From Flavisolibacter longurius (GTDB lineage: Bacteria; Bacteroidota; Bacteroidia; Chitinophagales; Chitinophagaceae): a DNA stretch of 64,000 nt. A program made the position numbers and the translations under genes. The notes under the pieces were generated by a model. The model ran no database searches. It was not told where the DNA came from and worked only from the letters and a program-made list of their open reading frames with translations. Location: contig JACJGO010000010.1 in NCBI GenBank assembly GCA_014163555.1, positions 1 through 64,000 on the forward strand. Direction: 5' to 3'. Shown here piece by piece: positions 1 to 64,000 of this stretch. Position 1 is the first letter of the stretch, and every line of letters begins with the position of its first letter.

Positions 1-58
1 CTTCAAAGTCAAGCCTTGCAAGTGAGGTCAAGTCGTTTTAATATGTGGGCTAACAGTA

Positions 59-167
59 GTATTTACGCTAATATACGCTCCCTTTTCATGCGCGTTAATT
101 TTTTCTTCTGCCTCATTGTCAACGCTTAGAAAAAATAAACGCGACAAACGGCCACCCGCGTAAATAC
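59..167. repeat. 10-base inverted repeat beyond the recombinase gene
   Basis: GTATTTACGC at 59-68 and its exact reverse complement GCGTAAATAC at 158-167 face each other across about 90 bases, directly after the stop codon of the tyrosine recombinase. The DNA between them carries further ACGC/GCGT words. This could be a recombinase or accessory-factor binding region at the end of a mobile unit. It could also be chance in AT-rich intergenic DNA; no attachment site can be proved from one window. Confidence 0.3.
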
Positions 168-170
168 AAT

Positions 171-1379
171 TTACTGCAAAGCTAAATCATCCAGGGGGCT
201 TATGATTTTCAGGAGATCTTTGTTACTGGTATGCAGGTAACGCAGGGTTGTTGAAATGCTGTTGTGCCCCAGCAGCTTCTGTATCATCGTAATATCCGTG
301 CCTTTTTCAATGAGGTGCGTGGCAAAGGAGTGCCGCAGCAGGTGAACGCTGCCGGGCTTCAAAACGCCGGCTCTTCTCTTGGCCGTCTGCACCACTTCCT
401 GCAGGCTACGTGTACTATAGGGAGTTCCTTTCTGCTGCCCTTCAAACAAATAACCATTTTTATCCGGTTTATACACCTTGGCATAGTCCCGTAACATAAC
501 CAGCAAAACCGGACTCAGGGGCACCAACCGGTCTTTTTTCCCTTTGGCCCGCTCCAAAAAAATACACATGCGTTCACTGTCAACATTACGGGTCCGAAGC
601 GCAACCACCTCGCTTACCCTGAGTCCCCCGCTATAGGCAAGCATGAGCATGGTTTTGTGCTTTTTATTTTTTACGCTGTTCAGAAGAGCTGTCACCTCTG
701 CCTGGCTGAGCACCCTGGGCAATTGCGCTGGCTTTTGCGGCCGGGGAATCTCCCAGAAGAATTTTTCCCGTTTTAAAACCTGCTCAAAATAAAACTTGAT
801 CGCATTGATCCGGCTATGGGCCGTGTTTTCCGAAATTCCCTCTTTCTGCAGGCAATAAGCCAGGTAGCGGCGCAGCTCATCCGTACCCAAGCTATCAACC
901 GGCTTTTGTTTCAACAGTCGCAAAAGCTGCAAAAACTCGCTGCGGTAGGTACGCACTGTGCTTTTGCTATACGCCTTTAATGTCAGTTCTTCCAGAAAGC
1001 GTTTCAGCGCCAGAAGATTTTCAGCACTAAGTTGCCAGGCAGGCGTTTGCCCAGGCAGTTTTCGGGAAAAAGGCCTGTTTTTATGGCCGCAATCTTTCCC
1101 CAAATCCTGTGGTGGTGCCAGTGTCTGTTTTATTTCATCACGCTTTGCCAGGTAGGCTTTGAGCTGTCGGTGGTCGATGGATGCCAGGGGCTGGAGCCCT
1201 GCCATTATCATCTCATACGACTCCTTTCCCCAGGGGGTGTACCATACTTTGTGGGTCTGGCTCCATTTTACACCAGGCAGCTTGCGGATGGCCCCATTGA
1301 TTTCACCGGTGGCGGGTGCTATAATTGCAATGGTTTCTTTTCCCCGGTGATAGAGCGGACGTAATACAACGGTCTCCAT
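171..1379 (-). CDS. Tyrosine-type site-specific recombinase/integrase
   Basis: A DNA strand-exchange enzyme of the XerC/XerD/phage-integrase fold, 402 residues from the ATG at 1379. An in-frame ATG 15 codons upstream is possible, but METVVLRPLYHRG looks like the natural N-terminus. An arm-binding domain of a kind common in Bacteroidota integrases fills the first 75 or so residues, a SAM-like core-binding domain lies around 120-210, and the catalytic domain follows. The catalytic set is complete: Arg in SGGLRVSE, His-x-x-Arg in HLLRHSFATHL, His in LGHNSISTT and the nucleophile Tyr in LRYLH. It should therefore be active. It stands alone with no excisionase or phage genes beside it. It could be a phage or island integrase, or one of the resident stand-alone recombinases of this phylum. 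Confidence 0.9.
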   Translation of the reverse strand: METVVLRPLYHRGKETIAIIAPATGEINGAIRKLPGVKWSQTHKVWYTPWGKESYEMIMAGLQPLASIDHRQLKAYLAKRDEIKQTLAPPQDLGKDCGHKNRPFSRKLPGQTPAWQLSAENLLALKRFLEELTLKAYSKSTVRTYRSEFLQLLRLLKQKPVDSLGTDELRRYLAYCLQKEGISENTAHSRINAIKFYFEQVLKREKFFWEIPRPQKPAQLPRVLSQAEVTALLNSVKNKKHKTMLMLAYSGGLRVSEVVALRTRNVDSERMCIFLERAKGKKDRLVPLSPVLLVMLRDYAKVYKPDKNGYLFEGQQKGTPYSTRSLQEVVQTAKRRAGVLKPGSVHLLRHSFATHLIEKGTDITMIQKLLGHNSISTTLRYLHTSNKDLLKIISPLDDLALQ

Positions 1380-1509
1380 ATGCAGTATGGTTTTGGCAGT
1401 AGCAATATACAAAAAAAGACCCATGCGTGAAACAGCCTGCGCATGCCTGTTACGATGCTTTTGGGCGGCAAGGAAAAGCCCTTATGCCGGCAAGCGGCCA
1501 TCGGTTCAA

Positions 1510-1528
1510 TAATGGTCTTGTACCATTA
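1510..1528. other. Palindrome with a 5-base centre upstream of the recombinase
   Basis: TAATGGT-cttgt-ACCATTA is a perfect 7-base inverted repeat with a 5-base centre, about 130 bases upstream of the recombinase start. Short arms around a 5-8-base centre are the general shape of a tyrosine-recombinase crossover site. It could equally be an operator for the XRE regulator next door. The function is inferred from shape and position only. Confidence 0.3.
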
Positions 1529-1569
1529 GGTGGGGTAGCGTAGGGAATTGGCTAAATGCAAAATAAATA

Positions 1570-1600
1570 AAGCCGCCAAAGGATGGTCCCCTGACGGCTT
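1570..1600 (-). terminator. Rho-independent terminator of the XRE gene
   Basis: AAGCCG at 1570-1575 pairs with CGGCTT at 1595-1600, with further CA/TG pairing inside. On the minus strand the hairpin is followed by a T-rich tract. It lies 21 bases after the stop of the XRE regulator. The plus-strand side also ends in a T-run, so it may work both ways. Confidence 0.6.
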
Positions 1601-1620
1601 TTTCTGTAGACTGATTACTT

Positions 1621-2088
1621 CTATTTTAGCCCGGATAACAAGCGTTCCAGTTTTTCAATCATGTCATTCTTATCCTTCAGCATACGTTCGTACAAGTCTA
1701 TTTTCTCGTTGTTCAGCTTTTTGATCTCTTCCAGCGCTTCCAGCCACTTGTCAGTTGTATTAAAATTAAATGTCGGATTGAAGTTGTTGTTCGCAATTGA
1801 GGTATCATGAAGTGTGCTTGAAATAATATTGATGGCACTGTCTTCATCGAGGTCGGTTAATGCTTCCACTGGTATTTTGAGTGCATGGGCTAACTGTTCT
1901 AAGATAGCGGGCTCTATTTCTTCTTTACTTTCCAGTAATGACACCTTCTTTTGATTCCAGTCATCGCCTAATTCCCAGGCCAGGCCTTCCTGCTTCAGGC
2001 CACGCATCTCGCGAAAGCGTTTTACATTTCTTCCCTGGTGAATACTCTTTTCTCGCGTTGCGGTCATGGCCATGGTTTTAGCCTTCAA
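1621..2088 (-). CDS. XRE-family helix-turn-helix regulator with C-terminal coiled coil
   Basis: A 155-residue DNA-binding protein. The Cro/CI-type helix-turn-helix spans about residues 20-75 (NVKRFREMRGLKQEGLAWEL, then KKVSLLESKE). A short Asn/Phe-rich linker follows. The C-terminal 45 residues form a charged heptad-like helix (LEALEEIKKLNN, then DMIEKLERLL), probably for dimerisation. It carries no ligand-binding domain. It ends before a terminator and is transcribed alone towards the recombinase, so it may control that gene or itself. Start: the ATG at 2088; an ATG five codons later is also possible. Confidence 0.8.
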   Translation of the reverse strand: MKAKTMAMTATREKSIHQGRNVKRFREMRGLKQEGLAWELGDDWNQKKVSLLESKEEIEPAILEQLAHALKIPVEALTDLDEDSAINIISSTLHDTSIANNNFNPTFNFNTTDKWLEALEEIKKLNNEKIDLYERMLKDKNDMIEKLERLLSGLK

Positions 2089-2199
2089 AATAAATCATTT
2101 TTTAGAAAGGCATAGGGGATAAAATACCGGGTAAAAAGGATAAAATAGAACGAAGGAGAATAGCCTGGTAGCAGCATCTGTTTTTCCCTTACACCCAGG

Positions 2200-2544
2200 A
2201 TGGCAAAAAAGCGATCCTTGCGCAGGCGTATGATCCGCAGCGGAATGACCACCTGTTTTTACTGCGGCCTCTCCTTTACCACCGGTATTCTCTCCGCGGG
2301 CACACCGGGTGCAGCCAGGGCCCGCCGCTTTGCAAGGCTGACCCTGGAACACCTGCAGGCCGTTGCCTGTAAGGGTGCCACAACGGCTGAGAACTGTGTG
2401 TTGGCCCACGCCTGGTGCAACACCACAGCGGCCGATAAACTAGTGGCGGAAAAGCTGCAGCTAAAAGCCCTGCTTTCCGTCAATAGCGGCATCCCGCCTT
2501 GGTGGCCGGTGATGGAGAAAATAATCCAAAAACAAAAAGGATGA
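2200..2544 (+). CDS. HNH-endonuclease-like small protein
   Basis: A 114-residue basic protein. An early CxxC pair (CFYCG, about residues 19-22) is followed by LTLEHLQAVACKG and ENCVLAHAWCN. The His of LEHL, the Asn of ENC and the His of AHAW fit the H-N-H metal-binding nuclease core. HNH proteins nick or cut DNA and are often carried by mobile DNA or defence loci. The stop codon shares an ATGA with the start of the next gene, which suggests translational coupling. Target unknown; the family call rests on motif order only. Confidence 0.65.
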   Translation: MAKKRSLRRRMIRSGMTTCFYCGLSFTTGILSAGTPGAARARRFARLTLEHLQAVACKGATTAENCVLAHAWCNTTAADKLVAEKLQLKALLSVNSGIPPWWPVMEKIIQKQKG

Positions 2545-2870
2545 CAATCAAAGGGGCACAGGAGCAGCCGGCGCTTTTCCGCGGACAGCAACGGGAACAC
2601 CCAGGGGCTACTAAAGGGCTATGGGTTTTTCTCTGCAGCAAAGGCACTGATCCCGATCCGCCATCCGTTGACCTAACGGAGCGGAACACTACCCTGTATA
2701 ATCGCTATGGGGATGGCCCCTATTGGGAGGCGATCGCCAAAAGCTTCCACCTCGCAAAGGAAAGGCTAAATAGAAGGTTGTTCTGCCGGCGGGTGACGAT
2801 AAAGAAGGATAAAAGGGCAAAGAAGGAAGCCGGTGAAGCAGTGTCAACCCGGGAATTTGCTTCTGGCTAG
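2541..2870 (+). CDS. Hypothetical basic protein coupled to the HNH gene
   Basis: A 109-residue reading frame whose ATG overlaps the stop of the HNH-like gene (ATGA at 2541-2544). I do not recognise it. It contains TLYNRYGDGPYWEAIAKS, an aromatic segment, then a very basic tail (KERLNRRLFCRRVTIKKD and more Lys/Arg) that could bind nucleic acid. The last 182 bases overlap, in the opposite direction, the 3' end of the minus-strand gene at 2689-3312. In that overlap this frame looks the more protein-like of the two. It is supported mainly by the coupling. Confidence 0.45.
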   Translation: MTIKGAQEQPALFRGQQREHPGATKGLWVFLCSKGTDPDPPSVDLTERNTTLYNRYGDGPYWEAIAKSFHLAKERLNRRLFCRRVTIKKDKRAKKEAGEAVSTREFASG

Positions 2871-3312
2871 AACCCGCCGTTGCCGGGGCAAATAGGCACC
2901 CTGCATGGGAGCGTGTATACGGTTTGGATGAACCGGTCTTCGTCTTAGCACTAACCTTCATCTTTTCTCTTTCAATTAGTCCGAAATCCACAAGGTAGTC
3001 CCGCAAGATTACTTCGGCTTCCCGGAGGCTTTTGCCTTCTTTTAGCAACAGAATGCTTTTTCCTTTCAAAAAGCAAAACAGCGAATACACCCGCTTTTCT
3101 TTGCTGATGCTTCGGTACAGGACAGAAGCAAGCCGATTACCCGCCCCAAACCGCGAACAGCTTCTTCGGCTACCTGAAAAGGCACTGTCCTTTTGAAAAC
3201 GTTTTCCCGAAAGCGAGCTTTTGCGGCGCACAAAATAGCCTCCCTCCATCTCGTAAAAACAAAGATCATCAATGGTTCCCGTTAGCTTGACAGGGCCGGT
3301 CTGTTTTGCCAT
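2689..3312 (-). CDS. Bacteroidota-specific small protein of the MAKQxG type, extended C-terminus
   Basis: The first 110 or so residues match a pattern I know from many uncharacterised Bacteroidota proteins: MAKQTGPVKLTGTIDDLCFY, then EGGYFVRRKSSLSGKRFQKD and an FGAGNRLAS segment. Those proteins are usually about 130-150 residues and have no assigned function. Here the frame stays open to 207 residues. The final 60-70 residues are Pro/Ser/Arg-rich and coincide with the opposite-strand gene, so they are probably an out-of-frame extension created by a lost or distant stop codon. It is the rightmost gene of the accessory patch. Confidence 0.6.
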   Translation of the reverse strand: MAKQTGPVKLTGTIDDLCFYEMEGGYFVRRKSSLSGKRFQKDSAFSGSRRSCSRFGAGNRLASVLYRSISKEKRVYSLFCFLKGKSILLLKEGKSLREAEVILRDYLVDFGLIEREKMKVSAKTKTGSSKPYTRSHAGCLFAPATAGSSQKQIPGLTLLHRLPSLPFYPSLSSPAGRTTFYLAFPLRGGSFWRSPPNRGHPHSDYTG

Positions 3313-3905
3313 CCACCCAAAATAAACAGCGCCAACCGCATTGTCAACACCCCCATGCCTGCCATCTTGGCGGAATTAAAAAAAATCACAGGAAACAGCT
3401 GATTATAATGCCCGCATCAGCGTAGGATAATCCATAGATCACCTATAGATACTGGTAGGCTACCCCGTATTAACTGCGTGCTTTTAGATGAAAATACATT
3501 GGAGTATTACTTGAACTTGTTCAGAAACGAAGTACAATCCAAACAAAAGCAAACAGCGCGATAACATAGCATACCCAATAAAGATGTCTGGTTTTCAGCA
3601 GTTTTAAATTGCAATCGGTTACCCTACGGACATTGGTAAATTGCCATAGATAAGGAAGGCAGCTGAATAAGGCTATCGTATGTTTCCAGTTCTAGGATGC
3701 ATGGATAAAAAACAATGGACCGTCATTACATGTTTCGATTGGCCATTCTTTCAATACTAAATTCTCCACCTAATATTCAGCTAGCGCAAGCACCACGGGC
3801 ATGCAAATTATTTGATCCTTACATTTGGCGCTCTTTTTTTGCCGGGGCCAAACCTTCCCTTGCGCGGAAGAGCACCAACAGGCAATCCACCTTAATTACG
3901 TACAG
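3313..3905. other. Intergenic stretch without a convincing gene
   Basis: 593 bases between the small minus-strand gene and the acyltransferase. The only open frame over 60 codons (3715-3909, plus) has unlikely composition. I see no tRNA or strong terminator. Near the right end there is a promoter-like TACATTTG. The stretch may mark the edge of the accessory patch. Confidence 0.5.
3820..3827 (+). promoter_or_regulatory. Candidate -7 element for the acyltransferase gene
   Basis: TACATTTG fits the Bacteroidota -7 consensus TAnnTTTG exactly and lies about 78 bases before the ATG of the acyltransferase. No good -33 TTTG is seen at the right distance, so the call is tentative. Confidence 0.3.
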
Positions 3906-5021
3906 ATGACTGATACCAACCTGAAACCGGACCTTTTAAAAACAAAGCAGCATTTTGAAATCCTGGATGGGCTGCGAGGCGTGGCGGCACTGGCCATTGT
4001 GGTTTTCCATTTTATGGAATGGGTCTTTACGGACTTCAGTAAAAATTTTATAGGCCACGGTTTCCTGGCCGTTGATTTTTTCTTTTGCCTGTCCGGTTTT
4101 GTCATTGGCTATGCCTATGACGACCGTATCCGGCAGATGGGAACCGGCGAATTTTTTAAATCACGGCTCATTCGCCTGCAGCCACTGGTGGTGCTGGGCG
4201 CTGTGCTGGGACTCCTGGCATTTTTCCTCGATCCGTTTGCGCCGCCCATTGTTTACGATTGGACCCGCATTCTCCTGCTATTTGCCGCTTCGGTTTTTCT
4301 GATCCCGCTTCCGCTGATGGAGGACAGGGCCTTTAACCTTTTTGGACTGAATGCGCCGGCCTGGTCGCTTTTTTGGGAATATGTAGCCAATATTGTGTAT
4401 GCCCTGGTGCTGTACAAAGTGGGCCGCCGGTCCCTGCCGCTGCTGTTGTTGATTGCGGCTGCCGCACTTTGTTTTGTAAGCTACCGGGCGGGCAACCTGC
4501 TGGGCGGCTGGTCGAAGGATAATTTCCTGGATGGTGGCGCCCGGGTGGCCTACTCGTTTTTAGCAGGCCTTTTTCTTTACCGGTCCAATTGGATCATCCG
4601 GAACAGGCTTGGTTTCCCGGGACTGGCGGTTCTGCTAACGCTGGCTTTCCTGATGCCCTGGACTAAATGGAACTGGCTCACAGAAGCCCTGGTAGTGCTG
4701 TTTTATTTTCCCCTGCTGGTGTCCCTGGGTGCCGGTTCCAGCCTGTCGCCGCAATGGAAAACCCTCTGCCGTTTTTCGGGCAATATCTCCTACCCGCTTT
4801 ACATGACGCACTATGCGGCCATCTGGATCTTTGGCAATTATTTTACCACGCAAAAACCGGCATCCGGAGAGCTCACCCTTGTTATTGTTGGCGGCGTGAT
4901 CTTCCTGGTGCTGGTGGCCTACCTGGCGATGGTGCTCTATGATATTCCGGTGCGGAAATATTTAGGTAGAAAAAGACGGCAAGGCCTGTTGAATACCGAT
5001 GGCAACAAGGCTGGTTTGTAG
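3906..5021 (+). CDS. Acyltransferase-3 family membrane protein (OafA/YrhL-like)
   Basis: An integral membrane O-acyltransferase, 371 residues, that would add acetyl or similar groups to a cell-surface sugar. The family hallmark is at the N-terminus: ILDGLRGVAALAIVVFHF, with the catalytic-type His in VFHF. FFFCLSGFVIGYAY and an Arg-containing loop (FFKSRLIRLQP) follow. About ten hydrophobic segments fill the rest, and the protein ends in a short basic tail. The ATG at 3906 (MTDTNLKP) was chosen because residues upstream of it in the open frame lack conservation and composition. There is no glycan cluster around it, so the substrate cannot be told. Confidence 0.85.
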   Translation: MTDTNLKPDLLKTKQHFEILDGLRGVAALAIVVFHFMEWVFTDFSKNFIGHGFLAVDFFFCLSGFVIGYAYDDRIRQMGTGEFFKSRLIRLQPLVVLGAVLGLLAFFLDPFAPPIVYDWTRILLLFAASVFLIPLPLMEDRAFNLFGLNAPAWSLFWEYVANIVYALVLYKVGRRSLPLLLLIAAAALCFVSYRAGNLLGGWSKDNFLDGGARVAYSFLAGLFLYRSNWIIRNRLGFPGLAVLLTLAFLMPWTKWNWLTEALVVLFYFPLLVSLGAGSSLSPQWKTLCRFSGNISYPLYMTHYAAIWIFGNYFTTQKPASGELTLVIVGGVIFLVLVAYLAMVLYDIPVRKYLGRKRRQGLLNTDGNKAGL

Positions 5022-5108
5022 ATGGGCAAACTTGCGATCTAAGATTACATTCGTTACCCAACCGATTGAAAGGTCTGCAGGGGAATTGCTCTTACTCTCT
5101 TATAAAAA

Positions 5109-5872
5109 TCACATTGCTGTATAGCCACCATCCACTGCTATAACGGCTCCGGTTACATACGATGCATCATCGGAAGCCAGCCATAAATGGGCCTTTGCCA
5201 CTTCGTCTGCTTTGGCAAATCGTCCCAGCATGCTGAGTTGATTGGCATAAGATACCGGCTCCAGTCCAAACTGCTCCAGTGCACCGCGTAACATAGGTGT
5301 GTCGATGGCGCCCGGCGCTACGGAGTTGATGCGGATTTGTTGCGGCGAATAATCCATGGCTGCGCTTTTGGTTTAACCAATAACAGCGTGTTTGGCGGCG
5401 ATATAAGCCGGGGTTCGGGGCTGTGGCCGGATGCCACTAACGGAAGATGTGTTGATGATGGACCCGCCACCACCCTGGGCAACCATCTGCCGGATTTCGT
5501 ATTTCATGCAGAGTGCAACGCCTTTCAGGTCGATGGACAGCAAGCGGTCCCAATAGGCTTCGTCAAAATCGGCAAGCGGCTTATCATCCGGTGTAATGGC
5601 AGCATTGTTGAGCGCCACATCAAGCCTGCCAAACCTTTCCACCGCAACCTTACCATGTTTTGAACATCGTCTGATTTGGAAACATCGGTTTTTACAAAAG
5701 CGCATTGTCCGCCTGCTGCTGTTATTTTTTGGGTCTGCTCCTTCCCTTTTTCTTCATTAAAAGCGGCAATCACGACCATGGCCCCTTCTTTGGCAAAAAG
5801 TTCGGCCATTGCTGCCCCCATTCCCATAGCGCCACCGGTAATGATGGCAACTTTGTTTTGTAAACGTCCCAT
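5109..5872 (-). pseudogene. Short-chain dehydrogenase/reductase, broken by a frameshift and an in-frame stop
   Basis: A classical SDR split over two frames. The N-terminal part (from 5872) has the cofactor motif GGAMGMGAAMA. Near 5645-5655 one base is missing: the reading moves from VQNMVRLRW to the expected VAVERFGRLDVALNNAA. The middle part carries LNNAA and the active-site YIAAKHAVIG. There the next codon is TAA (complement of 5373-5375) where Leu is expected. The same frame then continues TKSAAMDYSPQQIRINSVAPG to a normal SDR end (VTGAVIAVDGGYTAM). Total length of 764 bases is one short of a 254-residue gene. Two independent lesions argue for decay, though sequencing error cannot be excluded. 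The substrate is unknown. Confidence 0.85.
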
Positions 5873-6417
5873 AGTTGCTATTTTGATTTGGTAAAATCAG
5901 CGTTCGGGGTTTTCAGAGGTGGGGTTCTCTTATGCCTGGCAAGACTTTGTTTTACCATCGGGCCCTCTTAAAGTTACGATAAGCAAGGAAATCCCTGCCC
6001 GGAAGATTCTGTCTGGAACAAGGGTGTGAAAGCCTGTCACTGGCCTATACCATTCGGAAATAAGCGGACGTAGTAACCGGTAAACAATGATTGTTTCAAC
6101 TCAAACTTTGTTTATTCCGTAATACGTTTCTTGAATCAACCTGCTTTCATCTTTCTATTTGTACGGCCTTTTTTAATTCCGTGTTAGCTGTGGGAAAGGA
6201 GTAAGCATTGCCTTTGAAACGTTGAAGGATTTTGCATGCACCATGCGTTTATGTTTTTCCTCCATGCAGGATGTAACAGAAATGATCACCTGTTTCTGCC
6301 TGCGCAAAAAAGAATACCCAATGCTGTTGTTAAAACCAGTGATGAAAATGAGATGAAACAAATGCAGGTAAGGGGCACCCTGCCGTTCACCTAAAAAGAG
6401 TCTGTATGCTTTAGCCC
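5873..6417. other. Intergenic stretch without a convincing gene
   Basis: 545 bases between the broken SDR gene and the HAD phosphatase gene. Short frames on both strands around 6175-6361 have weak protein character and no recognisable start. No hairpin terminator or RNA gene was found. Confidence 0.45.
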
Positions 6418-7038
6418 CTATAGTTGGTCCACCCGGATCCAGGCCATGCCGGCACTGATGGCGGCCTGCACGCCCGGGTCGCCGTCTTCAAACACCATGC
6501 ACTCTTCGGGCTTTACACCCAGTTTTTCGGCGGCGGCCAGAAAAGGATCGGGATAGGGTTTACCACGGACTGTTTCGCCGGCACAAACCAGTACGTCCAG
6601 GTCTTTGTCCACACCAATCACTCTCAGGGTTTGGCTTACCGTACTGCGGCTTCCGCCCGAAACCACCCCTATTTTCATTTTTCCCACGTGGGCTTTCAGG
6701 TGTGCCACCACAAAGGGAATGGGCAGGGTGCTTTCGATAAACTCCTGCACAAAGATGGCCGACTTCTGTTTTGAAAATTTCGTATAATCAAATTGCGTTT
6801 GGTAGCGTTTGGCAATTTCCTCTGCCACCAGTACCGTGGGCCAGCCCGCCAGTTCGTCTATGATGGCATCGTTAAGGGTAATGTTGTACAGGGCTGCCGC
6901 TTTTACAAAAGCAGCCTTGTGCGAATGCATGTTATCGGCGAGTGTGCCGTCGCAGTCGTACAAAAAAGCTTTGTACTGGCCCTCCGTCAGGGCTGTCAGT
7001 TTCTCCAGTTTCTGGAGGTCGGTCTTCGTCATCGTCAT
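6418..7038 (-). CDS. HAD-superfamily sugar-phosphate phosphatase/phosphoglucomutase-like
   Basis: A 206-residue haloacid-dehalogenase-fold hydrolase. Motif I is YDCDGTLADN (nucleophile and acid Asp), motif II Ser sits in GVVSGGSRS, the Lys is in GKPYPDPF and motif III is VFEDGDPGVQAA. An alpha-helical cap lies between motifs I and II, as in beta-phosphoglucomutase and small-sugar phosphatases. It should be cytoplasmic and act on a phosphorylated metabolite. ATG 7038 was preferred over the upstream 7065, which adds a Pro/Arg/Ala tail unlike the family. It is divergent from the GntR regulator across 250 bases, so the two may share control. Confidence 0.8.
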   Translation of the reverse strand: MTMTKTDLQKLEKLTALTEGQYKAFLYDCDGTLADNMHSHKAAFVKAAALYNITLNDAIIDELAGWPTVLVAEEIAKRYQTQFDYTKFSKQKSAIFVQEFIESTLPIPFVVAHLKAHVGKMKIGVVSGGSRSTVSQTLRVIGVDKDLDVLVCAGETVRGKPYPDPFLAAAEKLGVKPEECMVFEDGDPGVQAAISAGMAWIRVDQL

Positions 7039-7114
7039 AGCATTTGCCGCTTTTCGGGGCGGCAATATAGGGCAGAAATTTTTATCGGCTGTGATGGGGT
7101 GGTTGGGAGGATAG

Positions 7115-7142
7115 TTATTGATTATTGGTTATTGATTATTGG
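7115..7142. repeat. Two perfect tandem copies of a 14-mer
   Basis: TTATTGATTATTGG occurs twice head-to-tail at 7115-7128 and 7129-7142, between the HAD and GntR genes. The unit itself is built of TTATTG/ATTATTGG words. It may be slippage-prone spacer DNA or a repeated binding site. Confidence 0.75.
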
Positions 7143-7162
7143 TGACAGTTTTAAATTTTCAG

Positions 7163-7183
7163 TTTTGCGTTGCAACGGCAAAA
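7163..7183. promoter_or_regulatory. Near-perfect palindrome, candidate operator
   Basis: TTTTGC-GTTGCAAC-g-GCAAAA is a 21-base near-palindrome around the perfect core CGTTGCAACG. It lies about 110 bases before the GntR start and 125 bases before the HAD start. A dimeric regulator, perhaps the GntR protein itself, could bind here. No second copy was seen in the window. Confidence 0.35.
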
Positions 7184-7290
7184 TCTAAATATCTTTTACA
7201 ACGATACAAACAACGACAAACCACAAACCCTAAACCGCAAACCAAAAAGAAATATATTTACCCGGCGAGGAACAACGCACGAACACCACC

Positions 7291-8322
7291 ATGAAATCGT
7301 CACCATTTTACAAGCTGATTTATTTTGATGAATTTTCGGTAACACCCAAGTACCAGCAACTGGCCAACTCCATTATCAAAGCCATTGAAGATGGAAAACT
7401 GCAGGTAGATGACATGCTGCCGTCCATCAACGAACTGAGTTTTGAATTCGAGATTTGTCGCGATACCGCGGAGAAAGGCTACAAATTCCTGAAAAACCAG
7501 GGCATCATCGGCTCCGTGCCGGGCAAGGGTTATTTCATCAAAAATGTGGATGTCGACCGTACGCAGAAGATCTTTCTGATGTTCAACAAACTGAGCCCGC
7601 ACAAAAAGATCATTTACGATTCGTTTGTGAGTACGCTGGGCGATAAAGCGGCCATCGACTTTTACGTGTACAACAACGACCTGCAGCTATTTCGCAAACT
7701 GCTGGAAAACAGCAAAACTGATTACCACTACTTTGTGATCCTGCCCCATTTTATCGAGGGCGGCGAAACGGCCCACAAGATCATCAATACCATTCCAAAG
7801 GAAAAGCTGGTGCTGCTCGACAAGATCATTCCCGGCGTAACCGGTGATTTCAGCGCCGTATACGAAAACTTTGAAGAAGATATATTTTCTGCACTGGTAG
7901 AAGCGTTGCCGCAGTTGCAGAAATACCATACCATCAAGATCATTTTCCCCGAGAACAGCTACTACCCCGAGGAGATCGTAAAAGGCTTTATTTCGTTTTG
8001 CCAGGAATATACCTTCAACTACGGCGTGGTGCACAACATGGCCGATGAACCCATCAACCGCGGCGAGGTGTTCATCAACCTGATGGACAACGACCTCGTA
8101 GTGCTGATTGAACGCATCATAGAGACCGGGTTGAAAGTGGGCGATGAAGTGGGTGTGATCTCGTACAACGAAACCCCGCTGAAAAAGATCATCCTGAACG
8201 GCATTACCACCATCTCCACCGATTTTGAAGCCATGGGTGTGGAGTCGGCCAAGATCATCCAGGAAGGCGCCGCTAGGCATGTGCACATTCCTTTCCGGCT
8301 GAACCTGCGTTCGTCATTGTAA
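7291..8322 (+). CDS. GntR-family regulator with a periplasmic-binding-like sensor domain
   Basis: A 343-residue transcription factor. A winged helix of the GntR type fills residues 10-80 (KYQQLANSIIKAIEDGKL, then DMLPSINELSFEFEICRDTA and GIIGSVPGKGYFI). The rest is a LacI/periplasmic-binding-like domain (IIFPENSYYPEEIVKGF; EVGVISYNETPLKKIILNG) that would bind a small sugar or acid. This arrangement is common among Bacteroidota regulators of deoxy-sugar and other sugar pathways. It points at the convergent lutABC operon 8 bases away, and lactate is an end product of lactaldehyde-forming sugar breakdown. That makes a role in this pathway reasonable but unproved. Confidence 0.85.
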   Translation: MKSSPFYKLIYFDEFSVTPKYQQLANSIIKAIEDGKLQVDDMLPSINELSFEFEICRDTAEKGYKFLKNQGIIGSVPGKGYFIKNVDVDRTQKIFLMFNKLSPHKKIIYDSFVSTLGDKAAIDFYVYNNDLQLFRKLLENSKTDYHYFVILPHFIEGGETAHKIINTIPKEKLVLLDKIIPGVTGDFSAVYENFEEDIFSALVEALPQLQKYHTIKIIFPENSYYPEEIVKGFISFCQEYTFNYGVVHNMADEPINRGEVFINLMDNDLVVLIERIIETGLKVGDEVGVISYNETPLKKIILNGITTISTDFEAMGVESAKIIQEGAARHVHIPFRLNLRSSL

Positions 8323-8330
8323 AGCCTTGC

Positions 8331-8924
8331 TTACAGAAGGTGCTCCGCAACCAGCAGTAGTTGCAGACCCAGAGGCCCATGCGCACCGAGTACCAGGGAC
8401 TGCTCGATATCGGCAGTTTTGGAAGGACCGGCAATAAAAACGCCATAGCCTTCCTCTCCTGCCCGGATAGCGGCGTATGCATCATGCATGCTGTGTACAA
8501 TTTCTTTTTCAGCAAGCACCAGTACCAGTTGCTGGCAAAGGAACGGAAGCAGCCGGTTGACCATAGCCGATTCTGGCAGCCACACGGCCCCGTTCTCCGC
8601 CACACCCAGTCGTCCCCGCAGTATGGCTGTATGCACTGTCTCCAATTGGGCTGCACCGGCATCTGCCAAGCCGTTGCTGTTTACTTTTCCCAGTGCAAAT
8701 ACGTCGTTTATCACGGCATCATTTGCCTGCGTAAGGTCTGTAAAAAAAGCGCCGGCTTCTTCCCTGCTATGGATGCGGATTACACTGCCACCAATCGCGG
8801 TTAGAATAGTTGTGAACTGTGCAACAGGATCTTCATACCGGCAGGCTGTAAAGATTTGCGGCACCGGTACGGCGGCGGGTTTATTCTTTTTTATTTCGGC
8901 CAGTATCTTATCCCTGGTGTTCAT
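8331..8924 (-). CDS. lutC: LutC-like LUD-domain subunit of lactate oxidation
   Basis: A 197-residue LUD-domain protein, the third subunit of the LutABC L-lactate-oxidising complex (lactate to pyruvate, cytoplasmic face). It has the family pattern of an N-terminal helix (MNTRDKILAEIKKNK), a central GVAENGAVWLPES and the C-terminal VFIAGPSKTADIEQSLVLGAHGP, cut here into IAGPSKTADIE and GAHGP as landmarks. It contains no Fe-S cysteines, as expected. The start overlaps the end of lutB by 17 bases, so the three genes form one translationally linked operon. The gene ends 8 bases from the convergent GntR gene. Confidence 0.88.
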   Translation of the reverse strand: MNTRDKILAEIKKNKPAAVPVPQIFTACRYEDPVAQFTTILTAIGGSVIRIHSREEAGAFFTDLTQANDAVINDVFALGKVNSNGLADAGAAQLETVHTAILRGRLGVAENGAVWLPESAMVNRLLPFLCQQLVLVLAEKEIVHSMHDAYAAIRAGEEGYGVFIAGPSKTADIEQSLVLGAHGPLGLQLLLVAEHLL

Positions 8925-10296
8925 GTTTGCGGTTTTGTTGATACCATTGGTGAAAGCTTTGTTTGGGTGGTGCCGGCATATTGCGTTGGCGGTACCAGGG
9001 GTTCAGCCGGTTGTTGACAGACCACGGTGCCAGCCGCATAAGGACACGTCCTACGGCACCACTTACCCGAAAGAGACCGGGATTGGAAAGGACGACCTTG
9101 GCCACTTGCATGGAAGCTGTTTTGGCAGCACCGTCATAGCCTGCGGCTACGATCTTCTGCCGCCAGTGCCAGAGCTGTTCGTGCAGGTTGATCTTAACCG
9201 GGCACACATTGGTGCAGGATCCGCAAAGCGTGGAGGCAAAGGGCAGGTCGGCCGCCTTCTTCATATCAAAATTGGGCGCCAGCACGGAGCCAATGGGCCC
9301 GGCCACGGCATTGTGATAACTATGGCCGCCACTCCTGCGGTACACAGGGCAGGTATTGAAACAAGCCGCGCAGCGGATGCATTTTAAAGCGTTGCGGAAT
9401 TCGGGTTGTCCCAACTGCCGGGTGCGACCATTGTTCACCAGTACCACATGTAGCTCCTGTCCTTTTTCCGGTTTGTGAAAATGGCTGGAATAGGTGGTGA
9501 TGGGCTGTCCCGTGGCACTACGTGCCAGCAGGCGCAGGAACACGCCGAGGTGCTCTTCTTTCGGAATGATCTTTTCGAAACCCATGCAGGCGATGTGCAC
9601 TTTATTGGCATGGGCCCCCAGGTCGGCATTGCCTTCATTGGTACAGATCACAATTCCACCGGTTTCGGCTACCGCAAAATTCACCCCTGTAATGGCGGCA
9701 TCGGCTGTAATGAATTTTTCCCGCAGCACCCTGCGGGCCGACCTGGTGAGATAGACTTCATCCTTGTTTCCTTTTTCCGTTCCAATGTGCTGGTGAAAAG
9801 TGTTGGATACGTCTTCTTTTTTCAGGTGGATGGCGGGCAATACAATATGACTGGGCGCCTCGTTGCGAAGCTGCACGATGTATTCACCCAGGTCGGTGTC
9901 TACTACCTGTATGCCGTTTAGGTGCAGGAACGGATTCAGCCCGCATTCTTCCGTGAGCATGGACTTGCTCTTTACCACCTTTTTTACGTCGTGCTTTTGC
10001 AGGATGGCATGTACAATGCGGTTGTGCTCTGCCGCATCTTCCGCCCAATGCACCTGTATGCCATTGGCGATGGCTGCGGCTTCAAACTGCAGCAGGTAGT
10101 CGTCCAGGCGGGATAAAGTATGCTCTTTAATCTGCGAAGCCGTCTCCCGCAACTGTTCCCATTCTGCGGTGCCCTGCGCGGCCTTATCGCGTTTGCTGCG
10201 CACAAACCAAAGCGTTTCATCGTGCCAGCGGGCCCGCTGCTTATCCTCAAGGAACCGTGCAGCCGCCTGGCTATGATCTGTTACCGTTGTGTTCAT
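8908..10296 (-). CDS. lutB: LutB-like iron-sulfur subunit of lactate oxidation
   Basis: A 462-residue protein with an N-terminal LUD domain (about 70-300, with VAETGGIVICTNEG) and a C-terminal pair of [4Fe-4S] motifs: CIRCAACFNTCP and CGSCTNVCP. It passes electrons from lactate oxidation to the respiratory chain. The length matches LutB/YkgF. Its ATG overlaps the lutA stop in ATGA (10293-10296). Its end overlaps lutC by 17 bases. The gene depends on a working electron acceptor, in line with the respiratory side of this organism. Confidence 0.93.
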   Translation of the reverse strand: MNTTVTDHSQAAARFLEDKQRARWHDETLWFVRSKRDKAAQGTAEWEQLRETASQIKEHTLSRLDDYLLQFEAAAIANGIQVHWAEDAAEHNRIVHAILQKHDVKKVVKSKSMLTEECGLNPFLHLNGIQVVDTDLGEYIVQLRNEAPSHIVLPAIHLKKEDVSNTFHQHIGTEKGNKDEVYLTRSARRVLREKFITADAAITGVNFAVAETGGIVICTNEGNADLGAHANKVHIACMGFEKIIPKEEHLGVFLRLLARSATGQPITTYSSHFHKPEKGQELHVVLVNNGRTRQLGQPEFRNALKCIRCAACFNTCPVYRRSGGHSYHNAVAGPIGSVLAPNFDMKKAADLPFASTLCGSCTNVCPVKINLHEQLWHWRQKIVAAGYDGAAKTASMQVAKVVLSNPGLFRVSGAVGRVLMRLAPWSVNNRLNPWYRQRNMPAPPKQSFHQWYQQNRKHEHQG

Positions 10297-11021
10297 TGTG
10301 CATTTAAAATTTCAGCAAGGTGAATCACTTTCACACGGCTTCCCTTGCGTTTTAAAATCCCCTCGAGGTGCATGAGGCAACTGGTATCACCACCAGTGAT
10401 GTAATCAACGTTATTGGCTTCATGCTCTTCTACGCGGTCCTGTCCCATGCGCACCGACACAGCTTCTTCGGTTACGCAAAATGTGCCACCAAAGCCACAG
10501 CATTCATCTACCCGTTGCGGCTTTACCAGTTGCAGCCCGCCTACAGTTTGCAGGAGCTGTTCCGCTTTTGAAAACGGTGCTTCCACCCGCTCCGACATGG
10601 AGCTGAGTCGCAGCATGCGCTGCCCGTGGCAACTGGTATGCATGCCTACCCGGTAGGGGAAATTGGCAGTGACGGTTGCTTTCAACACATCGGTAAGAAA
10701 TTCGGTGAGCTCGTATATGTTTTGACGAATCTGTTTGGCCGCCGCCGGATGATCGTTGTCGTGCAGGTGTTCTTTTATATGCAACACACAGCTCCCCGAA
10801 GGCGCCACGATATAATCATATCCGGAAAAACTTTTTACAAACGAACGGTTGCAGCCAGTGGTGTAGGAGGCATAACCTGCATTGGCCAGGGGCTGTCCGC
10901 AACAGGATTGTTTTGGATAGAAAACCTGGCAACCGGCTTTCTCCAGAACCTGCAGGGTAGCAATGGCAACAGAGGGATAAAACTGGTCGATATAGCAAGG
11001 CACAAAAAGTCCGACTCGCAT
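10293..11021 (-). CDS. lutA: LutA-like CCG-domain subunit of lactate oxidation
   Basis: A 242-residue protein with two CCG (heterodisulfide-reductase-type) domains: CYIDQFYP with QSCCGQPLANAG, and HTSCHGQRML with DECCGFGGTFCV. This is the first gene of the lutABC operon; LutA is the Fe-S subunit that works with LutB and LutC in turning L-lactate into pyruvate. ATG 11021 (MRVGLFVPC) was preferred over the upstream ATG at 11036 because family members begin just before the FVPCY segment. An inverted repeat 57 bases upstream may be its operator. Confidence 0.92.
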   Translation of the reverse strand: MRVGLFVPCYIDQFYPSVAIATLQVLEKAGCQVFYPKQSCCGQPLANAGYASYTTGCNRSFVKSFSGYDYIVAPSGSCVLHIKEHLHDNDHPAAAKQIRQNIYELTEFLTDVLKATVTANFPYRVGMHTSCHGQRMLRLSSMSERVEAPFSKAEQLLQTVGGLQLVKPQRVDECCGFGGTFCVTEEAVSVRMGQDRVEEHEANNVDYITGGDTSCLMHLEGILKRKGSRVKVIHLAEILNAQ

Positions 11022-11077
11022 GAACAAGGTTTGCACAAGTTTAGGCCAGCAAAACGGGTTGGCTATACTGCGGTATC

Positions 11078-11099
11078 CTGTAAAGTGGAAAGTTTACAG
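11078..11099. promoter_or_regulatory. Inverted repeat upstream of lutA
   Basis: CTGTAAA at 11078-11084 and TTTACAG at 11093-11099 form a perfect 7-base inverted repeat with an 8-base centre, 57 bases before the lutA start. Position and size suit an operator. The binding protein is unknown, and the sequence differs from the palindrome before the GntR gene. Confidence 0.35.
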
Positions 11100-11115
11100 T
11101 TTACCGTATTATGTT

Positions 11116-12228
11116 TTACGTTTTAGGTTTTGGGCTTTTCTTTTTTGTGAATAGGTCTTTGATCCAGGCGATGAATTTTTGGGACGGTTTTTCGCCTTCA
11201 TCACCAATAAGGGCTCCCACATGTTGGAGCGAAGGAATGCGGTCGAAAAAGATTTTGGCAATGCTGACGATGGGCACAAAGATGATCATGCCCACAATGC
11301 CCCACAGCATGCCGCCAACAATAATGGCAACAAAGGTGGTCAGTGCACTGAGGTCCACTTCGGCACCCAGGAAATACGGCGTTATGTAGTAATTATCCAC
11401 GGCCTGTATCAGCATGAAAATGACCAGTACCCAGGCAGCGGTTTGCCAATGCGGTTCGGTAACAAGGGCTGAAAGCGTGGGCAGCACGGCAGCCAGTACA
11501 GGACCGAGGTAAGGAATGATATTGGCCAGTGCCGCCACGGCTGCCAGAAGCAAGGCCCCTTTGATGCCGATGATAAGCAGGGCAGCCAGGTAGCACACAA
11601 AAAAGAATAGAATGGAAATGGCCCGGCCCCTTAGGTATTGCTGGGCAACATTGCTTGCCGAAAGCAGGAGGGCCTTTTTATCCGCGTCCGTTTCACCGGG
11701 TGTCAGCCGGATAAAAAAGCGGTGGTATTTTTCGCGGTGATACAGCATTAAAAACGTAAAGAACATGGTGACGACCAGTCCTACCAGCAATCGCAGGGAA
11801 CGTTGCAGTCCCTGTGCCATATAGGTCTTGAGTGACCGGTTCAGGTCTTCAGTTTCCGCCTGGATCATTTTGGTTTGATCGTCCGCCGGTATATTAAAGT
11901 TCTCTTCCACTTCAATCCGGAGCCATCCCAGCAGGGCGTTGAGCTTTTCCTGGAAAAGCGGCAGGTCCTGCACAAAGCCTGTGAGCTGGGCCAGCACAAT
12001 CAAAAACATGCCGGCAAATACAAGCAGAAGGATCAGCACAGAAACAATGCAGGAGACTTTCCGGTTATGTCCCCTCTTTTCAAGACTGTTGCTGAGCGGT
12101 GTCATCAGCATGGCCAGCAAGACAGCGCCTGTGAGGGGAACAAGCAGCAACTGGCCATAATACAGGATCACCGTCAGTAAGATCACCGACAGCAGACCCT
12201 GATTTATATGAAGAAACTTTGTTTTCAC
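11116..12228 (-). CDS. AI-2E family (PerM/TqsA-like) membrane transporter
   Basis: A 370-residue inner-membrane protein with seven to eight hydrophobic segments: paired helices at the N-terminus, a long soluble stretch around 65-150, then four or five helices. The family landmarks are the QYLRGRAIS segment and NIIPYLGPVLAA, followed by IQAVDNYYITPYFLG. Family members export AI-2, antiport Na+/H+ or have unknown substrates, so the substrate is open. The start is GTG at 12228; no better ATG lies near. The basic tail KKKSPKPKT is probably cytoplasmic. Confidence 0.88.
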   Translation of the reverse strand: MKTKFLHINQGLLSVILLTVILYYGQLLLVPLTGAVLLAMLMTPLSNSLEKRGHNRKVSCIVSVLILLLVFAGMFLIVLAQLTGFVQDLPLFQEKLNALLGWLRIEVEENFNIPADDQTKMIQAETEDLNRSLKTYMAQGLQRSLRLLVGLVVTMFFTFLMLYHREKYHRFFIRLTPGETDADKKALLLSASNVAQQYLRGRAISILFFFVCYLAALLIIGIKGALLLAAVAALANIIPYLGPVLAAVLPTLSALVTEPHWQTAAWVLVIFMLIQAVDNYYITPYFLGAEVDLSALTTFVAIIVGGMLWGIVGMIIFVPIVSIAKIFFDRIPSLQHVGALIGDEGEKPSQKFIAWIKDLFTKKKSPKPKT

Positions 12229-12421
12229 ACCCTATAAAAACAGGTCAGTTTCATTGCTATAAACTTCATTCCACGGCATAAATTAATAGTAAAATGAATC
12301 GATTTTGGTGCGGAGACTAATTCTGCACAGTAACTACCGGTATTTGGCCAGGAATTCATGTCGTTGGAAAAGAGCATAAACCCAAATTGGAACAGCCTTT
12401 GTGCCCTTATTTAGAAAGAAC

Positions 12422-13078
12422 ATGAATCGATTTGAAGACAATGCTGTTCAGCAACGCCTTCGCCGGCAACTGGTGAACGGTATCCATGACAAAGGCATTA
12501 CTGACCCGCAGGTGCTGGAGGTTATTTTTAGCACGCCGCGGCATTGGTTTATGCCGCAAAACCTGCAAAAGGAAGCCTATATCGACAAAGCCTTTCCTAT
12601 CGGTGAAGGACAAACGATATCACAGCCCTATACGGTTGCCTACCAAACCCAGTTATTGAATTTGCAACCCACCGACCGGGTGCTGGAGATTGGTACCGGC
12701 AGCGGGTACCAGGCAGTGATCCTGGCACAACTGGCGTCGGAGGTTTTTAGCATGGAGCGACAGAAAAAACTATTCATGCGAAACAAATCATTTGCTTACC
12801 TGTACAGCTTTTCCAACCTGCACCTGTTTTATGGTGATGGCTATGAAGGTTTGCCTGTTTATGCGCCGTTCGACAAGATCCTGCTGACGGCCGCATCACC
12901 GGGGGTGCCGCAAAAGCTGGTGGAACAATTAAAGCGGGGCAGCCAGATGGTATTACCATTAGGAAAAGAGCATCCGCAAAAAATGGTTAGGATCACCAAG
13001 GCGGATGAAGAGGAAATCATCCGTGAGACGTTTGATGATTTTTCCTTTGTGCCCATGCTTTCGGGGAAGAATGATTGA
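12422..13078 (+). CDS. pcm: Protein-L-isoaspartate O-methyltransferase
   Basis: A 218-residue cytoplasmic repair enzyme that methylates isoaspartyl residues in aged proteins using S-adenosylmethionine. The substrate loop is PRHWFMP, GQTISQPYTVA is the family signature, VLEIGTGSGYQAVILAQL is the SAM-binding glycine loop, and ILLTAASPGVPQKL follows. ATG 12422 was preferred to the GTG at 12401. The gene stands alone. A hairpin at 13132-13167 after it may end transcription. Confidence 0.93.
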   Translation: MNRFEDNAVQQRLRRQLVNGIHDKGITDPQVLEVIFSTPRHWFMPQNLQKEAYIDKAFPIGEGQTISQPYTVAYQTQLLNLQPTDRVLEIGTGSGYQAVILAQLASEVFSMERQKKLFMRNKSFAYLYSFSNLHLFYGDGYEGLPVYAPFDKILLTAASPGVPQKLVEQLKRGSQMVLPLGKEHPQKMVRITKADEEEIIRETFDDFSFVPMLSGKND

Positions 13079-13131
13079 TCAGAAATGGAATTACGCAATA
13101 AGATATTGCCAGATTGTAAATGAAGGCCAAC

Positions 13132-13167
13132 GAACGAATGAACGTTTTTCTATAAGAACATTCGTTC
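13132..13167 (+). terminator. Possible terminator after pcm
   Basis: GAACGAATG at 13132-13140 pairs perfectly with CATTCGTTC at 13159-13167 across an 18-base loop, and TTCTTATCTTTT follows. The loop is long, so the call is weak. Confidence 0.35.
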
Positions 13168-13330
13168 TTCTTATCTTTTGAATAAAAGCGTTGTTTGTCG
13201 GCAAAGAATAAAGGAATCAGTACTACAAAAAACAGCGGTTGTTTTATCCTGTGTAGATTTCAATAGCAAATGTCTTCATGCAAAAGCAATGGCTTGAAAA
13301 TATTATTTCTATTCTGGTAAACCAAATATC

Positions 13331-13366
13331 TCACACGACTCACTACTCACTACTCACCACTCACTA
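13331..13366. repeat. Short imperfect tandem repeat CTCACTA
   Basis: About four imperfect copies of a 7-8-base unit (CTCACTA and variants) cross the 3' end of the penicillin-acylase gene. The stop codon itself lies inside the repeat, so slippage here could alter the C-terminus. Confidence 0.6.
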
Positions 13367-15756
13367 TTCAACATTTCTTTCTCCTGCCCTCTCGCCGGTA
13401 CCAGCGTTGTCACCGAGTCCGTAACGCTTTCAATCTTTTCCCTTGAAAAATAAGCAGGGAAATAGCCATCTGCCGCCCACAGTGCAAACAGGTTGCTGTA
13501 GTAGGGGCTTCGCGGGTCGGCTGATTGTCCTGGCGTATTCATCATCAGAGTTTTGTCCCAATCCGATAGATCGGCAATAAAACGAAAAGAAGCCCCATGG
13601 CTCTGTCGGTCAAGGCTACCCGTGGTATTGGGAGTATGGCTGTTTCCACCGCGTGGAATGGGCCCCAGGTTCAGCTTCTTTTTTTGTTCAACCGTTAATA
13701 CAGCATTCAGTGGATGCAAGAGCGCCGTGTGTTTATACGCCTGCTGCCCGTAAGTCCAGTTTGTTACTCGATTGCCCAATTTTGAAGAAAGATCATTTAT
13801 GGCTTTTGTAAAGGTTTCCTGTAAAAAAGCATCGCGGCCTTTTTGAGGATCGTGATCGAAACGACTATCCGGCGCTTGCAGCCAGGCCACCAGTTTAGAG
13901 AGCTGTATTGTTACCAGGCCTTTCAATTCTTTGGGCACAAAGCGGCCCGATTCAACATAAAGCTTTCGTTCCCACATGGCATAAATTCCGGCAGCAACGG
14001 ATGATTTATCCAGCACGTAATTCCAGTTGAGGATTTCTTCTTTTGCTTTCTGCGCCAGCGTATCGGCAAATGAAAGATGGCGCAGCATCGGCACCAGGGT
14101 TCGAGCCGTGAGGGAATAATAATCCGTTTGCAGGGCGACGGTTTCTTCAACCGTCACAGAGGAATCGGAAGCCAACACTTCGCGAATGCGGTTGCCACGG
14201 TAGGGATCGGCCCAGATAGTATGGACGTTGTTCCAATATTTATAATCCTCTGGTGTAACGTTTTCATTGGCGGTTGCCAGGAAGCCCTTCGCCGGGTTGT
14301 ACTGGTGTGGTCGTTTTTTAATATTCAGATAGCCTTTCCATTCGTACCGGCCATCACCGGGCACGGGCACCATGCCGCTGAAGTTTTTGCGAATGGGTGT
14401 AATGCCCACTACCTGCCAGCCAATATTGCCGTTGCGGTCGGCCCAGATCATGTTCTCTCCAGGAATATGACTGTACTGCGAAGCCTTGCGAAAATCCTTC
14501 CAGTTGCGGGCCTGGTTCATGCGCAGGGAAGCCAGGTAGGGAGCACCGCCGGGTTCAAGCCAGGCACAACGAATGGCATAGGCTTTCTGGTTGGCTGTAT
14601 CAATATAGGTAACCGGTCCGTGTACCGTGTAGCGCAGGGTAGCTTGTACACTGGCCGAATCCCTAACGGGTATGGTTTCCAGGCTTTCGGTCATGGCTAC
14701 CCATTTATTTTTATACCGGTATTGCAACAGGTTGTCCGGGTTCAGATCATAGACGTACAGGTCTTCGCCATCGGTTTCAAATATGGTCAGTCCCCAGGCG
14801 CCCTGTTCATTGTGCCCGATAGACACACCGGGTATCACGGGTTCTCCACCGCCAATCACGTTCCAACCCGGTGCCACCAGGTGTACCATGTACCGTAGCG
14901 ATGGCAGGGTGATGCTGCGATGCGGATCGTTGGCGAGGATAGGGTAACCGCTGGCCGTTCTTTTCCCGCTGATGATCCAGTTGTTGCTACCATCAGTAGA
15001 AACGTCCGCTGATGGCACCGGAGCAGCCTGTATTGCCGCCGAAAGCGATGCTTTGCGAAACACGATCGGACTGCGGGAAGCATCGTACAGTTCCAGTATA
15101 TTTTTCGAAAGCATAGCCGCCGTGATGGATGGATCCAACCTAAGGTCAGGTACTTTGGGATGAAACCATTTCAGGTCTTTTACCGTCTCCGCTCCTGCCC
15201 TTGCAACGGCGCGGCCCAATGTCAGTTCTTCCTTTACATTGCTCAATAAACCCTGGTGCCGTGAGATCACAACATCGGGTGTCCATTTACCCGGCTTGAT
15301 ACCCAGCAGGCCAAACTCCATGGGCAGGTTCTTGGGATTTTGCAGGGCTTCTTCTATATACGCATTCACCCCAGCCACATAAGCAGTGATGATGGCTTCC
15401 CCGTTTTTGTGATAATGCGCCAGCTCCTTTTTCATATCACCACGGTAACGAAACAACCGTGTGCCAATATCGCGTTTAACTTCCGAAGCACCCAGGATTT
15501 CTGCCACGGTACCGGTGGCCTGCCGTCGCCAGATCTCGAACTGGAACAACCGGTCTTTGGCTGCGCAGTACCCTTGCGTAAAAAACAGGTCGTGCTGGTT
15601 AGAAGCATAGATATGATTCACACCCCACTGGTCGCGGAGTACTTCTACTGGTGCTTTTAGTCCCGTTACGAGCAAGGACTTTTTTACCTGGGCTGAGGAA
15701 GAAATGTAAAAAACAGTAAGTGAAAGAAAAACACAGTACCGGAAACTTGTCAGCAT
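13354..15756 (-). CDS. Penicillin-acylase family N-terminal-nucleophile hydrolase
   Basis: An 800-residue secreted amidase. A signal peptide (VFLSLTVFYISSSAQ) precedes an alpha-chain region. DGSNNWIISG at residues 255-264 supplies the Ser (257) that becomes the beta-chain nucleophile after self-cleavage. NDPHRSITLPS and GVSIGHNEQGAWGLT downstream are family signatures. The length fits the precursor of penicillin G, cephalosporin or acyl-homoserine-lactone acylases. The natural substrate may be an acylated amide or quorum-sensing lactone; nothing beside it decides this. The last codons run into short GTGAGTA repeats after the stop. Confidence 0.9.
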   Translation of the reverse strand: MLTSFRYCVFLSLTVFYISSSAQVKKSLLVTGLKAPVEVLRDQWGVNHIYASNQHDLFFTQGYCAAKDRLFQFEIWRRQATGTVAEILGASEVKRDIGTRLFRYRGDMKKELAHYHKNGEAIITAYVAGVNAYIEEALQNPKNLPMEFGLLGIKPGKWTPDVVISRHQGLLSNVKEELTLGRAVARAGAETVKDLKWFHPKVPDLRLDPSITAAMLSKNILELYDASRSPIVFRKASLSAAIQAAPVPSADVSTDGSNNWIISGKRTASGYPILANDPHRSITLPSLRYMVHLVAPGWNVIGGGEPVIPGVSIGHNEQGAWGLTIFETDGEDLYVYDLNPDNLLQYRYKNKWVAMTESLETIPVRDSASVQATLRYTVHGPVTYIDTANQKAYAIRCAWLEPGGAPYLASLRMNQARNWKDFRKASQYSHIPGENMIWADRNGNIGWQVVGITPIRKNFSGMVPVPGDGRYEWKGYLNIKKRPHQYNPAKGFLATANENVTPEDYKYWNNVHTIWADPYRGNRIREVLASDSSVTVEETVALQTDYYSLTARTLVPMLRHLSFADTLAQKAKEEILNWNYVLDKSSVAAGIYAMWERKLYVESGRFVPKELKGLVTIQLSKLVAWLQAPDSRFDHDPQKGRDAFLQETFTKAINDLSSKLGNRVTNWTYGQQAYKHTALLHPLNAVLTVEQKKKLNLGPIPRGGNSHTPNTTGSLDRQSHGASFRFIADLSDWDKTLMMNTPGQSADPRSPYYSNLFALWAADGYFPAYFSREKIESVTDSVTTLVPARGQEKEMLNSEW

Positions 15757-15935
15757 GGGTGCAAGAAACTTTAGCTCAAAATAACCTATTCCCGGTGTAT
15801 TTGCTTTTTGTGTGAGGATGTATGCCCTGCCGATTGAATGCCTCGTCTTTAAAGCATAAGATCATTGGGTAAAGTCAACCGCTTTCCTGACCGAAAACAG
15901 GTTCGGCGTCGCTTCTGCAGCCTAGCTTTACTGCT

Positions 15936-16235
15936 ATGATCCACAACAACCAGGTTATTGAAAAACTAAAGACCATCTTCGATCCCGAGATCCCTGTAAA
16001 CATTTATGATCTTGGTCTTATCTACAACATCACCATTACCGGGAATAATATCCATGTGCTGATGACACTGACAACAGCCACCTGTCCAGCGGCAGCGTTT
16101 CTTTCCGAAGAAGTCAATCTTGTGCTGCAGGAAATCCCGGAGGCTGGCGATATAAATGTGGAGGTTGTGTATGAACCCAAATGGACAAGGGATATGATGC
16201 GGCCCGAAGCCAAATCACTTTTAGGCTTTGCCTGA
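15936..16235 (+). CDS. DUF59/MIP18-family Fe-S cluster assembly protein
   Basis: A 99-residue cytoplasmic protein of the SufT/PaaD/MIP18 family. The characteristic FDPEIPVNIYDLGLIY stands at the N-terminus, and the reactive Cys is in TLTTATCPAA. Such proteins help mature or deliver Fe-S clusters. The gene ends 15 bases inside the convergent NnrS-like gene. Its place next to a nitric-oxide stress module that includes an Fe-S repair protein suggests, but does not prove, a shared role. Confidence 0.9.
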   Translation: MIHNNQVIEKLKTIFDPEIPVNIYDLGLIYNITITGNNIHVLMTLTTATCPAAAFLSEEVNLVLQEIPEAGDINVEVVYEPKWTRDMMRPEAKSLLGFA

Positions 16236-17288
16236 AACGCTCTTTCGCTTGCTGATTTCCCTCCTGAATAAAAACGCTACGGTAAGAAAGAACAGCAGGA
16301 TCACAAGACCATTGGCAATGCCGCCTGATTTGCGTGTCAGGGCATCACCGGTAATATCCCCCACAATTCGCACCATTAGTGTTAGCTGCAGCAAAAGGAA
16401 CCACAGGTACAAAATCGGCCTGTAGATCTTTACCGGCAGTCGGGTGACAGCCGGCAGGATAATAGGCGCATGGGAAAAGATCATGGAAAATACAAAGCCG
16501 ATAAAAAAGCTGTGCAGCACGCCATCATATCCAAAAGGTATGTGTTGCTGAAAAAACAACAAGGCTGCCATGATCAAAAGCCATACATAGCCTGCAATCA
16601 GCAATAAAGCAGAGTAGCGATGCTGTCCCTGCAGCTTTACGGATTTGCGGGCCATATCATAACGGAGAAGCCAAACCGCAGTAGCGGCAACTCCACCGGC
16701 AAACACCAGATGCCCGTTCAGGTGAAAAGGCCAGAACAGGGAGGCCATTACGACCCCAAGACAAAGCAGCAATACAATACGCCTGGCATTGCCCAGAGGC
16801 AAAAAGCGACTCAACTCCAACCGTTCGGCCACGATAGTAAATAGCAGAAATCCCATCCACCAGGTACTGGCGGTGGGATAGGAATGTGTTTTCAGCAAAA
16901 CAAGATTACCGCCAACAAGACAGAATGCGCCGGCCAAAAAAACAAAATAGTAAAGCTCGCCGTACTTATAAGTAAAATAGATACACATGGCAGAAAAGCC
17001 CAGGCTTCCACCCACCAGCAACCACTGTGCAATTTGGGGCTGGTTGCCGGCAAAGGCCACTAAGCTCAGGGCATTGCCAAAGGGCAGAATCAACCACCAG
17101 CCCTTTTTAAACGTAACGGCTCTTTCCAGGAAGATCAGGGAGGCAAGAAAACTGTTCACCATCAGCGCACCATGATGCGCCGCAGCCTGTGGCAACGGCA
17201 GGTGCCAGCCAATGCGCAGCCACCCGGACCAAACGGCGGCAAGCAGTGAAACGAAAATGAGTGGAAGAGCCGGGGCTACACGTTGCAT
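16221..17288 (-). CDS. NnrS-like multispanning membrane protein
   Basis: A 355-residue, very hydrophobic protein with about twelve membrane segments. It carries the histidine-bearing pattern of NnrS-related proteins: QAAAHHGALMVNSFLASLIF near residue 40, and HSFFIGFVFSMIFSHAPIILP near 260, both shown only in part here as AHHGALMVNSF and FSHAPIILP. NnrS proteins are haem/copper membrane proteins expressed under nitric-oxide stress. The gene starts one base after the stop of the Rrf2 regulator, so the two are co-transcribed. Its exact biochemical role is unknown in the family. Confidence 0.75.
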   Translation of the reverse strand: MQRVAPALPLIFVSLLAAVWSGWLRIGWHLPLPQAAAHHGALMVNSFLASLIFLERAVTFKKGWWLILPFGNALSLVAFAGNQPQIAQWLLVGGSLGFSAMCIYFTYKYGELYYFVFLAGAFCLVGGNLVLLKTHSYPTASTWWMGFLLFTIVAERLELSRFLPLGNARRIVLLLCLGVVMASLFWPFHLNGHLVFAGGVAATAVWLLRYDMARKSVKLQGQHRYSALLLIAGYVWLLIMAALLFFQQHIPFGYDGVLHSFFIGFVFSMIFSHAPIILPAVTRLPVKIYRPILYLWFLLLQLTLMVRIVGDITGDALTRKSGGIANGLVILLFFLTVAFLFRREISKRKSVSGKA

Positions 17289-17289
17289 G

Positions 17290-17721
17290 TTATCGTCTTA
17301 AAAAAGCCATTCCTTTTTCAATATTCCGGGCTAGATGCTGAATGGTGATGGTGCTGAATTCGGCGTACAAAATTTCCCGGGCTTCTTTGTAACTGTGATG
17401 GATGGGACAGGGATGGGTTTCGGAACATTTTTTCAGCCCAAGCCCGCATTCGAAAAACAGGTCCACACCATCTACCACACTCACAATGTCGATAAGATAA
17501 ATGGGAGCTGCATCCGGTGGAATGTAAAAACCGCCGGTGGGTCCTTTCGCAGAAGAAATGATCCCTTCCCGTACCAGCAATTGCAGGATCTTTCCCGTGG
17601 TGTGTTCGTTGGCCTCAATTTCATCGGCGACTTCTTTGAGGCCGGCACGGCGCATTTTCCCGGTTTGCGACATCAGGTACACGGCGGCACGCAGGGCATA
17701 TTTGCAGGATGTTGAAAGCAT
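17290..17721 (-). CDS. Rrf2-family regulator, NsrR-like
   Basis: A 143-residue winged-helix regulator. The helix-turn-helix lies at about 20-60 (LKEVADEIEANEHTTGKILQ). After the dimer helix comes a three-cysteine cluster, C-x6-C-x5-C, in ECGLGLKKCSETHPCPIHH, as in NsrR and IscR, which bind an Fe-S cluster. With an NnrS-like gene immediately behind it and an Fe-S repair gene ahead, the likely signal is nitric oxide. A perfect palindrome upstream of the repair gene is the obvious operator. The gene has no clear promoter of its own beyond the terminator at 17730-17764. Confidence 0.85.
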   Translation of the reverse strand: MLSTSCKYALRAAVYLMSQTGKMRRAGLKEVADEIEANEHTTGKILQLLVREGIISSAKGPTGGFYIPPDAAPIYLIDIVSVVDGVDLFFECGLGLKKCSETHPCPIHHSYKEAREILYAEFSTITIQHLARNIEKGMAFLRR

Positions 17722-17729
17722 AGGATTCT

Positions 17730-17764
17730 AAAAAAAATGTCCGGCCACCCAGGGGCCGCCGGAC
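17730..17764 (-). terminator. Rho-independent terminator of the Fe-S repair gene
   Basis: On the minus strand GTCCGGC and GCCGGAC form a 7-base GC-rich stem around a 12-base loop. After one A comes a run of eight T (plus-strand A-run 17730-17737). It sits 25 bases after the repair-gene stop and just before the Rrf2 start, so any transcription of rrf2-nnrS by read-through would have to pass it. Confidence 0.8.
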
Positions 17765-17788
17765 AAAGTTGATACATTCAGGGATTGC

Positions 17789-19012
17789 TTAGCGCAATTC
17801 TTTTTCCAGCGCCAGGGCTTTTGGGAAAAGAATATTGTTCTCCAGGTGAATGTGCTGGTGAAGGTCTTCGTCCAGCGCTTTTAATTTTTTATACAGAAAC
17901 TGGAAGGAATTGCAGGCGCCATCCGGAGCGGTATAATCGTTGGTGATCTTTTGCAACGCTTCCAGGATTTCTCCGGCCGCTTCATGTTCTTCTTCCATCA
18001 TTTTCACCGGTGCTTCCAGCGAAAACTGGGACCGAAGGGCTTCTTTATTCCCGCTGGCTTTGGCTCCTACCAGGGCTTTTACAAACGGAAAAACAATCTT
18101 TTCTTCTTTGGCGAAATGGCTACCCAGTTCTTCTGCCAGGGTTTTGTAAAGTTCGTACACATGGTTTAAAACCGGGTAATGATCACCGTGACGCATGAGC
18201 ACCTTGGTGAGCAGGTCTGCAATCACCGGGCCTTCATCATAATAGTAAACGTGGTGTTTGTTGTAAATATAATCGGCCAGGAAATCCGGGCTCCAGCGGT
18301 CGAAGTGCTCGCCGGCTTTTTCAGTTACCTGTGCATTGTCCAATGCTGCTTCCACGGCCGCAAGGTCCAGTCCTTTTTCATCACACACCTGCTTCAGTGT
18401 TTTTTTACCGCCACAGCAAAAATCAATTCCGTATTTGCGGAAAACTTCTGCTTTGCGCAGGTCTTTGGCTGCAATCTGTCCAACAGTTTCACCAGCTTCT
18501 ACATCCACTTTGCGAATCTGCACACGCCACCAGGTTGGGCCCTGCTCAAGGTACTCCCAAGTAAAAATGTTGCCTCTTTCAGCGATCAGTTGGTAGTAGA
18601 GCGGTTTGGGATCATGGTCATTCAGGATCTGGAAAGCCTCTCCCCCCTTCAGTTCATCAAAATGGCGGAAGATGGTGGGGTGTTTATACCGGGGCTCAAT
18701 CAGGGTTACATTCAATACAAAAACATCGGAGCCTTTGGCTGCAGGTTGCGGAGCCGCTGCTTTTGGAATTTCGCAGGCACCGCCGGTTTTCCGGATCTCC
18801 ACTTTCCATACTTCAGGTCCTTCTTCCAGTTTGATCCATTCAAATACATTTCCTCTTTCTGCCTTCATTTCATAAAACAGCGGAATGGGATCATGATCGT
18901 TGATCAATAATAAAGCGTCGCCGGTTTCAAGGGCATCAAACTTTTCAAAAACGGTAGGATGCTTGCGGGCCGGTTGCAGTTCCGGTATAACCAATGTTTC
19001 GATGAGTTGCAT
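17789..19012 (-). CDS. Di-iron Fe-S cluster repair protein (RIC/ScdA/YtfE) with two DUF2249 domains
   Basis: A 407-residue cytoplasmic protein. Two DUF2249 repeats come first (about 10-75 and 90-165). They share the paired motifs KHPTxFxxFDxL and INDHDPxPLxYxxxAERGN-F-W. Next is the ScdA N-terminal domain (175-225, with RKYGIDFCCGGKKTL). Last is a hemerythrin-like helical bundle (240-400) whose His and Glu residues (HHVYYYDEG, MRHGDHYP, EEEHEAAGE, HQHIHLENNILFP) would hold a di-iron site. RIC proteins repair Fe-S clusters damaged by nitric oxide or oxidants. Most RIC proteins lack DUF2249; two copies fused in front is a notable architecture. A perfect palindrome lies 21 bases upstream. Confidence 0.93.
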   Translation of the reverse strand: MQLIETLVIPELQPARKHPTVFEKFDALETGDALLLINDHDPIPLFYEMKAERGNVFEWIKLEEGPEVWKVEIRKTGGACEIPKAAAPQPAAKGSDVFVLNVTLIEPRYKHPTIFRHFDELKGGEAFQILNDHDPKPLYYQLIAERGNIFTWEYLEQGPTWWRVQIRKVDVEAGETVGQIAAKDLRKAEVFRKYGIDFCCGGKKTLKQVCDEKGLDLAAVEAALDNAQVTEKAGEHFDRWSPDFLADYIYNKHHVYYYDEGPVIADLLTKVLMRHGDHYPVLNHVYELYKTLAEELGSHFAKEEKIVFPFVKALVGAKASGNKEALRSQFSLEAPVKMMEEEHEAAGEILEALQKITNDYTAPDGACNSFQFLYKKLKALDEDLHQHIHLENNILFPKALALEKELR

Positions 19013-19032
19013 AGTATTCTGTTTGAATTGAG

Positions 19033-19060
19033 GAATAAAAGTATTAGAATACTTTTATTC
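19033..19060. promoter_or_regulatory. Perfect 28-base palindrome, candidate NsrR/Rrf2 operator
   Basis: GAATAAAAGTATT at 19033-19045 and AATACTTTTATTC at 19048-19060 are exact reverse complements separated by AG. The site lies 21-48 bases before the start of the Fe-S repair gene. On the minus strand it follows a TTTTTG that could be a -33 element and contains a -7-like TACTTTTA. A bound dimer would block that promoter. The Rrf2 regulator two genes away is the natural candidate. Confidence 0.75.
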
Positions 19061-19189
19061 AAAAACATGACTTTCGTCAGAAGCATCAAGAATGTTTCAA
19101 TCACTGTTTCGTATTTCAAAAATTTTATGCGGACACGTGTTTTGAAAACAGTGGTAAGCAAATTGCTATTGTATCCCTGACCTCATCAA

Positions 19190-20353
19190 ATGGTTATTAT
19201 GAATCCTTTTCTTTCTTTTTTCCAGGGTGGCTTTGAATGTGCCGATATCGTCAACAACCGCGGCAACCGTGTAGACCTACTGTCTCTCACCTTTCATCAT
19301 GAACGGGTGGAAGAAGACTACAGCCATTTGGTAAACCTTGGAATACGAACCGTCCGAGAAGGAATCCGGTGGAGTGTTGTGGAAACAATCCCTTACCAAT
19401 ACGACTTTACTGAAGTGGCTCATCGCATCCAGGCAGCAAACAAATTTGGTGTGCAGCAGGTTTGGGACATTTGCCATTTTGGCTACCCCGATGGCCTGAT
19501 GCCAGGGCATCCGCAATTTGCTGAGCGGTTTGCTGGCCTCTGCAGTGCATTTGCAAAATTCTATACAGAAAATACCTTGCAGCCGCTGGTAGTAGTACCG
19601 ATCAATGAAATCAGCTTTTTTTCCTGGCTGGGCGGCGAAGCCAGGGGCACGGTGCCCTTTGCCATCAACGCCGGTTTTGATCTCAAGTATTTTCTTTGCC
19701 GCGCAGCCATTAGGGGAGCAAAAGCCATTAAAGCGATTGTACCGGATGCAAAGATTATGCTGGTGGAACCGCTGATAAGGGTGCATCCGAAAGAAGGCGA
19801 ATCACACTGCGAGAGCATAAACGGTTTTAATGAAGCGCAGTTCCAAGCAATGGATATAGTATGCGGCAAACTTTGTCCGGAACTGGGTGGCGACCCTTCA
19901 CTCATGGATTACGCCGGCTTTAATTTTTATTATAACAATCAATGGGAACATGGTGGCGAAACTTTGGGCTGGTGCACTATCAGAAGACGAACACCATTTT
20001 ACCAGCTATTAAAAGATGCCGCTGACCGCTATCAAAAGCCTGTGGTGCTTTCTGAAACGGGGCATTTTGGCGAACACCGGGCAAACTGGCTGGACCTGAT
20101 CACAGCCGATTGTCTCACCGCTATGGAAATGGAAGTAGATCTGAAAGGCATTTGCATTTACCCGGTTCTGGACCGACCCGACTGGGATACACTTCAAACC
20201 ATCGAGTGTGGTATCTGGGGATATGATGAAGCCGGAAATCGCAGTGTGCAATTGCACTACCACGATGCTGTGCAGCGATGCATCGCACAAGTTGACAATT
20301 GGTTTGCCAGGCGTGTTCAAAAACTGGACGACCCTGCATTAATCGTTGCCTGA
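19190..20353 (+). CDS. GH1/clan-A-like glycoside hydrolase (TIM barrel)
   Basis: A 387-residue cytoplasmic protein without a signal peptide. It has a beta/alpha-barrel hydrolase look: RTVREGIRWSVVE early, the acid/base in VVPINEISFFSW (Asn-Glu), GFNFYYNNQW, and the nucleophile Glu in PVVLSETGHFGE. It resembles the beta-glucosidase clan but is shorter than typical GH1 enzymes (about 450 residues), so the family is uncertain. MNPF at 19199 is an alternative start. It is divergent from the nitric-oxide repair gene with the palindrome in between, and has no sugar genes beside it. Confidence 0.65.
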   Translation: MVIMNPFLSFFQGGFECADIVNNRGNRVDLLSLTFHHERVEEDYSHLVNLGIRTVREGIRWSVVETIPYQYDFTEVAHRIQAANKFGVQQVWDICHFGYPDGLMPGHPQFAERFAGLCSAFAKFYTENTLQPLVVVPINEISFFSWLGGEARGTVPFAINAGFDLKYFLCRAAIRGAKAIKAIVPDAKIMLVEPLIRVHPKEGESHCESINGFNEAQFQAMDIVCGKLCPELGGDPSLMDYAGFNFYYNNQWEHGGETLGWCTIRRRTPFYQLLKDAADRYQKPVVLSETGHFGEHRANWLDLITADCLTAMEMEVDLKGICIYPVLDRPDWDTLQTIECGIWGYDEAGNRSVQLHYHDAVQRCIAQVDNWFARRVQKLDDPALIVA

Positions 20354-20424
20354 AAAACTTCCCGATCCTTTGCACTGAGGGAAGGGAATAAAATACACAG
20401 CGGAAGAGAGCAGGTTTTCTAATC

Positions 20425-20958
20425 CTATTGCGGCAGTTTTTCACGGACAAGACCATATACCCAGGTGCCAGCAATGGCGCTGGCCAGCACAACAATAACG
20501 ACCAGAAAACCGTTTGCGATTTGTGCAAACAGCGGTCCCGGGCAGGCGCCTGTCATGGCCCATCCAAAACCAAATAAAAGGCCTCCATAAATCTGTCCTT
20601 TGTTGAATTTTTTAGGATGGAATGAAATGTCTTCGCCGTGAATGGTTTTGATCCTGAATTTCTTGATGAGTGCAACGGAGATGATTCCGACAATCACGGC
20701 TGAACCAATGACGCCGTACATGTGAAAACTTTGCAGGCGAAACATTTCCTGGATACGAAACCAGGATACCAGTTCGGCTTTTACAAATACAATTCCGAAG
20801 ATGAGTCCTACTGCCAGGTATTTCAGATTATACCACCAGGGATGTTGCTGATGCGATTCGTTAATACAAATCGTATCCAGCGACCGCACTTCAAAATCTG
20901 TATCCTGCAGACTGCCCCCTTTTATCACATCACGCGTTTTCTTATTTGTTGTTTGCAT
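20425..20958 (-). CDS. YeeE/YedE-type membrane transporter, second half-protein
   Basis: A 177-residue membrane protein with four to five hydrophobic segments. The signature GWAMTGACPGPLFAQIANG contains the conserved Cys that handles thiosulfate or related sulfur species in the YeeE family. ATG 20958 (MQTTNKK) was chosen; the longer frame runs into the preceding gene in another frame. It pairs with the other half-protein 20 bases upstream. Together they correspond to the two halves of a full-length YeeE and probably work as a heterodimer in sulfur uptake or export. Confidence 0.85.
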   Translation of the reverse strand: MQTTNKKTRDVIKGGSLQDTDFEVRSLDTICINESHQQHPWWYNLKYLAVGLIFGIVFVKAELVSWFRIQEMFRLQSFHMYGVIGSAVIVGIISVALIKKFRIKTIHGEDISFHPKKFNKGQIYGGLLFGFGWAMTGACPGPLFAQIANGFLVVIVVLASAIAGTWVYGLVREKLPQ

Positions 20959-20978
20959 ACACCAAATCCATTTTTGGT

Positions 20979-21542
20979 TTATAACCGTAGAAGAAAAGGT
21001 AGAATACCATTGGCCATTATAAATCCGCCTGCCATAAAGGAAAGTGTTGCCACAAGCGAAGGAACCTGCAGGTTGCTTAAACCCATGATGGCATGTCCGG
21101 ACGTGCAACCGCCTGCATAGCGGGTTCCAAACCCAACCAGGAAACCGCCTACCACCAACAGCAAGAAACCTCTTACCGTAAATAAACTTTCGAAACTAAA
21201 AAGCTCCCTGGGTAACAGACCGCTCTTGTCCCGGATGCCGTAGGTTTCCAGTTCCTGCATCAAGGTTGGATGCACGTCAACAGGTGCGGGGTTGGCAAGA
21301 AAATACGTAGCCAGCAAAGCCCCTATAAAAATGCCGCCAACAAAAAAGAAATTCCAGACTTCTTTTTTCCAGTCGTACTGGAAAAACGGAATGTTAGCAG
21401 GAAAACAAGCCGCGCAGGCATGACGAAGGTTTGCAGAAATCCCAAAATGTTTATTGCCCAGGAGCAGAAGGGATGGCACAATCAGGCCAATAAGTGGACC
21501 GGCTATATACCATGGCCAGGGTTGTTTGATAAAATCCAACAT
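20979..21542 (-). CDS. YeeE/YedE-type membrane transporter, first half-protein
   Basis: A 187-residue inner-membrane protein with five hydrophobic segments. The conserved thiol motif is [15 protein letters not shown] (about 148-162). Further Cys residues sit in [14 protein letters not shown], which marks the subtype found next to persulfide dioxygenases. It follows the dioxygenase gene by 66 bases and precedes its partner by 20 bases. The substrate is probably thiosulfate or another sulfane sulfur compound, inferred from the family and neighbours. Confidence 0.87.
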
Positions 21543-21584
21543 AGCGTTATTTTGTGTTGTTTTTGTTTTTTTACAGCGTGAAAA

Positions 21585-21603
21585 CAGGGCTTGTGTTGCC
21601 CTG
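21585..21603 (-). terminator. Hairpin between the dioxygenase and YeeE genes
   Basis: On the minus strand CAGGGC and GCCCTG form a 6-base stem around a 7-base loop, followed by TTTTC. It comes 6 bases after the dioxygenase stop. It may end that message or reduce expression of the two YeeE genes. Confidence 0.5.
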
Positions 21604-21608
21604 CTTCT

Positions 21609-23033
21609 TTATTTGTTTGATGGTGTTGTAGGACACACGAAATCTGTAACAGGCACTTCCCCGGATTCTTTGATGGCCTTAAAGCCGCCCTGCACATCTA
21701 CCAGGTTGGTAAATCCCCTGGCTTTTAAAATCGAACCAAAGATCATGGAACGATAACCGCCGGCGCAATGCACATAATAAGGCTTGTCTTTCTGAAGTGA
21801 AGGAATATGCTCATTGATGTTGTCGAGTGGCAGGTTTATAGCACCTTCCACATGCTCACTGCTGTATTCACCCGGTTTCCGCACATCAATGACGTCGGCA
21901 GGACGTTGCTGTAACTGCTTCGCAAACTCCGTTGCGGAGATGGATGGAATGTTGTCTGTTTCTTTTGCGGCCGCCTTCCAGGCTGCAAAGCCTCCTGCCA
22001 GGTAACCGATGGTATGGTCATATCCTACCCTTGCCAGACGTGTGATCACTTCCTCTTCCCTACCCTCATCCGTCACCAAAAGAATCTGCTGTTTAATATC
22101 AGGAATCAGTGCGCCTACCCATGGAGCAAAACTGCCGTCGATGCCAATGTTGATCGAATTAGGAATAAATCCTTTGGCAAACGTTTGCGGGTCTCTTGTA
22201 TCCAGTATCAGCGCACCGGTTTCATTAGCCGCTGTTTCAAAAGCTTCCGGTGAAAGCGCCTGCTGTCCCCGTTTCATCACCTCATCGATGCTTTCATAGC
22301 CCTGGATATTCAGCATTACATTCAGCGGAAAATAAGCCGGCGGCGTGGTAAGACCATCCGTCACTTCTTTGATGAATTCTTCTTTCGTCAAATCGGTCCG
22401 CAGGGCATAATTGGTTTTTTTCTGGTTGCCCAATGTATCCGATGTTTCCTTGCTCATGTTCTTTCCGCAGGCACTGCCGGCACCGTGCGCCGGGTAAACC
22501 ACCACATCATCCGGCAGCGGCATGATCTTGTTGCGCAGCGAATCGTACAGGTGTGCGGCCAGGTAATCCGGGGTAAGTTCGGGCTTTAGTTTTTGCGCCA
22601 GGTCGGGCCGGCCAACATCGCCAATAAAAAGCGTATCACCGGAGAAAAGCGCCACATCTTTCCCGCTTTCATCTTTCAGCAGGTAACAACTGCTTTCCAT
22701 GGTATGACCCGGTGTGTGCAAAACGGTAAATGTAACGGCTCCTACCCTCAGCTCTTCGCCGTCTTCTGCAACATGGGCTTCAAAACCGGGCCTTGCATTT
22801 GGCCCGTAAACGATGGTAGCACCGGTTTGTTTTGCCAGGTCGAGATGACCGCTCACAAAATCCGCATGAAAGTGGGTTTCAAATATATACCTGATGGTGG
22901 CACCACTGCGGGCTGCCCTGTCGAGATAAGGCTGCACTTCCCGTAGCGGATCAATGACAACGGCTTCACCATTGCTTTCAATAAAATAAGCACCCTGGGC
23001 CAGACAGCCCGTATAGATTTGTTCGATTTTCAT
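21609..23033 (-). CDS. Metallo-beta-lactamase/rhodanese fusion, persulfide dioxygenase (CstB/ETHE1-like)
   Basis: A 474-residue cytoplasmic enzyme. The N-terminal metallo-beta-lactamase domain (1-240) has the iron ligands of THFHADFVSGH, LHTPGHTMES and LFSGDTLFIGDVGRPDL, as in ETHE1-type dioxygenases that turn persulfide into sulfite. Two rhodanese domains follow. The first (about 265-360) has VTDEGREEE where the active loop should be, so it lacks the catalytic Cys. The second (370-465) has the intact YYVHCAGGYRSM. S. aureus CstB has the same three parts, so one active and one dead rhodanese is a known theme. ATG 23033 (MKIEQIYTG) is the natural start. A Crp-type site lies 46 bases upstream. 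Confidence 0.92.
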   Translation of the reverse strand: MKIEQIYTGCLAQGAYFIESNGEAVVIDPLREVQPYLDRAARSGATIRYIFETHFHADFVSGHLDLAKQTGATIVYGPNARPGFEAHVAEDGEELRVGAVTFTVLHTPGHTMESSCYLLKDESGKDVALFSGDTLFIGDVGRPDLAQKLKPELTPDYLAAHLYDSLRNKIMPLPDDVVVYPAHGAGSACGKNMSKETSDTLGNQKKTNYALRTDLTKEEFIKEVTDGLTTPPAYFPLNVMLNIQGYESIDEVMKRGQQALSPEAFETAANETGALILDTRDPQTFAKGFIPNSINIGIDGSFAPWVGALIPDIKQQILLVTDEGREEEVITRLARVGYDHTIGYLAGGFAAWKAAAKETDNIPSISATEFAKQLQQRPADVIDVRKPGEYSSEHVEGAINLPLDNINEHIPSLQKDKPYYVHCAGGYRSMIFGSILKARGFTNLVDVQGGFKAIKESGEVPVTDFVCPTTPSNK

Positions 23034-23078
23034 GTTCCTTGTTTTGAAATGTAAAGGTGAGACCATTCTTTCTTTTGA

Positions 23079-23098
23079 AACGTGACCTATATCACGTT
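23079..23098. promoter_or_regulatory. Crp/Fnr-type operator before the persulfide dioxygenase gene
   Basis: AACGTGA at 23079-23085 and TCACGTT at 23092-23098 are perfect 7-base arms around CCTATA, a close relative of the Crp consensus TGTGA-N6-TCACA. The site sits 46-65 bases before the dioxygenase ATG. The same CGTGA-N6-TCACG core recurs at 23970-23985 and a Crp-type regulator is encoded between, so this is a strong candidate for its operator. Confidence 0.8.
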
Positions 23099-23104
23099 AT
23101 CATT

Positions 23105-23917
23105 TTACCAAGGGCTTTCGCCCGGTAGAAAAATTTCTTTCACCAGGATATAAAGGCCCATCACCAGCACAAACCAGCCGAAACCTTTTTTTAGCTTGTC
23201 GGCATGCACCTTTGTGCTTATCCAGTTGCCAATAAAAATGCCAGCCGATGCAATGCCGGTAATGAGCAGGAGAAAAGGCCAGTCCATCTCGTAGGTAGTT
23301 ATATCGCTGGTAAAGCCAATCAGGGATTTGGCGGCAATGATAAGCAACGATGTTCCAACTGCCTGCTTCATCGGAAGGTTGCTTAAAAGAACCAGCGCCG
23401 GAATAATCAGAAATCCGCCCCCTGCCCCTACAAGTCCCGTGATTGTACCAACCAGAATACCTTCCGCCAGAATCAATGGATAATTGTAGCGTTGCTTCGT
23501 CTCCGGCTCGGCAGAAAGTTTTGTTTTGTTGCGAATCATCGAAAACGATGCCACTACCATCAGCAAGGCAAATAGAAGCATCATGAGCAGGCTTTTGGTA
23601 AGCACTACATCGCCTATCTGAATAATGGCTTCCGGTATATTGGGCACAATAAATTTCCGTGTGGCAAAAACGGCTGCAATAGAAGGCAAACCGAAAATTA
23701 GAGCCGTTTTCAAATGAATAAGACCCTGCCGGTATTTGGGAAGAGCGCCAACAAGGCTTGTGCTGCCCACAATAAAAAGAGAGTAGGCTGTGGCCAGAAC
23801 CGGCTGTACACGGAAAAGATAAACCAGCACAGGCAGGGTTAAAATAGACCCGCCGCCACCGATCAAACCCAGCGAAATACCAATCACCAACGAGGCCAAG
23901 TATCCTGCAACTTCCAT
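23105..23917 (-). CDS. TauE/SafE (TSUP) family sulfite/sulfur-compound exporter
   Basis: A 270-residue membrane protein with eight hydrophobic segments and the family repeats GLIGGGGSILTLPVLVYL and GLVGAGGGFLIIPALVLL in its two halves. TauE/SafE proteins export sulfite, sulfoacetate or similar ions. In persulfide-detoxification clusters this export would clear the sulfite made by the neighbouring dioxygenase. It is preceded by its own Crp-type operator and lies between the dioxygenase and the regulator gene. Confidence 0.9.
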   Translation of the reverse strand: MEVAGYLASLVIGISLGLIGGGGSILTLPVLVYLFRVQPVLATAYSLFIVGSTSLVGALPKYRQGLIHLKTALIFGLPSIAAVFATRKFIVPNIPEAIIQIGDVVLTKSLLMMLLFALLMVVASFSMIRNKTKLSAEPETKQRYNYPLILAEGILVGTITGLVGAGGGFLIIPALVLLSNLPMKQAVGTSLLIIAAKSLIGFTSDITTYEMDWPFLLLITGIASAGIFIGNWISTKVHADKLKKGFGWFVLVMGLYILVKEIFLPGESPW

Positions 23918-23961
23918 GCTTTTTCTTTACGGATTAAAACCAAAGGTGGGCTATATTCTGC

Positions 23962-23993
23962 ACTACTTTCGTGACCAATGTCACGAGAGTAGT
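23962..23993. promoter_or_regulatory. Crp/Fnr-type operator before the TauE/SafE gene
   Basis: The core CGTGA-CCAATG-TCACG spans 23970-23985. The arms extend to 13 bases each (ACTACTTTCGTGA and TCACGAGAGTAGT) with one mismatch. It lies about 53 bases before the TauE/SafE start and overlaps the last codons of the Crp-type gene itself. It shares its core with the site at 23079-23098. Confidence 0.8.
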
Positions 23994-24628
23994 TTTGGCA
24001 AGTTTAAAAGTTCAACATGCGATTTGTGGAGCCGTACAACGCCATTTTCCGAAAGCTTTTTCATCAGGCGGGACACCACTTCACGGGAAGAATTCAGCTC
24101 ACGGGCCATATCCGTAAATGAGATGGAGATAGAATTACTACTCGATTTTTCCTGGTGACGCTTCAGGTAAAAAAGCAGGCGTTCATCCATATTCCGAAAT
24201 GCAATGTGGTCGATGGTTTGCAGCAGTTCATCAAACCGTTCGCGGTAAGAGCTCACGGCAAACTGTGCCCAGCTTTTGTACGTTCCCATCCATTGATCAA
24301 CCTTTTGAATTGGAACGGCCAAAATGGTAGCTTCCGTTTCCGCTTTTGCCAGCAAGGTACTGGTTTCGGTTCCGGGCACGCAAACCAGCGAAATGGCACA
24401 AGCTTTACCCGCATCGATATAATACATGAAAAATTCATTGCCTTCATCATCTTCGCGATAGATCTTGACAAGCCCTTCCAGAACCAACATCGCGGAACGG
24501 ATGTTTTGTCCTGTCCGCATCAGCACCTCGCCGGGTTGGAGAGTGCGGATTTGGCCCGCAGCCACCATTTCGGCAGCCAGGTCTTTTTCAAAGGAAGGAA
24601 AAATGCGAAGCAAGTCGTTTTCAGTCAT
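23981..24628 (-). CDS. Crp/Fnr-family transcriptional regulator of sulfur genes
   Basis: A 215-residue regulator. A cyclic-nucleotide-binding-type beta-roll fills 15-130 (LQPGEVLMRTGQNIRSAMLVLEG is its core, here cut to PGEVLMRTGQ). The C-terminal winged helix carries DMARELNSSREVVSRLMKKL. The Ser-Arg-Glu-x-x-x-Arg arrangement of the recognition helix is the one used by Crp to read GTGA, and matches the two CGTGA sites beside the gene. Fnr-type N-terminal cysteines are absent; Cys residues in the roll (KACAISLVCVPG) could sense sulfane sulfur. That sensing role is an inference. Confidence 0.9.
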   Translation of the reverse strand: MTENDLLRIFPSFEKDLAAEMVAAGQIRTLQPGEVLMRTGQNIRSAMLVLEGLVKIYREDDEGNEFFMYYIDAGKACAISLVCVPGTETSTLLAKAETEATILAVPIQKVDQWMGTYKSWAQFAVSSYRERFDELLQTIDHIAFRNMDERLLFYLKRHQEKSSSNSISISFTDMARELNSSREVVSRLMKKLSENGVVRLHKSHVELLNLPKLLS

Positions 24629-24716
24629 GGGTCAAAGATAATTGGCTGAACCCGATACTACCTAACCGGCTTTGCAACGGGGATAAACGTTCCGGGAGTA
24701 GATTTACACTAAAAAA

Positions 24717-25157
24717 ATGGCGAAGATTTTATTGGAACGAAAGAAGGGTGCGTTTGGATTTGATGTAAAAGATGAGTTGGGACACCTGCTTCAAACCGAC
24801 AGCAGCCGTGAAAATGGCGGTGATGATTATGGCTTCCGTCCCATGCAATTGCTGCTGGCAGCACTGGGAAGCTGCAGTGCAATTGACATGGTGGCAATCC
24901 TGTCCAAACAACGACAGGAAATTTCGGATATGGTCATAGAAATTGAAGGCGAACGGGAGAAAGATGTTATTCCGTCTTTATGGAAAACCATTTCGGTTGT
25001 GTACAACTTAAAAGGAAATATCGACGCTGAAAAAGCGGAAAAAGCGGCGACCTTGTCGATGGAGAAATACTGCTCGGTAGCCGAAACCCTGCGCCGCGGT
25101 GGCACCGCCATTACATGGAAAGTAAACGTGGAAACAACACTCACTATTACAGAATGA
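24717..25157 (+). CDS. OsmC-family thiol peroxidase-like protein
   Basis: A 146-residue cytoplasmic protein. The two redox cysteines of OsmC/Ohr proteins are in LGSCSAIDMVAIL (about residue 46) and MEKYCSVAETL (about 120). The family reduces organic hydroperoxides, and some members act on persulfides. The gene is divergent from the Crp-type regulator, 88 bases apart, and leads to cysteine synthase, so a role in sulfur or oxidative stress is likely. No CGTGA operator was found before it. Confidence 0.88.
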   Translation: MAKILLERKKGAFGFDVKDELGHLLQTDSSRENGGDDYGFRPMQLLLAALGSCSAIDMVAILSKQRQEISDMVIEIEGEREKDVIPSLWKTISVVYNLKGNIDAEKAEKAATLSMEKYCSVAETLRRGGTAITWKVNVETTLTITE

Positions 25158-25277
25158 ACGATGACAGTAGCACCCATTTACAAAAATGTAAATGTGCTAT
25201 TGCCTTTTGGAAATGAAACCGCGAACAATTTTACATTAGCGGAAGATCAAAAAAGGAAATAAATTAAACAGCAAACC

Positions 25278-26153
25278 ATGGCAAGCGTTTTAGATACGGT
25301 AGGCAATACAACACAGGTAGAGATCAAACGGCTTAACCCCAATCCGGCAGTAAAAATTTTCGCCAAGCTGGAAGGAAACAACCCGGGTGGCAGCGTAAAG
25401 GATCGGCCGGCCCTGAATATGATCCGCAGTGCGTTGGAACGCGGTGATATTTCACCCAAAACAAAACTGATTGAAGCTACCAGCGGAAACACCGGCATTG
25501 CCATGGCGCTTATTGCCAATTTGTATGGTCTGCAGATTGAACTCGTAATGCCTTCCACTTCCACCCGTGAACGTGTATTGACCATGGAGGCATTGGGCGC
25601 TAAAGTCATCCTGCTCGATAACATGGAGGTCTGTCGTGATTATGCCGAAGAAAGGGGTGCCAGTGGCGACTATTTCCTGCTCAACCAGTTTGCCAACCCG
25701 GATAATTACCAGGCGCATTATAAAACCACAGGACCAGAGATTTGGCGGGACACGCAGCAACAGGTAACTCATTTTGTGAGCTCCATGGGAACAACGGGGA
25801 CCATTATGGGAACATCCATGTACCTAAAAGAGCAAAACAAAAACGTTCAGATTGTGGGTTGCCAGCCCACGGAAGAATCGTCCATTCCCGGGATACGGCG
25901 CTGGGCACCGGAATACCTTCCTAAAATTTTTGATCCCTCGCGGGTGGACCGGATCATGGATATTTCGCAGGAAGAAGCAACCAATATGACGAGACTACTG
26001 GCGAAGGAAGAAGGCATTTTTGCCGGCATGAGCAGTGGAGGCGCCGCTTCGGCTGCGATACGCCTGAGCAAAGAATTGTCAGAGGGAACGATCGTATTTA
26101 TTGTTTGCGACCGTGGCGACCGGTATCTGAGCAGTGACCTGTTTGGAAACTAA
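25278..26153 (+). CDS. cysM: Cysteine synthase B (O-acetylserine sulfhydrylase)
   Basis: A 291-residue PLP enzyme that makes cysteine from O-acetylserine and sulfide, or S-sulfocysteine from thiosulfate. The PLP lysine is in NNPGGSVKDRPA, the substrate loop is EATSGNTGIAMA, the phosphate loop is MGTTGTIMGTS, and the C-terminal MSSGGAAS follows. The length and the QPTEESSIPGIRRW segment fit CysM more than CysK. It follows the OsmC gene by 120 bases. With metY at 54.5 kb it forms the sulfide-assimilating side of this region. Confidence 0.93.
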   Translation: MASVLDTVGNTTQVEIKRLNPNPAVKIFAKLEGNNPGGSVKDRPALNMIRSALERGDISPKTKLIEATSGNTGIAMALIANLYGLQIELVMPSTSTRERVLTMEALGAKVILLDNMEVCRDYAEERGASGDYFLLNQFANPDNYQAHYKTTGPEIWRDTQQQVTHFVSSMGTTGTIMGTSMYLKEQNKNVQIVGCQPTEESSIPGIRRWAPEYLPKIFDPSRVDRIMDISQEEATNMTRLLAKEEGIFAGMSSGGAASAAIRLSKELSEGTIVFIVCDRGDRYLSSDLFGN

Positions 26154-26283
26154 AATCTTCAGCAATTTCCCGGATTTGAGCTTAACGTTACTTCATCTGG
26201 TGGTAACAATTCGTTTACAAAGCATCTTCACTTTTGCCCCGTTAACAATCGTAAGGTTTTATTAAACAAATTCTCATGTAGCA

Positions 26284-26321
26284 CCTGCTGTTTCAACAGT
26301 GGGTTTTAGTTTTTGTTTTTA
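26284..26321 (+). terminator. Possible terminator after cysM
   Basis: CTGTT/AACAG with outer C/G pairing forms a short stem at 26284-26302, followed by a T-rich tract. It lies about 130 bases after the cysM stop, so it is only a possible terminator. Confidence 0.35.
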
Positions 26322-26430
26322 TAAGCAAGCAAAATTGTATGTTGAAGTCGTTTGTTTTGGTGAATAGGAAATGGCTTTCCCAAAGCAATCAATTTACAAT
26401 TTGCAATTACTGAAAATGTTCAAATAAATT

Positions 26431-26880
26431 TCAGGAATTTGCGCTGCCGCCAATGGTTTCTCTTACCTCTTTGTGGCAATGACTGAGAAACTCTTCTGCT
26501 ATCACATCAATTTGCCTGAAGTTCATGGGCTTTGTTATAAACCCGGCATTGTAACGCAAGGCAAACTGGTAATCGTGCTTTGAGCTGGAGGTTGTAAAAA
26601 GAGAAACCGGCACATCATCAAAAAAGGAAATGGAACGTAGTATCGGCAGGAGTTCTTTGCCCGACATGCCCGGCATGTTCATATCCAACAAAATAAGGCA
26701 GGGTTTTTCCGATCGTTTTTCCATGTCAAGAAGAAACTCATAGGCTTCCATTCCATCTTCAAAAAGACAGACTTCCACGCTGTCCTTGTAAATGGACATG
26801 GCTTCTTTAACAAGCATAAGATCATCGTCATCATCGTCGGCGTAAACAAGGATGTGTTTGGAAGGAAGAACGCTGTGCAT
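26431..26880 (-). CDS. Stand-alone response-regulator receiver protein
   Basis: A 149-residue CheY-like receiver with no output domain. The acidic pocket is VYADDDDDDLMLV, the phospho-acceptor Asp is in LILLDMNMPGMSG, the Thr switch is in LFTTSSS and the Lys in GFITKPMN. It may relay phosphate or act by protein contact. The nearest kinase is the GAF histidine kinase 570 bases away on the other strand, which makes that a possible partner. The receiver ends in a short helix with no DNA-binding part. Confidence 0.9.
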   Translation of the reverse strand: MHSVLPSKHILVYADDDDDDLMLVKEAMSIYKDSVEVCLFEDGMEAYEFLLDMEKRSEKPCLILLDMNMPGMSGKELLPILRSISFFDDVPVSLFTTSSSKHDYQFALRYNAGFITKPMNFRQIDVIAEEFLSHCHKEVRETIGGSANS

Positions 26881-26919
26881 GATAGTTTGGCGGCTTTCAG
26901 CGAAAGTACAATTGTTTTA

Positions 26920-27189
26920 TTAACCATTATCAAAGGCATCAAAATCGGAAGAAGAAAGATAAAGGTCAAGAATGCCAGTGTCGGTAAAACAGTGTACGGC
27001 CGTGATGTGCGACCGGTAAATGGTATAGATTACTTCCACATAAATACTCTGATACTGGTAAAGCAGTTTCACGCCTTTGCCGGCCCTCACCTTCCCGATG
27101 TAAACGCCGTCTTTTTGGAGCGCATCCATCTGATTGTCCCGCTCCAAAGCTTCAAAGGCCAGACATAAAGCCGATTGCTGTTCATTCAT
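26920..27189 (-). CDS. Small hypothetical protein, paralogue of the gene at 35422
   Basis: An 89-residue protein of unknown function. It is clearly related to the gene at 35422-35664: over about 45 residues (from LLYQYQSIYVEVIY here, FLYQYKSFYIEVFY there) roughly 40 percent are identical, ending in TDTGILDLYL and DDTDLLTPYL. The first third is helical and the rest looks like beta strands. It is 40 bases upstream of the receiver gene in the same direction and may be co-transcribed with it. It has no signal peptide or catalytic motif. Confidence 0.75.
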   Translation of the reverse strand: MNEQQSALCLAFEALERDNQMDALQKDGVYIGKVRAGKGVKLLYQYQSIYVEVIYTIYRSHITAVHCFTDTGILDLYLSSSDFDAFDNG

Positions 27190-27453
27190 GATTCCATCCC
27201 AATATTTACAGTACCATCTGCAAAGGTAACAACATGCGTAAATTATTTAATGGAAGACGCCGTTTTAAACCTTGCTGATTCGTCCCTCTTTTCCCTGAAA
27301 TCCGTATTGCCTAAGCAGCAACCTTACCGTTTTTTAAGTACAAACCCATAGCCCGGGAGAATACTGTTGCAGATCGTTATTAGCATCCGCCCGTGTGCTA
27401 TTTTTGAGGAAGCCCGTTTTAAAATCCAATAGCCGAAAGGCCCTTTTATTTAT

Positions 27454-28620
27454 ATGCGCATTGCCTCCGTACCCCTTAACGAAGAACTCCGTTTGCAGGA
27501 TTTATATAGTTATGATATCTTGGACAGTCAGCAGGATAAAGATTTTGATGAACTGCTGGAAGTGGCTGCCGGGATTTACGGCTGCCCGATTGCGGCCATC
27601 AGTTTTGTTGATAAAGAGCGGCAATGGTTTAAATCCAGTTTTGGTTTTCCGCAAAAAATTGAAACCACCTCCCGTGAAGTTTCCATTTGCTCGCATACCA
27701 TTCTCAGCTCCGATGTGATGATTGTGGAAGACCTGGCGAAAGATGAACGATTTACCAATAATCCCCTGATAAAAAGCGAACTTTCCATTCGCTTTTATGC
27801 CGGCGCTCCCATCGTATCCACCAAAGGTTATTCGCTTGGCACCATCTGTATTATCGATCATCAGCCCCGCAAACTTTCGCCGGAAAAAGCAAACTGGCTG
27901 CGGATACTTTCCGACCAGATATCCCGGCTGCTGGAACTGCGGATAAAAAACAAATTGCTGCGGCAAAAAGCAGAGGAACAACTACACCTGGAGAAACAAT
28001 TGTTTCAGCAAACCATGCAGGCTTATGAAACGGAGAAACAATCCATCAGCACCGAGCTTCATGAAAATGTAGCCCAGTCACTGGCTGCACTTAAAATCCA
28101 CCTGGAGTTGGCAGAAACACAGTTTGGTTATGACCGCAATCCGCACCTGCAGAAAAGCAAAGAACAGGTTACCACATTGATCAAACAGGTTCGTGAACTT
28201 TCGCAGGCGGTATCCCCTTCCCTTCTAACCGCAGTCGACCTGAAAGATTTAATCACGGGCATGCTTCGCCAGTTTCAGAGGCAAAGCGGAATGGAGCTAA
28301 CCCTTTCCTTTGAAGGAGAATCAACTGTCCCTTCTGCCCTTGCGCTTACGGTGTACCGCATTGTGGAAGCGCAACTCGACAATATCCGGCAACATGCCAG
28401 TGCCAGCCAGGTACAGGTCAATATTCACGCCTTCTCCAGCCTGTTTATTTCCATTAAAGACAACGGTCGCGGTTTCGATGCCTCCCGTTTTCGCAAAGGC
28501 ATTGGACTGAACAAGATCCTTTCGCAGGTTGAATCCCTGCAGGGACGGGTGGAAATTACGTCCGGAACAAAAGGTGGTTGTGAATTGTTGACTACTATAC
28601 CACTTAAACCGACAGGCTAA
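27454..28620 (+). CDS. GAF-domain sensor histidine kinase (HisKA_3 type)
   Basis: A 388-residue cytoplasmic kinase. The GAF domain is at 25-165 (AAISFVDKERQWFKSSFG, then GAPIVSTKGYSLGTICIID). A coiled coil covers 165-200. The HisKA_3 phospho-helix contains STELHENVAQSLAALK with the phospho-His. The HATPase has the G-box KDNGRGFD and GIGLNKI. The family is like NarL-type kinases that phosphorylate LuxR-type regulators. The nearest receiver is the stand-alone protein at 26431. The signal bound by the GAF domain is unknown. Confidence 0.9.
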   Translation: MRIASVPLNEELRLQDLYSYDILDSQQDKDFDELLEVAAGIYGCPIAAISFVDKERQWFKSSFGFPQKIETTSREVSICSHTILSSDVMIVEDLAKDERFTNNPLIKSELSIRFYAGAPIVSTKGYSLGTICIIDHQPRKLSPEKANWLRILSDQISRLLELRIKNKLLRQKAEEQLHLEKQLFQQTMQAYETEKQSISTELHENVAQSLAALKIHLELAETQFGYDRNPHLQKSKEQVTTLIKQVRELSQAVSPSLLTAVDLKDLITGMLRQFQRQSGMELTLSFEGESTVPSALALTVYRIVEAQLDNIRQHASASQVQVNIHAFSSLFISIKDNGRGFDASRFRKGIGLNKILSQVESLQGRVEITSGTKGGCELLTTIPLKPTG

Positions 28621-29027
28621 ATCCAGAATTCTGTAACACCAGATTTCCAATATCTTTTTCCGCAAATGAATACGGTCATCTAAATACAGGAGTGTCTTTT
28701 TGTTTTCCATCAAAAAGATTCACTTGTACCGAAGAATGTTCCCTTTACGTGGTAACGCCTTTGCTCAACCGAAAAAAATTTTTACTTCCTGCGGATGGAT
28801 AGGGACCTTAATTGGCGCTGTTTGCCCTTTCGCTTTTCCATCTTCTTTAATTTTGGCCAGTTGTTTGCCCTCCATTTTGGTGCCGGAAAACACGTGTAAA
28901 CTGTCGCCTGTTGAAATTGATGATCGCAACCTGGCTGCATGATATAAATCATAAAAAGGTTTCGGATTGTCATGTGGTAGGAGTTTGGAGAAAATCAACT
29001 TTGCGACGGCTTTTAACCCATTTGGTT
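28621..29027. other. Intergenic stretch before pta
   Basis: 407 bases between the GAF kinase and phosphate acetyltransferase. A minus-strand frame at 28765-28998 (77 codons, ending in PIKVPIHPQEVKIFFG) has protein-like composition, but no family is recognised and it is not called. No terminator or RNA gene is obvious. The last bases probably contain the pta promoter. Confidence 0.4.
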
Positions 29028-31169
29028 ATGACAAAAAATGTATTTATTGCTTCCGCCGAACCCTACAGCGGAAAATCGATAGTCTCTCTTGGATTGGTGA
29101 ACATGTTGCTGGGCAAGGCCCAGAAGGTTGGGTATTTCAAACCCATCATTAATCCCGATCCTAAAGAGAAAAAAGACGTGCACATCGACACCGTTACCAG
29201 CTATTTTTCTCTGCCTCATTCCTATGAAGACAGTTACGCCTTTACCCGTCAGCAGGCATTGAAGCTGCTGGAAATGGAAAACCAGGGAGAACTGATCGAT
29301 ACGGTGATTCATAAGATCAAAATGCTGGAAGAAACCCATGATTTCATCATCATAGACGGCAGTGATTTTGTAGGCGAAGGAACTTCTTTTGAACTGGAAG
29401 CCAACATCAGCATTGCTAAAAACGTTAATGCCCCGGTGATCATCGTGGTTTCGGGCGACCATAAAACCGTTCCGCAGGTGCTCAATTCAGCGCTGACCAT
29501 CTGGCGCAGTTTTGAAGGCCGCGAACTGCAGGTGATCGGCATGATCGTGAATAAAGTGCAACCGGAACAGGTCGATTCCCTGAAAGAGTTTTTAAGCTGC
29601 CAGCTTCCCGAAAATGTAGTTCTTTCTATTATCCCGGAAGACAAAAACCTGGATGCACCAACCATGAAAGAAATTGCAGATCATTTGGGCGGCAAAATGG
29701 TGCTGGGAGGAGAACGCCTTTCGAATCAAGTGGATAATTTCATTACCGGTGCCATGCAGGTACCGCAGTTTTTGAACCACGTAAAGGACAATGTGGTGAT
29801 TGTAACACCAGCTGACCGTGGGGATATTGTGATCAGTGCTTTGCAGGCCAATATTTCTACCAATTATCCCAACGTTGCCGGCATTGTGCTCACCGGTGGC
29901 GGCCGGCTGGACAAACCGGTGCAGCGCCTGATTGAAGGACTGCAAACGGTCGTACCCATCATTTCTGTAAAAACAGGCACGTTTGAAACTACGGCACGGG
30001 TCAGCACCATCCGCTCCCGCATTACGCCGGATAATAAACAAAAGATCCAACTGGCCATTGATACTTTCAACAAATACGTGGATGTAAAATCGCTGGATGA
30101 CAAACTGATTACGTTTGAATCGGAAGGCATTACACCGCACATGTTCCAGTACCAGATCACCAAGCGGGCAAAAAGCCAGCGCAAACATGTTGTGTTGCCG
30201 GAGGGTGACGACGACCGTGTTCTGAAAGCAGCCGCCCGTTTGCTCAACCAGGACATTGTCGATCTGACCATTTTGGGTGATCCAACGCAAATAACAGCAT
30301 CGTTCAAGCGGCTAGGATTAAATATTGATTCCGAGCAAGTGAAGATCATCAACCCGCAGGAATCAGAGCAGTTTAACGATTACGTACATACGCTTTACGA
30401 AATACGCAAGGGCAAAAATGTTTCATTGGAAATGGCCCGTGACCTGATGACGGATGTATCTTATTTCGGAACCATGATGGTGTACAAAGGCCATGCGGAT
30501 GGCATGGTATCCGGTGCCGTTCATACTACGCAACACACCATTCGTCCGGCCCTACAATTTGTAAAAACAAAACCAGGCATTTCGGTTGTTTCTTCGGTGT
30601 TCTTTATGTGTCTTCCGGACAGGGTTACCGTCTTTGGCGACTGTGCCGTCAACCCCGATCCAACGGCTGAACAGCTTGCGGAGATTGCCATTTCATCAGC
30701 AGAAAGCAGCATGAACTTTGGCATTGAACCCCGTATTGCCATGCTTTCGTATTCTTCCGGTACATCGGGTGAAGGTGCCGACGTAGAAAAAGTGCGGCAG
30801 GCAACAGCCATCGTCAAACAAAAACGTCCCGACCTGAAAGTGGAAGGACCGATCCAATACGATGCCGCTGTAGATCCTGTGGTGGGCAAACAAAAGCTTC
30901 CCGCATCGGAAGTAGCCGGAAGGGCCAATGTGCTGATCTTCCCTGACCTGAATACGGGCAACAACACCTACAAAGCCGTACAACGGGAAACCGGTGCCCT
31001 GGCCATTGGACCGATGTTGCAGGGATTGAACAAACCGGTGAATGACCTGAGCCGCGGCTGTACGGTAGATGATATTTTCAATACGGTTATCATCACCGCC
31101 ATTCAAAGCCAGGAAGAATCGGCAGCCGGAAACCAGCCTTCAGTTCCAAAGCATTCAATGGCATCGTAA
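29028..31169 (+). CDS. pta: Phosphate acetyltransferase
   Basis: A 713-residue enzyme that interconverts acetyl-CoA and acetyl phosphate. It is the long form: an N-terminal P-loop BioD-like domain (MTKNVFIASAEPYSGKS, residues 1-200), a DRTGG domain (about 215-340), and the catalytic PTA_PTB domain (380-700, with VLPEGDDDRVLKAA, GAVHTTQHTIRPALQ, and SYSSGTSGEGADVEKV). ATG 29028 was chosen because MTKNVFIAS matches the family start. ackA follows 32 bases after it, which makes the usual acetate operon. Confidence 0.95.
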   Translation: MTKNVFIASAEPYSGKSIVSLGLVNMLLGKAQKVGYFKPIINPDPKEKKDVHIDTVTSYFSLPHSYEDSYAFTRQQALKLLEMENQGELIDTVIHKIKMLEETHDFIIIDGSDFVGEGTSFELEANISIAKNVNAPVIIVVSGDHKTVPQVLNSALTIWRSFEGRELQVIGMIVNKVQPEQVDSLKEFLSCQLPENVVLSIIPEDKNLDAPTMKEIADHLGGKMVLGGERLSNQVDNFITGAMQVPQFLNHVKDNVVIVTPADRGDIVISALQANISTNYPNVAGIVLTGGGRLDKPVQRLIEGLQTVVPIISVKTGTFETTARVSTIRSRITPDNKQKIQLAIDTFNKYVDVKSLDDKLITFESEGITPHMFQYQITKRAKSQRKHVVLPEGDDDRVLKAAARLLNQDIVDLTILGDPTQITASFKRLGLNIDSEQVKIINPQESEQFNDYVHTLYEIRKGKNVSLEMARDLMTDVSYFGTMMVYKGHADGMVSGAVHTTQHTIRPALQFVKTKPGISVVSSVFFMCLPDRVTVFGDCAVNPDPTAEQLAEIAISSAESSMNFGIEPRIAMLSYSSGTSGEGADVEKVRQATAIVKQKRPDLKVEGPIQYDAAVDPVVGKQKLPASEVAGRANVLIFPDLNTGNNTYKAVQRETGALAIGPMLQGLNKPVNDLSRGCTVDDIFNTVIITAIQSQEESAAGNQPSVPKHSMAS

Positions 31170-31201
31170 TCCCTAATTAGCAAAATTTCGTCTTGAACGT
31201 T

Positions 31202-32410
31202 ATGAATATTTTTGTTGTAAACTCTGGCAGCAGTTCTATCAAATACCAGCTTTTTAAAATGCCCAATGAAAAACCAATCTGCGTTGGGCTGGTGGAAAGA
31301 ATTGGCCTTGAAAACGCTGTCATCACCCATAAGTATTATTCATCAGGAGAAGAACAGGTAATCCGAAAAACTCTTGATCTGCCCGACCACGAAGCCGGCC
31401 TGCACGAAGTAGCCAACCTGCTGACCGATCCGGAAATTGGGGTGATTCAAAATCCGGGGGAAATTGAGGCCATCGGTCACCGCGTGGTGCATGGCGGCGA
31501 AAGTTTTTCATCAACAACAGTAATCACGAAAGAAGTCAAGGAAGAAATCAAAAAACTGTTTTCGCTGGCGCCGCTTCACAATCCGGCTAACTACCTTGGC
31601 ATTGAGGTGGCCGAAAAAATTTTCACAAACGCCATTCAGGTAGCGGTGTTTGATACTGCCTTTCACCAGAGCATGCCGGTGAAGGCTTACCGCTATGCAA
31701 TTCCGCAATCCTTCTACAATGACCTCAGTATCCGGGCCTATGGCTTTCACGGCACCAGTCATAAATACGTGACGGAAAAAACGCTGGAATACCTGCAAAA
31801 CCCAAGGGCTAAAATCATCACCATTCACCTGGGAAACGGCTGCAGCATGGCAGCCGTGGATGGCGGCAGATCGGTTGACACGACCATGGGCTTTGGGCCG
31901 CTTAGCGGTCTTGTTATGGGCACACGGTCCGGCGACATTGACCCTTCCATAATTTTTCATCTTGTGAATCAACTTGGCTATAGCCTCGACCAGGTCAATA
32001 CGCTGCTTAATAAAAACAGTGGCATGGTGGGCCTCACCGGGTTTAGTGATATGCGGGACATCCTGAAAGCAAAGGCTTCCGGAGATGAAAATGCAGCTCT
32101 CGCCTATGAGTTGTATACTTATCGCATTAAAAAATACATCGGGGCGTATGCCGCCGTACTTAATGGTTTGGACGCGATTGTATTTACTGCCGGAGTCGGA
32201 GAAAACGACAGCACCACAAGACGGATGGTTTGTGCACAAATGGATTACCTGGGTATAGTGTTGGATGAAAACAAAAATGAAGAAAGAAGCGGTACGCTGC
32301 GTGATATCAGCCTTGACGCATCGCCGGTGAGAATACTGGTTGTACCGACCAATGAAGAACTGGAGATCGTAAAACAGTGTTATGCCCTTTTACAGGAAGA
32401 AACGGTGTAA
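31202..32410 (+). CDS. ackA: Acetate kinase
   Basis: A 402-residue enzyme making ATP from acetyl phosphate. The N-terminal VVNSGSSSIKYQLF phosphate loop, the AVFDTAFH loop, IRAYGFHGTSHKYV, the ATP-binding HLGNGCSMAAV and MGFGPLSGLVMGTRSGDIDP (all family signatures) are present. ATG 31202 was chosen as MNIFVVNSG. It is the second gene of the pta-ackA operon, and ends the route from pyruvate formate-lyase (62.4 kb) to acetate. Confidence 0.96.
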   Translation: MNIFVVNSGSSSIKYQLFKMPNEKPICVGLVERIGLENAVITHKYYSSGEEQVIRKTLDLPDHEAGLHEVANLLTDPEIGVIQNPGEIEAIGHRVVHGGESFSSTTVITKEVKEEIKKLFSLAPLHNPANYLGIEVAEKIFTNAIQVAVFDTAFHQSMPVKAYRYAIPQSFYNDLSIRAYGFHGTSHKYVTEKTLEYLQNPRAKIITIHLGNGCSMAAVDGGRSVDTTMGFGPLSGLVMGTRSGDIDPSIIFHLVNQLGYSLDQVNTLLNKNSGMVGLTGFSDMRDILKAKASGDENAALAYELYTYRIKKYIGAYAAVLNGLDAIVFTAGVGENDSTTRRMVCAQMDYLGIVLDENKNEERSGTLRDISLDASPVRILVVPTNEELEIVKQCYALLQEETV

Positions 32411-32491
32411 CGAAAATTCACACTTTGATTTGGTTCATAACAATTATCCAGCGGCACCGTGGTGCATAATCTTCCTGCTTTCACCTAAGCA

Positions 32492-33943
32492 TTACCAGAC
32501 AAATGTACCTACGGCACCGCCTTCCAGCGAAGGTGTGGTCCAGCGGTCGCCGAAACTGATATTAAAGTTTTGCTGTGACGAACCGTCATTCAGCACAATC
32601 AGCACCTTTTTTCCATCCGGTCGTTTGAACGCTACGCTGTAAAGGCTTCCCACATTGTTGCTGCCGATCCGTACCGATCCTGGAGGAACAAATTTGGAAG
32701 CGTGTGCTACAATATAATAGGACACATTGCGGCTGATACTGCCTCCGATGGTCAGGGCGCCTTTGCAGGTGGTACAGCCTCCCGGCGTATGCATAGAGAA
32801 GGCAGGATCATTTGCCAGGTTCCACTCCAGTGCATTCCTGCTCCAGTTTCGCATGGCCCCAATGATCACATTTTTCATATGCCATTTCAGGTCACCGCCA
32901 AAGTCGCCATTGGAAGCCGTGTACTGTTCGGTGAAATAAACATTCTTGTTCGGAAAGGCATTGTGTACGGTGGAAAGAGCGCTGATGTCGCCGGCATATA
33001 GATGAAACGCCGAACCATCCACAAAAGCATTGGCGGCCGGGTCCTGTAAAATCGAAATCGGATATTGGGTATTGTCGCAATTGTGATCGTAGATGATAAT
33101 TTTAGTGGTTATACCGGCATTCTGAAAAGCAGGCCCAAGGTGGCTTTTAATAAACGTTGCCTGTTGCTCTGCCGACATGTACATACTGGGATTGTTCTCG
33201 GGGTGTAGGGGCTCGTTCTGCGGCGTGATGGCATCGATGGTAATGCCTTCTGCTTTCATGGCCTGTATGTACTTTACAAAATAACTGGCGTAGGCGCTGT
33301 AATATTCCGGCAACAGGCTGCCGCCTTTCGGACTATTATTGCTTTTCATCCACGATGGCGGCGTCCACGGTGAGGCCAAAATTTTAATCGCCGGGTTGAT
33401 GGCCAGGATCTGTTTCAGCACGGGCACCACCTTACTCAGGTCCTTTCGCAAACTAAAGTTTTGTAGTGAGGGATCGGTTTGCCCTGCCGGCATATCATTG
33501 TAGGTATAAACCGTTGTACTCAGGTCAGAGGCGCCCATGCTTACCCTTAGATAACTTACACCAATTGATGCACTGTCCGATCCAAACAATTCATTTAGTA
33601 AATCAGTTTGCAGCAGTGACGGCAAACCGTCTATCAGGGCTGCACTGGCGTCGGTTAGTGTATAGCCAAAACCATCCACGGTTTGAAAAGATGCCGTTGT
33701 ATCCACTATGATCTTTGGATAGTTGTTGGCGGTTGTTCCAAAGGAAAGTACTGTCGTTTGTTTTTGCAGGAGCGAAGACTGGTTACCCGTTGTCAGGTAA
33801 AAACTTACGTCAGATGTTTTTGGTGTAACAGTTCCGCCTCCTCCATTGTTTCCACCCTGGTTGCTGTTGCCGTTGTTTTTACTACAACTCACAGCTATTA
33901 AAAGGAGAAAAAGGCCTACTATATTTTGTAGGGTGTATTTCAT
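32492..33943 (-). CDS. GH30-family glycoside hydrolase, lipoprotein
   Basis: A 483-residue surface or periplasmic enzyme of the glucosylceramidase-like GH30 family. A lipoprotein signal ends in LLIAVSCSKN. A disordered Asn/Gly-rich linker follows. The barrel has the acid/base Glu in ITPQNEPLHPENNPSMY and the nucleophile Glu in VYFTEQYTAS. A C-terminal beta domain (KKVLIVLNDGSSQ) closes it. GH30 enzymes cut beta-1,6-glucans, beta-glucosides or xylans. The gene stands alone, away from the polysaccharide locus 7 kb to its right, so it may feed on its own substrate. Confidence 0.9.
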   Translation of the reverse strand: MKYTLQNIVGLFLLLIAVSCSKNNGNSNQGGNNGGGGTVTPKTSDVSFYLTTGNQSSLLQKQTTVLSFGTTANNYPKIIVDTTASFQTVDGFGYTLTDASAALIDGLPSLLQTDLLNELFGSDSASIGVSYLRVSMGASDLSTTVYTYNDMPAGQTDPSLQNFSLRKDLSKVVPVLKQILAINPAIKILASPWTPPSWMKSNNSPKGGSLLPEYYSAYASYFVKYIQAMKAEGITIDAITPQNEPLHPENNPSMYMSAEQQATFIKSHLGPAFQNAGITTKIIIYDHNCDNTQYPISILQDPAANAFVDGSAFHLYAGDISALSTVHNAFPNKNVYFTEQYTASNGDFGGDLKWHMKNVIIGAMRNWSRNALEWNLANDPAFSMHTPGGCTTCKGALTIGGSISRNVSYYIVAHASKFVPPGSVRIGSNNVGSLYSVAFKRPDGKKVLIVLNDGSSQQNFNISFGDRWTTPSLEGGAVGTFVW

Positions 33944-34327
33944 GTTTCTTACCAGTTCCGTGTAAATCTAGCGCTTAAAACGCCAGTGTAGAAATAGAAT
34001 GCGGTTAGCTGCTAAAGGACGCCGCTTTGCCGCTCACCTACACTTGTTGGTTTATTTTATCGCTGTCATTCACCACAATCAAAACCTTGAAACTGTTGAA
34101 AGAGGTGTACAGTAATCTTCTTTCAGGGTCCTGCTCAACATCGACGGGGAAAAAAAACTGAACCGGCAGCACAGTCCCAAAAAACATAATTGTGATTTCG
34201 TTCAGGCAAATTGTCAGAAAGTATCCTTTTGTAGGGAAATGGTCAGGCAGGTCTCAGCATTGTAAAATGAACAATAAAGAATGTTAATATCACGTTTTTT
34301 TCCTATCTTTTCAGTAATACCATTTTT
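33944..34327. other. Intergenic stretch between two divergent genes
   Basis: 384 bases, probably holding promoters of the GH30 gene and of the small Cys-rich gene. I see no gene, strong hairpin or RNA in it. Confidence 0.45.
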
Positions 34328-34597
34328 ATGAAAAGCGTACTGCTCCTTTTTCTCGCCACAGGTATTATACCCGGTAAAGAAACTGTTTACGTTTGTAAGA
34401 ACAGCAACAGTGTTACCTATCATGCAAAAAAGGAGTGCCGCAGCATGAAAACCTGTAAACAGGATGTGTTGGAAGTAAGCCTTGAGGAGGCGACCGACCA
34501 GTATAAAAAGAAAGCCTGCAAGGTTTGTTACAAGGAAGCAGATTTCCAGATTTTTCCTTCGCCGGTGATTGTACCGATTGAAGGGTTTAACTGGTAG
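34328..34597 (+). CDS. Small secreted Cys-rich protein
   Basis: An 89-residue protein with a signal-like N-terminus (MKSVLLLFLATGII). The mature part has an ordered cysteine pattern: VYVCKNSNSVTYH, KKECRSMKTCKQDV, and ACKVCYKEAD. The CxxC with the upstream His and Cys suggests a zinc- or metal-binding fold, somewhat like Ada-type metal-binding modules. Similar small proteins are known from Bacteroidota, with no set function. It is isolated, between the GH30 gene and a long gene-poor stretch. Confidence 0.6.
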   Translation: MKSVLLLFLATGIIPGKETVYVCKNSNSVTYHAKKECRSMKTCKQDVLEVSLEEATDQYKKKACKVCYKEADFQIFPSPVIVPIEGFNW

Positions 34598-35151
34598 GCC
34601 TGGCAATTTTCCGAAGATACAATGACAGGTTTTCCCATCATCTTTCCCTTCTATTGAATTGCGATGACAAATAATCTCCTGCTTTAGTCCACGCTGACCG
34701 GAAATCATCTAATACTTTTTGCAATGCAGGATAAAATATTCACTCCTCTTTCTTATTAAAAAAAACCTCCTTTCTGCTTTTTCCGTACGGTATAATCCAG
34801 TCATGGATGAATGGGTGAATTTTTAAGCTTGATTCGCAATGCTAAGGCCACCTCTTCCTTATACTTACAATCGACAGAAAAGCAGTCAGTTCTCACGGTA
34901 AAGTCATCTAAACGAATGATATAACTCATGATATAAAAACCTTATTTCGGCCATTTTTGTTCTGGTTCTGAAAAGCAGTTCCCAAATCCAATCCTTGAAA
35001 ACAAATAAAAAGTCCCATGAAAACAAAGGGCTTCCGCAGAAAAGTTGCTGCATGGGTTTTTTACCTGTGCACCCGGCAAGCCGGGTTGAAAGAAATCAGC
35101 TATTTGAGGTAAGCCTTTTATTTTTTAACCAGGTTTGTAAACTCAGCTAAC
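34598..35151. other. Gene-poor stretch
   Basis: 554 bases. The only feature of possible note is a 42-codon minus-strand frame at 34801-34929, listed separately. Poly-A runs near 34758 and an AT-rich region before 35151 are all else that stands out. Confidence 0.4.
34801..34929 (-). CDS. Possible 42-residue small protein
   Basis: An ATG-started frame of 42 codons. It begins with MSYIIRLDDF and continues RTDCFSVDCKYKEEVALAL. It has a balanced composition. The D-C-F-x-V-D stretch recalls the D-S-F-x-I-D stretch of the small protein at 56391, but the rest does not align well. There is no supporting neighbour, so the call is weak. Confidence 0.25.
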   Translation of the reverse strand: MSYIIRLDDFTVRTDCFSVDCKYKEEVALALRIKLKNSPIHP

Positions 35152-35328
35152 ATGAAAAACATAGTGCTTTACTTTCCCGATGCCATCAATTTGAAGGCGT
35201 TTGTTCTGGTGGAGAACCTGGATTCCCGTCGTGTGGACCAAAAAGCACAGCAACTGAAAGGGGCTTTGTCAAAAAAGCTCTGCGCCAAAGCAGTTACACT
35301 TTATGGCGCCATTTTGCTGCAGGAATAA
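35152..35328 (+). CDS. 58-residue small protein, relative of the gene at 56391
   Basis: A 58-codon gene with an ATG at 35152 and TAA at 35326-35328. The protein begins MKNIVLYFPDAINLKAFVLV and ends YGAILLQE. Without any gap it aligns to the small protein at 56391-56582 with 12 identities over about 55 positions: L14, F17, D24, S25, D29, L35, L39, S40, A45, A47, G52 and A53. It looks like one small alpha/beta domain. It is followed 93 bases later by another small gene that also has a second copy in the window. The function is unknown. Confidence 0.65.
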   Translation: MKNIVLYFPDAINLKAFVLVENLDSRRVDQKAQQLKGALSKKLCAKAVTLYGAILLQE

Positions 35329-35421
35329 TTGAGCAGGTTTTCAGGTTACTGTCCTTATGATTCGATTTCAGACCGGGGCTTTGTATCGATAGAAACCGGT
35401 CTTCCAATAAATGAAAAACAG

Positions 35422-35664
35422 ATGACTTTTAAAGAATTCAATCTCCTATCGTACCAGGAGAAAATTAACGCCACAAAAAAAGCAACGCATGTAATGAGCC
35501 GGAATGATGAACAGTATTTCATCTTTCTTTACCAGTACAAAAGCTTTTACATTGAAGTTTTTTACCACAGGGAACTCAATTTTATCAGCGCTTTGCAGGG
35601 TTTTGATGATACCGACCTGCTGACGCCTTACCTGAATAAAATTGACCTTGAAGTATCCTATTAA
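35422..35664 (+). CDS. Small hypothetical protein, paralogue of the gene at 26920
   Basis: An 80-residue protein of unknown function, starting MTFKEFNLLSYQEKIN. A TTG at 35329 would give 111 residues, but the ATG at 35422 matches the length and start of its paralogue at 26920-27189. The shared core is FLYQYKSFYIEVFY followed by an ISAL segment and DDTDLLTPYL. It follows the 58-residue gene and may form a two-gene operon with it. Its transcription would end at the hairpin at 35816-35842. Confidence 0.7.
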   Translation: MTFKEFNLLSYQEKINATKKATHVMSRNDEQYFIFLYQYKSFYIEVFYHRELNFISALQGFDDTDLLTPYLNKIDLEVSY

Positions 35665-35768
35665 AGAACAAGTAGTAGGCAATTTGTGCATTGTTCCGCT
35701 TGCTTGGAACGATTATTTTCTAACGTTAGTAAATGGTTAATGGTATGGGTATTTTAAAAGCCAGACAA

Positions 35769-35776
35769 TACATTTG
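35769..35776 (+). promoter_or_regulatory. Candidate -7 element of a short transcript
   Basis: TACATTTG followed by CAGC is an exact TAnnTTTG element in good Bacteroidota style. Transcription would begin near 35782 and meet the strong terminator only 34 bases on. No -33 TTTG is clear. Confidence 0.35.
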
Positions 35777-35782
35777 CAGCGC

Positions 35783-35842
35783 ATAAATAATCGTGATACT
35801 ATATTCATGATTACGGCCCCTGTTTTTACAGGGGCTTCTTTT
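35783..35842 (+). ncRNA. Candidate short RNA of about 60 bases
   Basis: The stretch between the candidate promoter at 35769 and the terminator ending at 35842 has no coding frame. If the promoter works, it would give a small RNA of about 60 bases whose 3' half is the terminator hairpin. The alternative, that the hairpin simply ends the upstream gene's message, is as likely. Confidence 0.25.
35816..35842 (+). terminator. Strong rho-independent terminator
   Basis: GCCCCTGT at 35816-35823 pairs perfectly with ACAGGGGC at 35828-35835 over a 4-base T loop and is followed by TTCTTTT. It ends the message of the small gene at 35422 or of the candidate short RNA. Confidence 0.85.
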
Positions 35843-36283
35843 ATGTCGTGTACGTACTGAATTGCCTTTTCCCGACGTATTTTTCCAATGAATACCATTA
35901 ACGGTTCATCACTATTACTGTATCAATTTTAAGTTGGTGATGTTACACCTGCAGTACGAAACAGATGCGCTTAAAACATGCGGGTGAAAAATGGATTGCA
36001 GTCTTTACCTTACAAGAATAGAATACCCAAACGGAGGAGAAGCGTTGGTTTTCGGATCTAGTAGAAAAGAAAAAGGGCTGGATAGAAATCCTGCCCCGCA
36101 TTAAAATCCAATATCCTATGAAAAACCGAGACAAGAATACAACAAGTTGCTTTTCGATGCAACTGCAGAGAATAAAATGGGGATAAGTTTTGAATATCGT
36201 AGCATCCTTGCAAAACAATTTTCAAATTTGATCTCGAAATTTTCATTTCATATTGAAAGAAAGTTCGTTCTACCTAACTGGTG

Positions 36284-37255
36284 TTACGAAACCGCCAAAA
36301 CAATTTTCCCGATATGCCGGCTGCTTTCCAGTACACGGTGCGCTTCTGCGGCGTCCTCCAACGAAAAAGTTTTATACAATACCGGCTTGAAATCCCCTTG
36401 ATAAATAATAGGCCACACCTGCTTCTCTACTTCCGTTGCCAATGCAGATTTAAAAGTAACATCACGATTCCGCAGAGTGCTACCCGTAAGTGTTAACCGT
36501 TTCCGCATGATGTCCAGCACATTCAGGGCTACATCGCCACCTTTCATGGCATTGATAAATACCAGTCTTCCTTCCGGCCGCAAAAGGCGCAGGCCTTTGA
36601 CCACATAATCGCCACCAACCATATCTAGAACGACATCAACGCCTTCTTCTTTCAGTTCCGTTTCAAAATCCTGTTCCCGGTAATTGATGCAGCGATCAGC
36701 ACCCAACTGCATACAGGCAGCACATTTCTCATCGGAGCCGGCTGTAGCAAAAACCTTCGCACCCATGGCTTTGGCCAGTTGAATGGCCGTAGTGCCAATG
36801 CCGCTGCTTCCGCCGTGTACCAGGAGATGTTCGCCCTTTTTTAAAACGCCCCGCTGAAAAACGTTATGCCATACGGTGAATACCGTTTCGGGCAAGGCAC
36901 TGGCGGCTAAAAAATCCAGTCCTTCCGGTAACGGCAGGCAGCAGCCTTCAGCAGCGATCGTGTATTCGGCATAACCGCCTCCGCTTACCAGGGCACAAAC
37001 CGTGTCGCCCTGTTTCCACCGTTTTACATCCGGGCCACAGGCTTCAACAATCCCCGCCACTTCCAGGCCCGGAATGTCAACGGGAGCACCCGGAGGCGGT
37101 GGGTACTGACCTTTTCGTTGCGCCACGTCGGGCCGGTTGACCCCGGCCGCTTTTACCCGGATCAACACTTCGCCTTTTCCCGGTTGCGGTGTATTGCGCT
37201 GCTGAAGCTGCAATACATCCGGCTCTCCGTATGCGGAAATTACCATTGCTTTCAT
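36284..37255 (-). CDS. NAD(P)H-quinone oxidoreductase, zinc-independent MDR family
   Basis: A 323-residue cytoplasmic reductase of the QOR/PIG3 group. The catalytic fold begins with MKAMVISAYGEPDVLQL. The N-terminal AAGVNRPDVAQRKG motif marks the quinone oxidoreductase type. The cofactor domain carries HGGSSGIGTTAIQLAKAMGA, and the YREQDFETELKEEGVDVV segment follows. The Cys and His zinc ligands of alcohol dehydrogenases are missing. It would reduce quinones or enones with NADPH. No operon partner is obvious. Confidence 0.9.
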   Translation of the reverse strand: MKAMVISAYGEPDVLQLQQRNTPQPGKGEVLIRVKAAGVNRPDVAQRKGQYPPPPGAPVDIPGLEVAGIVEACGPDVKRWKQGDTVCALVSGGGYAEYTIAAEGCCLPLPEGLDFLAASALPETVFTVWHNVFQRGVLKKGEHLLVHGGSSGIGTTAIQLAKAMGAKVFATAGSDEKCAACMQLGADRCINYREQDFETELKEEGVDVVLDMVGGDYVVKGLRLLRPEGRLVFINAMKGGDVALNVLDIMRKRLTLTGSTLRNRDVTFKSALATEVEKQVWPIIYQGDFKPVLYKTFSLEDAAEAHRVLESSRHIGKIVLAVS

Positions 37256-37444
37256 GGTGCTGTATTTTTTTTAGTTAGTACTCTTCCTGGCAAAAAAGGT
37301 AATTGGTGCAAACGTTCTCTAAGGCAGGTTTCAACAGTGCCGGCCGTTCGTACCATATGAAATAAAAACAGAATGGAGAACCACATGCACCCTATTTCCC
37401 TTACCGTCCGTATCGGTGTGCAGTTTTTATGAGTATTGAAATAG

Positions 37445-38074
37445 TTATACCGAACCAGCACACTTTATTTTGAAATGAATGGTAGGTTTGTTTGCCACAG
37501 ATCGGCTGCTAGTCGCCTGCTGGTTATAAAATGCCAGCTTTACCCAGATGTACTGCTGTAACAGGATGGGATAGGTATTGTAAAACAGATTTGCTACTGT
37601 GAAAAAGAACGCCCACCAGCCAAATCCTTTCAACAAAGCAAAACTTGTTAGGAGGCTAAAAAATACCAACCCAACAAGATGAAACTTTTCATTGACGTAG
37701 GTCTGGTTCAGCAAAGCTTCGATAGCTCTCTTCTCCCGGCGGACAACAGAATAGTCGGAATATTTTCTTCGCACCAGGAAATTAACAAAAACACCGTTTT
37801 GTGAGATCTGCTGAATAAGCGAAATACCCAGCTTTTTATAGGCAACAGCAGTTTTAGAAATCTGGAGTTTAGCCATAGCCCGCCTGGAGAAAAAGGTGGG
37901 GATGAAACTCAGGGTCAGAAACAAAAGGAGAAATTCGGATGGCAACCATTGATAACAGAACACGCAAACCGGCACAAAGCAAAGCAGGGACCAAAACAGG
38001 TTAACCAACAGGTTATAGATTCCTGCTAATCGTCGCATGCCTGTTGTTTTAGCTTGTTTATTTGTTTGCATCAT
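37445..38074 (-). CDS. CrtO-like membrane protein (glycosyl-carotenoid acyltransferase-type)
   Basis: A 209-residue membrane protein with four to five hydrophobic segments. The C-terminal NTYPILLQQYIWVKLAF resembles the N-x-YPILLQRY motif of the CrtO family, which acylates the sugar of staphyloxanthin-like carotenoids. Related proteins occur widely in Bacteroidota without a proven role. There are no carotenoid genes beside it. ATG 38074 or 38071. The call is a family resemblance only. Confidence 0.45.
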   Translation of the reverse strand: MMQTNKQAKTTGMRRLAGIYNLLVNLFWSLLCFVPVCVFCYQWLPSEFLLLFLTLSFIPTFFSRRAMAKLQISKTAVAYKKLGISLIQQISQNGVFVNFLVRRKYSDYSVVRREKRAIEALLNQTYVNEKFHLVGLVFFSLLTSFALLKGFGWWAFFFTVANLFYNTYPILLQQYIWVKLAFYNQQATSSRSVANKPTIHFKIKCAGSV

Positions 38075-38181
38075 AGTTCTGATGATTTCAGGTAAAAAGA
38101 GTTCTCTTAAAAGCGTTAAGGATTAACATAGCCCCCTGTAACACAAATTATTTATTTTGGTGAAGCTCTTTACCGATAAAG

Positions 38182-38640
38182 CTAAGGTTTCCTCGATGAT
38201 TCGTATGTGCTCAGACTGCTATTGAGGATCAACCGCTCATCTGCTGAAATTTCTGAAGTGGTGTCATCCAGAATTTCCTTTATGATATAATACTGATCGA
38301 TGGTTTTGATTTTTTCCGATTTCAATACCTGCTTTTTTGTTTTTTCAATGGCACCGGAAAGTGTTTGAAGACTGGGAAGATTTAATTTTTCCAATTCGGC
38401 GTTTAAAGCTATTAGGTCAGCTTCCGGGTAGTCACGCAAATTGGACAGGCAGTCATTCAGGCCTGCCTGCAAGCCACGCCTTGCCATGGATTTGCTTTGC
38501 GCCTCCCAGCGGTTTAAGGCAGCAAGCGGGCTTGTTTCCGGTGAAAAATGGGCTGTGTAATTCCGGTACAGGTGGTGCATAAAAATCTCGAAGATCATCT
38601 TATACGTAGCATAGTTTTCCTGGGTAATTTTTACACTCAT
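38182..38640 (-). CDS. Conserved hypothetical protein, helical
   Basis: A 152-residue protein from ATG 38640 (MSVKITQEN); an ATG five codons upstream is possible. It is charged and mostly helical, without a signal peptide. Segments include YKMIFEIFMHHLYRNYTAHF and LNRWEAQSKSMARRGLQ. I do not recognise a family. It lies between the CrtO-like gene and the small acidic gene, all on the minus strand. Confidence 0.55.
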   Translation of the reverse strand: MSVKITQENYATYKMIFEIFMHHLYRNYTAHFSPETSPLAALNRWEAQSKSMARRGLQAGLNDCLSNLRDYPEADLIALNAELEKLNLPSLQTLSGAIEKTKKQVLKSEKIKTIDQYYIIKEILDDTTSEISADERLILNSSLSTYESSRKP

Positions 38641-38733
38641 TTTTTCTTTCGGCAATTAAAACGCAAATCAGGTTTTGCCCTAATATACAGGACGAAAAGG
38701 AGTAAATAAAAAGTGGGGGGCATACCAATAACA

Positions 38734-38767
38734 AATAGCCTGACAGACCGGGAAGCGTCAGGCTATT
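38734..38767 (-). terminator. 11-base-pair perfect hairpin
   Basis: AATAGCCTGAC at 38734-38744 and GTCAGGCTATT at 38757-38767 pair perfectly around a 12-base loop. It lies 89 bases after the end of the small acidic gene. The flanking T content is moderate on both strands, better on the plus strand (ACTTTTTT). It is probably a terminator, possibly a structured RNA element. Confidence 0.5.
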
Positions 38768-38855
38768 ACTAAACTTTTTTGTATTGATTATCGATTACAT
38801 GGCAAGACCAGAAGACCTTTTGCCAGCTTAATTAAATCACTCTCTGGGATACCAA

Positions 38856-39137
38856 TCATGGATCAATCACATCCCATGGTGATACTTTCTGTGAACCAGG
38901 AATCGTATCGTCTTCACTTTCTGCCTTTCGGTCAGCGATCCGGTCTTCCGATTCCTCGATGGCTTCTTCTGTTGGCCCATCCGGCGGCGGCGTCACCCCT
39001 ACCCGGATTTTCTGCATGTCTTCTTCGGTAATCACATGATTGGGATCCTCAAGGTGACGTTGTACCAGTTTTTCCGAATCGGTCTGAAAGGCCTGGTCCT
39101 GCTTTGGGGTTTCGTTTTCCTGTGTACGTTTTTCCAT
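38856..39137 (-). CDS. Small acidic hypothetical protein
   Basis: A 93-residue, highly acidic and apparently disordered protein (QKIRVGVTPPPDGPTEEAIE, then SEDRIADRKAESEDD) ending in KVSPWDVIDP. Similar short acidic proteins with TPP and DP segments are common in this phylum, with no known function. It has no signal peptide. It is 144 bases after the polysaccharide-locus gene DUF2264 in the same direction, with a small palindrome between them. Confidence 0.65.
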   Translation of the reverse strand: MEKRTQENETPKQDQAFQTDSEKLVQRHLEDPNHVITEEDMQKIRVGVTPPPDGPTEEAIEESEDRIADRKAESEDDTIPGSQKVSPWDVIDP

Positions 39138-39281
39138 GCTTTTTTTTAGTAGTACTTCAAAGGAAGTGCCACGCCTTTCCCATCGCGTTATCTTTTTATA
39201 ACGTTTCCTTCAAAACGTTTTCCAATTCCCTAATAATTATGCATTAAAAAACAACGAATACAGCTTCGGTAAGTATTTCAT

Positions 39282-40523
39282 TTAGCGTAAATCCAATGCA
39301 TGATCTGCAGGAAGGTCCTCGCCGCGCCAAACTTTTACAGAGGTCCAGGGTGCAGCGGGTGAAGACCAGAAAGGATCAGACTCCGGCAAACCCAGGGGTA
39401 AAAAAATAGTCGCACAGAGGTACAAACTGCCGGTGTTGATATAAAAGTCAGCAAGGTCAGGTTGATGCCCATAAAGTCCAATATTCAGCCACCCTTCTTT
39501 CGTAAATGTTTGTGGGGAGGCCATTGTTTTGGTGATAACGGCTGTCAAGGCGCTTCGCACCTGCGCCGGTTGCAAAGAGGCCGGAAGTTGCTTTCGCAAG
39601 CTCATATCGGCAAGATGATGAAACGCACCACCACGGTAGGTAATCGACCGGCCCGTTACCGGGAAACTTCCATCGGAATGAATCAGTCGCTCCTGGATTT
39701 CTGCATACCGCTTGCTGATCTTATCCAGTTTGGGGGCAAACCATTCATATGCTCTTCCCTTTGTCTGTAGGGCAGCAATCATATTTGCCAGGTACGGTTG
39801 AATCACATAACTGTTGTAGTAGTCAAAAGCGAAATTCATTCCGTCAGAAAACAAGCCATCGCCAACATACCAATGCTGCGCAAACTCCCGTATGCCGTAT
39901 TCAATGCGTACCTTGTCGTAAGGGTAACCATATTTACAGAAAAACGCTTCGATCATCCCACTAAACAAAATCCAGTTGGAATACACGGGAACTGTGTTAC
40001 GGGTGGTAAGGAGAGCAGTCACTACCTGTTGTTTGGTGGTATCCTGCAGGTTCTCCCAAAGCCAGGGGGAACGAACCAGTCCCAGGGCAAAAAAAGAAGC
40101 ATCCACCAGGGGCTGGCCGCCTGCCCATGTAAGATAGTCTGGCGAAGCAGGATTTACTGCGTTGGCAACGGCTTTCAAGGCCCATTGCCGGTACTGTCTG
40201 CGCAGGGCTTCTTCTTCTTTTGATCCGCCTTCTCCATTCAGCCAGGGTGCAACGCCGCTTAGGGTTCTGCCAAAGGCTTCCAGGTAGGCCGCTTTGGTGC
40301 GGTTTTCTTTATTATCAACTTTCTTCGACAGCACCACGGTCATGTTTTTTTTCAGCGTTCCGTTGGCCAGGTTTTCAAAAACAGGTCTTGCCAGTTTATC
40401 CATGTGTTGCAACCAAAGCTTCCTGTCCGACAGTTCGTTTTTCTGCGCTGTTGCCGGTTGTGAAAAGAAGAAAAGCAAGGGCAATAAGATTGTTCTAAAC
40501 AATAGGTTTTGAAATCGGTTCAT
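39282..40523 (-). CDS. DUF2264-family secreted enzyme
   Basis: A 413-residue secreted protein. A signal peptide (LLPLLFFFSQPATAQ) precedes an alpha/alpha-barrel-type domain. Landmarks are GRTLSGVAPWL, RNTVPVYSNWILFSG and VGDGLFSDGMNFAFDYYNS, here cut to short pieces, and HLADMSLRKQLP. DUF2264 proteins are found in polysaccharide utilisation loci and some seem to be uronidase-like hydrolases; I cannot confirm that for this one. It is the last gene of the polysaccharide locus. Confidence 0.85.
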   Translation of the reverse strand: MNRFQNLLFRTILLPLLFFFSQPATAQKNELSDRKLWLQHMDKLARPVFENLANGTLKKNMTVVLSKKVDNKENRTKAAYLEAFGRTLSGVAPWLNGEGGSKEEEALRRQYRQWALKAVANAVNPASPDYLTWAGGQPLVDASFFALGLVRSPWLWENLQDTTKQQVVTALLTTRNTVPVYSNWILFSGMIEAFFCKYGYPYDKVRIEYGIREFAQHWYVGDGLFSDGMNFAFDYYNSYVIQPYLANMIAALQTKGRAYEWFAPKLDKISKRYAEIQERLIHSDGSFPVTGRSITYRGGAFHHLADMSLRKQLPASLQPAQVRSALTAVITKTMASPQTFTKEGWLNIGLYGHQPDLADFYINTGSLYLCATIFLPLGLPESDPFWSSPAAPWTSVKVWRGEDLPADHALDLR

Positions 40524-40569
40524 ACTGCAAAATACCCGGGTTTAACCGGTTTTTATTTGATTGCTATTT

Positions 40570-41454
40570 TCATTGTTTCTTTTGATAGACCCTCACATAA
40601 TCCACCTCTAGCCGGTTGGGGAAACGGGTATTGTCCAGTGGTCCGCCATTCATTCCTCCCATTGCCAAATTGAGCAACATATAATGCGGCTGGTGAAAAG
40701 GGTTGCTACCGGAACCATCTTTGTTTACCAGTTTGGCCAATTCAGTCCGGTTGAGCAATTGATCATCAACATAAAGCGAAATGGCTGTCGAATCCCAATC
40801 CATTCGCCATTCATGAAACCGGGATGCCCATTGCTGTCCGCCCATCGAATCAATAGAGAACGTATTGCTGTACCATTCCGCTTTGTAAGGTGTAGCCGTT
40901 CCCGTTGCAATGTTAGCCAGCAGTTTCCCTTTGTAATATTCCATGATATCGATTTCCCCGTTCCGAGGCCACTGTCCGGAAACACCCAGCGTCCACCAGG
41001 CCGGCCATAAGCCTGCGCTGATATCAATCCGGCCACGCATCACAAAACGGCCGTATTGCCATTGCTGCTTCCCTCTTGTGTTGATGCTGGAAGACGTATA
41101 TTCAATCGTGGGGCGGGCCTTGCGCCAGTCGCTGCTTCCAGCTTCGTAGCGGGGATTGGGCCTGGATGCTTTTCTTGCTTCGATGATAAGCAAGCCATCC
41201 TCGCACCAGGCATTCTCTTCCTGGTACCACTGGGCTTCTTCATTGCGAACAAAACCGTTTTCATACCGCCAAACGGTTGTATCCGGCTTGCCGTTACGTT
41301 TGAACTCTTCGGCCCAAACCAGGTGGTAGCCTTCTGCAACATATCTATTTTTTGAAGCCGTGTTCACGCCAGCTGTTTTACAGGACCATAGTCCCACTAA
41401 CAGCACCAGGGAAAGACAGGACTTCGAACGTATCGATAGCATTCGTTTGACCAT
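40570..41454 (-). CDS. GH16-family glycan hydrolase, lipoprotein
   Basis: A 294-residue surface enzyme. A lipoprotein signal ends in LVGLWSCKT. The GH16 jelly-roll has the catalytic signature NGEIDIMEYYKG (Glu nucleophile, Asp, Glu acid/base), preceded by GLWPAWWTLG and followed by WASRFHEWRMDWDS. The C-terminal HYMLLNLAMGG and VDYVRVYQ are standard. GH16 enzymes cut beta-1,3/1,4-glucans, agar, carrageenan or similar chains. The neighbours suggest a uronic-acid-rich polysaccharide. It lies between a terminator and DUF2264, 46 bases away. Confidence 0.93.
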   Translation of the reverse strand: MVKRMLSIRSKSCLSLVLLVGLWSCKTAGVNTASKNRYVAEGYHLVWAEEFKRNGKPDTTVWRYENGFVRNEEAQWYQEENAWCEDGLLIIEARKASRPNPRYEAGSSDWRKARPTIEYTSSSINTRGKQQWQYGRFVMRGRIDISAGLWPAWWTLGVSGQWPRNGEIDIMEYYKGKLLANIATGTATPYKAEWYSNTFSIDSMGGQQWASRFHEWRMDWDSTAISLYVDDQLLNRTELAKLVNKDGSGSNPFHQPHYMLLNLAMGGMNGGPLDNTRFPNRLEVDYVRVYQKKQ

Positions 41455-41578
41455 TATTGAATGAATTTATGTTTAGCATAGCCTGCCGAAAACAGTTCTT
41501 AGAAAAGCGAATCATTAAAACACCAACGTTTGATCATCTCCCCTATTTTCAATCCGTTTTATCAAAAAGTAATAAAAA

Positions 41579-41600
41579 GTCTCCTGTAAAAACAGGAGAC
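41579..41600 (-). terminator. Rho-independent terminator after the GH88/GH105 gene
   Basis: GTCTCCTGT at 41579-41587 and ACAGGAGAC at 41592-41600 form a perfect 9-base stem with a 4-base loop. On the minus strand TTTTTATTAC follows. It splits the polysaccharide locus: the susCD-BNR-GH105 message stops here, and GH16-DUF2264 may need its own promoter or read-through. Confidence 0.85.
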
Positions 41601-41627
41601 GTTGTGTGATAGACTGCTACATGAGAA

Positions 41628-42812
41628 TTATTTTATTTCGGCCGTTACGGCCATGGTTTTATTACCGGCTTTATCCAAATGGCGATATAGTTCACAGGCA
41701 GCCAAAAGAAATGCGCCTACGCCAAAATTGGAGGTTGAATTTTTGTCCACCACCTGCCCCGGAATGGCCCTTTCTCCTATCGGCTGCACATAACCGATTT
41801 TGCCATCTGCCTGTAAGGCTGTTTTCGTCAGGTACTGCCAGCTTTTTTGCACTACCGGCAGGTAGGTATCTTCATCCAGAAATCCGTTGTTGATTCCCCA
41901 GAGTAAACCATAGGTAAAAAAAGCGGTACCACTGGTTTCCGAGCCGGGGGCATGTTGCGGGTCGAGCATGCTGCGGGTCCAGTAGCCTTCCGGTTGCTGT
42001 GCGGCTTTGATGGCTCCGGCCATGTCCTTAAAACGGGTGCTGTACTCTTCTCGATGCGGGTCTGTAGTTGGCAAATCGGTCAGTACTTTGGCCAAACCTG
42101 CAAACACCCATCCATCTCCCCGGGCCCAGAAATCTTTTATCCCATTGACTGTTTTGTGTTTGGGATAAACATACTTGGCATCACGGTAATACAGTTTCGC
42201 ATCGCTATCGTACATAATGCTGTTTGCAAAGCTGTAATACTCGTGCAGCTTTTGCAGGTACAGGGCATTGCCGGTTATTTTGTGCAGTTTGGTCATTACC
42301 GGCATTACCATATACAGGCCATCGGCCCACCACCAATAATCATTGCGGGGAGTGCTCATCTGGTATTCCATCACTTCTTTGGCACGGGCTATCTTTTTCT
42401 CCTCTGGCGCAAGGGTGTACAGATCAATATAAGTTTGAAAGCAAATCTGCCAGTCGCCAAACAACACATAATCATCTTTCTCTCCGTATGAATATTTCCA
42501 TTCCGCCTTGTTGTTGCTTTTGGCCCCTTTCCATTCGTTGTGTTCTGCCCAGGTTTCGGAGTATTTCCGGTAAGCTTCGTTTTTTGTCAGGAAATAAGCC
42601 GCCATATTACCGGTATGGTATGCAGCCACATCCCAAAAGGCCCGTTGCTGCGGCGGATTGTTTTTTTGCCAATATCCATTCACGTTATGAATCATTGCGA
42701 GCACATCCTCTTTGGATGTATCAAACGCAAAAGCTCCCTTTCGTTGCGAGGTGCAGGATAGGGCCAACGCTGCCAGTACACTTATCCAGTACAAACGACC
42801 TATGTTGCGCAT
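41628..42812 (-). CDS. GH88/GH105-family unsaturated-glycuronyl hydrolase, lipoprotein
   Basis: A 394-residue surface or periplasmic enzyme that removes 4,5-unsaturated uronic acids from the ends left by polysaccharide lyases. The lipoprotein signal ends in LAALALSCTS. The alpha6/alpha6-barrel signature is DFWARGDGWVFAGLAKVL, with the catalytic Asp in the barrel and HNEWKGAK, WWWADGLYMVMPV and SGTAFFTYGLLWGIN nearby. Its presence implies a lyase in the same locus. The gene is 15 bases downstream of the BNR-4 gene. Confidence 0.93.
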   Translation of the reverse strand: MRNIGRLYWISVLAALALSCTSQRKGAFAFDTSKEDVLAMIHNVNGYWQKNNPPQQRAFWDVAAYHTGNMAAYFLTKNEAYRKYSETWAEHNEWKGAKSNNKAEWKYSYGEKDDYVLFGDWQICFQTYIDLYTLAPEEKKIARAKEVMEYQMSTPRNDYWWWADGLYMVMPVMTKLHKITGNALYLQKLHEYYSFANSIMYDSDAKLYYRDAKYVYPKHKTVNGIKDFWARGDGWVFAGLAKVLTDLPTTDPHREEYSTRFKDMAGAIKAAQQPEGYWTRSMLDPQHAPGSETSGTAFFTYGLLWGINNGFLDEDTYLPVVQKSWQYLTKTALQADGKIGYVQPIGERAIPGQVVDKNSTSNFGVGAFLLAACELYRHLDKAGNKTMAVTAEIK

Positions 42813-42827
42813 AAAATTTTTTGATTA

Positions 42828-44210
42828 TCAGTTACGATTGGGTCTCCATTCCAGCACCTGCACCATCTGCGGCGGCAGGTCGGCTTTGCCTTCGTTGTCC
42901 ACCTGCTCTACATTCTGAACAAACAAATGAATAACACCGGCCTTTTTCCATTGAACGATATCCAGGGTTGGCTCCCAGGAACCCACTGAAAATGTAGTCA
43001 GATCAGTAGCTTGCCAGTTTCCGGAGCGTACTCCGTTGACAGTGGCAACCGACACCTTACTGCCCCGCTCTTCATCGCGGAACAATAGCCAGACAGAAGC
43101 CTCATCGCCCTTGCCCTTCACCAGGATCTGCGGCCTGGCAATGGGTATCCGTTTCGAGCCGGCACCGGACAAACTAAATGGTGTTTGCCGCAAGCCTACA
43201 TTCGACACCTTCCATCCGTTATCATAATAAACCACATGATAGGTTGGCACCTGTGTATTGCTATCCCGCCAATAGGAAGCAATAAATGGGCGACCTGTAT
43301 CATCTGTTGACATCGAAGTCTGGTTAATGAGTTCACTTTTTTGCGGAATGTGCAGGGCATATTCGGCTGTGGCCGCGGTAATCGGCAAGGTGTATTTTTC
43401 ACCGGTAGACTTTTCCCAGGTCAGACCACCATCTTTTGACCGTGCATAACAGAGGTCATGGTTGCTGGCCACATCGGGACTTTCCCGCCAGACCCAGGAT
43501 ACATGAAGAGTGCCCTGGTTATCGGTACAGGCCTGCCAGTACGCATTACGTTTTCCTTCGCCATCAACCAGATTGCTCTGAAGCTGCACCCATTTTTTTT
43601 CATTTGTGTTGTATTGATTGATCACCAGGTTGCCGTTTCCCGAGCCGCCATCGCGATAGAAAAAAAGAAGTTTTCCGTCCGGCAGCGGATAAAATTCCGG
43701 GTAGGAAATTCTGTTTTCCGCTTTTCCGGTCATCGGCATTTTTTCCCCCAGGGTTAAAGAATACGGTGCCACGCTTTTGGCATACCGCAGGGCATTGTTG
43801 TGGTGATCCCAGGCCACATGCAGGAAACCTTTATTGTCTATTATCAGGCTGATGCTGTTGTGTGCATCGGCAGCATTGCCCTGGTACTGCGTTCGATGGA
43901 GTTGCCATGCCGTATCTCCAACCAACCGTTTGCCCAGAACCATATACCGCTCCGGATCATAGTAGGCAATGAACTGCGTATCGCCGGCTGTATAAAGTGA
44001 ATTTTTCCGAAACGAAACCGTATTCACCGAATTGTTAGCCCATCCTTTACCTGCAGGAACCAACCTTGGACCGGCTAATTTTCTTTGGCTGCAAGCCGCA
44101 ACACCAAACCAAACTAGTAATGAAATAACCTTAAGCCATTTGCTGGCACCAGAATACATCATCAAACAAAAGAATCTAAAATTTTGCAAGAAATGATCAA
44201 AAGAAAACAA
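42828..44210 (-). CDS. BNR-4 beta-propeller protein, possible polysaccharide lyase
   Basis: A 460-residue secreted protein. After a hydrophobic N-terminus (FGVAACSQRK, perhaps a lipobox) comes a seven-bladed propeller of the BNR-4 type. The landmark is HNSISLIIDNKGFLHVAWDH followed by HNNALRYAKS. Related propellers (PL24/PL25 ulvan-lyase type) use His, Tyr and Arg around that motif for uronate elimination. The adjacent unsaturated-uronyl hydrolase needs exactly such a partner, so a lyase role is the best guess. It starts 38 bases after susD. Confidence 0.75.
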   Translation of the reverse strand: MFSFDHFLQNFRFFCLMMYSGASKWLKVISLLVWFGVAACSQRKLAGPRLVPAGKGWANNSVNTVSFRKNSLYTAGDTQFIAYYDPERYMVLGKRLVGDTAWQLHRTQYQGNAADAHNSISLIIDNKGFLHVAWDHHNNALRYAKSVAPYSLTLGEKMPMTGKAENRISYPEFYPLPDGKLLFFYRDGGSGNGNLVINQYNTNEKKWVQLQSNLVDGEGKRNAYWQACTDNQGTLHVSWVWRESPDVASNHDLCYARSKDGGLTWEKSTGEKYTLPITAATAEYALHIPQKSELINQTSMSTDDTGRPFIASYWRDSNTQVPTYHVVYYDNGWKVSNVGLRQTPFSLSGAGSKRIPIARPQILVKGKGDEASVWLLFRDEERGSKVSVATVNGVRSGNWQATDLTTFSVGSWEPTLDIVQWKKAGVIHLFVQNVEQVDNEGKADLPPQMVQVLEWRPNRN

Positions 44211-44235
44211 AGCCGGTCATAAACAACCGGCTTTG
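44208..44235 (-). terminator. Terminator or processing hairpin after susD
   Basis: CAAAGCCGGT at 44208-44217 and ACCGGCTTTG at 44226-44235 form a perfect 10-base stem with an 8-base loop; on the minus strand TTTTCTTTTG follows. It is 13 bases after the susD stop and just before the BNR-4 ATG at 44210, so it may lower expression of the enzymes compared with susCD. Confidence 0.8.
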
Positions 44236-44247
44236 TTTTTATACCGG

Positions 44248-45867
44248 TCAATAGCCGGGATTTTGATTTAACACAGCGTCCTTGTTCAACTGAATTTCCG
44301 ACAACGGAATCGGCAGCAATAAATGTTTTGAGGACAAACCGGTCAGCGGGTTTCGCGGACTGCCGGAATTAAGCCGTACGGCCCGGTCTACAAGGGTTTT
44401 GGTTCGCATCAGTGTCATACGACGGTTTTCTTCGCCTACCAGTTCGCGTACCCTTTCATCAAGAATTAAATCCAATGTGATCTCCCCGGCTGTTACCGGT
44501 GTGGCACCGGCCCGGTTTCGCAGGGCATTGATGGAAATAGCGGCCTCTCCGGGCTTATTTTGTTTGAACTGGGATTCGGCCTGCAGCAGGTAGGTTTCAC
44601 CCAGGCGCATGTGAATAATGTCTTTGATCATGGCATAGCCAAACGTGTCTTTGGGATCGAGGTGGTACCATTTGGTGGTATGCGGGCCGATGTTGGCGAT
44701 GGTATCCTGGCCAACATAGGGCACCGGTTTTCCCATCAGGTTAGGATAATTGGGATGGTTGTACCAGAATTGCCGCCTGAGATTATGGGAGGAATTGCGC
44801 ATATCCTTTTCTTCGTAAAGTCCATATACTACCCAATTGCTTAAGCGAAGGCGTCCAAGGCCACGGCCACCCAATGAATCGGCCACCCGCATACCCGTGA
44901 TGTTGTGATAACCCGTACCCCATACCCTGCGCTGCTGCGGGTTGTTCTGGGTACCTCCGGCAACCGAAGCATTGGGTTCCATTTCCTGCACCCAGATCAC
45001 TTCTTTATTTCCCTGCGATCTCCGCATCTTGCCGTAAACAAACAGGTCGGAAAATGCATCACCGGGCATGCTGGTACTGCCAAACCGGGTGGTATTTAAT
45101 CCAAATTTCCCGCTGTTGAGTATGGCAGAAGTTTGCTCTTCCGCTTTTGCAGGCTGGTCCATGCGCAGGTAAGCAGTTGCCAGCAGTTGCATGGCCATGT
45201 AGCGGTTGGCCCGTCCTGCCGGTTTGCCGGCCGCATTGTTTGCACCCCCCACGCCACCTACTTCCGGCAGGTTGGCCGCTGCAAATAACAGGTCTTCTTC
45301 AATCTGCTTGTTTACTTCCGTCAAAGATGTCCGGGTAAAATCTGTTTTGGGTGCATCCAGTGGACTTGTCACCAGGGGAACATCACCAAAACAGGTTGCC
45401 AATGTATTATAACCTAAGGCACGGAAAAACCTGGCTTCGGCATTGACCTGACTTTTTGCCGCATCGGACATACCGCTCAGCGAAGGGTCTTCAATGTTTT
45501 TGATAATGATGTTGGCATTGTTGATCAGGCGGTACGACCAGCTCCAGGTATAAGAAGCCCCTGCATCAGTGGCTAACAGTTGCGTATAATCGTAATAAGG
45601 CCGCTCCACGCCTTCGGGGTTGGCCGCGTAGGCAATGTCGGTTCCTACCTGCCACACACTTAACCAGCCCTGCCGGTCGTCGCGGGTATAGAACTGTGAA
45701 AAATGATTGTACAAACCCACAAGAGAAGCTTCAAAACCCAAAGGATCCCGAAGCGTTGCCGGTGAGTAGGAAGAATAAACCGTTTCGTTCAGAAAATTCT
45801 TTTTACAGGAACCCGCCAGCAGCAAAAGGGCCAGTAATGGGATGTATATTGTTTTCAATTTTTTCAT
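44248..45867 (-). CDS. susD: SusD/RagB-family glycan-binding lipoprotein
   Basis: A 539-residue outer-membrane lipoprotein that helps SusC take up glycan fragments. The lipobox is LLALLLLAGSCKKNFL. The tetratricopeptide-like N-terminal region covers residues 40-350 (SQVNAEARFFRALGYNTLA is the typical TPR-like helix). The C-terminal SusD family segment includes RLGETYLLQAE, INALRNRAG and LDERVRELVGEENRR. ATG 45867 (MKKLKTIYIP) gives a signal peptide; the longer frame does not. It is 20 bases downstream of susC. Confidence 0.95.
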   Translation of the reverse strand: MKKLKTIYIPLLALLLLAGSCKKNFLNETVYSSYSPATLRDPLGFEASLVGLYNHFSQFYTRDDRQGWLSVWQVGTDIAYAANPEGVERPYYDYTQLLATDAGASYTWSWSYRLINNANIIIKNIEDPSLSGMSDAAKSQVNAEARFFRALGYNTLATCFGDVPLVTSPLDAPKTDFTRTSLTEVNKQIEEDLLFAAANLPEVGGVGGANNAAGKPAGRANRYMAMQLLATAYLRMDQPAKAEEQTSAILNSGKFGLNTTRFGSTSMPGDAFSDLFVYGKMRRSQGNKEVIWVQEMEPNASVAGGTQNNPQQRRVWGTGYHNITGMRVADSLGGRGLGRLRLSNWVVYGLYEEKDMRNSSHNLRRQFWYNHPNYPNLMGKPVPYVGQDTIANIGPHTTKWYHLDPKDTFGYAMIKDIIHMRLGETYLLQAESQFKQNKPGEAAISINALRNRAGATPVTAGEITLDLILDERVRELVGEENRRMTLMRTKTLVDRAVRLNSGSPRNPLTGLSSKHLLLPIPLSEIQLNKDAVLNQNPGY

Positions 45868-45887
45868 GATCTTCTTGTTTATAGCAA

Positions 45888-48800
45888 TTAACGCAGGGTG
45901 ATGTTGGCGCCAAATACAAATGAACGCACGGGTGGATAGTTGTTCTCCCATCCATCGGAGCCACGGAAGGTGTAGTCCTGCTCCGGATCCCAGCCAACCC
46001 AATCCGTAAACGTATGCAGGTTACGGCCGCTGGCATACAGCGTTACCGAACCAAGTTTCAGCTTGCTCAGGATCGATTGCGGCATGGTGTAACTCAGGGT
46101 CACATCTTTGATGCGGGTATAACTGGCGTCCTTCGGGAAGCCATAACCGAGACTGCGGTAATGACCGAGGGCACCATCGCTGAACGAAGGCCGGTCGTTG
46201 ATTGGATTCGTTGGCGTCCAGTAATCGATTTGTGCCGGCAGGTTAATGCGCCATCCTTCGTCGGCATAAGAATAAACACCATTGTTACGAAGACCACCCT
46301 GTGAGGTTTGAATAAATACACTCAGGTGAAAATTGTTGTAATGAAAGGTGTTCGTAATACCACCAGTCCAATCAGGCAGCCGTGAACCCAGGATGCTACG
46401 GTCATTGGCATCGATCTTTCCGTCTTTGTTCAAATCGCGGAACTTGATGTAACCCGGTTTGGCAGAAGGATCCACACCGGCTGTGCTCTCCCCTTCCTGC
46501 CAGATACCATCCATGGTAAGATCATAGATCACATAGCGTGGCTGGCCAATAAAAAGACCGTTGCCGATATCGCTGATCTCATTGCCGGCGGCATCAAAGT
46601 TTCCATACAGGCTGATGATCTTATTGCGGAATGAGGTAAAGTTCAGCGAGGTTTCCCAGCGGAAAGCCGAACCTGTGATGTTCTGGGTGTTGAGTGAAAA
46701 TTCTACACCGGTGTTCCGCGTAGTACCCAAGTTATCCAGGATACTGGAATAGCCAGTGATGATAGGAAGGCTGCGGTTCAGGATAATGTCATCCGTTGTC
46801 GTACGCCAGGCATCCACCGTACCGGTGATGCGGCTGCGGAACAACGAAAAATCAATCCCCACGTTCAGGCCTTTTGTTTCTTCCCAGCGAAGATTGGTGT
46901 TACCCAGGTTGTTGGCCAATACACCAATGTTGCTGACACCGTTGAAGGGAAACCGCACAGTACTGGCTGTAGTTTGTGTACGGTTGATGGTAACGGCTTC
47001 ATTCCCCGTTTTACCATAAGAGCCCCGCAGTTTCAGGCTGCTGATAAACGCTACGTTGCGCAAAAAGTTTTCGTTGTGCAGGTTCCAACCCAATGCAATG
47101 GAAGGAAAAACACCATACTTATCGGTATTGGAACCGAAAACAGAGGCGCCATCCCTGCGGGCTGTCAATGTCAGCAAATAGCGACTGTCGTAGGAATAAT
47201 TGATCCGCCCCATTTGCGAAAGGTTGGATTTGCCATCCTGGAAAGAACTGGATGTTTGTACGGCGCCTGCACCCAGGTTGTGAAACGATAAAAGATCATT
47301 TACAAACCCGGTGGCATTTGCCGAATTGCTGCTGTAGATTTTTTCCTGTGCGCTGAATAACCCGGTGAAATCAAAGTGGTGCAGCTTCCAGTCTTTTGTA
47401 TAGGAGAGAATGTTTTCGATGATCCAGTATTTGGATTCGGAATTGAAGGTTTCCGCACGGCCTAACTGGTTGTCAAACTTGCGGCCTTCATAATAACCGT
47501 AGCGGCTTCTAACTAAGGAATAGGCGGCGTTCATACGGTATTTCAACCCGCTGATAAAGCCTGGTTTGATCTCCACATAACCATTCCCGGTGATGTTGTT
47601 GTTCCGGTCCAGCCGGTCGTTATAAAGTCCCAACAGTGGGTTTTTGTAAAGCAGTTCCGGCGCCATAGGATAAATGGCATAGTCGCCGCTGGTATTGTTC
47701 AGCGATCCGTATGGGCTCATGGTAAAACCAAGCCAGAAGTTAGCCCGGCCGCCATCGGTATTGTTGTTATTAAAGAAAAAAGACGTTCCGGCCGTAAGCC
47801 AATCGGTGATGTTGATGTCAAGGTTCGACCGGAGGTTGATGCGCTGGTACTGATAACCGCGAACTGCACCATCCTGTTTCAGGTATTCACCTGATAAATA
47901 ATATTTGGCATCCTTGCTTCCTCCGGAAATACTGACGTTATGATCCGTGAGACGGCCCGTTTGCGTAACTTCTTTAATCCAATCGACGGTACGACCGGCT
48001 GCATAATTATCCCGCTCAGTAAGGTTGGGCAACACGTTGTTGTTATTGATGTTGTTTTGCGATTTGTAATCGGCATATTTCTTCACAAACCGTTCAGGAC
48101 TGCTGGGTGTTAGCGAGTTGATAATATTCTCCACACCAGTATATACATTGTAACGAATCACAGGCTTGCCGGAAGACCCTCTTTTGGTGGTGATCAGGAT
48201 TACACCATTGGAACCCCGAACTCCATAAATAGCTACCGCAGAAGCATCTTTCAGTATCTCCATAGAAGCAATATCGTTAGCATTGATGTCGTTGGTGCTC
48301 GCATCCGGCGCCAGCGGAATACCATCCACCACGATCAGGGGTGACGTGCTGGCTCCAATGGAGTTTATCCCTCTTACCTGTACATTAGCTGTGCGGCCCG
48401 GCACTTGTGAGGGTGTGGTAACGGTAACACCGGGAACCGACCCCTGTATGGCCTGCATTACATTGGTCACAGGAATTTGCGTAAAGCGGCTTTTCGGTAC
48501 CGAAGCCACAGATCCTGTCAGGTCAGAACGCCGCTGGGTACCATACCCTACTACCACCACTTCATTCATGGCCTGTGCAACGGTAGGCAATAGAATCACC
48601 GTTACGGGTCCGCCGCTGGTCGGCACCTGAACTTCACGGGAAACATAGCTTACGTGGCTGACCACCAGCGTGGCACCAGGGGAAGCCTGCAGGGTGAAGT
48701 TCCCGGTTTCGTTTGTTTGCGTCATTGTGGAAGTGCCCTTGACTGCAACGGAAGCACCAACAACAGCACTATCGCCGGATAAAACCCGGCCACTAACCGT

Positions 48801-48932
48801 TTGCTGGGCTTTGGATACAAGCGCAAATGCCTGCAATAACACAAACAAAAAGAGAAACCGTGCCAGCATGGCAAAGGGATGATGACTTTCCGGAAAGGTT
48901 TTGGACTGTAAACCTAACAATGGATTTTGCAT
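45888..48932 (-). CDS. susC: SusC/RagA-family TonB-dependent outer-membrane transporter
   Basis: A 1014-residue outer-membrane protein importing oligosaccharides with TonB energy. A signal peptide (LARFLFLFVLLQAFALVSKAQ) is followed by a carboxypeptidase-D-like regulatory domain (VSGRVLSGDSAVVGASVAVKG), a plug domain with the family TonB-box region and NEVVVVGYGTQRR, and a long beta barrel ending in FVFGANITLR. There is no STN domain, so it lacks the module that usually contacts FecR-type anti-sigma factors. The first ATG (48932) gives an unusual leader; ATG 48869 would begin just before the signal peptide. Confidence 0.95.
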   Translation of the reverse strand: MQNPLLGLQSKTFPESHHPFAMLARFLFLFVLLQAFALVSKAQQTVSGRVLSGDSAVVGASVAVKGTSTMTQTNETGNFTLQASPGATLVVSHVSYVSREVQVPTSGGPVTVILLPTVAQAMNEVVVVGYGTQRRSDLTGSVASVPKSRFTQIPVTNVMQAIQGSVPGVTVTTPSQVPGRTANVQVRGINSIGASTSPLIVVDGIPLAPDASTNDINANDIASMEILKDASAVAIYGVRGSNGVILITTKRGSSGKPVIRYNVYTGVENIINSLTPSSPERFVKKYADYKSQNNINNNNVLPNLTERDNYAAGRTVDWIKEVTQTGRLTDHNVSISGGSKDAKYYLSGEYLKQDGAVRGYQYQRINLRSNLDINITDWLTAGTSFFFNNNNTDGGRANFWLGFTMSPYGSLNNTSGDYAIYPMAPELLYKNPLLGLYNDRLDRNNNITGNGYVEIKPGFISGLKYRMNAAYSLVRSRYGYYEGRKFDNQLGRAETFNSESKYWIIENILSYTKDWKLHHFDFTGLFSAQEKIYSSNSANATGFVNDLLSFHNLGAGAVQTSSSFQDGKSNLSQMGRINYSYDSRYLLTLTARRDGASVFGSNTDKYGVFPSIALGWNLHNENFLRNVAFISSLKLRGSYGKTGNEAVTINRTQTTASTVRFPFNGVSNIGVLANNLGNTNLRWEETKGLNVGIDFSLFRSRITGTVDAWRTTTDDIILNRSLPIITGYSSILDNLGTTRNTGVEFSLNTQNITGSAFRWETSLNFTSFRNKIISLYGNFDAAGNEISDIGNGLFIGQPRYVIYDLTMDGIWQEGESTAGVDPSAKPGYIKFRDLNKDGKIDANDRSILGSRLPDWTGGITNTFHYNNFHLSVFIQTSQGGLRNNGVYSYADEGWRINLPAQIDYWTPTNPINDRPSFSDGALGHYRSLGYGFPKDASYTRIKDVTLSYTMPQSILSKLKLGSVTLYASGRNLHTFTDWVGWDPEQDYTFRGSDGWENNYPPVRSFVFGANITLR

Positions 48933-49079
48933 ACAGTTGATTTTGATAAAGGTTGATCGATGTTAGAAATATGGGTGATCTTGTTTTTACGTCTCTACCT
49001 TCTTATGCTCTTTGTTCTGAATAACTACTGACCGATGAAAGCGGTTTCTTTTTAGTCTTTCTACACGTTTACTCAGCGC

Positions 49080-49304
49080 TCAGAAAAACAGGTTTTGGTT
49101 TTTCATCCGGGCAAGATGTCGTTCAAAGGCCTCCTCAGTTTCCCCTTCATTTCCCGAATGATTTGTTCCCACTAAAACCTCCTGACAGATACCGGCCAGG
49201 CTTTCATCCGCTAGCATCATCATTTCCAATTCGGCCAGCTCATGATCGGTAGCCTGTTGCAGCATAGCTTTTTTTAGGAGCGTTATCAATTTTTCGGAGT
49301 ACAT
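49080..49304 (-). CDS. Short anti-sigma-like (FecR N-terminus-like) protein
   Basis: A 74-residue protein. Its N-terminal part (MYSEKLITLLKKAMLQQATD, then HELAELEMMMLADES) looks like the cytoplasmic sigma-binding segment of Bacteroidota FecR anti-sigma factors. It lacks their membrane helix and FecR domain and stops after a short charged tail. It is 75 bases downstream of the ECF sigma gene. It may be a soluble anti-sigma factor or the remnant of a full FecR gene. No FecR-coding remains are visible downstream. Confidence 0.6.
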   Translation of the reverse strand: MYSEKLITLLKKAMLQQATDHELAELEMMMLADESLAGICQEVLVGTNHSGNEGETEEAFERHLARMKNQNLFF

Positions 49305-49379
49305 ACCTGTCTGTCACCTTATAAAACACGACCGCTCCTAAGACTCCCCAATCGATACCGGATTATTTTTTTATTGATA

Positions 49380-49934
49380 TTACGCTACATAAGCATTTAC
49401 CGTCTTCAGCATTTTATGCAGGGCAGTGTTTAAATGACGGTCCACAGTGTTCTCCGAAATCTCCAGTACGGCGGCTACTTCTTTATAAGTAAATCCATCC
49501 TCTCTCACCAGTTTATAAACCATCTGGCACCTGGGAGGCAGCCTGGCAACGGCTTTTTTTACTTCCCTCGCCCATTCACCGGTCAGGTAAACGGCTTCGG
49601 GGCTGTCCTGTGGAATGGCGTAAACTTCGTCGAGTATGTCCAGGGGTAGAGCCGTGTATTTGCGGTTGTTACGGATAAAATTCAGGGATTGATTGCGGGT
49701 AGCCCGGTACAGGTAAACTGTCAGATTGTCTATTTGGCCAAGCCTGTTTTCCAAGGTCCAAATCTTTGTCATAACGTCCGACACCACTTCCTCCGCCGCA
49801 AATTTTTCCTTGACAAACCCCAGCGCAAAACGGAAAAGGGGCTTGTAGAAAAGAATGAACAGGTCCTTGTAAGCCTTTTGGTCACGGTGGTGGGCAATCT
49901 TGTGCTGGAGGTTTTTTAGCGACAAGCTTTTCAT
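49380..49934 (-). CDS. ECF RNA polymerase sigma factor (Bacteroidota family)
   Basis: A 184-residue sigma-70-like factor with region 2 (FKEKFAAEEVVSDVMTKIW type, residues 20-85, seen as EEVVSDVMTKIWTLE and YLYRATRNQSLNFIRNN) and region 4 (LPPRCQMVYKLVREDGF then TYKEVAAVLEISENTVDRHL, residues 125-175). It should direct polymerase to susCD. It lies between the hybrid sensor and the short anti-sigma-like gene. A regulation by both sigma and a hybrid sensor is uncommon in one locus. Confidence 0.92.
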   Translation of the reverse strand: MKSLSLKNLQHKIAHHRDQKAYKDLFILFYKPLFRFALGFVKEKFAAEEVVSDVMTKIWTLENRLGQIDNLTVYLYRATRNQSLNFIRNNRKYTALPLDILDEVYAIPQDSPEAVYLTGEWAREVKKAVARLPPRCQMVYKLVREDGFTYKEVAAVLEISENTVDRHLNTALHKMLKTVNAYVA

Positions 49935-50102
49935 ACAGTCAATCGTTTAGGACGACCAAATTAACTTGCCGGGAAAGGAAATATCAGGGGGTCATATTCT
50001 TAATATGGGGGTCATTTTCGTCAATTCCGTTTTTTCAAAGCATTTTCTGTAAACGGTTTAAAGCGATGGGTAGTTTACGGGCAGACGTTTTTTTGGTTTG
50101 TA

Positions 50103-53100
50103 TCAATCCGGGTTGATCAGCTTTTTGTTGACGGCATAGGCTTCCGTAAAAGTAGAGCGGTATTTTTTACTGTACTCCGAAGGATTCATGCCGAAAAGTT
50201 TCTGGAATTGCTTACGGAAATATTTTACATCGCTGATGCCCACCTGGAAGGACGCCTCGTTTACATTCATTCCCGACTTGATCATTAATTCTGCCGCCTT
50301 ACGAACCCGAAGGAAACGAATGAACGAACTGACAGATTGGCCGGAAATTTCTTTTACCTTCCGGTAAAGATTGGAATGACTCATCCCAATCTCCTGCGCC
50401 AGTTTTTTGATGGTAAAATCATCATCCTCCAGGTGCGCTTCCACAATCTGAATGCAGCGTTCCAGAAAAGCTTTGTATTCCGCTGAAATCTTCTGATCGT
50501 TTCGCTGCAGCGTTACTTCGTTGTAAAAATATTGCTGAAGGGCAGAGCGACTGGTGAGCAGAGCTTTCACACGGGCCACCAGCAATTCTTTCTCAAACGG
50601 CTTGGTGATATAATCATCCGCTCCGCCTTCCACACCCTGCAGTTTTACCTCAGGTGATGAAACAGCCGTTAGCAGGATCACCGGAATGTGACTGGTAGCA
50701 GGATCGGTTTTTACTGCCGCACACAATTCCAGTCCGTTTCCGTTTTGCATCATCAGGTCGCTGATAATGATATCCGGTAGCAGTTCCTTTGCCAGCCGGA
50801 GGCCTTCTTCGCCGCTGCTGGCTTCATAAACCTGGTAATCCTCCCGGAAAATGCCAGTGATATAATTCCTTATGTCTGCATCATCTTCCACCACCACCAA
50901 TGATTTTTGATCCGTAATGATCTCCGGCAACTGGCCTGTGTTTGTTGTTGCAGCCTTCAAAGGCAGCTCTTCTTCTAGCAGTTCGGGCAGAATGGTTTTT
51001 TCTACTACCGAACCCAAGACCCTGTATTCACCGAGGTGCTCCACTCCTTTCCGGAACCGCAGGTAAAATGAAGCGCCGCCGCCAACGCGGTTGGAAAATG
51101 TTATGGCGCCTTTGTGTTTATCAACAAAATGTTTAACCAGGTAAAGCCCGATGCCAAAACCGGGTTTGGCGGCTCCTTTTGTTCCCTGTACCTGGTAAAA
51201 GCGTTCAAACAGGCGGTGGCTCAGTTCTTCCGGAATACCCGGGCCGGTATCTTCAATGGCAACAACAACGTCATCATCCTCTTCCCGCAAACTGAAATGG
51301 ATCTTTCCACCCTCAGGTGTGTATTTCAGGGCATTGGATAAAAGATTATAAAGGATGATCTCGATTTTTTCCTTATCGGCATAGAGCGTCGTGTTTTCGT
51401 TGTCGGTAAAAAATTCGTAGGTTAATTTTTTAGCCCTGGCACCCAGTTCAAAATTGCCGTAGACTTCGCGGCACAATTCGGAAAAATTAAGTCGGTTAAT
51501 TTTAAGTTCTTCCCTGTCGGCATCCGCCCTATGAAAAAGGAGCAACTGGTCAACAAGTGAAAGCATGCGGCGGGCATTACGATACACCACCTGTAAACTA
51601 TGCGGTTTTGATTTGTCAGTTTGCAGCAGGTAGTCCTTCAGCGGGTTGATGATGAGCGTAAGCGGTGTACGGAATTCATGGGAAATGTCGGTAAAGAACG
51701 AAAGCTTTTTTTCATTGAGTTCTTTTTCCTTTTCTGCCTGCAGGTGCGCCAGCCTCACTTCGTATTCCAACCGGGTTTGCCTTGTTTGGTAGCGCAGGTA
51801 CAAGTACACTAGCGAAGCGACAAACAGAAAGTAAATACTGTAGGCCCAAACCGTTCGGTACCAGGGCGGCAGCACGGTGATGGTAATAAATTTCTCTTCC
51901 TTATTCCAGGTGCCTTCCGCATTGGTGGCCCGCAAGCGCAGGGTATAAGTACCCTCCTTTAGGTTGGTATAATTTGCTGTTCGCAACTTGTTGGAATAGT
52001 TCCAGTCCTTGTCCCAGCCTTCAAGATAATAGGCATACGCAATCCGGTCAGGAGCTGAATATTCCAGCGCAGCAAAATCAAGGGAAAGCTGGGCGTCGGA
52101 ATACGGAATGCGCAAAGACCGAATCTCATCCCCACTGGTTTTTACCACGTAGTCGAAAGCGTCAGCCGCAGGCTTGCCGTTGATGCGCAGGTTTGTCAAA
52201 ACCACAGGTGGCATATACTTCCGTGGCTGAATACTGTCCGGATAAAAAAGGCTAAATCCTTTGATCCCCCCAAATACAAATTCACCCGATGCCAGTCGCA
52301 AGCCGGTGCGGAAATGAAACTGGTTGCTCTGCAGGCCATCGCTCTGGTAGTAATTCCTGAATTCTTTTTTCTCCCAGTTAAATTTTGACAAGCCATCAAA
52401 AGTGCTCAGCCACAATTGGCCCTTATCGTCTTCCAGAATTTTTAAAATTGAATTGTTGCACAACCCATCCTCTACCGAAAAGCGGCGCACAATTTCTCCT
52501 TTGTTTCGGTCAAACAAAATCAACCCACCGCCTTCCGTTCCGATCCAGAAATCTCCTTTTTTGTCTTCGTAAATGCCGCGAACGGGTTTGCTGATTTCGT
52601 AATAACGGTGTTTCCTGTTTTTCTTGTCGATTTTGATCAACTGGTTGGTATTGCCGGCCCACAGATCTCCGTTTGCATCTTCGGCCATAGAAAGAAGGTT
52701 GCTGAGGCTGTGGTCAAATACTTCAAAACGGTTTTTACCACGATGAAAGCGAAAAAGTTTGCCATTGGCAAACGTGCCGGCCCAAAGATCTTTGTCGCGG
52801 TCTTCGTAAAGCACGAGGACAACCTTGTGCTCCTCTCCTGTTCTGTCGTTTATACAGGGATAATATTCAAACGTACCTGTCGAAATCTGAAACCGGTTGA
52901 TGCCACCGCCATAGGTAGAAATCCAGGTGTTGTTCTGTGCATCCTGCAGGATACCCGTGACGGAATTGTTGGTCAGCGAATTTTCCTTTCGGTCTTCATG
53001 CCTAAAATGGGAAAACCTATTTTGCTGACGGTTCCAGATACTGAAGCCGCCGCCGTCGGTGCCAATCCAAAGGTTGCGCTGTTTATCTTCAAAAAACGAA

Positions 53101-54239
53101 TACACAAAATCATTGATCAGGCTATTGGGATTACGGGGTTCATGCGCAATGACCTGGAACTTTGTTTTTTCGGGGTCAATGATGTTTATGCCGCCTTTTA
53201 AGGTACCGATCCATTTCCGTGATTCCTTGTCTTCATAAATAGCATTGACTGAGCCGCTGGTAATGTTGTTTTTTTCATCGCCGGGTAAAATGGAAACAAC
53301 ATTGCCGGTAGCGATGCTGATAATATTCACGCCATTGCCTTCTGTGCCTACCCACATCTGTTGTTGCTTGTCCAGAAAAAGACTGGTAATGCTGGATGAA
53401 GAAAGATTTTCCGCCGCAGCTATCTTTTTACGTGTAACCGTTGAAGTGAGCAGGTTACAGGCAAACAGGCCGCTTTTTGTACCGATCCATAATTCATTAC
53501 CCAGTACCTCCAGGCACTGGATCGATTTCATGTCTGTAGTCACAAGTTGTAGTTGCCGGGTTTTATGGTCATACCGATAAAGCCCATGTTCTTCTACAAA
53601 CAGCCAAACAAGGCCTTTGCCATCCCGTTTGATTGCCGATACCGTGTAATCCGTGACTGCTTGTGCTCCTTTTCGGAGCGGTAGTTGAAAAGCAACCTCC
53701 CCGGTGTTCTCTTTTACCAGCAACCCCGCGTTTGCGGTTCCAATAAACAGGTTGCCTGCCTGATCGGTTTCAATGGTGTGTATGTTTGCGGTTATTTTCC
53801 GTTTTTCATTTTGACCATGGCGTGAATAAAAAGCCGGCTTCCATTTGGCTGTCAGGTTATGATAGATACCAATACCTTGTCCTGTTCCCACCCACAACTG
53901 TTGGTGATGATCTTCACGAATAACATTGATATAGTTGTACGGCAGGGAAGCTGAATCACCCAACCGGTTGCGAAAAACCGTGAATTCATAGCCATCAAAC
54001 CGGTTTAGGCCATCATAGGTACCAAACCACATAAACCCGTTCCGATCCTGATAAATGCATCGCACCGAATTGTTGGAAAGGCCTTTTTCAATACCCAGGT
54101 ATTTTAAATGGGGAGATTGTGCCTTTACATCTCCCAACAGCAGGAAACCGCAAAGCCATAAAAGCCACATTCCCATCGTAGCCAACTGTCTCTTAGCAAG
54201 GCATCGCATCATAAAGCATACTGCAATTTCATATAGCAC
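50103..54239 (-). CDS. Hybrid two-component sensor (HTCS) of the polysaccharide locus
   Basis: A 1378-residue single-polypeptide sensor and regulator. A signal/anchor segment (WLLWLCGFLLLGDVKAQ) leads to a periplasmic two-blade-set beta propeller (45-740, many W-x-G-T-x-G and GLNRF repeats), a Y_Y_Y domain (745-810) and a membrane helix near 825. Inside the cell come the HisKA domain (ISHEFRTPLTLI, phospho-His), the HATPase (ALKYTPEGGKI, EDTGPGIPEEL), a receiver (VVVEDDADIR, DIIISDLMMQNG, GGADDYITKPFE) and an AraC-type DNA-binding domain (IGMSHSNLYRKVK, GISDVKYFRKQF). It senses oligosaccharides and activates the locus. Several ATGs (54239, 54212) are possible starts. Confidence 0.96.
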   Translation of the reverse strand: MLYEIAVCFMMRCLAKRQLATMGMWLLWLCGFLLLGDVKAQSPHLKYLGIEKGLSNNSVRCIYQDRNGFMWFGTYDGLNRFDGYEFTVFRNRLGDSASLPYNYINVIREDHHQQLWVGTGQGIGIYHNLTAKWKPAFYSRHGQNEKRKITANIHTIETDQAGNLFIGTANAGLLVKENTGEVAFQLPLRKGAQAVTDYTVSAIKRDGKGLVWLFVEEHGLYRYDHKTRQLQLVTTDMKSIQCLEVLGNELWIGTKSGLFACNLLTSTVTRKKIAAAENLSSSSITSLFLDKQQQMWVGTEGNGVNIISIATGNVVSILPGDEKNNITSGSVNAIYEDKESRKWIGTLKGGINIIDPEKTKFQVIAHEPRNPNSLINDFVYSFFEDKQRNLWIGTDGGGFSIWNRQQNRFSHFRHEDRKENSLTNNSVTGILQDAQNNTWISTYGGGINRFQISTGTFEYYPCINDRTGEEHKVVLVLYEDRDKDLWAGTFANGKLFRFHRGKNRFEVFDHSLSNLLSMAEDANGDLWAGNTNQLIKIDKKNRKHRYYEISKPVRGIYEDKKGDFWIGTEGGGLILFDRNKGEIVRRFSVEDGLCNNSILKILEDDKGQLWLSTFDGLSKFNWEKKEFRNYYQSDGLQSNQFHFRTGLRLASGEFVFGGIKGFSLFYPDSIQPRKYMPPVVLTNLRINGKPAADAFDYVVKTSGDEIRSLRIPYSDAQLSLDFAALEYSAPDRIAYAYYLEGWDKDWNYSNKLRTANYTNLKEGTYTLRLRATNAEGTWNKEEKFITITVLPPWYRTVWAYSIYFLFVASLVYLYLRYQTRQTRLEYEVRLAHLQAEKEKELNEKKLSFFTDISHEFRTPLTLIINPLKDYLLQTDKSKPHSLQVVYRNARRMLSLVDQLLLFHRADADREELKINRLNFSELCREVYGNFELGARAKKLTYEFFTDNENTTLYADKEKIEIILYNLLSNALKYTPEGGKIHFSLREEDDDVVVAIEDTGPGIPEELSHRLFERFYQVQGTKGAAKPGFGIGLYLVKHFVDKHKGAITFSNRVGGGASFYLRFRKGVEHLGEYRVLGSVVEKTILPELLEEELPLKAATTNTGQLPEIITDQKSLVVVEDDADIRNYITGIFREDYQVYEASSGEEGLRLAKELLPDIIISDLMMQNGNGLELCAAVKTDPATSHIPVILLTAVSSPEVKLQGVEGGADDYITKPFEKELLVARVKALLTSRSALQQYFYNEVTLQRNDQKISAEYKAFLERCIQIVEAHLEDDDFTIKKLAQEIGMSHSNLYRKVKEISGQSVSSFIRFLRVRKAAELMIKSGMNVNEASFQVGISDVKYFRKQFQKLFGMNPSEYSKKYRSTFTEAYAVNKKLINPD

Positions 54240-54428
54240 TACCGGTTCTGTGTTTCACCAGAACCGTTTAAAATGCGTTTGGGTGCTTCCTTCCGAAACT
54301 ACCCTGAAAAATGAACATGGTAAAAACAAATTCCAGAAAAGAATTTGACAGCTAAACCATAAAACGAATTAAGAATAGTACCGTCAAACATTCTTTCATA
54401 TCTCGTAACTCAAGAAGTATGTCAGCAG

Positions 54429-54464
54429 GTGCGCCTGATCCCGGGTACTGGGATCAAGACGCAC
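54429..54464. other. Structured hairpin between metY and the hybrid sensor
   Basis: GTGCG pairs with CGCAC on the outside and GATCCC with GGGATC inside, separated by small internal loops, with a 7-base apical loop. No T-run follows on either strand. It could be a structured leader of the sensor mRNA, a terminator variant after metY, or a protein-binding site. Confidence 0.35.
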
Positions 54465-54495
54465 GAAATAATTGCCTTACGCTTTCCTGAAAATT

Positions 54496-56390
<1,895 letters not shown>

Positions 56391-56585
56391 TCAGGCCTGC
56401 AGGCTCATGCGATTGACCACGTCCGCTCCAAAATGATCCTTGGCCACAGCCAGGTCAAAATCCGACAAAGGAGCTCTCAGAACAAGGGTCCGGGTATCGA
56501 TATAAAAGCTATCCGGCGTTACGGTTTTAATAAACTGGGTCAGGCTTTCTAAGGATTGGAATTTTATACGAGTTGTATTCATCAT
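56391..56585 (-). CDS. 64-residue small protein, relative of the gene at 35152
   Basis: A small protein from ATG 56585 or 56582 (MNTTRIKFQSLESL). It aligns without gaps to the 58-residue protein at 35152, sharing the D-S pair, the Asp five residues after that Asp, L-S, and G-A near the end. Its own landmarks are TPDSFYIDTRTL and DHFGADVVNRM. It looks like a single beta-alpha domain. I do not know its function. It is isolated, with an unexplained 535-base stretch to its right. Confidence 0.65.
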   Translation of the reverse strand: MMNTTRIKFQSLESLTQFIKTVTPDSFYIDTRTLVLRAPLSDFDLAVAKDHFGADVVNRMSLQA

Positions 56586-56847
56586 GGTGCAAAACTGTAC
56601 AAAACAGGCAATGAAAAAACTGAGGCACATCAAATTAAAAACTGATTAACACCCATTCGTACCCGTTATTCCGGCGCGGATACACACCAGCGTTATTTTT
56701 TTATATCTGTCCTGATTCCAAAACGTGTAAACAGGAACGTTCCAACAAAATTTAAAGGGGTAATGAAACTGTAGTGCGGATCAGGAAAAGAAGTATTTCT
56801 TTGTTTCGATCCATTTCCTCCTACTCCAATGGAAGCTTTTAAAAAAA

Positions 56848-56875
56848 GAACGTCTGCCAATATTGACAGACGTTC
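56848..56875 (-). terminator. Isolated strong terminator, possible small-RNA 3' end
   Basis: GAACGTCTG at 56848-56856 and CAGACGTTC at 56867-56875 make a perfect 9-base stem with a 10-base loop. On the minus strand seven T follow. The nearest minus-strand gene already has a terminator 200 bases earlier, so this one seems to serve a separate transcript between about 57070 and 56842. Confidence 0.65.
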
Positions 56876-57078
56876 AGTTTGTTTAGTCGAGACGTAGGTT
56901 TAGTTGTACTAGCATGTTTTGATTGCAGGGCAAGATTACAACATCCAATAGCCTCTTTTCGATAGATTAGCCCAGTGCCTAAAATCAATCGGCCAAACCT
57001 GAAAATATTGTCCTTAAGAAGAAACGTGACATTGTATAACAGAACATGATTTTTTCATTGTAGCGGTTATCCAACAAA

Positions 57079-57100
57079 AAAAGCTAACGGAGTAGCTTTT
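57079..57100 (-). terminator. Rho-independent terminator of the alcohol dehydrogenase gene
   Basis: On the minus strand AAAAGCTA and TAGCTTTT form an 8-base stem with a 6-base loop, followed by further T. It is 20 bases after the dehydrogenase stop. Confidence 0.75.
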
Positions 57101-57120
57101 TCCATAAAAAAGAAACGATT

Positions 57121-58215
57121 TTATTTCTTCAGCGAATCCATGTCAATTACAAAACGGTATTTCACGTCGCCTTTCAGCATGCGTTCGTATGCCTCGTTGA
57201 TCTGCTGAATGTTGATCAATTCGATATCGGAAACAATGTTGTTTTTTCCACAGAAGTCAAGCATTTCTTGGGTTTCGGCTATGCCGCCAATCATAGAGCC
57301 GGCGAAACTCCTGCGGTACGGGATAATGCTGAAAGCTGCTACGGGCAGCGGGTTCTCCGGAGCTCCTACCAGCGCCAGGGTTCCATCCACCCGCAACTGG
57401 TACAGGTAGGCATTGATGTCGTGCTGAGCGGAAACGGCATCCAACACAAAATGCAGCTTGCCCGCATATTTTGCCATCTGCTCCCTGTCTTTTGATAAAA
57501 TAACATCATCTGCACCCAGCCGTTTGGCGTCTTCCACTTTTGAAGGCGAGGTTGTGTACACAACCACTTCCGCTCCCATGGCCTTTGCCAGCTTAACTGC
57601 CATGTGACCCAATCCACCCAGACCAACCACACCCACTTTCTGTCCCGGACCTACGTTCCAGTACTTCAGGGGCGAATAGGTAGTGATGCCGGCACAGAGC
57701 AAAGGTGCCGTTGCTGCGGGGTCAAGGTTTTCCGGCACCCGCAAAACAAAAGCTTCATCCACCACAATGCTTTCGGAATAGCCACCATAGGTTTGGGTAC
57801 CCAGGTGCTTGTCCGGCGAATTGTAGGTTTGAATATTTCCCTGCTCACAATACTGCTCCAGGTCTTCTTTGCAATACTGGCACTCGCGGCAGCTATCCAC
57901 CATACAGCCAACAGCTGCCAGATCACCTTCTTTAAACTTTTTTACATGATCACCCACACGAACTACCCGGCCAACAATTTCATGTCCGGGCACACAGGGA
58001 TAAACTGTTCCGTGCCACTCGTTTCTTGCCGTGTGCAGGTCAGAATGACAAACCCCACAAAACAAAATCTTTATCTCTACATCATGTGGCGTGGGGTTTC
58101 GTCGTGGAATATTCAGCTGTTGCAAAAGGGCATCTGCCGCCTCGGTGCCAAAGGCTTTTACTTCTTTTGCCTGAATTCTTGTTCCTCCTTCTGCTGATGT
58201 TCTTAAAACTTCCAT
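57121..58215 (-). CDS. Zinc-dependent NAD(P) alcohol dehydrogenase (CAD/YahK type)
   Basis: A 364-residue cytoplasmic enzyme reducing aldehydes with NADPH. The catalytic zinc ligands are in GVCHSDLHTAR and GHEIVGRV. The structural zinc site is CRECQYCKEDLEQYC. The cofactor loop is GVVGLGGLGHMAVKLAKAMGA. Length and order match the cinnamyl-alcohol-dehydrogenase-like subfamily (YahK, AdhC). It is transcribed alone with its own terminator. The substrate is probably a range of aldehydes, for detoxification. Confidence 0.92.
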   Translation of the reverse strand: MEVLRTSAEGGTRIQAKEVKAFGTEAADALLQQLNIPRRNPTPHDVEIKILFCGVCHSDLHTARNEWHGTVYPCVPGHEIVGRVVRVGDHVKKFKEGDLAAVGCMVDSCRECQYCKEDLEQYCEQGNIQTYNSPDKHLGTQTYGGYSESIVVDEAFVLRVPENLDPAATAPLLCAGITTYSPLKYWNVGPGQKVGVVGLGGLGHMAVKLAKAMGAEVVVYTTSPSKVEDAKRLGADDVILSKDREQMAKYAGKLHFVLDAVSAQHDINAYLYQLRVDGTLALVGAPENPLPVAAFSIIPYRRSFAGSMIGGIAETQEMLDFCGKNNIVSDIELINIQQINEAYERMLKGDVKYRFVIDMDSLKK

Positions 58216-58377
58216 AGTTCAAAATTTAATCCCCTATTGTCTGGGTGGGTAAAGGTAGAAGCAGAAAATTTTCCAACCTTTTCATTCCTACCGGATTTGA
58301 AAAATTTTCAGGCAATCAATTCCTGTGCTTGCTTCAATTGACATTATAACGAAAGGATGAATTAATGCTAAAGCATT

Positions 58378-59559
58378 CTAATCTGTTACTATAAACCAAG
58401 GAATCTCTAGTCGTCCCCGCCGAAGAAGAATCCGGACATCTTCACCGTTTTGCACACGATGGTATAATTCTTTATCCACGGCCACATCGGATGTATCCTT
58501 CTCCGGACCCCAGGGCGTTAAGGTAAGATAATACGTGGTAGACTTACCTGAACTCACCCGTTTGTCGGTAACCCGTGATGCATAAACAGTCGCCGGCGAT
58601 TTGTCGTAAAGACAATTCAGCGTTACCACAACGCCATATCCATAGGAAAAGCCTAGGACACCAAAAAACAACGCAATACCATATTCCTTGGCCGATTGAA
58701 ATAAAAACTCCTTGCTCCTTACAAACAGCAGAAACAGGTATATAGCAGTTATTACCAAAGCTCCTTTAAAAGCATCTTCATACGCAAAAATTGAAAAATC
58801 TGACAGGGCCCGGATAGCAATCCCAAGGCTGGGAAAAAACAGGCTCCAAAAAACAGAGGGATAAGCACTTCCTTTTTCTTCCTGTATTCGGATAAAACCA
58901 CCGGAAAACCTACTGGCCAAAATGCATACCGGCGGCAATGAAAGCGCAGCCCAAAACGCAGCCTCGTAAGGCTGAGGGAAAAAAATGATCCAGCCTGTTA
59001 CCATAGCACCGGCTCCGTTCAGCAGCCTTGCCCGTTTGCGGAAACCTTGCAACTTTTCTTCCCGCTGTTCAACGGTCAACCCTAATTCGTTGTTGGACAG
59101 AATTTCCTGGCGCTCCCTTTCCGCCTTTTGTTCATCCAGGTCGGGGTAGCGATGGGAAAGCCATTCCAGGATCTCACCTTTGCCTCCATAATACTGGCTG
59201 ATCTTGATCCGCTTTTGACCTTTTTCCTGCGGAAGAATATATACGTATTTATCATCGGTACGGTAGCCGGCTATCTGTGAAAAGTAAAGTTCTTTTTTTC
59301 CATAAACGCTTTGCGACCACACCCTGTCCCCTTCAATAACAAAACGCCCTTTGACGCCATCGATAAAACCCAGGATAAAAACCAGGATCATGCCCAGCGA
59401 AATGGGCAGCATAAACCAGAATTTCTGCAACGGGAATTTTTCCTTTTCAGCCGGAAGAAAAGGCATCAAAAACAAATATCCGAAAGCGAAAATCAGTAAA
59501 GGGGTAACGATATAAATGAAGATCCTCCAGCCTTTGGCGAGCTTGTATTCTTTTTGCAT
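58378..59559 (-). CDS. Multispanning membrane protein with PH-like domain, unknown
   Basis: A 393-residue protein from ATG 59559 (MQKEYKLAKGW). Two membrane helices come first (FIYIVTPLLIFAFGYLFLM; LPISLGMILVFILGFIDGV). A soluble part with a PH-like look follows (KGRFVIEGDRVWSQSVYG, KELYFSQIAGYRTDDKYVYI), then a charged helix (QKAERERQEILS). Four or five further helices and a C-terminal soluble domain (YYLTLTPWGPEKDTSDV) end it. I recognise no family. It lies alone on the minus strand, between the dehydrogenase and the gene with a kinase-like loop. Confidence 0.7.
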   Translation of the reverse strand: MQKEYKLAKGWRIFIYIVTPLLIFAFGYLFLMPFLPAEKEKFPLQKFWFMLPISLGMILVFILGFIDGVKGRFVIEGDRVWSQSVYGKKELYFSQIAGYRTDDKYVYILPQEKGQKRIKISQYYGGKGEILEWLSHRYPDLDEQKAERERQEILSNNELGLTVEQREEKLQGFRKRARLLNGAGAMVTGWIIFFPQPYEAAFWAALSLPPVCILASRFSGGFIRIQEEKGSAYPSVFWSLFFPSLGIAIRALSDFSIFAYEDAFKGALVITAIYLFLLFVRSKEFLFQSAKEYGIALFFGVLGFSYGYGVVVTLNCLYDKSPATVYASRVTDKRVSSGKSTTYYLTLTPWGPEKDTSDVAVDKELYHRVQNGEDVRILLRRGRLEIPWFIVTD

Positions 59560-59836
59560 ACCGATAAGGTGCAAAGAATACCAATCTTTGGCAGTTTGGC
59601 AAGTACAGGGTGAAAGAATTTATACGCGGATTTTTTTTCCTCCCATCTCAAAAACAGCCATGCAAGTTATTTCTTTAAAAAACTGACAAATGCTTGCTTT
59701 GGTCCTGATGCAACTCACGCCTAAAGAAAAAGGAGGAAAATACTTTTGACCTGTCTGGATGAAAACAGATAAACCGGGTGCTGTAAGGTTTGCCAGTGGC
59801 AAATCGTATAAAATAATTAATCAATAAAAACTTGGT

Positions 59837-60973
59837 ATGGGCTTTCTGGAAGGTGTAAAGGTGAGTGAAGAAACGGAGAGCAGTGATCTGCGAAAGAAAC
59901 CGTTTTATCCGATTGGGGCAGCCCTGCGGCAGTACCTCAAACAGTATGAACGGGAAGTAAGACTGCCGGTTACCTACGACGATCTGTACAACAACTTGAA
60001 TTATTCCGTTCCGCTGAAGGACCAGAGCGGCAATCCCACTGAATGGGAAAAAGTCATTTATGACATCCGCGAATGGGAGTATATCAGCGAAGGTCTTGTT
60101 GACATTTACGCCATCTTAAAAACCAAAGGCGATCCCACCTATGCCAAACACTGGCGGGTAGATTCCATCGACTATTGTCCGTTTGGCAATTCCAATCCCT
60201 TTCGGGTTAAGATCGTCAACAAAACAAACAACAACCACGACCTGTTTTATGTAAAAAAAGCCGATGCCTCCCGTATATATGGCCTTGAGCTGGAACACCT
60301 GCTGTCTCCCTACCGGATGCGGTATTTTACCCACCGCACTACCCTGATCGAAGAGCACATTCCGGGCATTCCCGGTGATATTTTTATTCAGTCCTACCTG
60401 GATTCACCGCATACCGATAGGGTTCGGTTTGCCAAAGAATTTGTGAAATTTAATGAACGTTGCTTTGTGCGGCTTCTCGGCGATATGCGCAGTTATAATT
60501 TTGTAGTGAACATCATGCCTGATGTGGAAGGCACGCAGTACCGGGTACGTGCCATCGATTTCGACCAGCAATCCTTTGAAGGCAAAAAAAACTTGTACCG
60601 GCCGCAGTTTTTTAAAGACAATGCAACGCTGGTAAAACTGACGCTGGATACGCTTTGCAAAGAAGCCATTGACCAGTACCAGACCGAAGAGCGAACCCTG
60701 ATGGCGTCCCGGGTAACCATCATACGGCACCGCCTTTATGATCTGCTGAATATTATGGGTAATGATGAAATTTCTACTGATGAAAAAACTAGCCAGTTAA
60801 AACGGGAACTGGCCCTGCATTTTGGGAACACAAAATTCCTCCTGTGCCAGTCCATGGGTGAAGTGGTAAAAACACAATTAAAACATACCCTCCAGGAAAA
60901 CCTCTGCCGGATCCAGGAAGCCAAAAAACGGTATGCCGAAAGTACGGTGCAGAAGCTGGCAGTTGTTGCCTAA
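59837..60973 (+). CDS. Unknown protein with kinase-like catalytic loop
   Basis: A 378-residue cytoplasmic protein. I do not recognise it, but the centre has LLGDMRSYNFVVN and, 25 residues on, VRAIDFDQQSFEG. This matches the pattern of the catalytic loop (H/L-G-D-x-x-x-x-N) and the metal-binding loop (I-D-F-D) of aminoglycoside-phosphotransferase-like kinases. A preceding segment (FYVKKADASRIYGLELEHLL, then TLIEEHIPGIPGD) could be the ATP lobe with a Lys and a Glu. The first 100 residues and the helical C-terminus (KTQLKHTLQENLCRIQEAKK) are unique. The start is ATG 59837. It is followed by the OFA transporter 75 bases later. Confidence 0.7.
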   Translation: MGFLEGVKVSEETESSDLRKKPFYPIGAALRQYLKQYEREVRLPVTYDDLYNNLNYSVPLKDQSGNPTEWEKVIYDIREWEYISEGLVDIYAILKTKGDPTYAKHWRVDSIDYCPFGNSNPFRVKIVNKTNNNHDLFYVKKADASRIYGLELEHLLSPYRMRYFTHRTTLIEEHIPGIPGDIFIQSYLDSPHTDRVRFAKEFVKFNERCFVRLLGDMRSYNFVVNIMPDVEGTQYRVRAIDFDQQSFEGKKNLYRPQFFKDNATLVKLTLDTLCKEAIDQYQTEERTLMASRVTIIRHRLYDLLNIMGNDEISTDEKTSQLKRELALHFGNTKFLLCQSMGEVVKTQLKHTLQENLCRIQEAKKRYAESTVQKLAVVA

Positions 60974-61048
60974 AATACAAGCTGGAAATTTCATGCAACA
61001 GCTCAATCTTTATAAATTTTTAGTTTACGGGAACAGTAAAAACAGGCT

Positions 61049-62224
61049 ATGAAAAACAAATGGCTTATGGCGTTGGCAGGCATGACCCTGCAGTTATCAA
61101 TCGGTTCTGTTTATGCATACAGCGTCTGGATCAAGCCCATACAAGCTCTTACCCAATGGGATGCCGGCCAGCTAAAACTGGCGTTTAGTTTTGCCATTTG
61201 TACACTAGGCTTAACAGCCGCATTTATGGGTCGCTTTGTACAAAAGATCGGTCCTGTAAAAGCAGGCTGTATCAGTGCCCTGTATTTTGGGTTAGGACTG
61301 GCCGGAACCGGTTATGCTATCGCCATACAATCCCTGCCCTTGTTCTATCTTTTTTACGGATTGATAAGCGGCATTGGTCTTGGCTTTGGATACATCACTC
61401 CTGTTTCCGTAGTGGTTAAATGGTTTCCGCAAAAACCAGGTTTTGCTTCAGGATTGGTGATCATGTCGTTTGCAGCCGGGTCTATCTTGGCCTCACAGAT
61501 TATTTCACCGATGGTGCAATCATTGGGGGTTTCGGGTGCATTTTATACGCTGGCGGCGGTCTATTCTTCTATGATGGTATTGGCTTCGCTTTACCTGGCG
61601 CTGCCGAAAGTTGCAGCCGTTGTATCGACAAATACTAATTCCAAAAATGCATCCGCACCTGCATTGGTGAAAGATGTCCGGTTTTATGGCTTGTGGCTTA
61701 TGTTGTTTTTCAACACCACGGCCGGCATTGCCCTGATTGCCGTTGCAGCCCCTATGGCTAAAGACGTTATCAACATCAGTGAAAAAGCCGCCATTGCTTT
61801 TGTAGGTACTATCGGTCTATTCAATGGATTGGGACGACTGGCCTGGTCAAGCATATCGGATAAAATCGGACGGTGGAAAACCTTCACCAGCTTTTTTCTT
61901 ATTGGCGCTTTTTGTTTTTTACTCCTGACACAAACCACGAATGTCCTGGCCTTTGAGGTGCTGGTGTTTTTGATCATCAGTTGTTATGGCGGTGCCTTTG
62001 CCACCATGCCCGCTTTCATAAAAGATATTTATGGCGCCGACCATTTAGGAGCGGTCTTTGGCTATGTACTTACCGCCTGGGCGGCTGCCGCCTTTGCCGG
62101 TCCGTTGTTGATTGGTATAACAACCGATTATGCCTTTGTTTTTTACCTGTTTGCCGGGTTCCTGGGCTTTACGGCCCTGCTTAGTTTTCTTCTCAAAAAG
62201 AAGCTGACACCTGTTGCCGCATAA
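61049..62224 (+). CDS. OFA-family MFS transporter (oxalate/formate antiporter-like)
   Basis: A 391-residue inner-membrane transporter with twelve hydrophobic segments. The OFA signature appears early (LQLSIGSVYAYSVWIKPI) and in SGIGLGFGYITPVSVVVKWF with GFASGLVIMSFAAGS; a second half repeats the fold (GRLAWSSISDKIGR). OFA transporters move oxalate, formate or other monocarboxylates. The next gene is pyruvate formate-lyase, so formate export is the likely role here. Confidence 0.9.
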   Translation: MKNKWLMALAGMTLQLSIGSVYAYSVWIKPIQALTQWDAGQLKLAFSFAICTLGLTAAFMGRFVQKIGPVKAGCISALYFGLGLAGTGYAIAIQSLPLFYLFYGLISGIGLGFGYITPVSVVVKWFPQKPGFASGLVIMSFAAGSILASQIISPMVQSLGVSGAFYTLAAVYSSMMVLASLYLALPKVAAVVSTNTNSKNASAPALVKDVRFYGLWLMLFFNTTAGIALIAVAAPMAKDVINISEKAAIAFVGTIGLFNGLGRLAWSSISDKIGRWKTFTSFFLIGAFCFLLLTQTTNVLAFEVLVFLIISCYGGAFATMPAFIKDIYGADHLGAVFGYVLTAWAAAAFAGPLLIGITTDYAFVFYLFAGFLGFTALLSFLLKKKLTPVAA

Positions 62225-62382
62225 GCTTTGCTAAATACAATTTCAATATTTTTTCACTTGGAATAGGAATGGTAATAAGCAGTTCCCGGGTTTGAATTGT
62301 ATTGTTCTATCCTATTGGCCAAAACGGCCCAAAATCAATTTTCCCTATGATAGTACTCACCTTTCGGCAGCAGGGGCAAATC

Positions 62383-62390
62383 TAAGTTTG
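62383..62390 (+). promoter_or_regulatory. Candidate -7 element for pflB
   Basis: TAAGTTTG fits TAnnTTTG exactly, 20 bases before the pyruvate formate-lyase ATG at 62411. This would give a very short leader. A partly symmetrical TTGGCC-AAAAC-GGCCCAA about 60 bases upstream may bind a regulator. Confidence 0.4.
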
Positions 62391-62410
62391 CTCCTCAAAT
62401 TTCAACCATC

Positions 62411-64000
62411 ATGGAAACGATCAACAACGTTATTTCATTCAAACCCGGTGTATGGAACACATCTATCGACGTAGCCGATTTCGTCGTCAAGAACATACGT
62501 CCTTACACTGGTGAAGCCGCGTTTTTAGCCGGCCCTTCCCAACGGACCATCCGGTTGTGGGAGGAAAGCAAAAAGGCGCTGCAACAGGAAAGAGAAAATA
62601 ACGGTTGTCTTGCTATTGATACCGAAACCATTTCTACCATCACTGCTTTTCGTCCCGGCTATATTGACCCGGCAAATGAAGTCATTGTCGGTCTTCAAAC
62701 AGATGTATTGCTGAAGCGGGCCATGAAACCGTTTGGCGGTATCAAGCTGGTAGAATCGGCTGTAAAAGAACGCGGACTGGAGGTTTCAGAAAAGGTTGTG
62801 GAGATATTCAATTATGCCCGCAACCACAACGAAGCGGTGTTTAGCGCCTATGATGCGGAGATCCGCACCTTTCGCTCAAAACATGTGCTCACAGGTCTTC
62901 CCGACAACTATGCCCGCGGCCGATTGATCGGCGACTTCCGACGGGTTCCGCTTTATGGCACTACCCTGCTGATTGCTGCCAAAAAAGAAGACTTCGCCAA
63001 AACATCCGGTGAAATGTCTGATCACCTGGTGCGCTTACGCGAAGAGATCAGTTACCAGATTGCAGCCTTAAAAGACATGACAGCCATGGCGGCAGAATAC
63101 GGTTTTGACATTTCACGACCGGCAGAAAATGCCCGTGAAGCTGTTCAGTGGCTTTACTTCGCTTACCTCGCTGCCGTGAAGCAACAGGACGGCGCAGCTA
63201 TGTCATTGGGCAATGTTTCTTCTTTCCTGGATATATTTATCGAAAGAGATCTGAAATCAGGTTTGCTTACCGAAGAAGAAGCACAGGAACTGGTGGACCA
63301 GTTTGTGATGAAGCTTCGCCTCGTACGCCATCTTCGTCCCGCATCGTATGACGGCATTTTTGGCGGCGATCCTACCTGGGTAACGGAAGCCATTGGTGGT
63401 ATGCTGCACGATGGCCGCACCAAGGTGACGAAAACCTCTTACCGATTTTTACAAACATTGTATAACCTTGGCCCTTCTCCCGAGCCGAATTTAACTGTAT
63501 TGTGGTCAGAAAACCTGCCGGAACCGTTTAAACAGTTTTGTGCGAAAGTGTCGATTGACACCTCCTCGATCCAGTATGAAAACGATGACCTGATGCGAAC
63601 CTCCCGTGGCTCGGATGATTACGGGATCGCCTGTTGTGTTTCTTACCAGGAGATTGGCAAAAGCATCCAACATTTTGGGGCACGGGCCAACCTGCCAAAA
63701 GTTTTACTGTTGTCGCTTAATGGCGGCCGCGAAGAAGCCGAAGGTGTGCAGGTCATTAAAGGTGTTCCCCAATTATCGGAAGGTCCGCTGCAGTATAGCG
63801 AGGTTTGGGACTTATTCAAACATACGTTGAGTGAACTGGCAAGGGTGTATGCCAAAGCCATGTACATCATTCACTACATGCACGACAAATATTATTACGA
63901 AAGTGCACAAATGGCATTGGTGGATACCGATCCGCGGATTGACATTGCGTATGGTGCAGCCGGAATCTCCATCATTGCCGATTCTTTATCGGCCATTAAA
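62411..64000 (+). CDS. pflB: Pyruvate formate-lyase, N-terminal part (cut by window end)
   Basis: The first 530 residues of a glycyl-radical enzyme that splits pyruvate into formate and acetyl-CoA under low oxygen. The active-site Cys pair is in YGIACCVSYQEIG near residue 410; AIDTETISTI-type and GRLIGDFRRVPLYG segments match the family. The glycyl-radical loop lies beyond the window, so its presence cannot be checked. The start METINNVISFKPG is the ATG at 62411. An activating enzyme is expected downstream. It feeds acetyl-CoA to pta-ackA and formate to the OFA transporter next to it. Confidence 0.95.
   Translation, partial: METINNVISFKPGVWNTSIDVADFVVKNIRPYTGEAAFLAGPSQRTIRLWEESKKALQQERENNGCLAIDTETISTITAFRPGYIDPANEVIVGLQTDVLLKRAMKPFGGIKLVESAVKERGLEVSEKVVEIFNYARNHNEAVFSAYDAEIRTFRSKHVLTGLPDNYARGRLIGDFRRVPLYGTTLLIAAKKEDFAKTSGEMSDHLVRLREEISYQIAALKDMTAMAAEYGFDISRPAENAREAVQWLYFAYLAAVKQQDGAAMSLGNVSSFLDIFIERDLKSGLLTEEEAQELVDQFVMKLRLVRHLRPASYDGIFGGDPTWVTEAIGGMLHDGRTKVTKTSYRFLQTLYNLGPSPEPNLTVLWSENLPEPFKQFCAKVSIDTSSIQYENDDLMRTSRGSDDYGIACCVSYQEIGKSIQHFGARANLPKVLLLSLNGGREEAEGVQVIKGVPQLSEGPLQYSEVWDLFKHTLSELARVYAKAMYIIHYMHDKYYYESAQMALVDTDPRIDIAYGAAGISIIADSLSAIK

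Follow-up and report, generated by a model that had tools for sequence, protein, structure and literature searches.

The locus raises the question of what controls a group of reactive-sulfur genes that lies directly downstream of a gene for a Crp/Fnr-family regulator. Within the window, that is, the whole 64 kb stretch of DNA analyzed, the regulator gene (crp, 215 amino acids; 23984..24628, minus strand, stop codon at 23981-23983) is followed on the same strand by tauE (23105..23917), encoding a TauE/SafE-family membrane protein (Pfam TauE, E 3.9e-44), by pdo (21609..23033), and by two genes for YeeE/Sulf_transp proteins, yeeE1 (20979..21542; Pfam Sulf_transp) and yeeE2 (20425..20958; Pfam DUF6691 and Sulf_transp). 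The ORF of pdo is open from 23066, with 23033 as the probable start, and for yeeE2 a start at 20958 is more likely than the TTG at 21108 with which its listed ORF opens. The first-pass annotation had located crp between sulfur genes; precisely, it sits between tauE and two divergent sulfur- or thiol-related neighbors on the plus strand, osmC (24717-25157) and cysM (25278-26153; joint span 24717..26153). The pdo product comprises a metallo-beta-lactamase fold (Pfam Lactamase_B) and, after it, rhodanese homology in two stretches (Pfam Rhodanese), a domain order that differs from that of the bifunctional sulfurtransferase/dioxygenase Blh, whose NCBIfam model it matched at 54.6 bits against a cut-off of 625; we therefore refer to it as persulfide-dioxygenase-like.

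Two palindromes of the form CGTGA-N6-TCACG, already pointed out in the first-pass annotation, were recovered as the sole matches in the window, one upstream of tauE (23970..23985, minus strand, where it reads CGTGACATTGGTCACG and overlaps the crp stop codon) and the other upstream of pdo (23081..23096, CGTGATATAGGTCACG as read on the minus strand). The mean across 100 dinucleotide-preserving shuffles of the window was 0.01 matches, with none reaching two. The looser GTGA-N6-TCAC was matched three times versus 0.66 expected, so that its third occurrence, at 53904-53917, is compatible with chance and was rejected as a site. Genome-wide (5.66 Mb), CGTGA-N6-TCACG was found at five sites versus one for the reversed control, and GTGAYN4RTCAC at 23 versus nine, such that about nine of these 23 may be background. 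Within the window, neither yeeE1 nor osmC and cysM had an operator of their own, and there was no GTGA-N6-TCAC upstream of crp of the kind that autoregulation would call for; among other loci, 9 of 109 sites preceded a crp gene.

The sites also stand at a set distance from putative -7 boxes (consensus TAnnTTTG) on the minus strand. For tauE, 23 bases separate the operator from the A of the box CACCTTTG (23941..23948), and the spacing is equal for the pdo box CACCTTTA (23052..23059). Across loci, 23 bases between operator and AnnYTTG were observed in 107 cases, with eight or fewer at any other spacing; 9 of the 176 crp genes in this spacing set were identical to another, as were 9 of 256 in the homologue alignment, while locus L292 was not used and alignment A1 excludes L058. 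The class II position of E. coli CRP/CAP is -41.5. Since in F. psychrophilum the TAnnTTTG box spans -12 to -5, according to the portion of PMC9723704 drawn on here, the fixed 23-base spacing puts the operator center at -41.5, and the class II activator position is thus well supported from sequence, counted from predicted transcription starts at 23936 (tauE) and 23047 (pdo). In 68 site-tauE pairs, no start codon preceded the predicted +1, and 13 were on it. A further box, TATCTTTG (24633..24640, minus strand), occurs immediately 5′ of the crp start, by which the crp message is predicted to be leaderless.

The computational check on which the first-pass annotation had staked its reading was whether relatives share the sites, and these proved strongly conserved. 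Downstream of crp, GTGA-N6-TCAC ranked first among gapped palindromes in 38 of 60 loci in one set and 38 of 80 in a second, partly overlapping one (for example, L039 and L098 are one locus). Among loci in which residue 183 of the regulator is Glu and tauE lies downstream, 80 of 83 had the site upstream of tauE (61 exact, 19 hybrids with a half-variant). The pdo genes were preceded by a site in 35 of 74 cases and lacked one in the other 39, and 71 of 156 Glu183 loci had no exact site near crp. In F. ginsengisoli, the closest named relative, crp is kept and the adjoining tauE-pdo order is not (L039, L098). In these loci, the neighbors were chiefly genes for rhodanese, PDO, YeeE, TauE and OsmC proteins and genes resembling sulfide oxidoreductases. 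A survey of the genes behind sites of the composite pattern covered 30 of 52 matching genomes, one site each. Efflux proteins and a copper-type ATPase were also behind composite sites, among the matches listed. A guess that sox-type genes lay behind two further composite sites was dropped, as it had no Pfam support.

The regulator itself belongs to the CRP/FNR superfamily, with PF00027 (cNMP_binding) followed by PF13545 (HTH_Crp_2), both above the Pfam cut-offs, and with Crp structures as its best fold matches; membership in CstR/CsoR or BigR/ArsR was rejected on the same Pfam and fold searches. Its recognition helix reads SSREVVSR at 180-187, in agreement with the SSRExVSR pattern proposed earlier. 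Assignment as a cAMP-CRP equivalog was rejected, given 40.9 bits versus a cut-off of 266 for the NCBIfam CRP model and replacement of the residues at Glu72 and Arg82, which contact cAMP in CRP, by Ile (Ile/Leu in the alignment) and Thr. FNR has four cysteines, mostly N-terminal, for its 4Fe-4S cluster, and was likewise rejected because the window protein has two only, C77 and C83. These are located in a loop that stands in place of the cyclic-nucleotide cassette. C77 is present in all 256 aligned homologues and C83 in 201, and both occur in 37 of 37 members of the tauE- or pdo-linked set, giving the two conserved, neighboring cysteines that characterize persulfide-sensing dithiol regulators. 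Confidence of the structure model is lowest exactly at this loop, and we therefore claim no C77-C83 distance.

On this basis, persulfide would be the signal and the protein its sensor, with persulfide or polysulfide most likely modifying C77 and linking it to C83 to yield the active form. The sites could instead be bound in response to something else, such as oxidants, nitric oxide, sulfite, a metal or a small ligand. Crp/Fnr proteins respond to many signals, C83 is missing in 55 of the 256 homologues, and the listed efflux and copper-type ATPase matches would suit such a protein; against this, reactive-sulfur genes dominate the neighborhoods and C77 is invariant, and we regard a different signal as possible but rather unlikely.

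In the reading that we prefer, the Crp protein, presumably a dimer, would bind GTGA-N6-TCAC at -41.5, the place that the -33 element otherwise takes in a Bacteroidota promoter, and would activate tauE and again, from the second site, pdo together with the downstream yeeE1 and yeeE2. The sequence evidence gives good support to binding and to the position of the site; that the protein activates rather than represses, thereby differing from the repressor CstR, is suggested by the position of the site. A repressor at -41.5 that blocks the promoters until released by reactive sulfur would resemble CstR or BigR, both of them persulfide-responsive repressors in the passages available from PMC9774590 and PMC7315123, and a protein covering the -33 region could obstruct polymerase. 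However, no conserved -33 TTTG was found in 109 aligned promoters, which consequently look weak without help, and whereas activation requires a fixed class II spacing, steric repression does not; repression therefore appears improbable to us.

The role of the local Crp as regulator of these sites, as the first-pass annotation held, gains support from a tendency of regulator and site to occur in the same genomes. The composite pattern, searched in 117 genomes, gave 105 versus 15 for the reversed control. Of the 42 genomes with the close Crp clade, 33 carried it, as did 4 of the 31 without a match to the Crp at E<=1e-15 (one genome with a broken, 66% identical crp piece, G095, was counted with the distant clade). 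Residue 183, the equivalent of CAP Glu181, for which specificity mutants have reportedly been described by Ebright, also varied with the operator: Glu occurred with GTGA in 85 loci and with GTAA in 5, and Val with GTAA in 24 and with GTGA in 2, leaving seven loci against the trend. Where Val is present, the operator was thus mostly GTAA-N6-TTAC, for which shared descent is a possible cause (the upstream sequences inspected were those of every one of the 20 Val/Ala loci and, among 22 Flavobacterium-like loci, of the first 12). This covariation backs the link between regulator and site but rests on about six to seven changes and falls short of significance when shared descent is taken into account: independent pairs were not significant. 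A tree-based test of it was underpowered.

GTGA-N6-TCAC resembles the general CRP operator, and this likeness would favor ownership of the sites by another, global Crp, with the local gene not the regulator. Yet the genome encodes just one further protein that scores above the HTH_Crp_2 cut-off, the exact 16-mer occurs only five times in 5.66 Mb, the composite pattern tracks the presence of the local Crp, and the operator tends to vary with its residue 183, making this highly improbable. Least credible of all is that the palindromes reflect chance or a terminator or attenuator with no regulator, since, although one lies on the crp stop codon, a possible terminator place, the site recurs upstream of tauE in the 80 of 83 loci, its promoter spacing is fixed, the palindrome center is not conserved, and no T run follows.

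The CstR operon of Staphylococcus aureus reportedly contains TauE and a dioxygenase-rhodanese. CstR, of the CsoR family, is likewise a local regulator of persulfide detoxification with two sensing cysteines (as described in the part of PMC9774590 used), but it is an all-helical, tetrameric repressor, unlike the Crp fold at an activator position found here. BigR/SqrR of Acinetobacter baumannii, a dithiol sensor beside yeeE-yedE-pdo2 and hence a similar gene set (PMC7315123, in part), is an ArsR-family repressor of different fold and operator. FisR of Cupriavidus and Acinetobacter activates sulfide-oxidation genes and senses reactive sulfur through cysteines (PMC9774590, same part), but is a sigma-54-dependent activator with a different fold and promoter type. 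E. coli CRP/CAP shares the fold, the GTGA half-site, the base-contacting Arg-Glu-x-x-x-Arg helix and the -41.5 position, and differs from the window protein in the latter's replaced cAMP-contact residues, two cysteines within the cassette, and Bacteroidota promoter. The best PDB sequence match (1.2e-26 with a profile), 3dv8 from Eubacterium rectale, is a solved Crp/Fnr structure with C-x5-C at the equivalent place, but is a Firmicutes protein whose record names it only as a putative Crp/Fnr regulator. Finally, a Crp-like protein of A. baumannii is persulfidated under sulfide, but is 50% identical to E. coli Crp and has no sulfur-gene link in the sections of PMC7315123 at hand.

Taken as a whole, the crp product is likely a Bacteroidota Crp/Fnr-family thiol regulator that activates adjacent reactive-sulfur detoxification genes. 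With somewhat less assurance, though still on the probable side, we propose a large, apparently undescribed Bacteroidota Crp/Fnr subfamily in which a cysteine switch replaces the cyclic-nucleotide cassette, a multi-gene detoxification regulon is under class II activation, and several exchanges of the Glu181-equivalent to Val accompanied that of GTGA to GTAA. Searches of the open-access literature, with most subscription papers and bioRxiv outside their scope, yielded no description of a Crp-type regulator of reactive sulfur, and the regulators found there belong to other families (CsoR, ArsR, sigma-54 type, MarR, OxyR and others). The Glu and Val loci offer a natural data set in which the recognition residue of a Crp protein and the operator vary jointly, and the rule GTGA-N6-TCAC-N23-AnnTTTG is a testable regulon prediction in a phylum with unusual promoters. 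A Crp-type regulator of this kind across Bacteroidota, if true, would show sulfide handling in these bacteria.

Both 16-base operators claimed in the first-pass annotation were present, at 23081-23096 and 23970-23985, and the pattern CGTGA-N6-TCACG occurred nowhere else in the window (0.01 expected). On the minus strand, the Crp/Fnr-family regulator gene (crp) was followed by tauE (TauE/SafE), pdo (persulfide-dioxygenase-like, its product joining a metallo-beta-lactamase fold to a rhodanese), and the YeeE/Sulf_transp genes yeeE1 and yeeE2, while osmC and cysM were oriented oppositely. Near this cluster and on the same strand, 17789-19012 encoded a protein combining ScdA_N and hemerythrin domains with two DUF2249 stretches, and no operator was found before its gene. 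Additionally, a 387-aa ORF convergent to yeeE2 (19190-20353) lacked a Pfam match and by eye had the look of a glycosidase-type barrel.

Of 244 Chitinophagaceae genomes, 175 contained a match to the window's Crp protein (E<=1e-15), and the order crp>tauE>pdo>yeeE was widespread in the 60 loci retrieved for the stronger matches. When gapped palindromes with 4-base halves were tallied from 40 bases upstream to 260 bases downstream of the crp stop, GTGA-N6-TCAC came first, in 38 of these 60 loci, with the runner-up TGAT-N4-ATCA, which can sit within it, in 13; GTGA-N6-TCAC also led in 80 named loci of the genome collection (38 versus 14 for the next), a set partly overlapping the 60. The sites were conserved in relatives: among 83 distinct loci with tauE <=4 kb downstream and glutamate at recognition-helix residue 183 (Glu183), 80 had a site <=200 bases before tauE, 61 of them exact and 19 with one GTAA/TTAC half, and three had none. 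For pdo, a site preceded the gene in 35 of 74 distinct Glu183 loci. Most Flavobacterium loci had a hybrid of one GTGA and one TTAC half. The closest named relative, Flavisolibacter ginsengisoli (L039/L098), retained crp, but its neighbours there were a TauE-type gene in divergent orientation and a small gene resembling DUF6132 rather than the tauE-pdo operon.

Across 1.8 Mb (141 loci: the 60, the 80, and the window) there were 184 exact palindromes, 115 of which were <250 bases before a known gene, or 109 once duplicates were removed. Aligning these 109 promoters on the palindrome alone revealed a -7 box at a fixed place (A in 94, middle T in 105) and no conserved TTTG at -33. With every palindrome counted on both strands (382 strand-sites), AnnYTTG followed exact sites at 23 bases 107 times, at 24 eight times, at 22 five times, and at any other spacing at most four times; GTAA and hybrid sites peaked at the same spacing (65 versus <=4 elsewhere; 396 strand-sites). 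The window's boxes were CACCTTTG and CACCTTTA, both of which depart from the TAnnTTTG consensus at the first base, and that of pdo at the last base too. In Flavobacterium psychrophilum, TAnnTTTG is placed at -12 to -5 in the available text of PMC9723704. Together with the fixed 23-base spacing, this location centres the palindrome on -41.5 relative to the predicted +1. Class II CRP sites are centred at that position. None of 68 site-tauE pairs had its start codon upstream of the predicted +1 (<=9 bases visible), and in 13 it fell exactly there, which agrees with the expectation for leaderless messages.

The composite of operator and box, GTGA-N6-TCAC-N23-AnnTTTG, occurred 105 times in 117 family genomes versus 15 for the reversed control. 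It was found in 33 of the 42 that carry a Crp of the close clade, in 15 of the 44 whose only match is more distant, and in four of the 31 that lack a match. Judged from these genome sequences, regulator and site belong together.

The operator also varied with residue 183. CAP Glu181 mutants accept GTAA. Of the first 176 homologues, 156 had Glu, 85 of them with an exact palindrome near crp, versus none of the 20 with Val or Ala, where the leading palindrome was GTAA-N6-TTAC (11/20). In a further 80 loci, Val (n=51) accompanied a GTAA composite in 14, GTGA in three, and a hybrid in one, Glu (n=28) accompanied GTGA in eight, GTAA in one, and a hybrid in three, and the single Ala locus had no composite. 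Of 247 loci, 116 decided between GTGA and GTAA: E/GTGA 85, E/GTAA 5, V/GTAA 24, and V/GTGA 2. E183 aligned opposite CRP Glu181, a base-contacting residue according to the available text of PMC12531629. However, the tree shows only about seven changes at residue 183, and an independent-pairs test against the operator, with three pairs on well supported branches, was not significant, such that shared descent may explain part of the covariation.

Behind 149 composite sites, mostly from loci chosen by crp and hence biased, were tauE (52), pdo or rhodanese (51), outer-membrane efflux protein (7), yeeE1 (6), YgaP-TM (4), and a Pyr_redox_2 protein of sulfide-oxidoreductase type (3), the remainder being pairs or single cases, thioredoxin and OsmC among them. 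The seven operators before efflux genes (L243, L252, L057, L079, L093, L106, and others) represent a recurrent target without an obvious sulfur link. In a pattern-only sample of one composite site per genome (30 of 52 genomes with a match), 16 sites, including window tauE, preceded sulfur or thiol genes, as classed by sequence and partly from Pfam, and 14 did not. At 69 loci that lacked both tauE and a nearby pdo, the largest neighbour cluster (36/69) had a rhodanese as its representative. The window's own genome had a second composite operator (contig C10:15118-15166; L273:5505-6167), directly before a gene whose start codon coincides with the predicted +1; its 204-aa product has a methyltransferase domain and may be a thiol or sulfide methyltransferase. 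In another genome of the genus (G104 contig C18, L275:5754 onward), a composite operator was in the promoter of a sulfide:quinone oxidoreductase-type Pyr_redox_2 gene, and sulfide oxidation may therefore share the regulon.

The window's Crp protein has only two cysteines, located where CRP carries its cyclic-nucleotide cassette; CRP Glu72 and Arg82 aligned with Ile/Leu and Thr. All 256 aligned homologues had Cys at the C77 position and 201 had it at C83 (176 and 166 of 176 in the first homologue set), and both cysteines were kept in all 37 with linked tauE or pdo. The structure model had a Crp fold with lowest confidence at 82-85, and the closest sequence relative with a solved structure, 3dv8, carries C-x5-C in the matching place. 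Because of the two conserved cysteines in the cassette region and the neighbouring genes, we infer that the protein senses reactive sulfur; both this signal and transcription activation are predictions.

The CstR, BigR, and FisR systems overlap the window cluster in gene content, based on the available text of PMC7315123 and PMC9774590. PMC7315123 also reports persulfidation of a Crp-like protein in A. baumannii, with no known effect. Sharing 50% identity with E. coli Crp, that protein is of another subfamily than the window's. A search of mostly open-access literature, largely outside subscription journals, found no description of a window-type Crp regulator. Taken together, the first-pass finding proved real and stronger than first stated: the genomic patterns show a conserved reactive-sulfur regulon of Crp type whose promoters share a precise layout, with activation and the signal as predictions.
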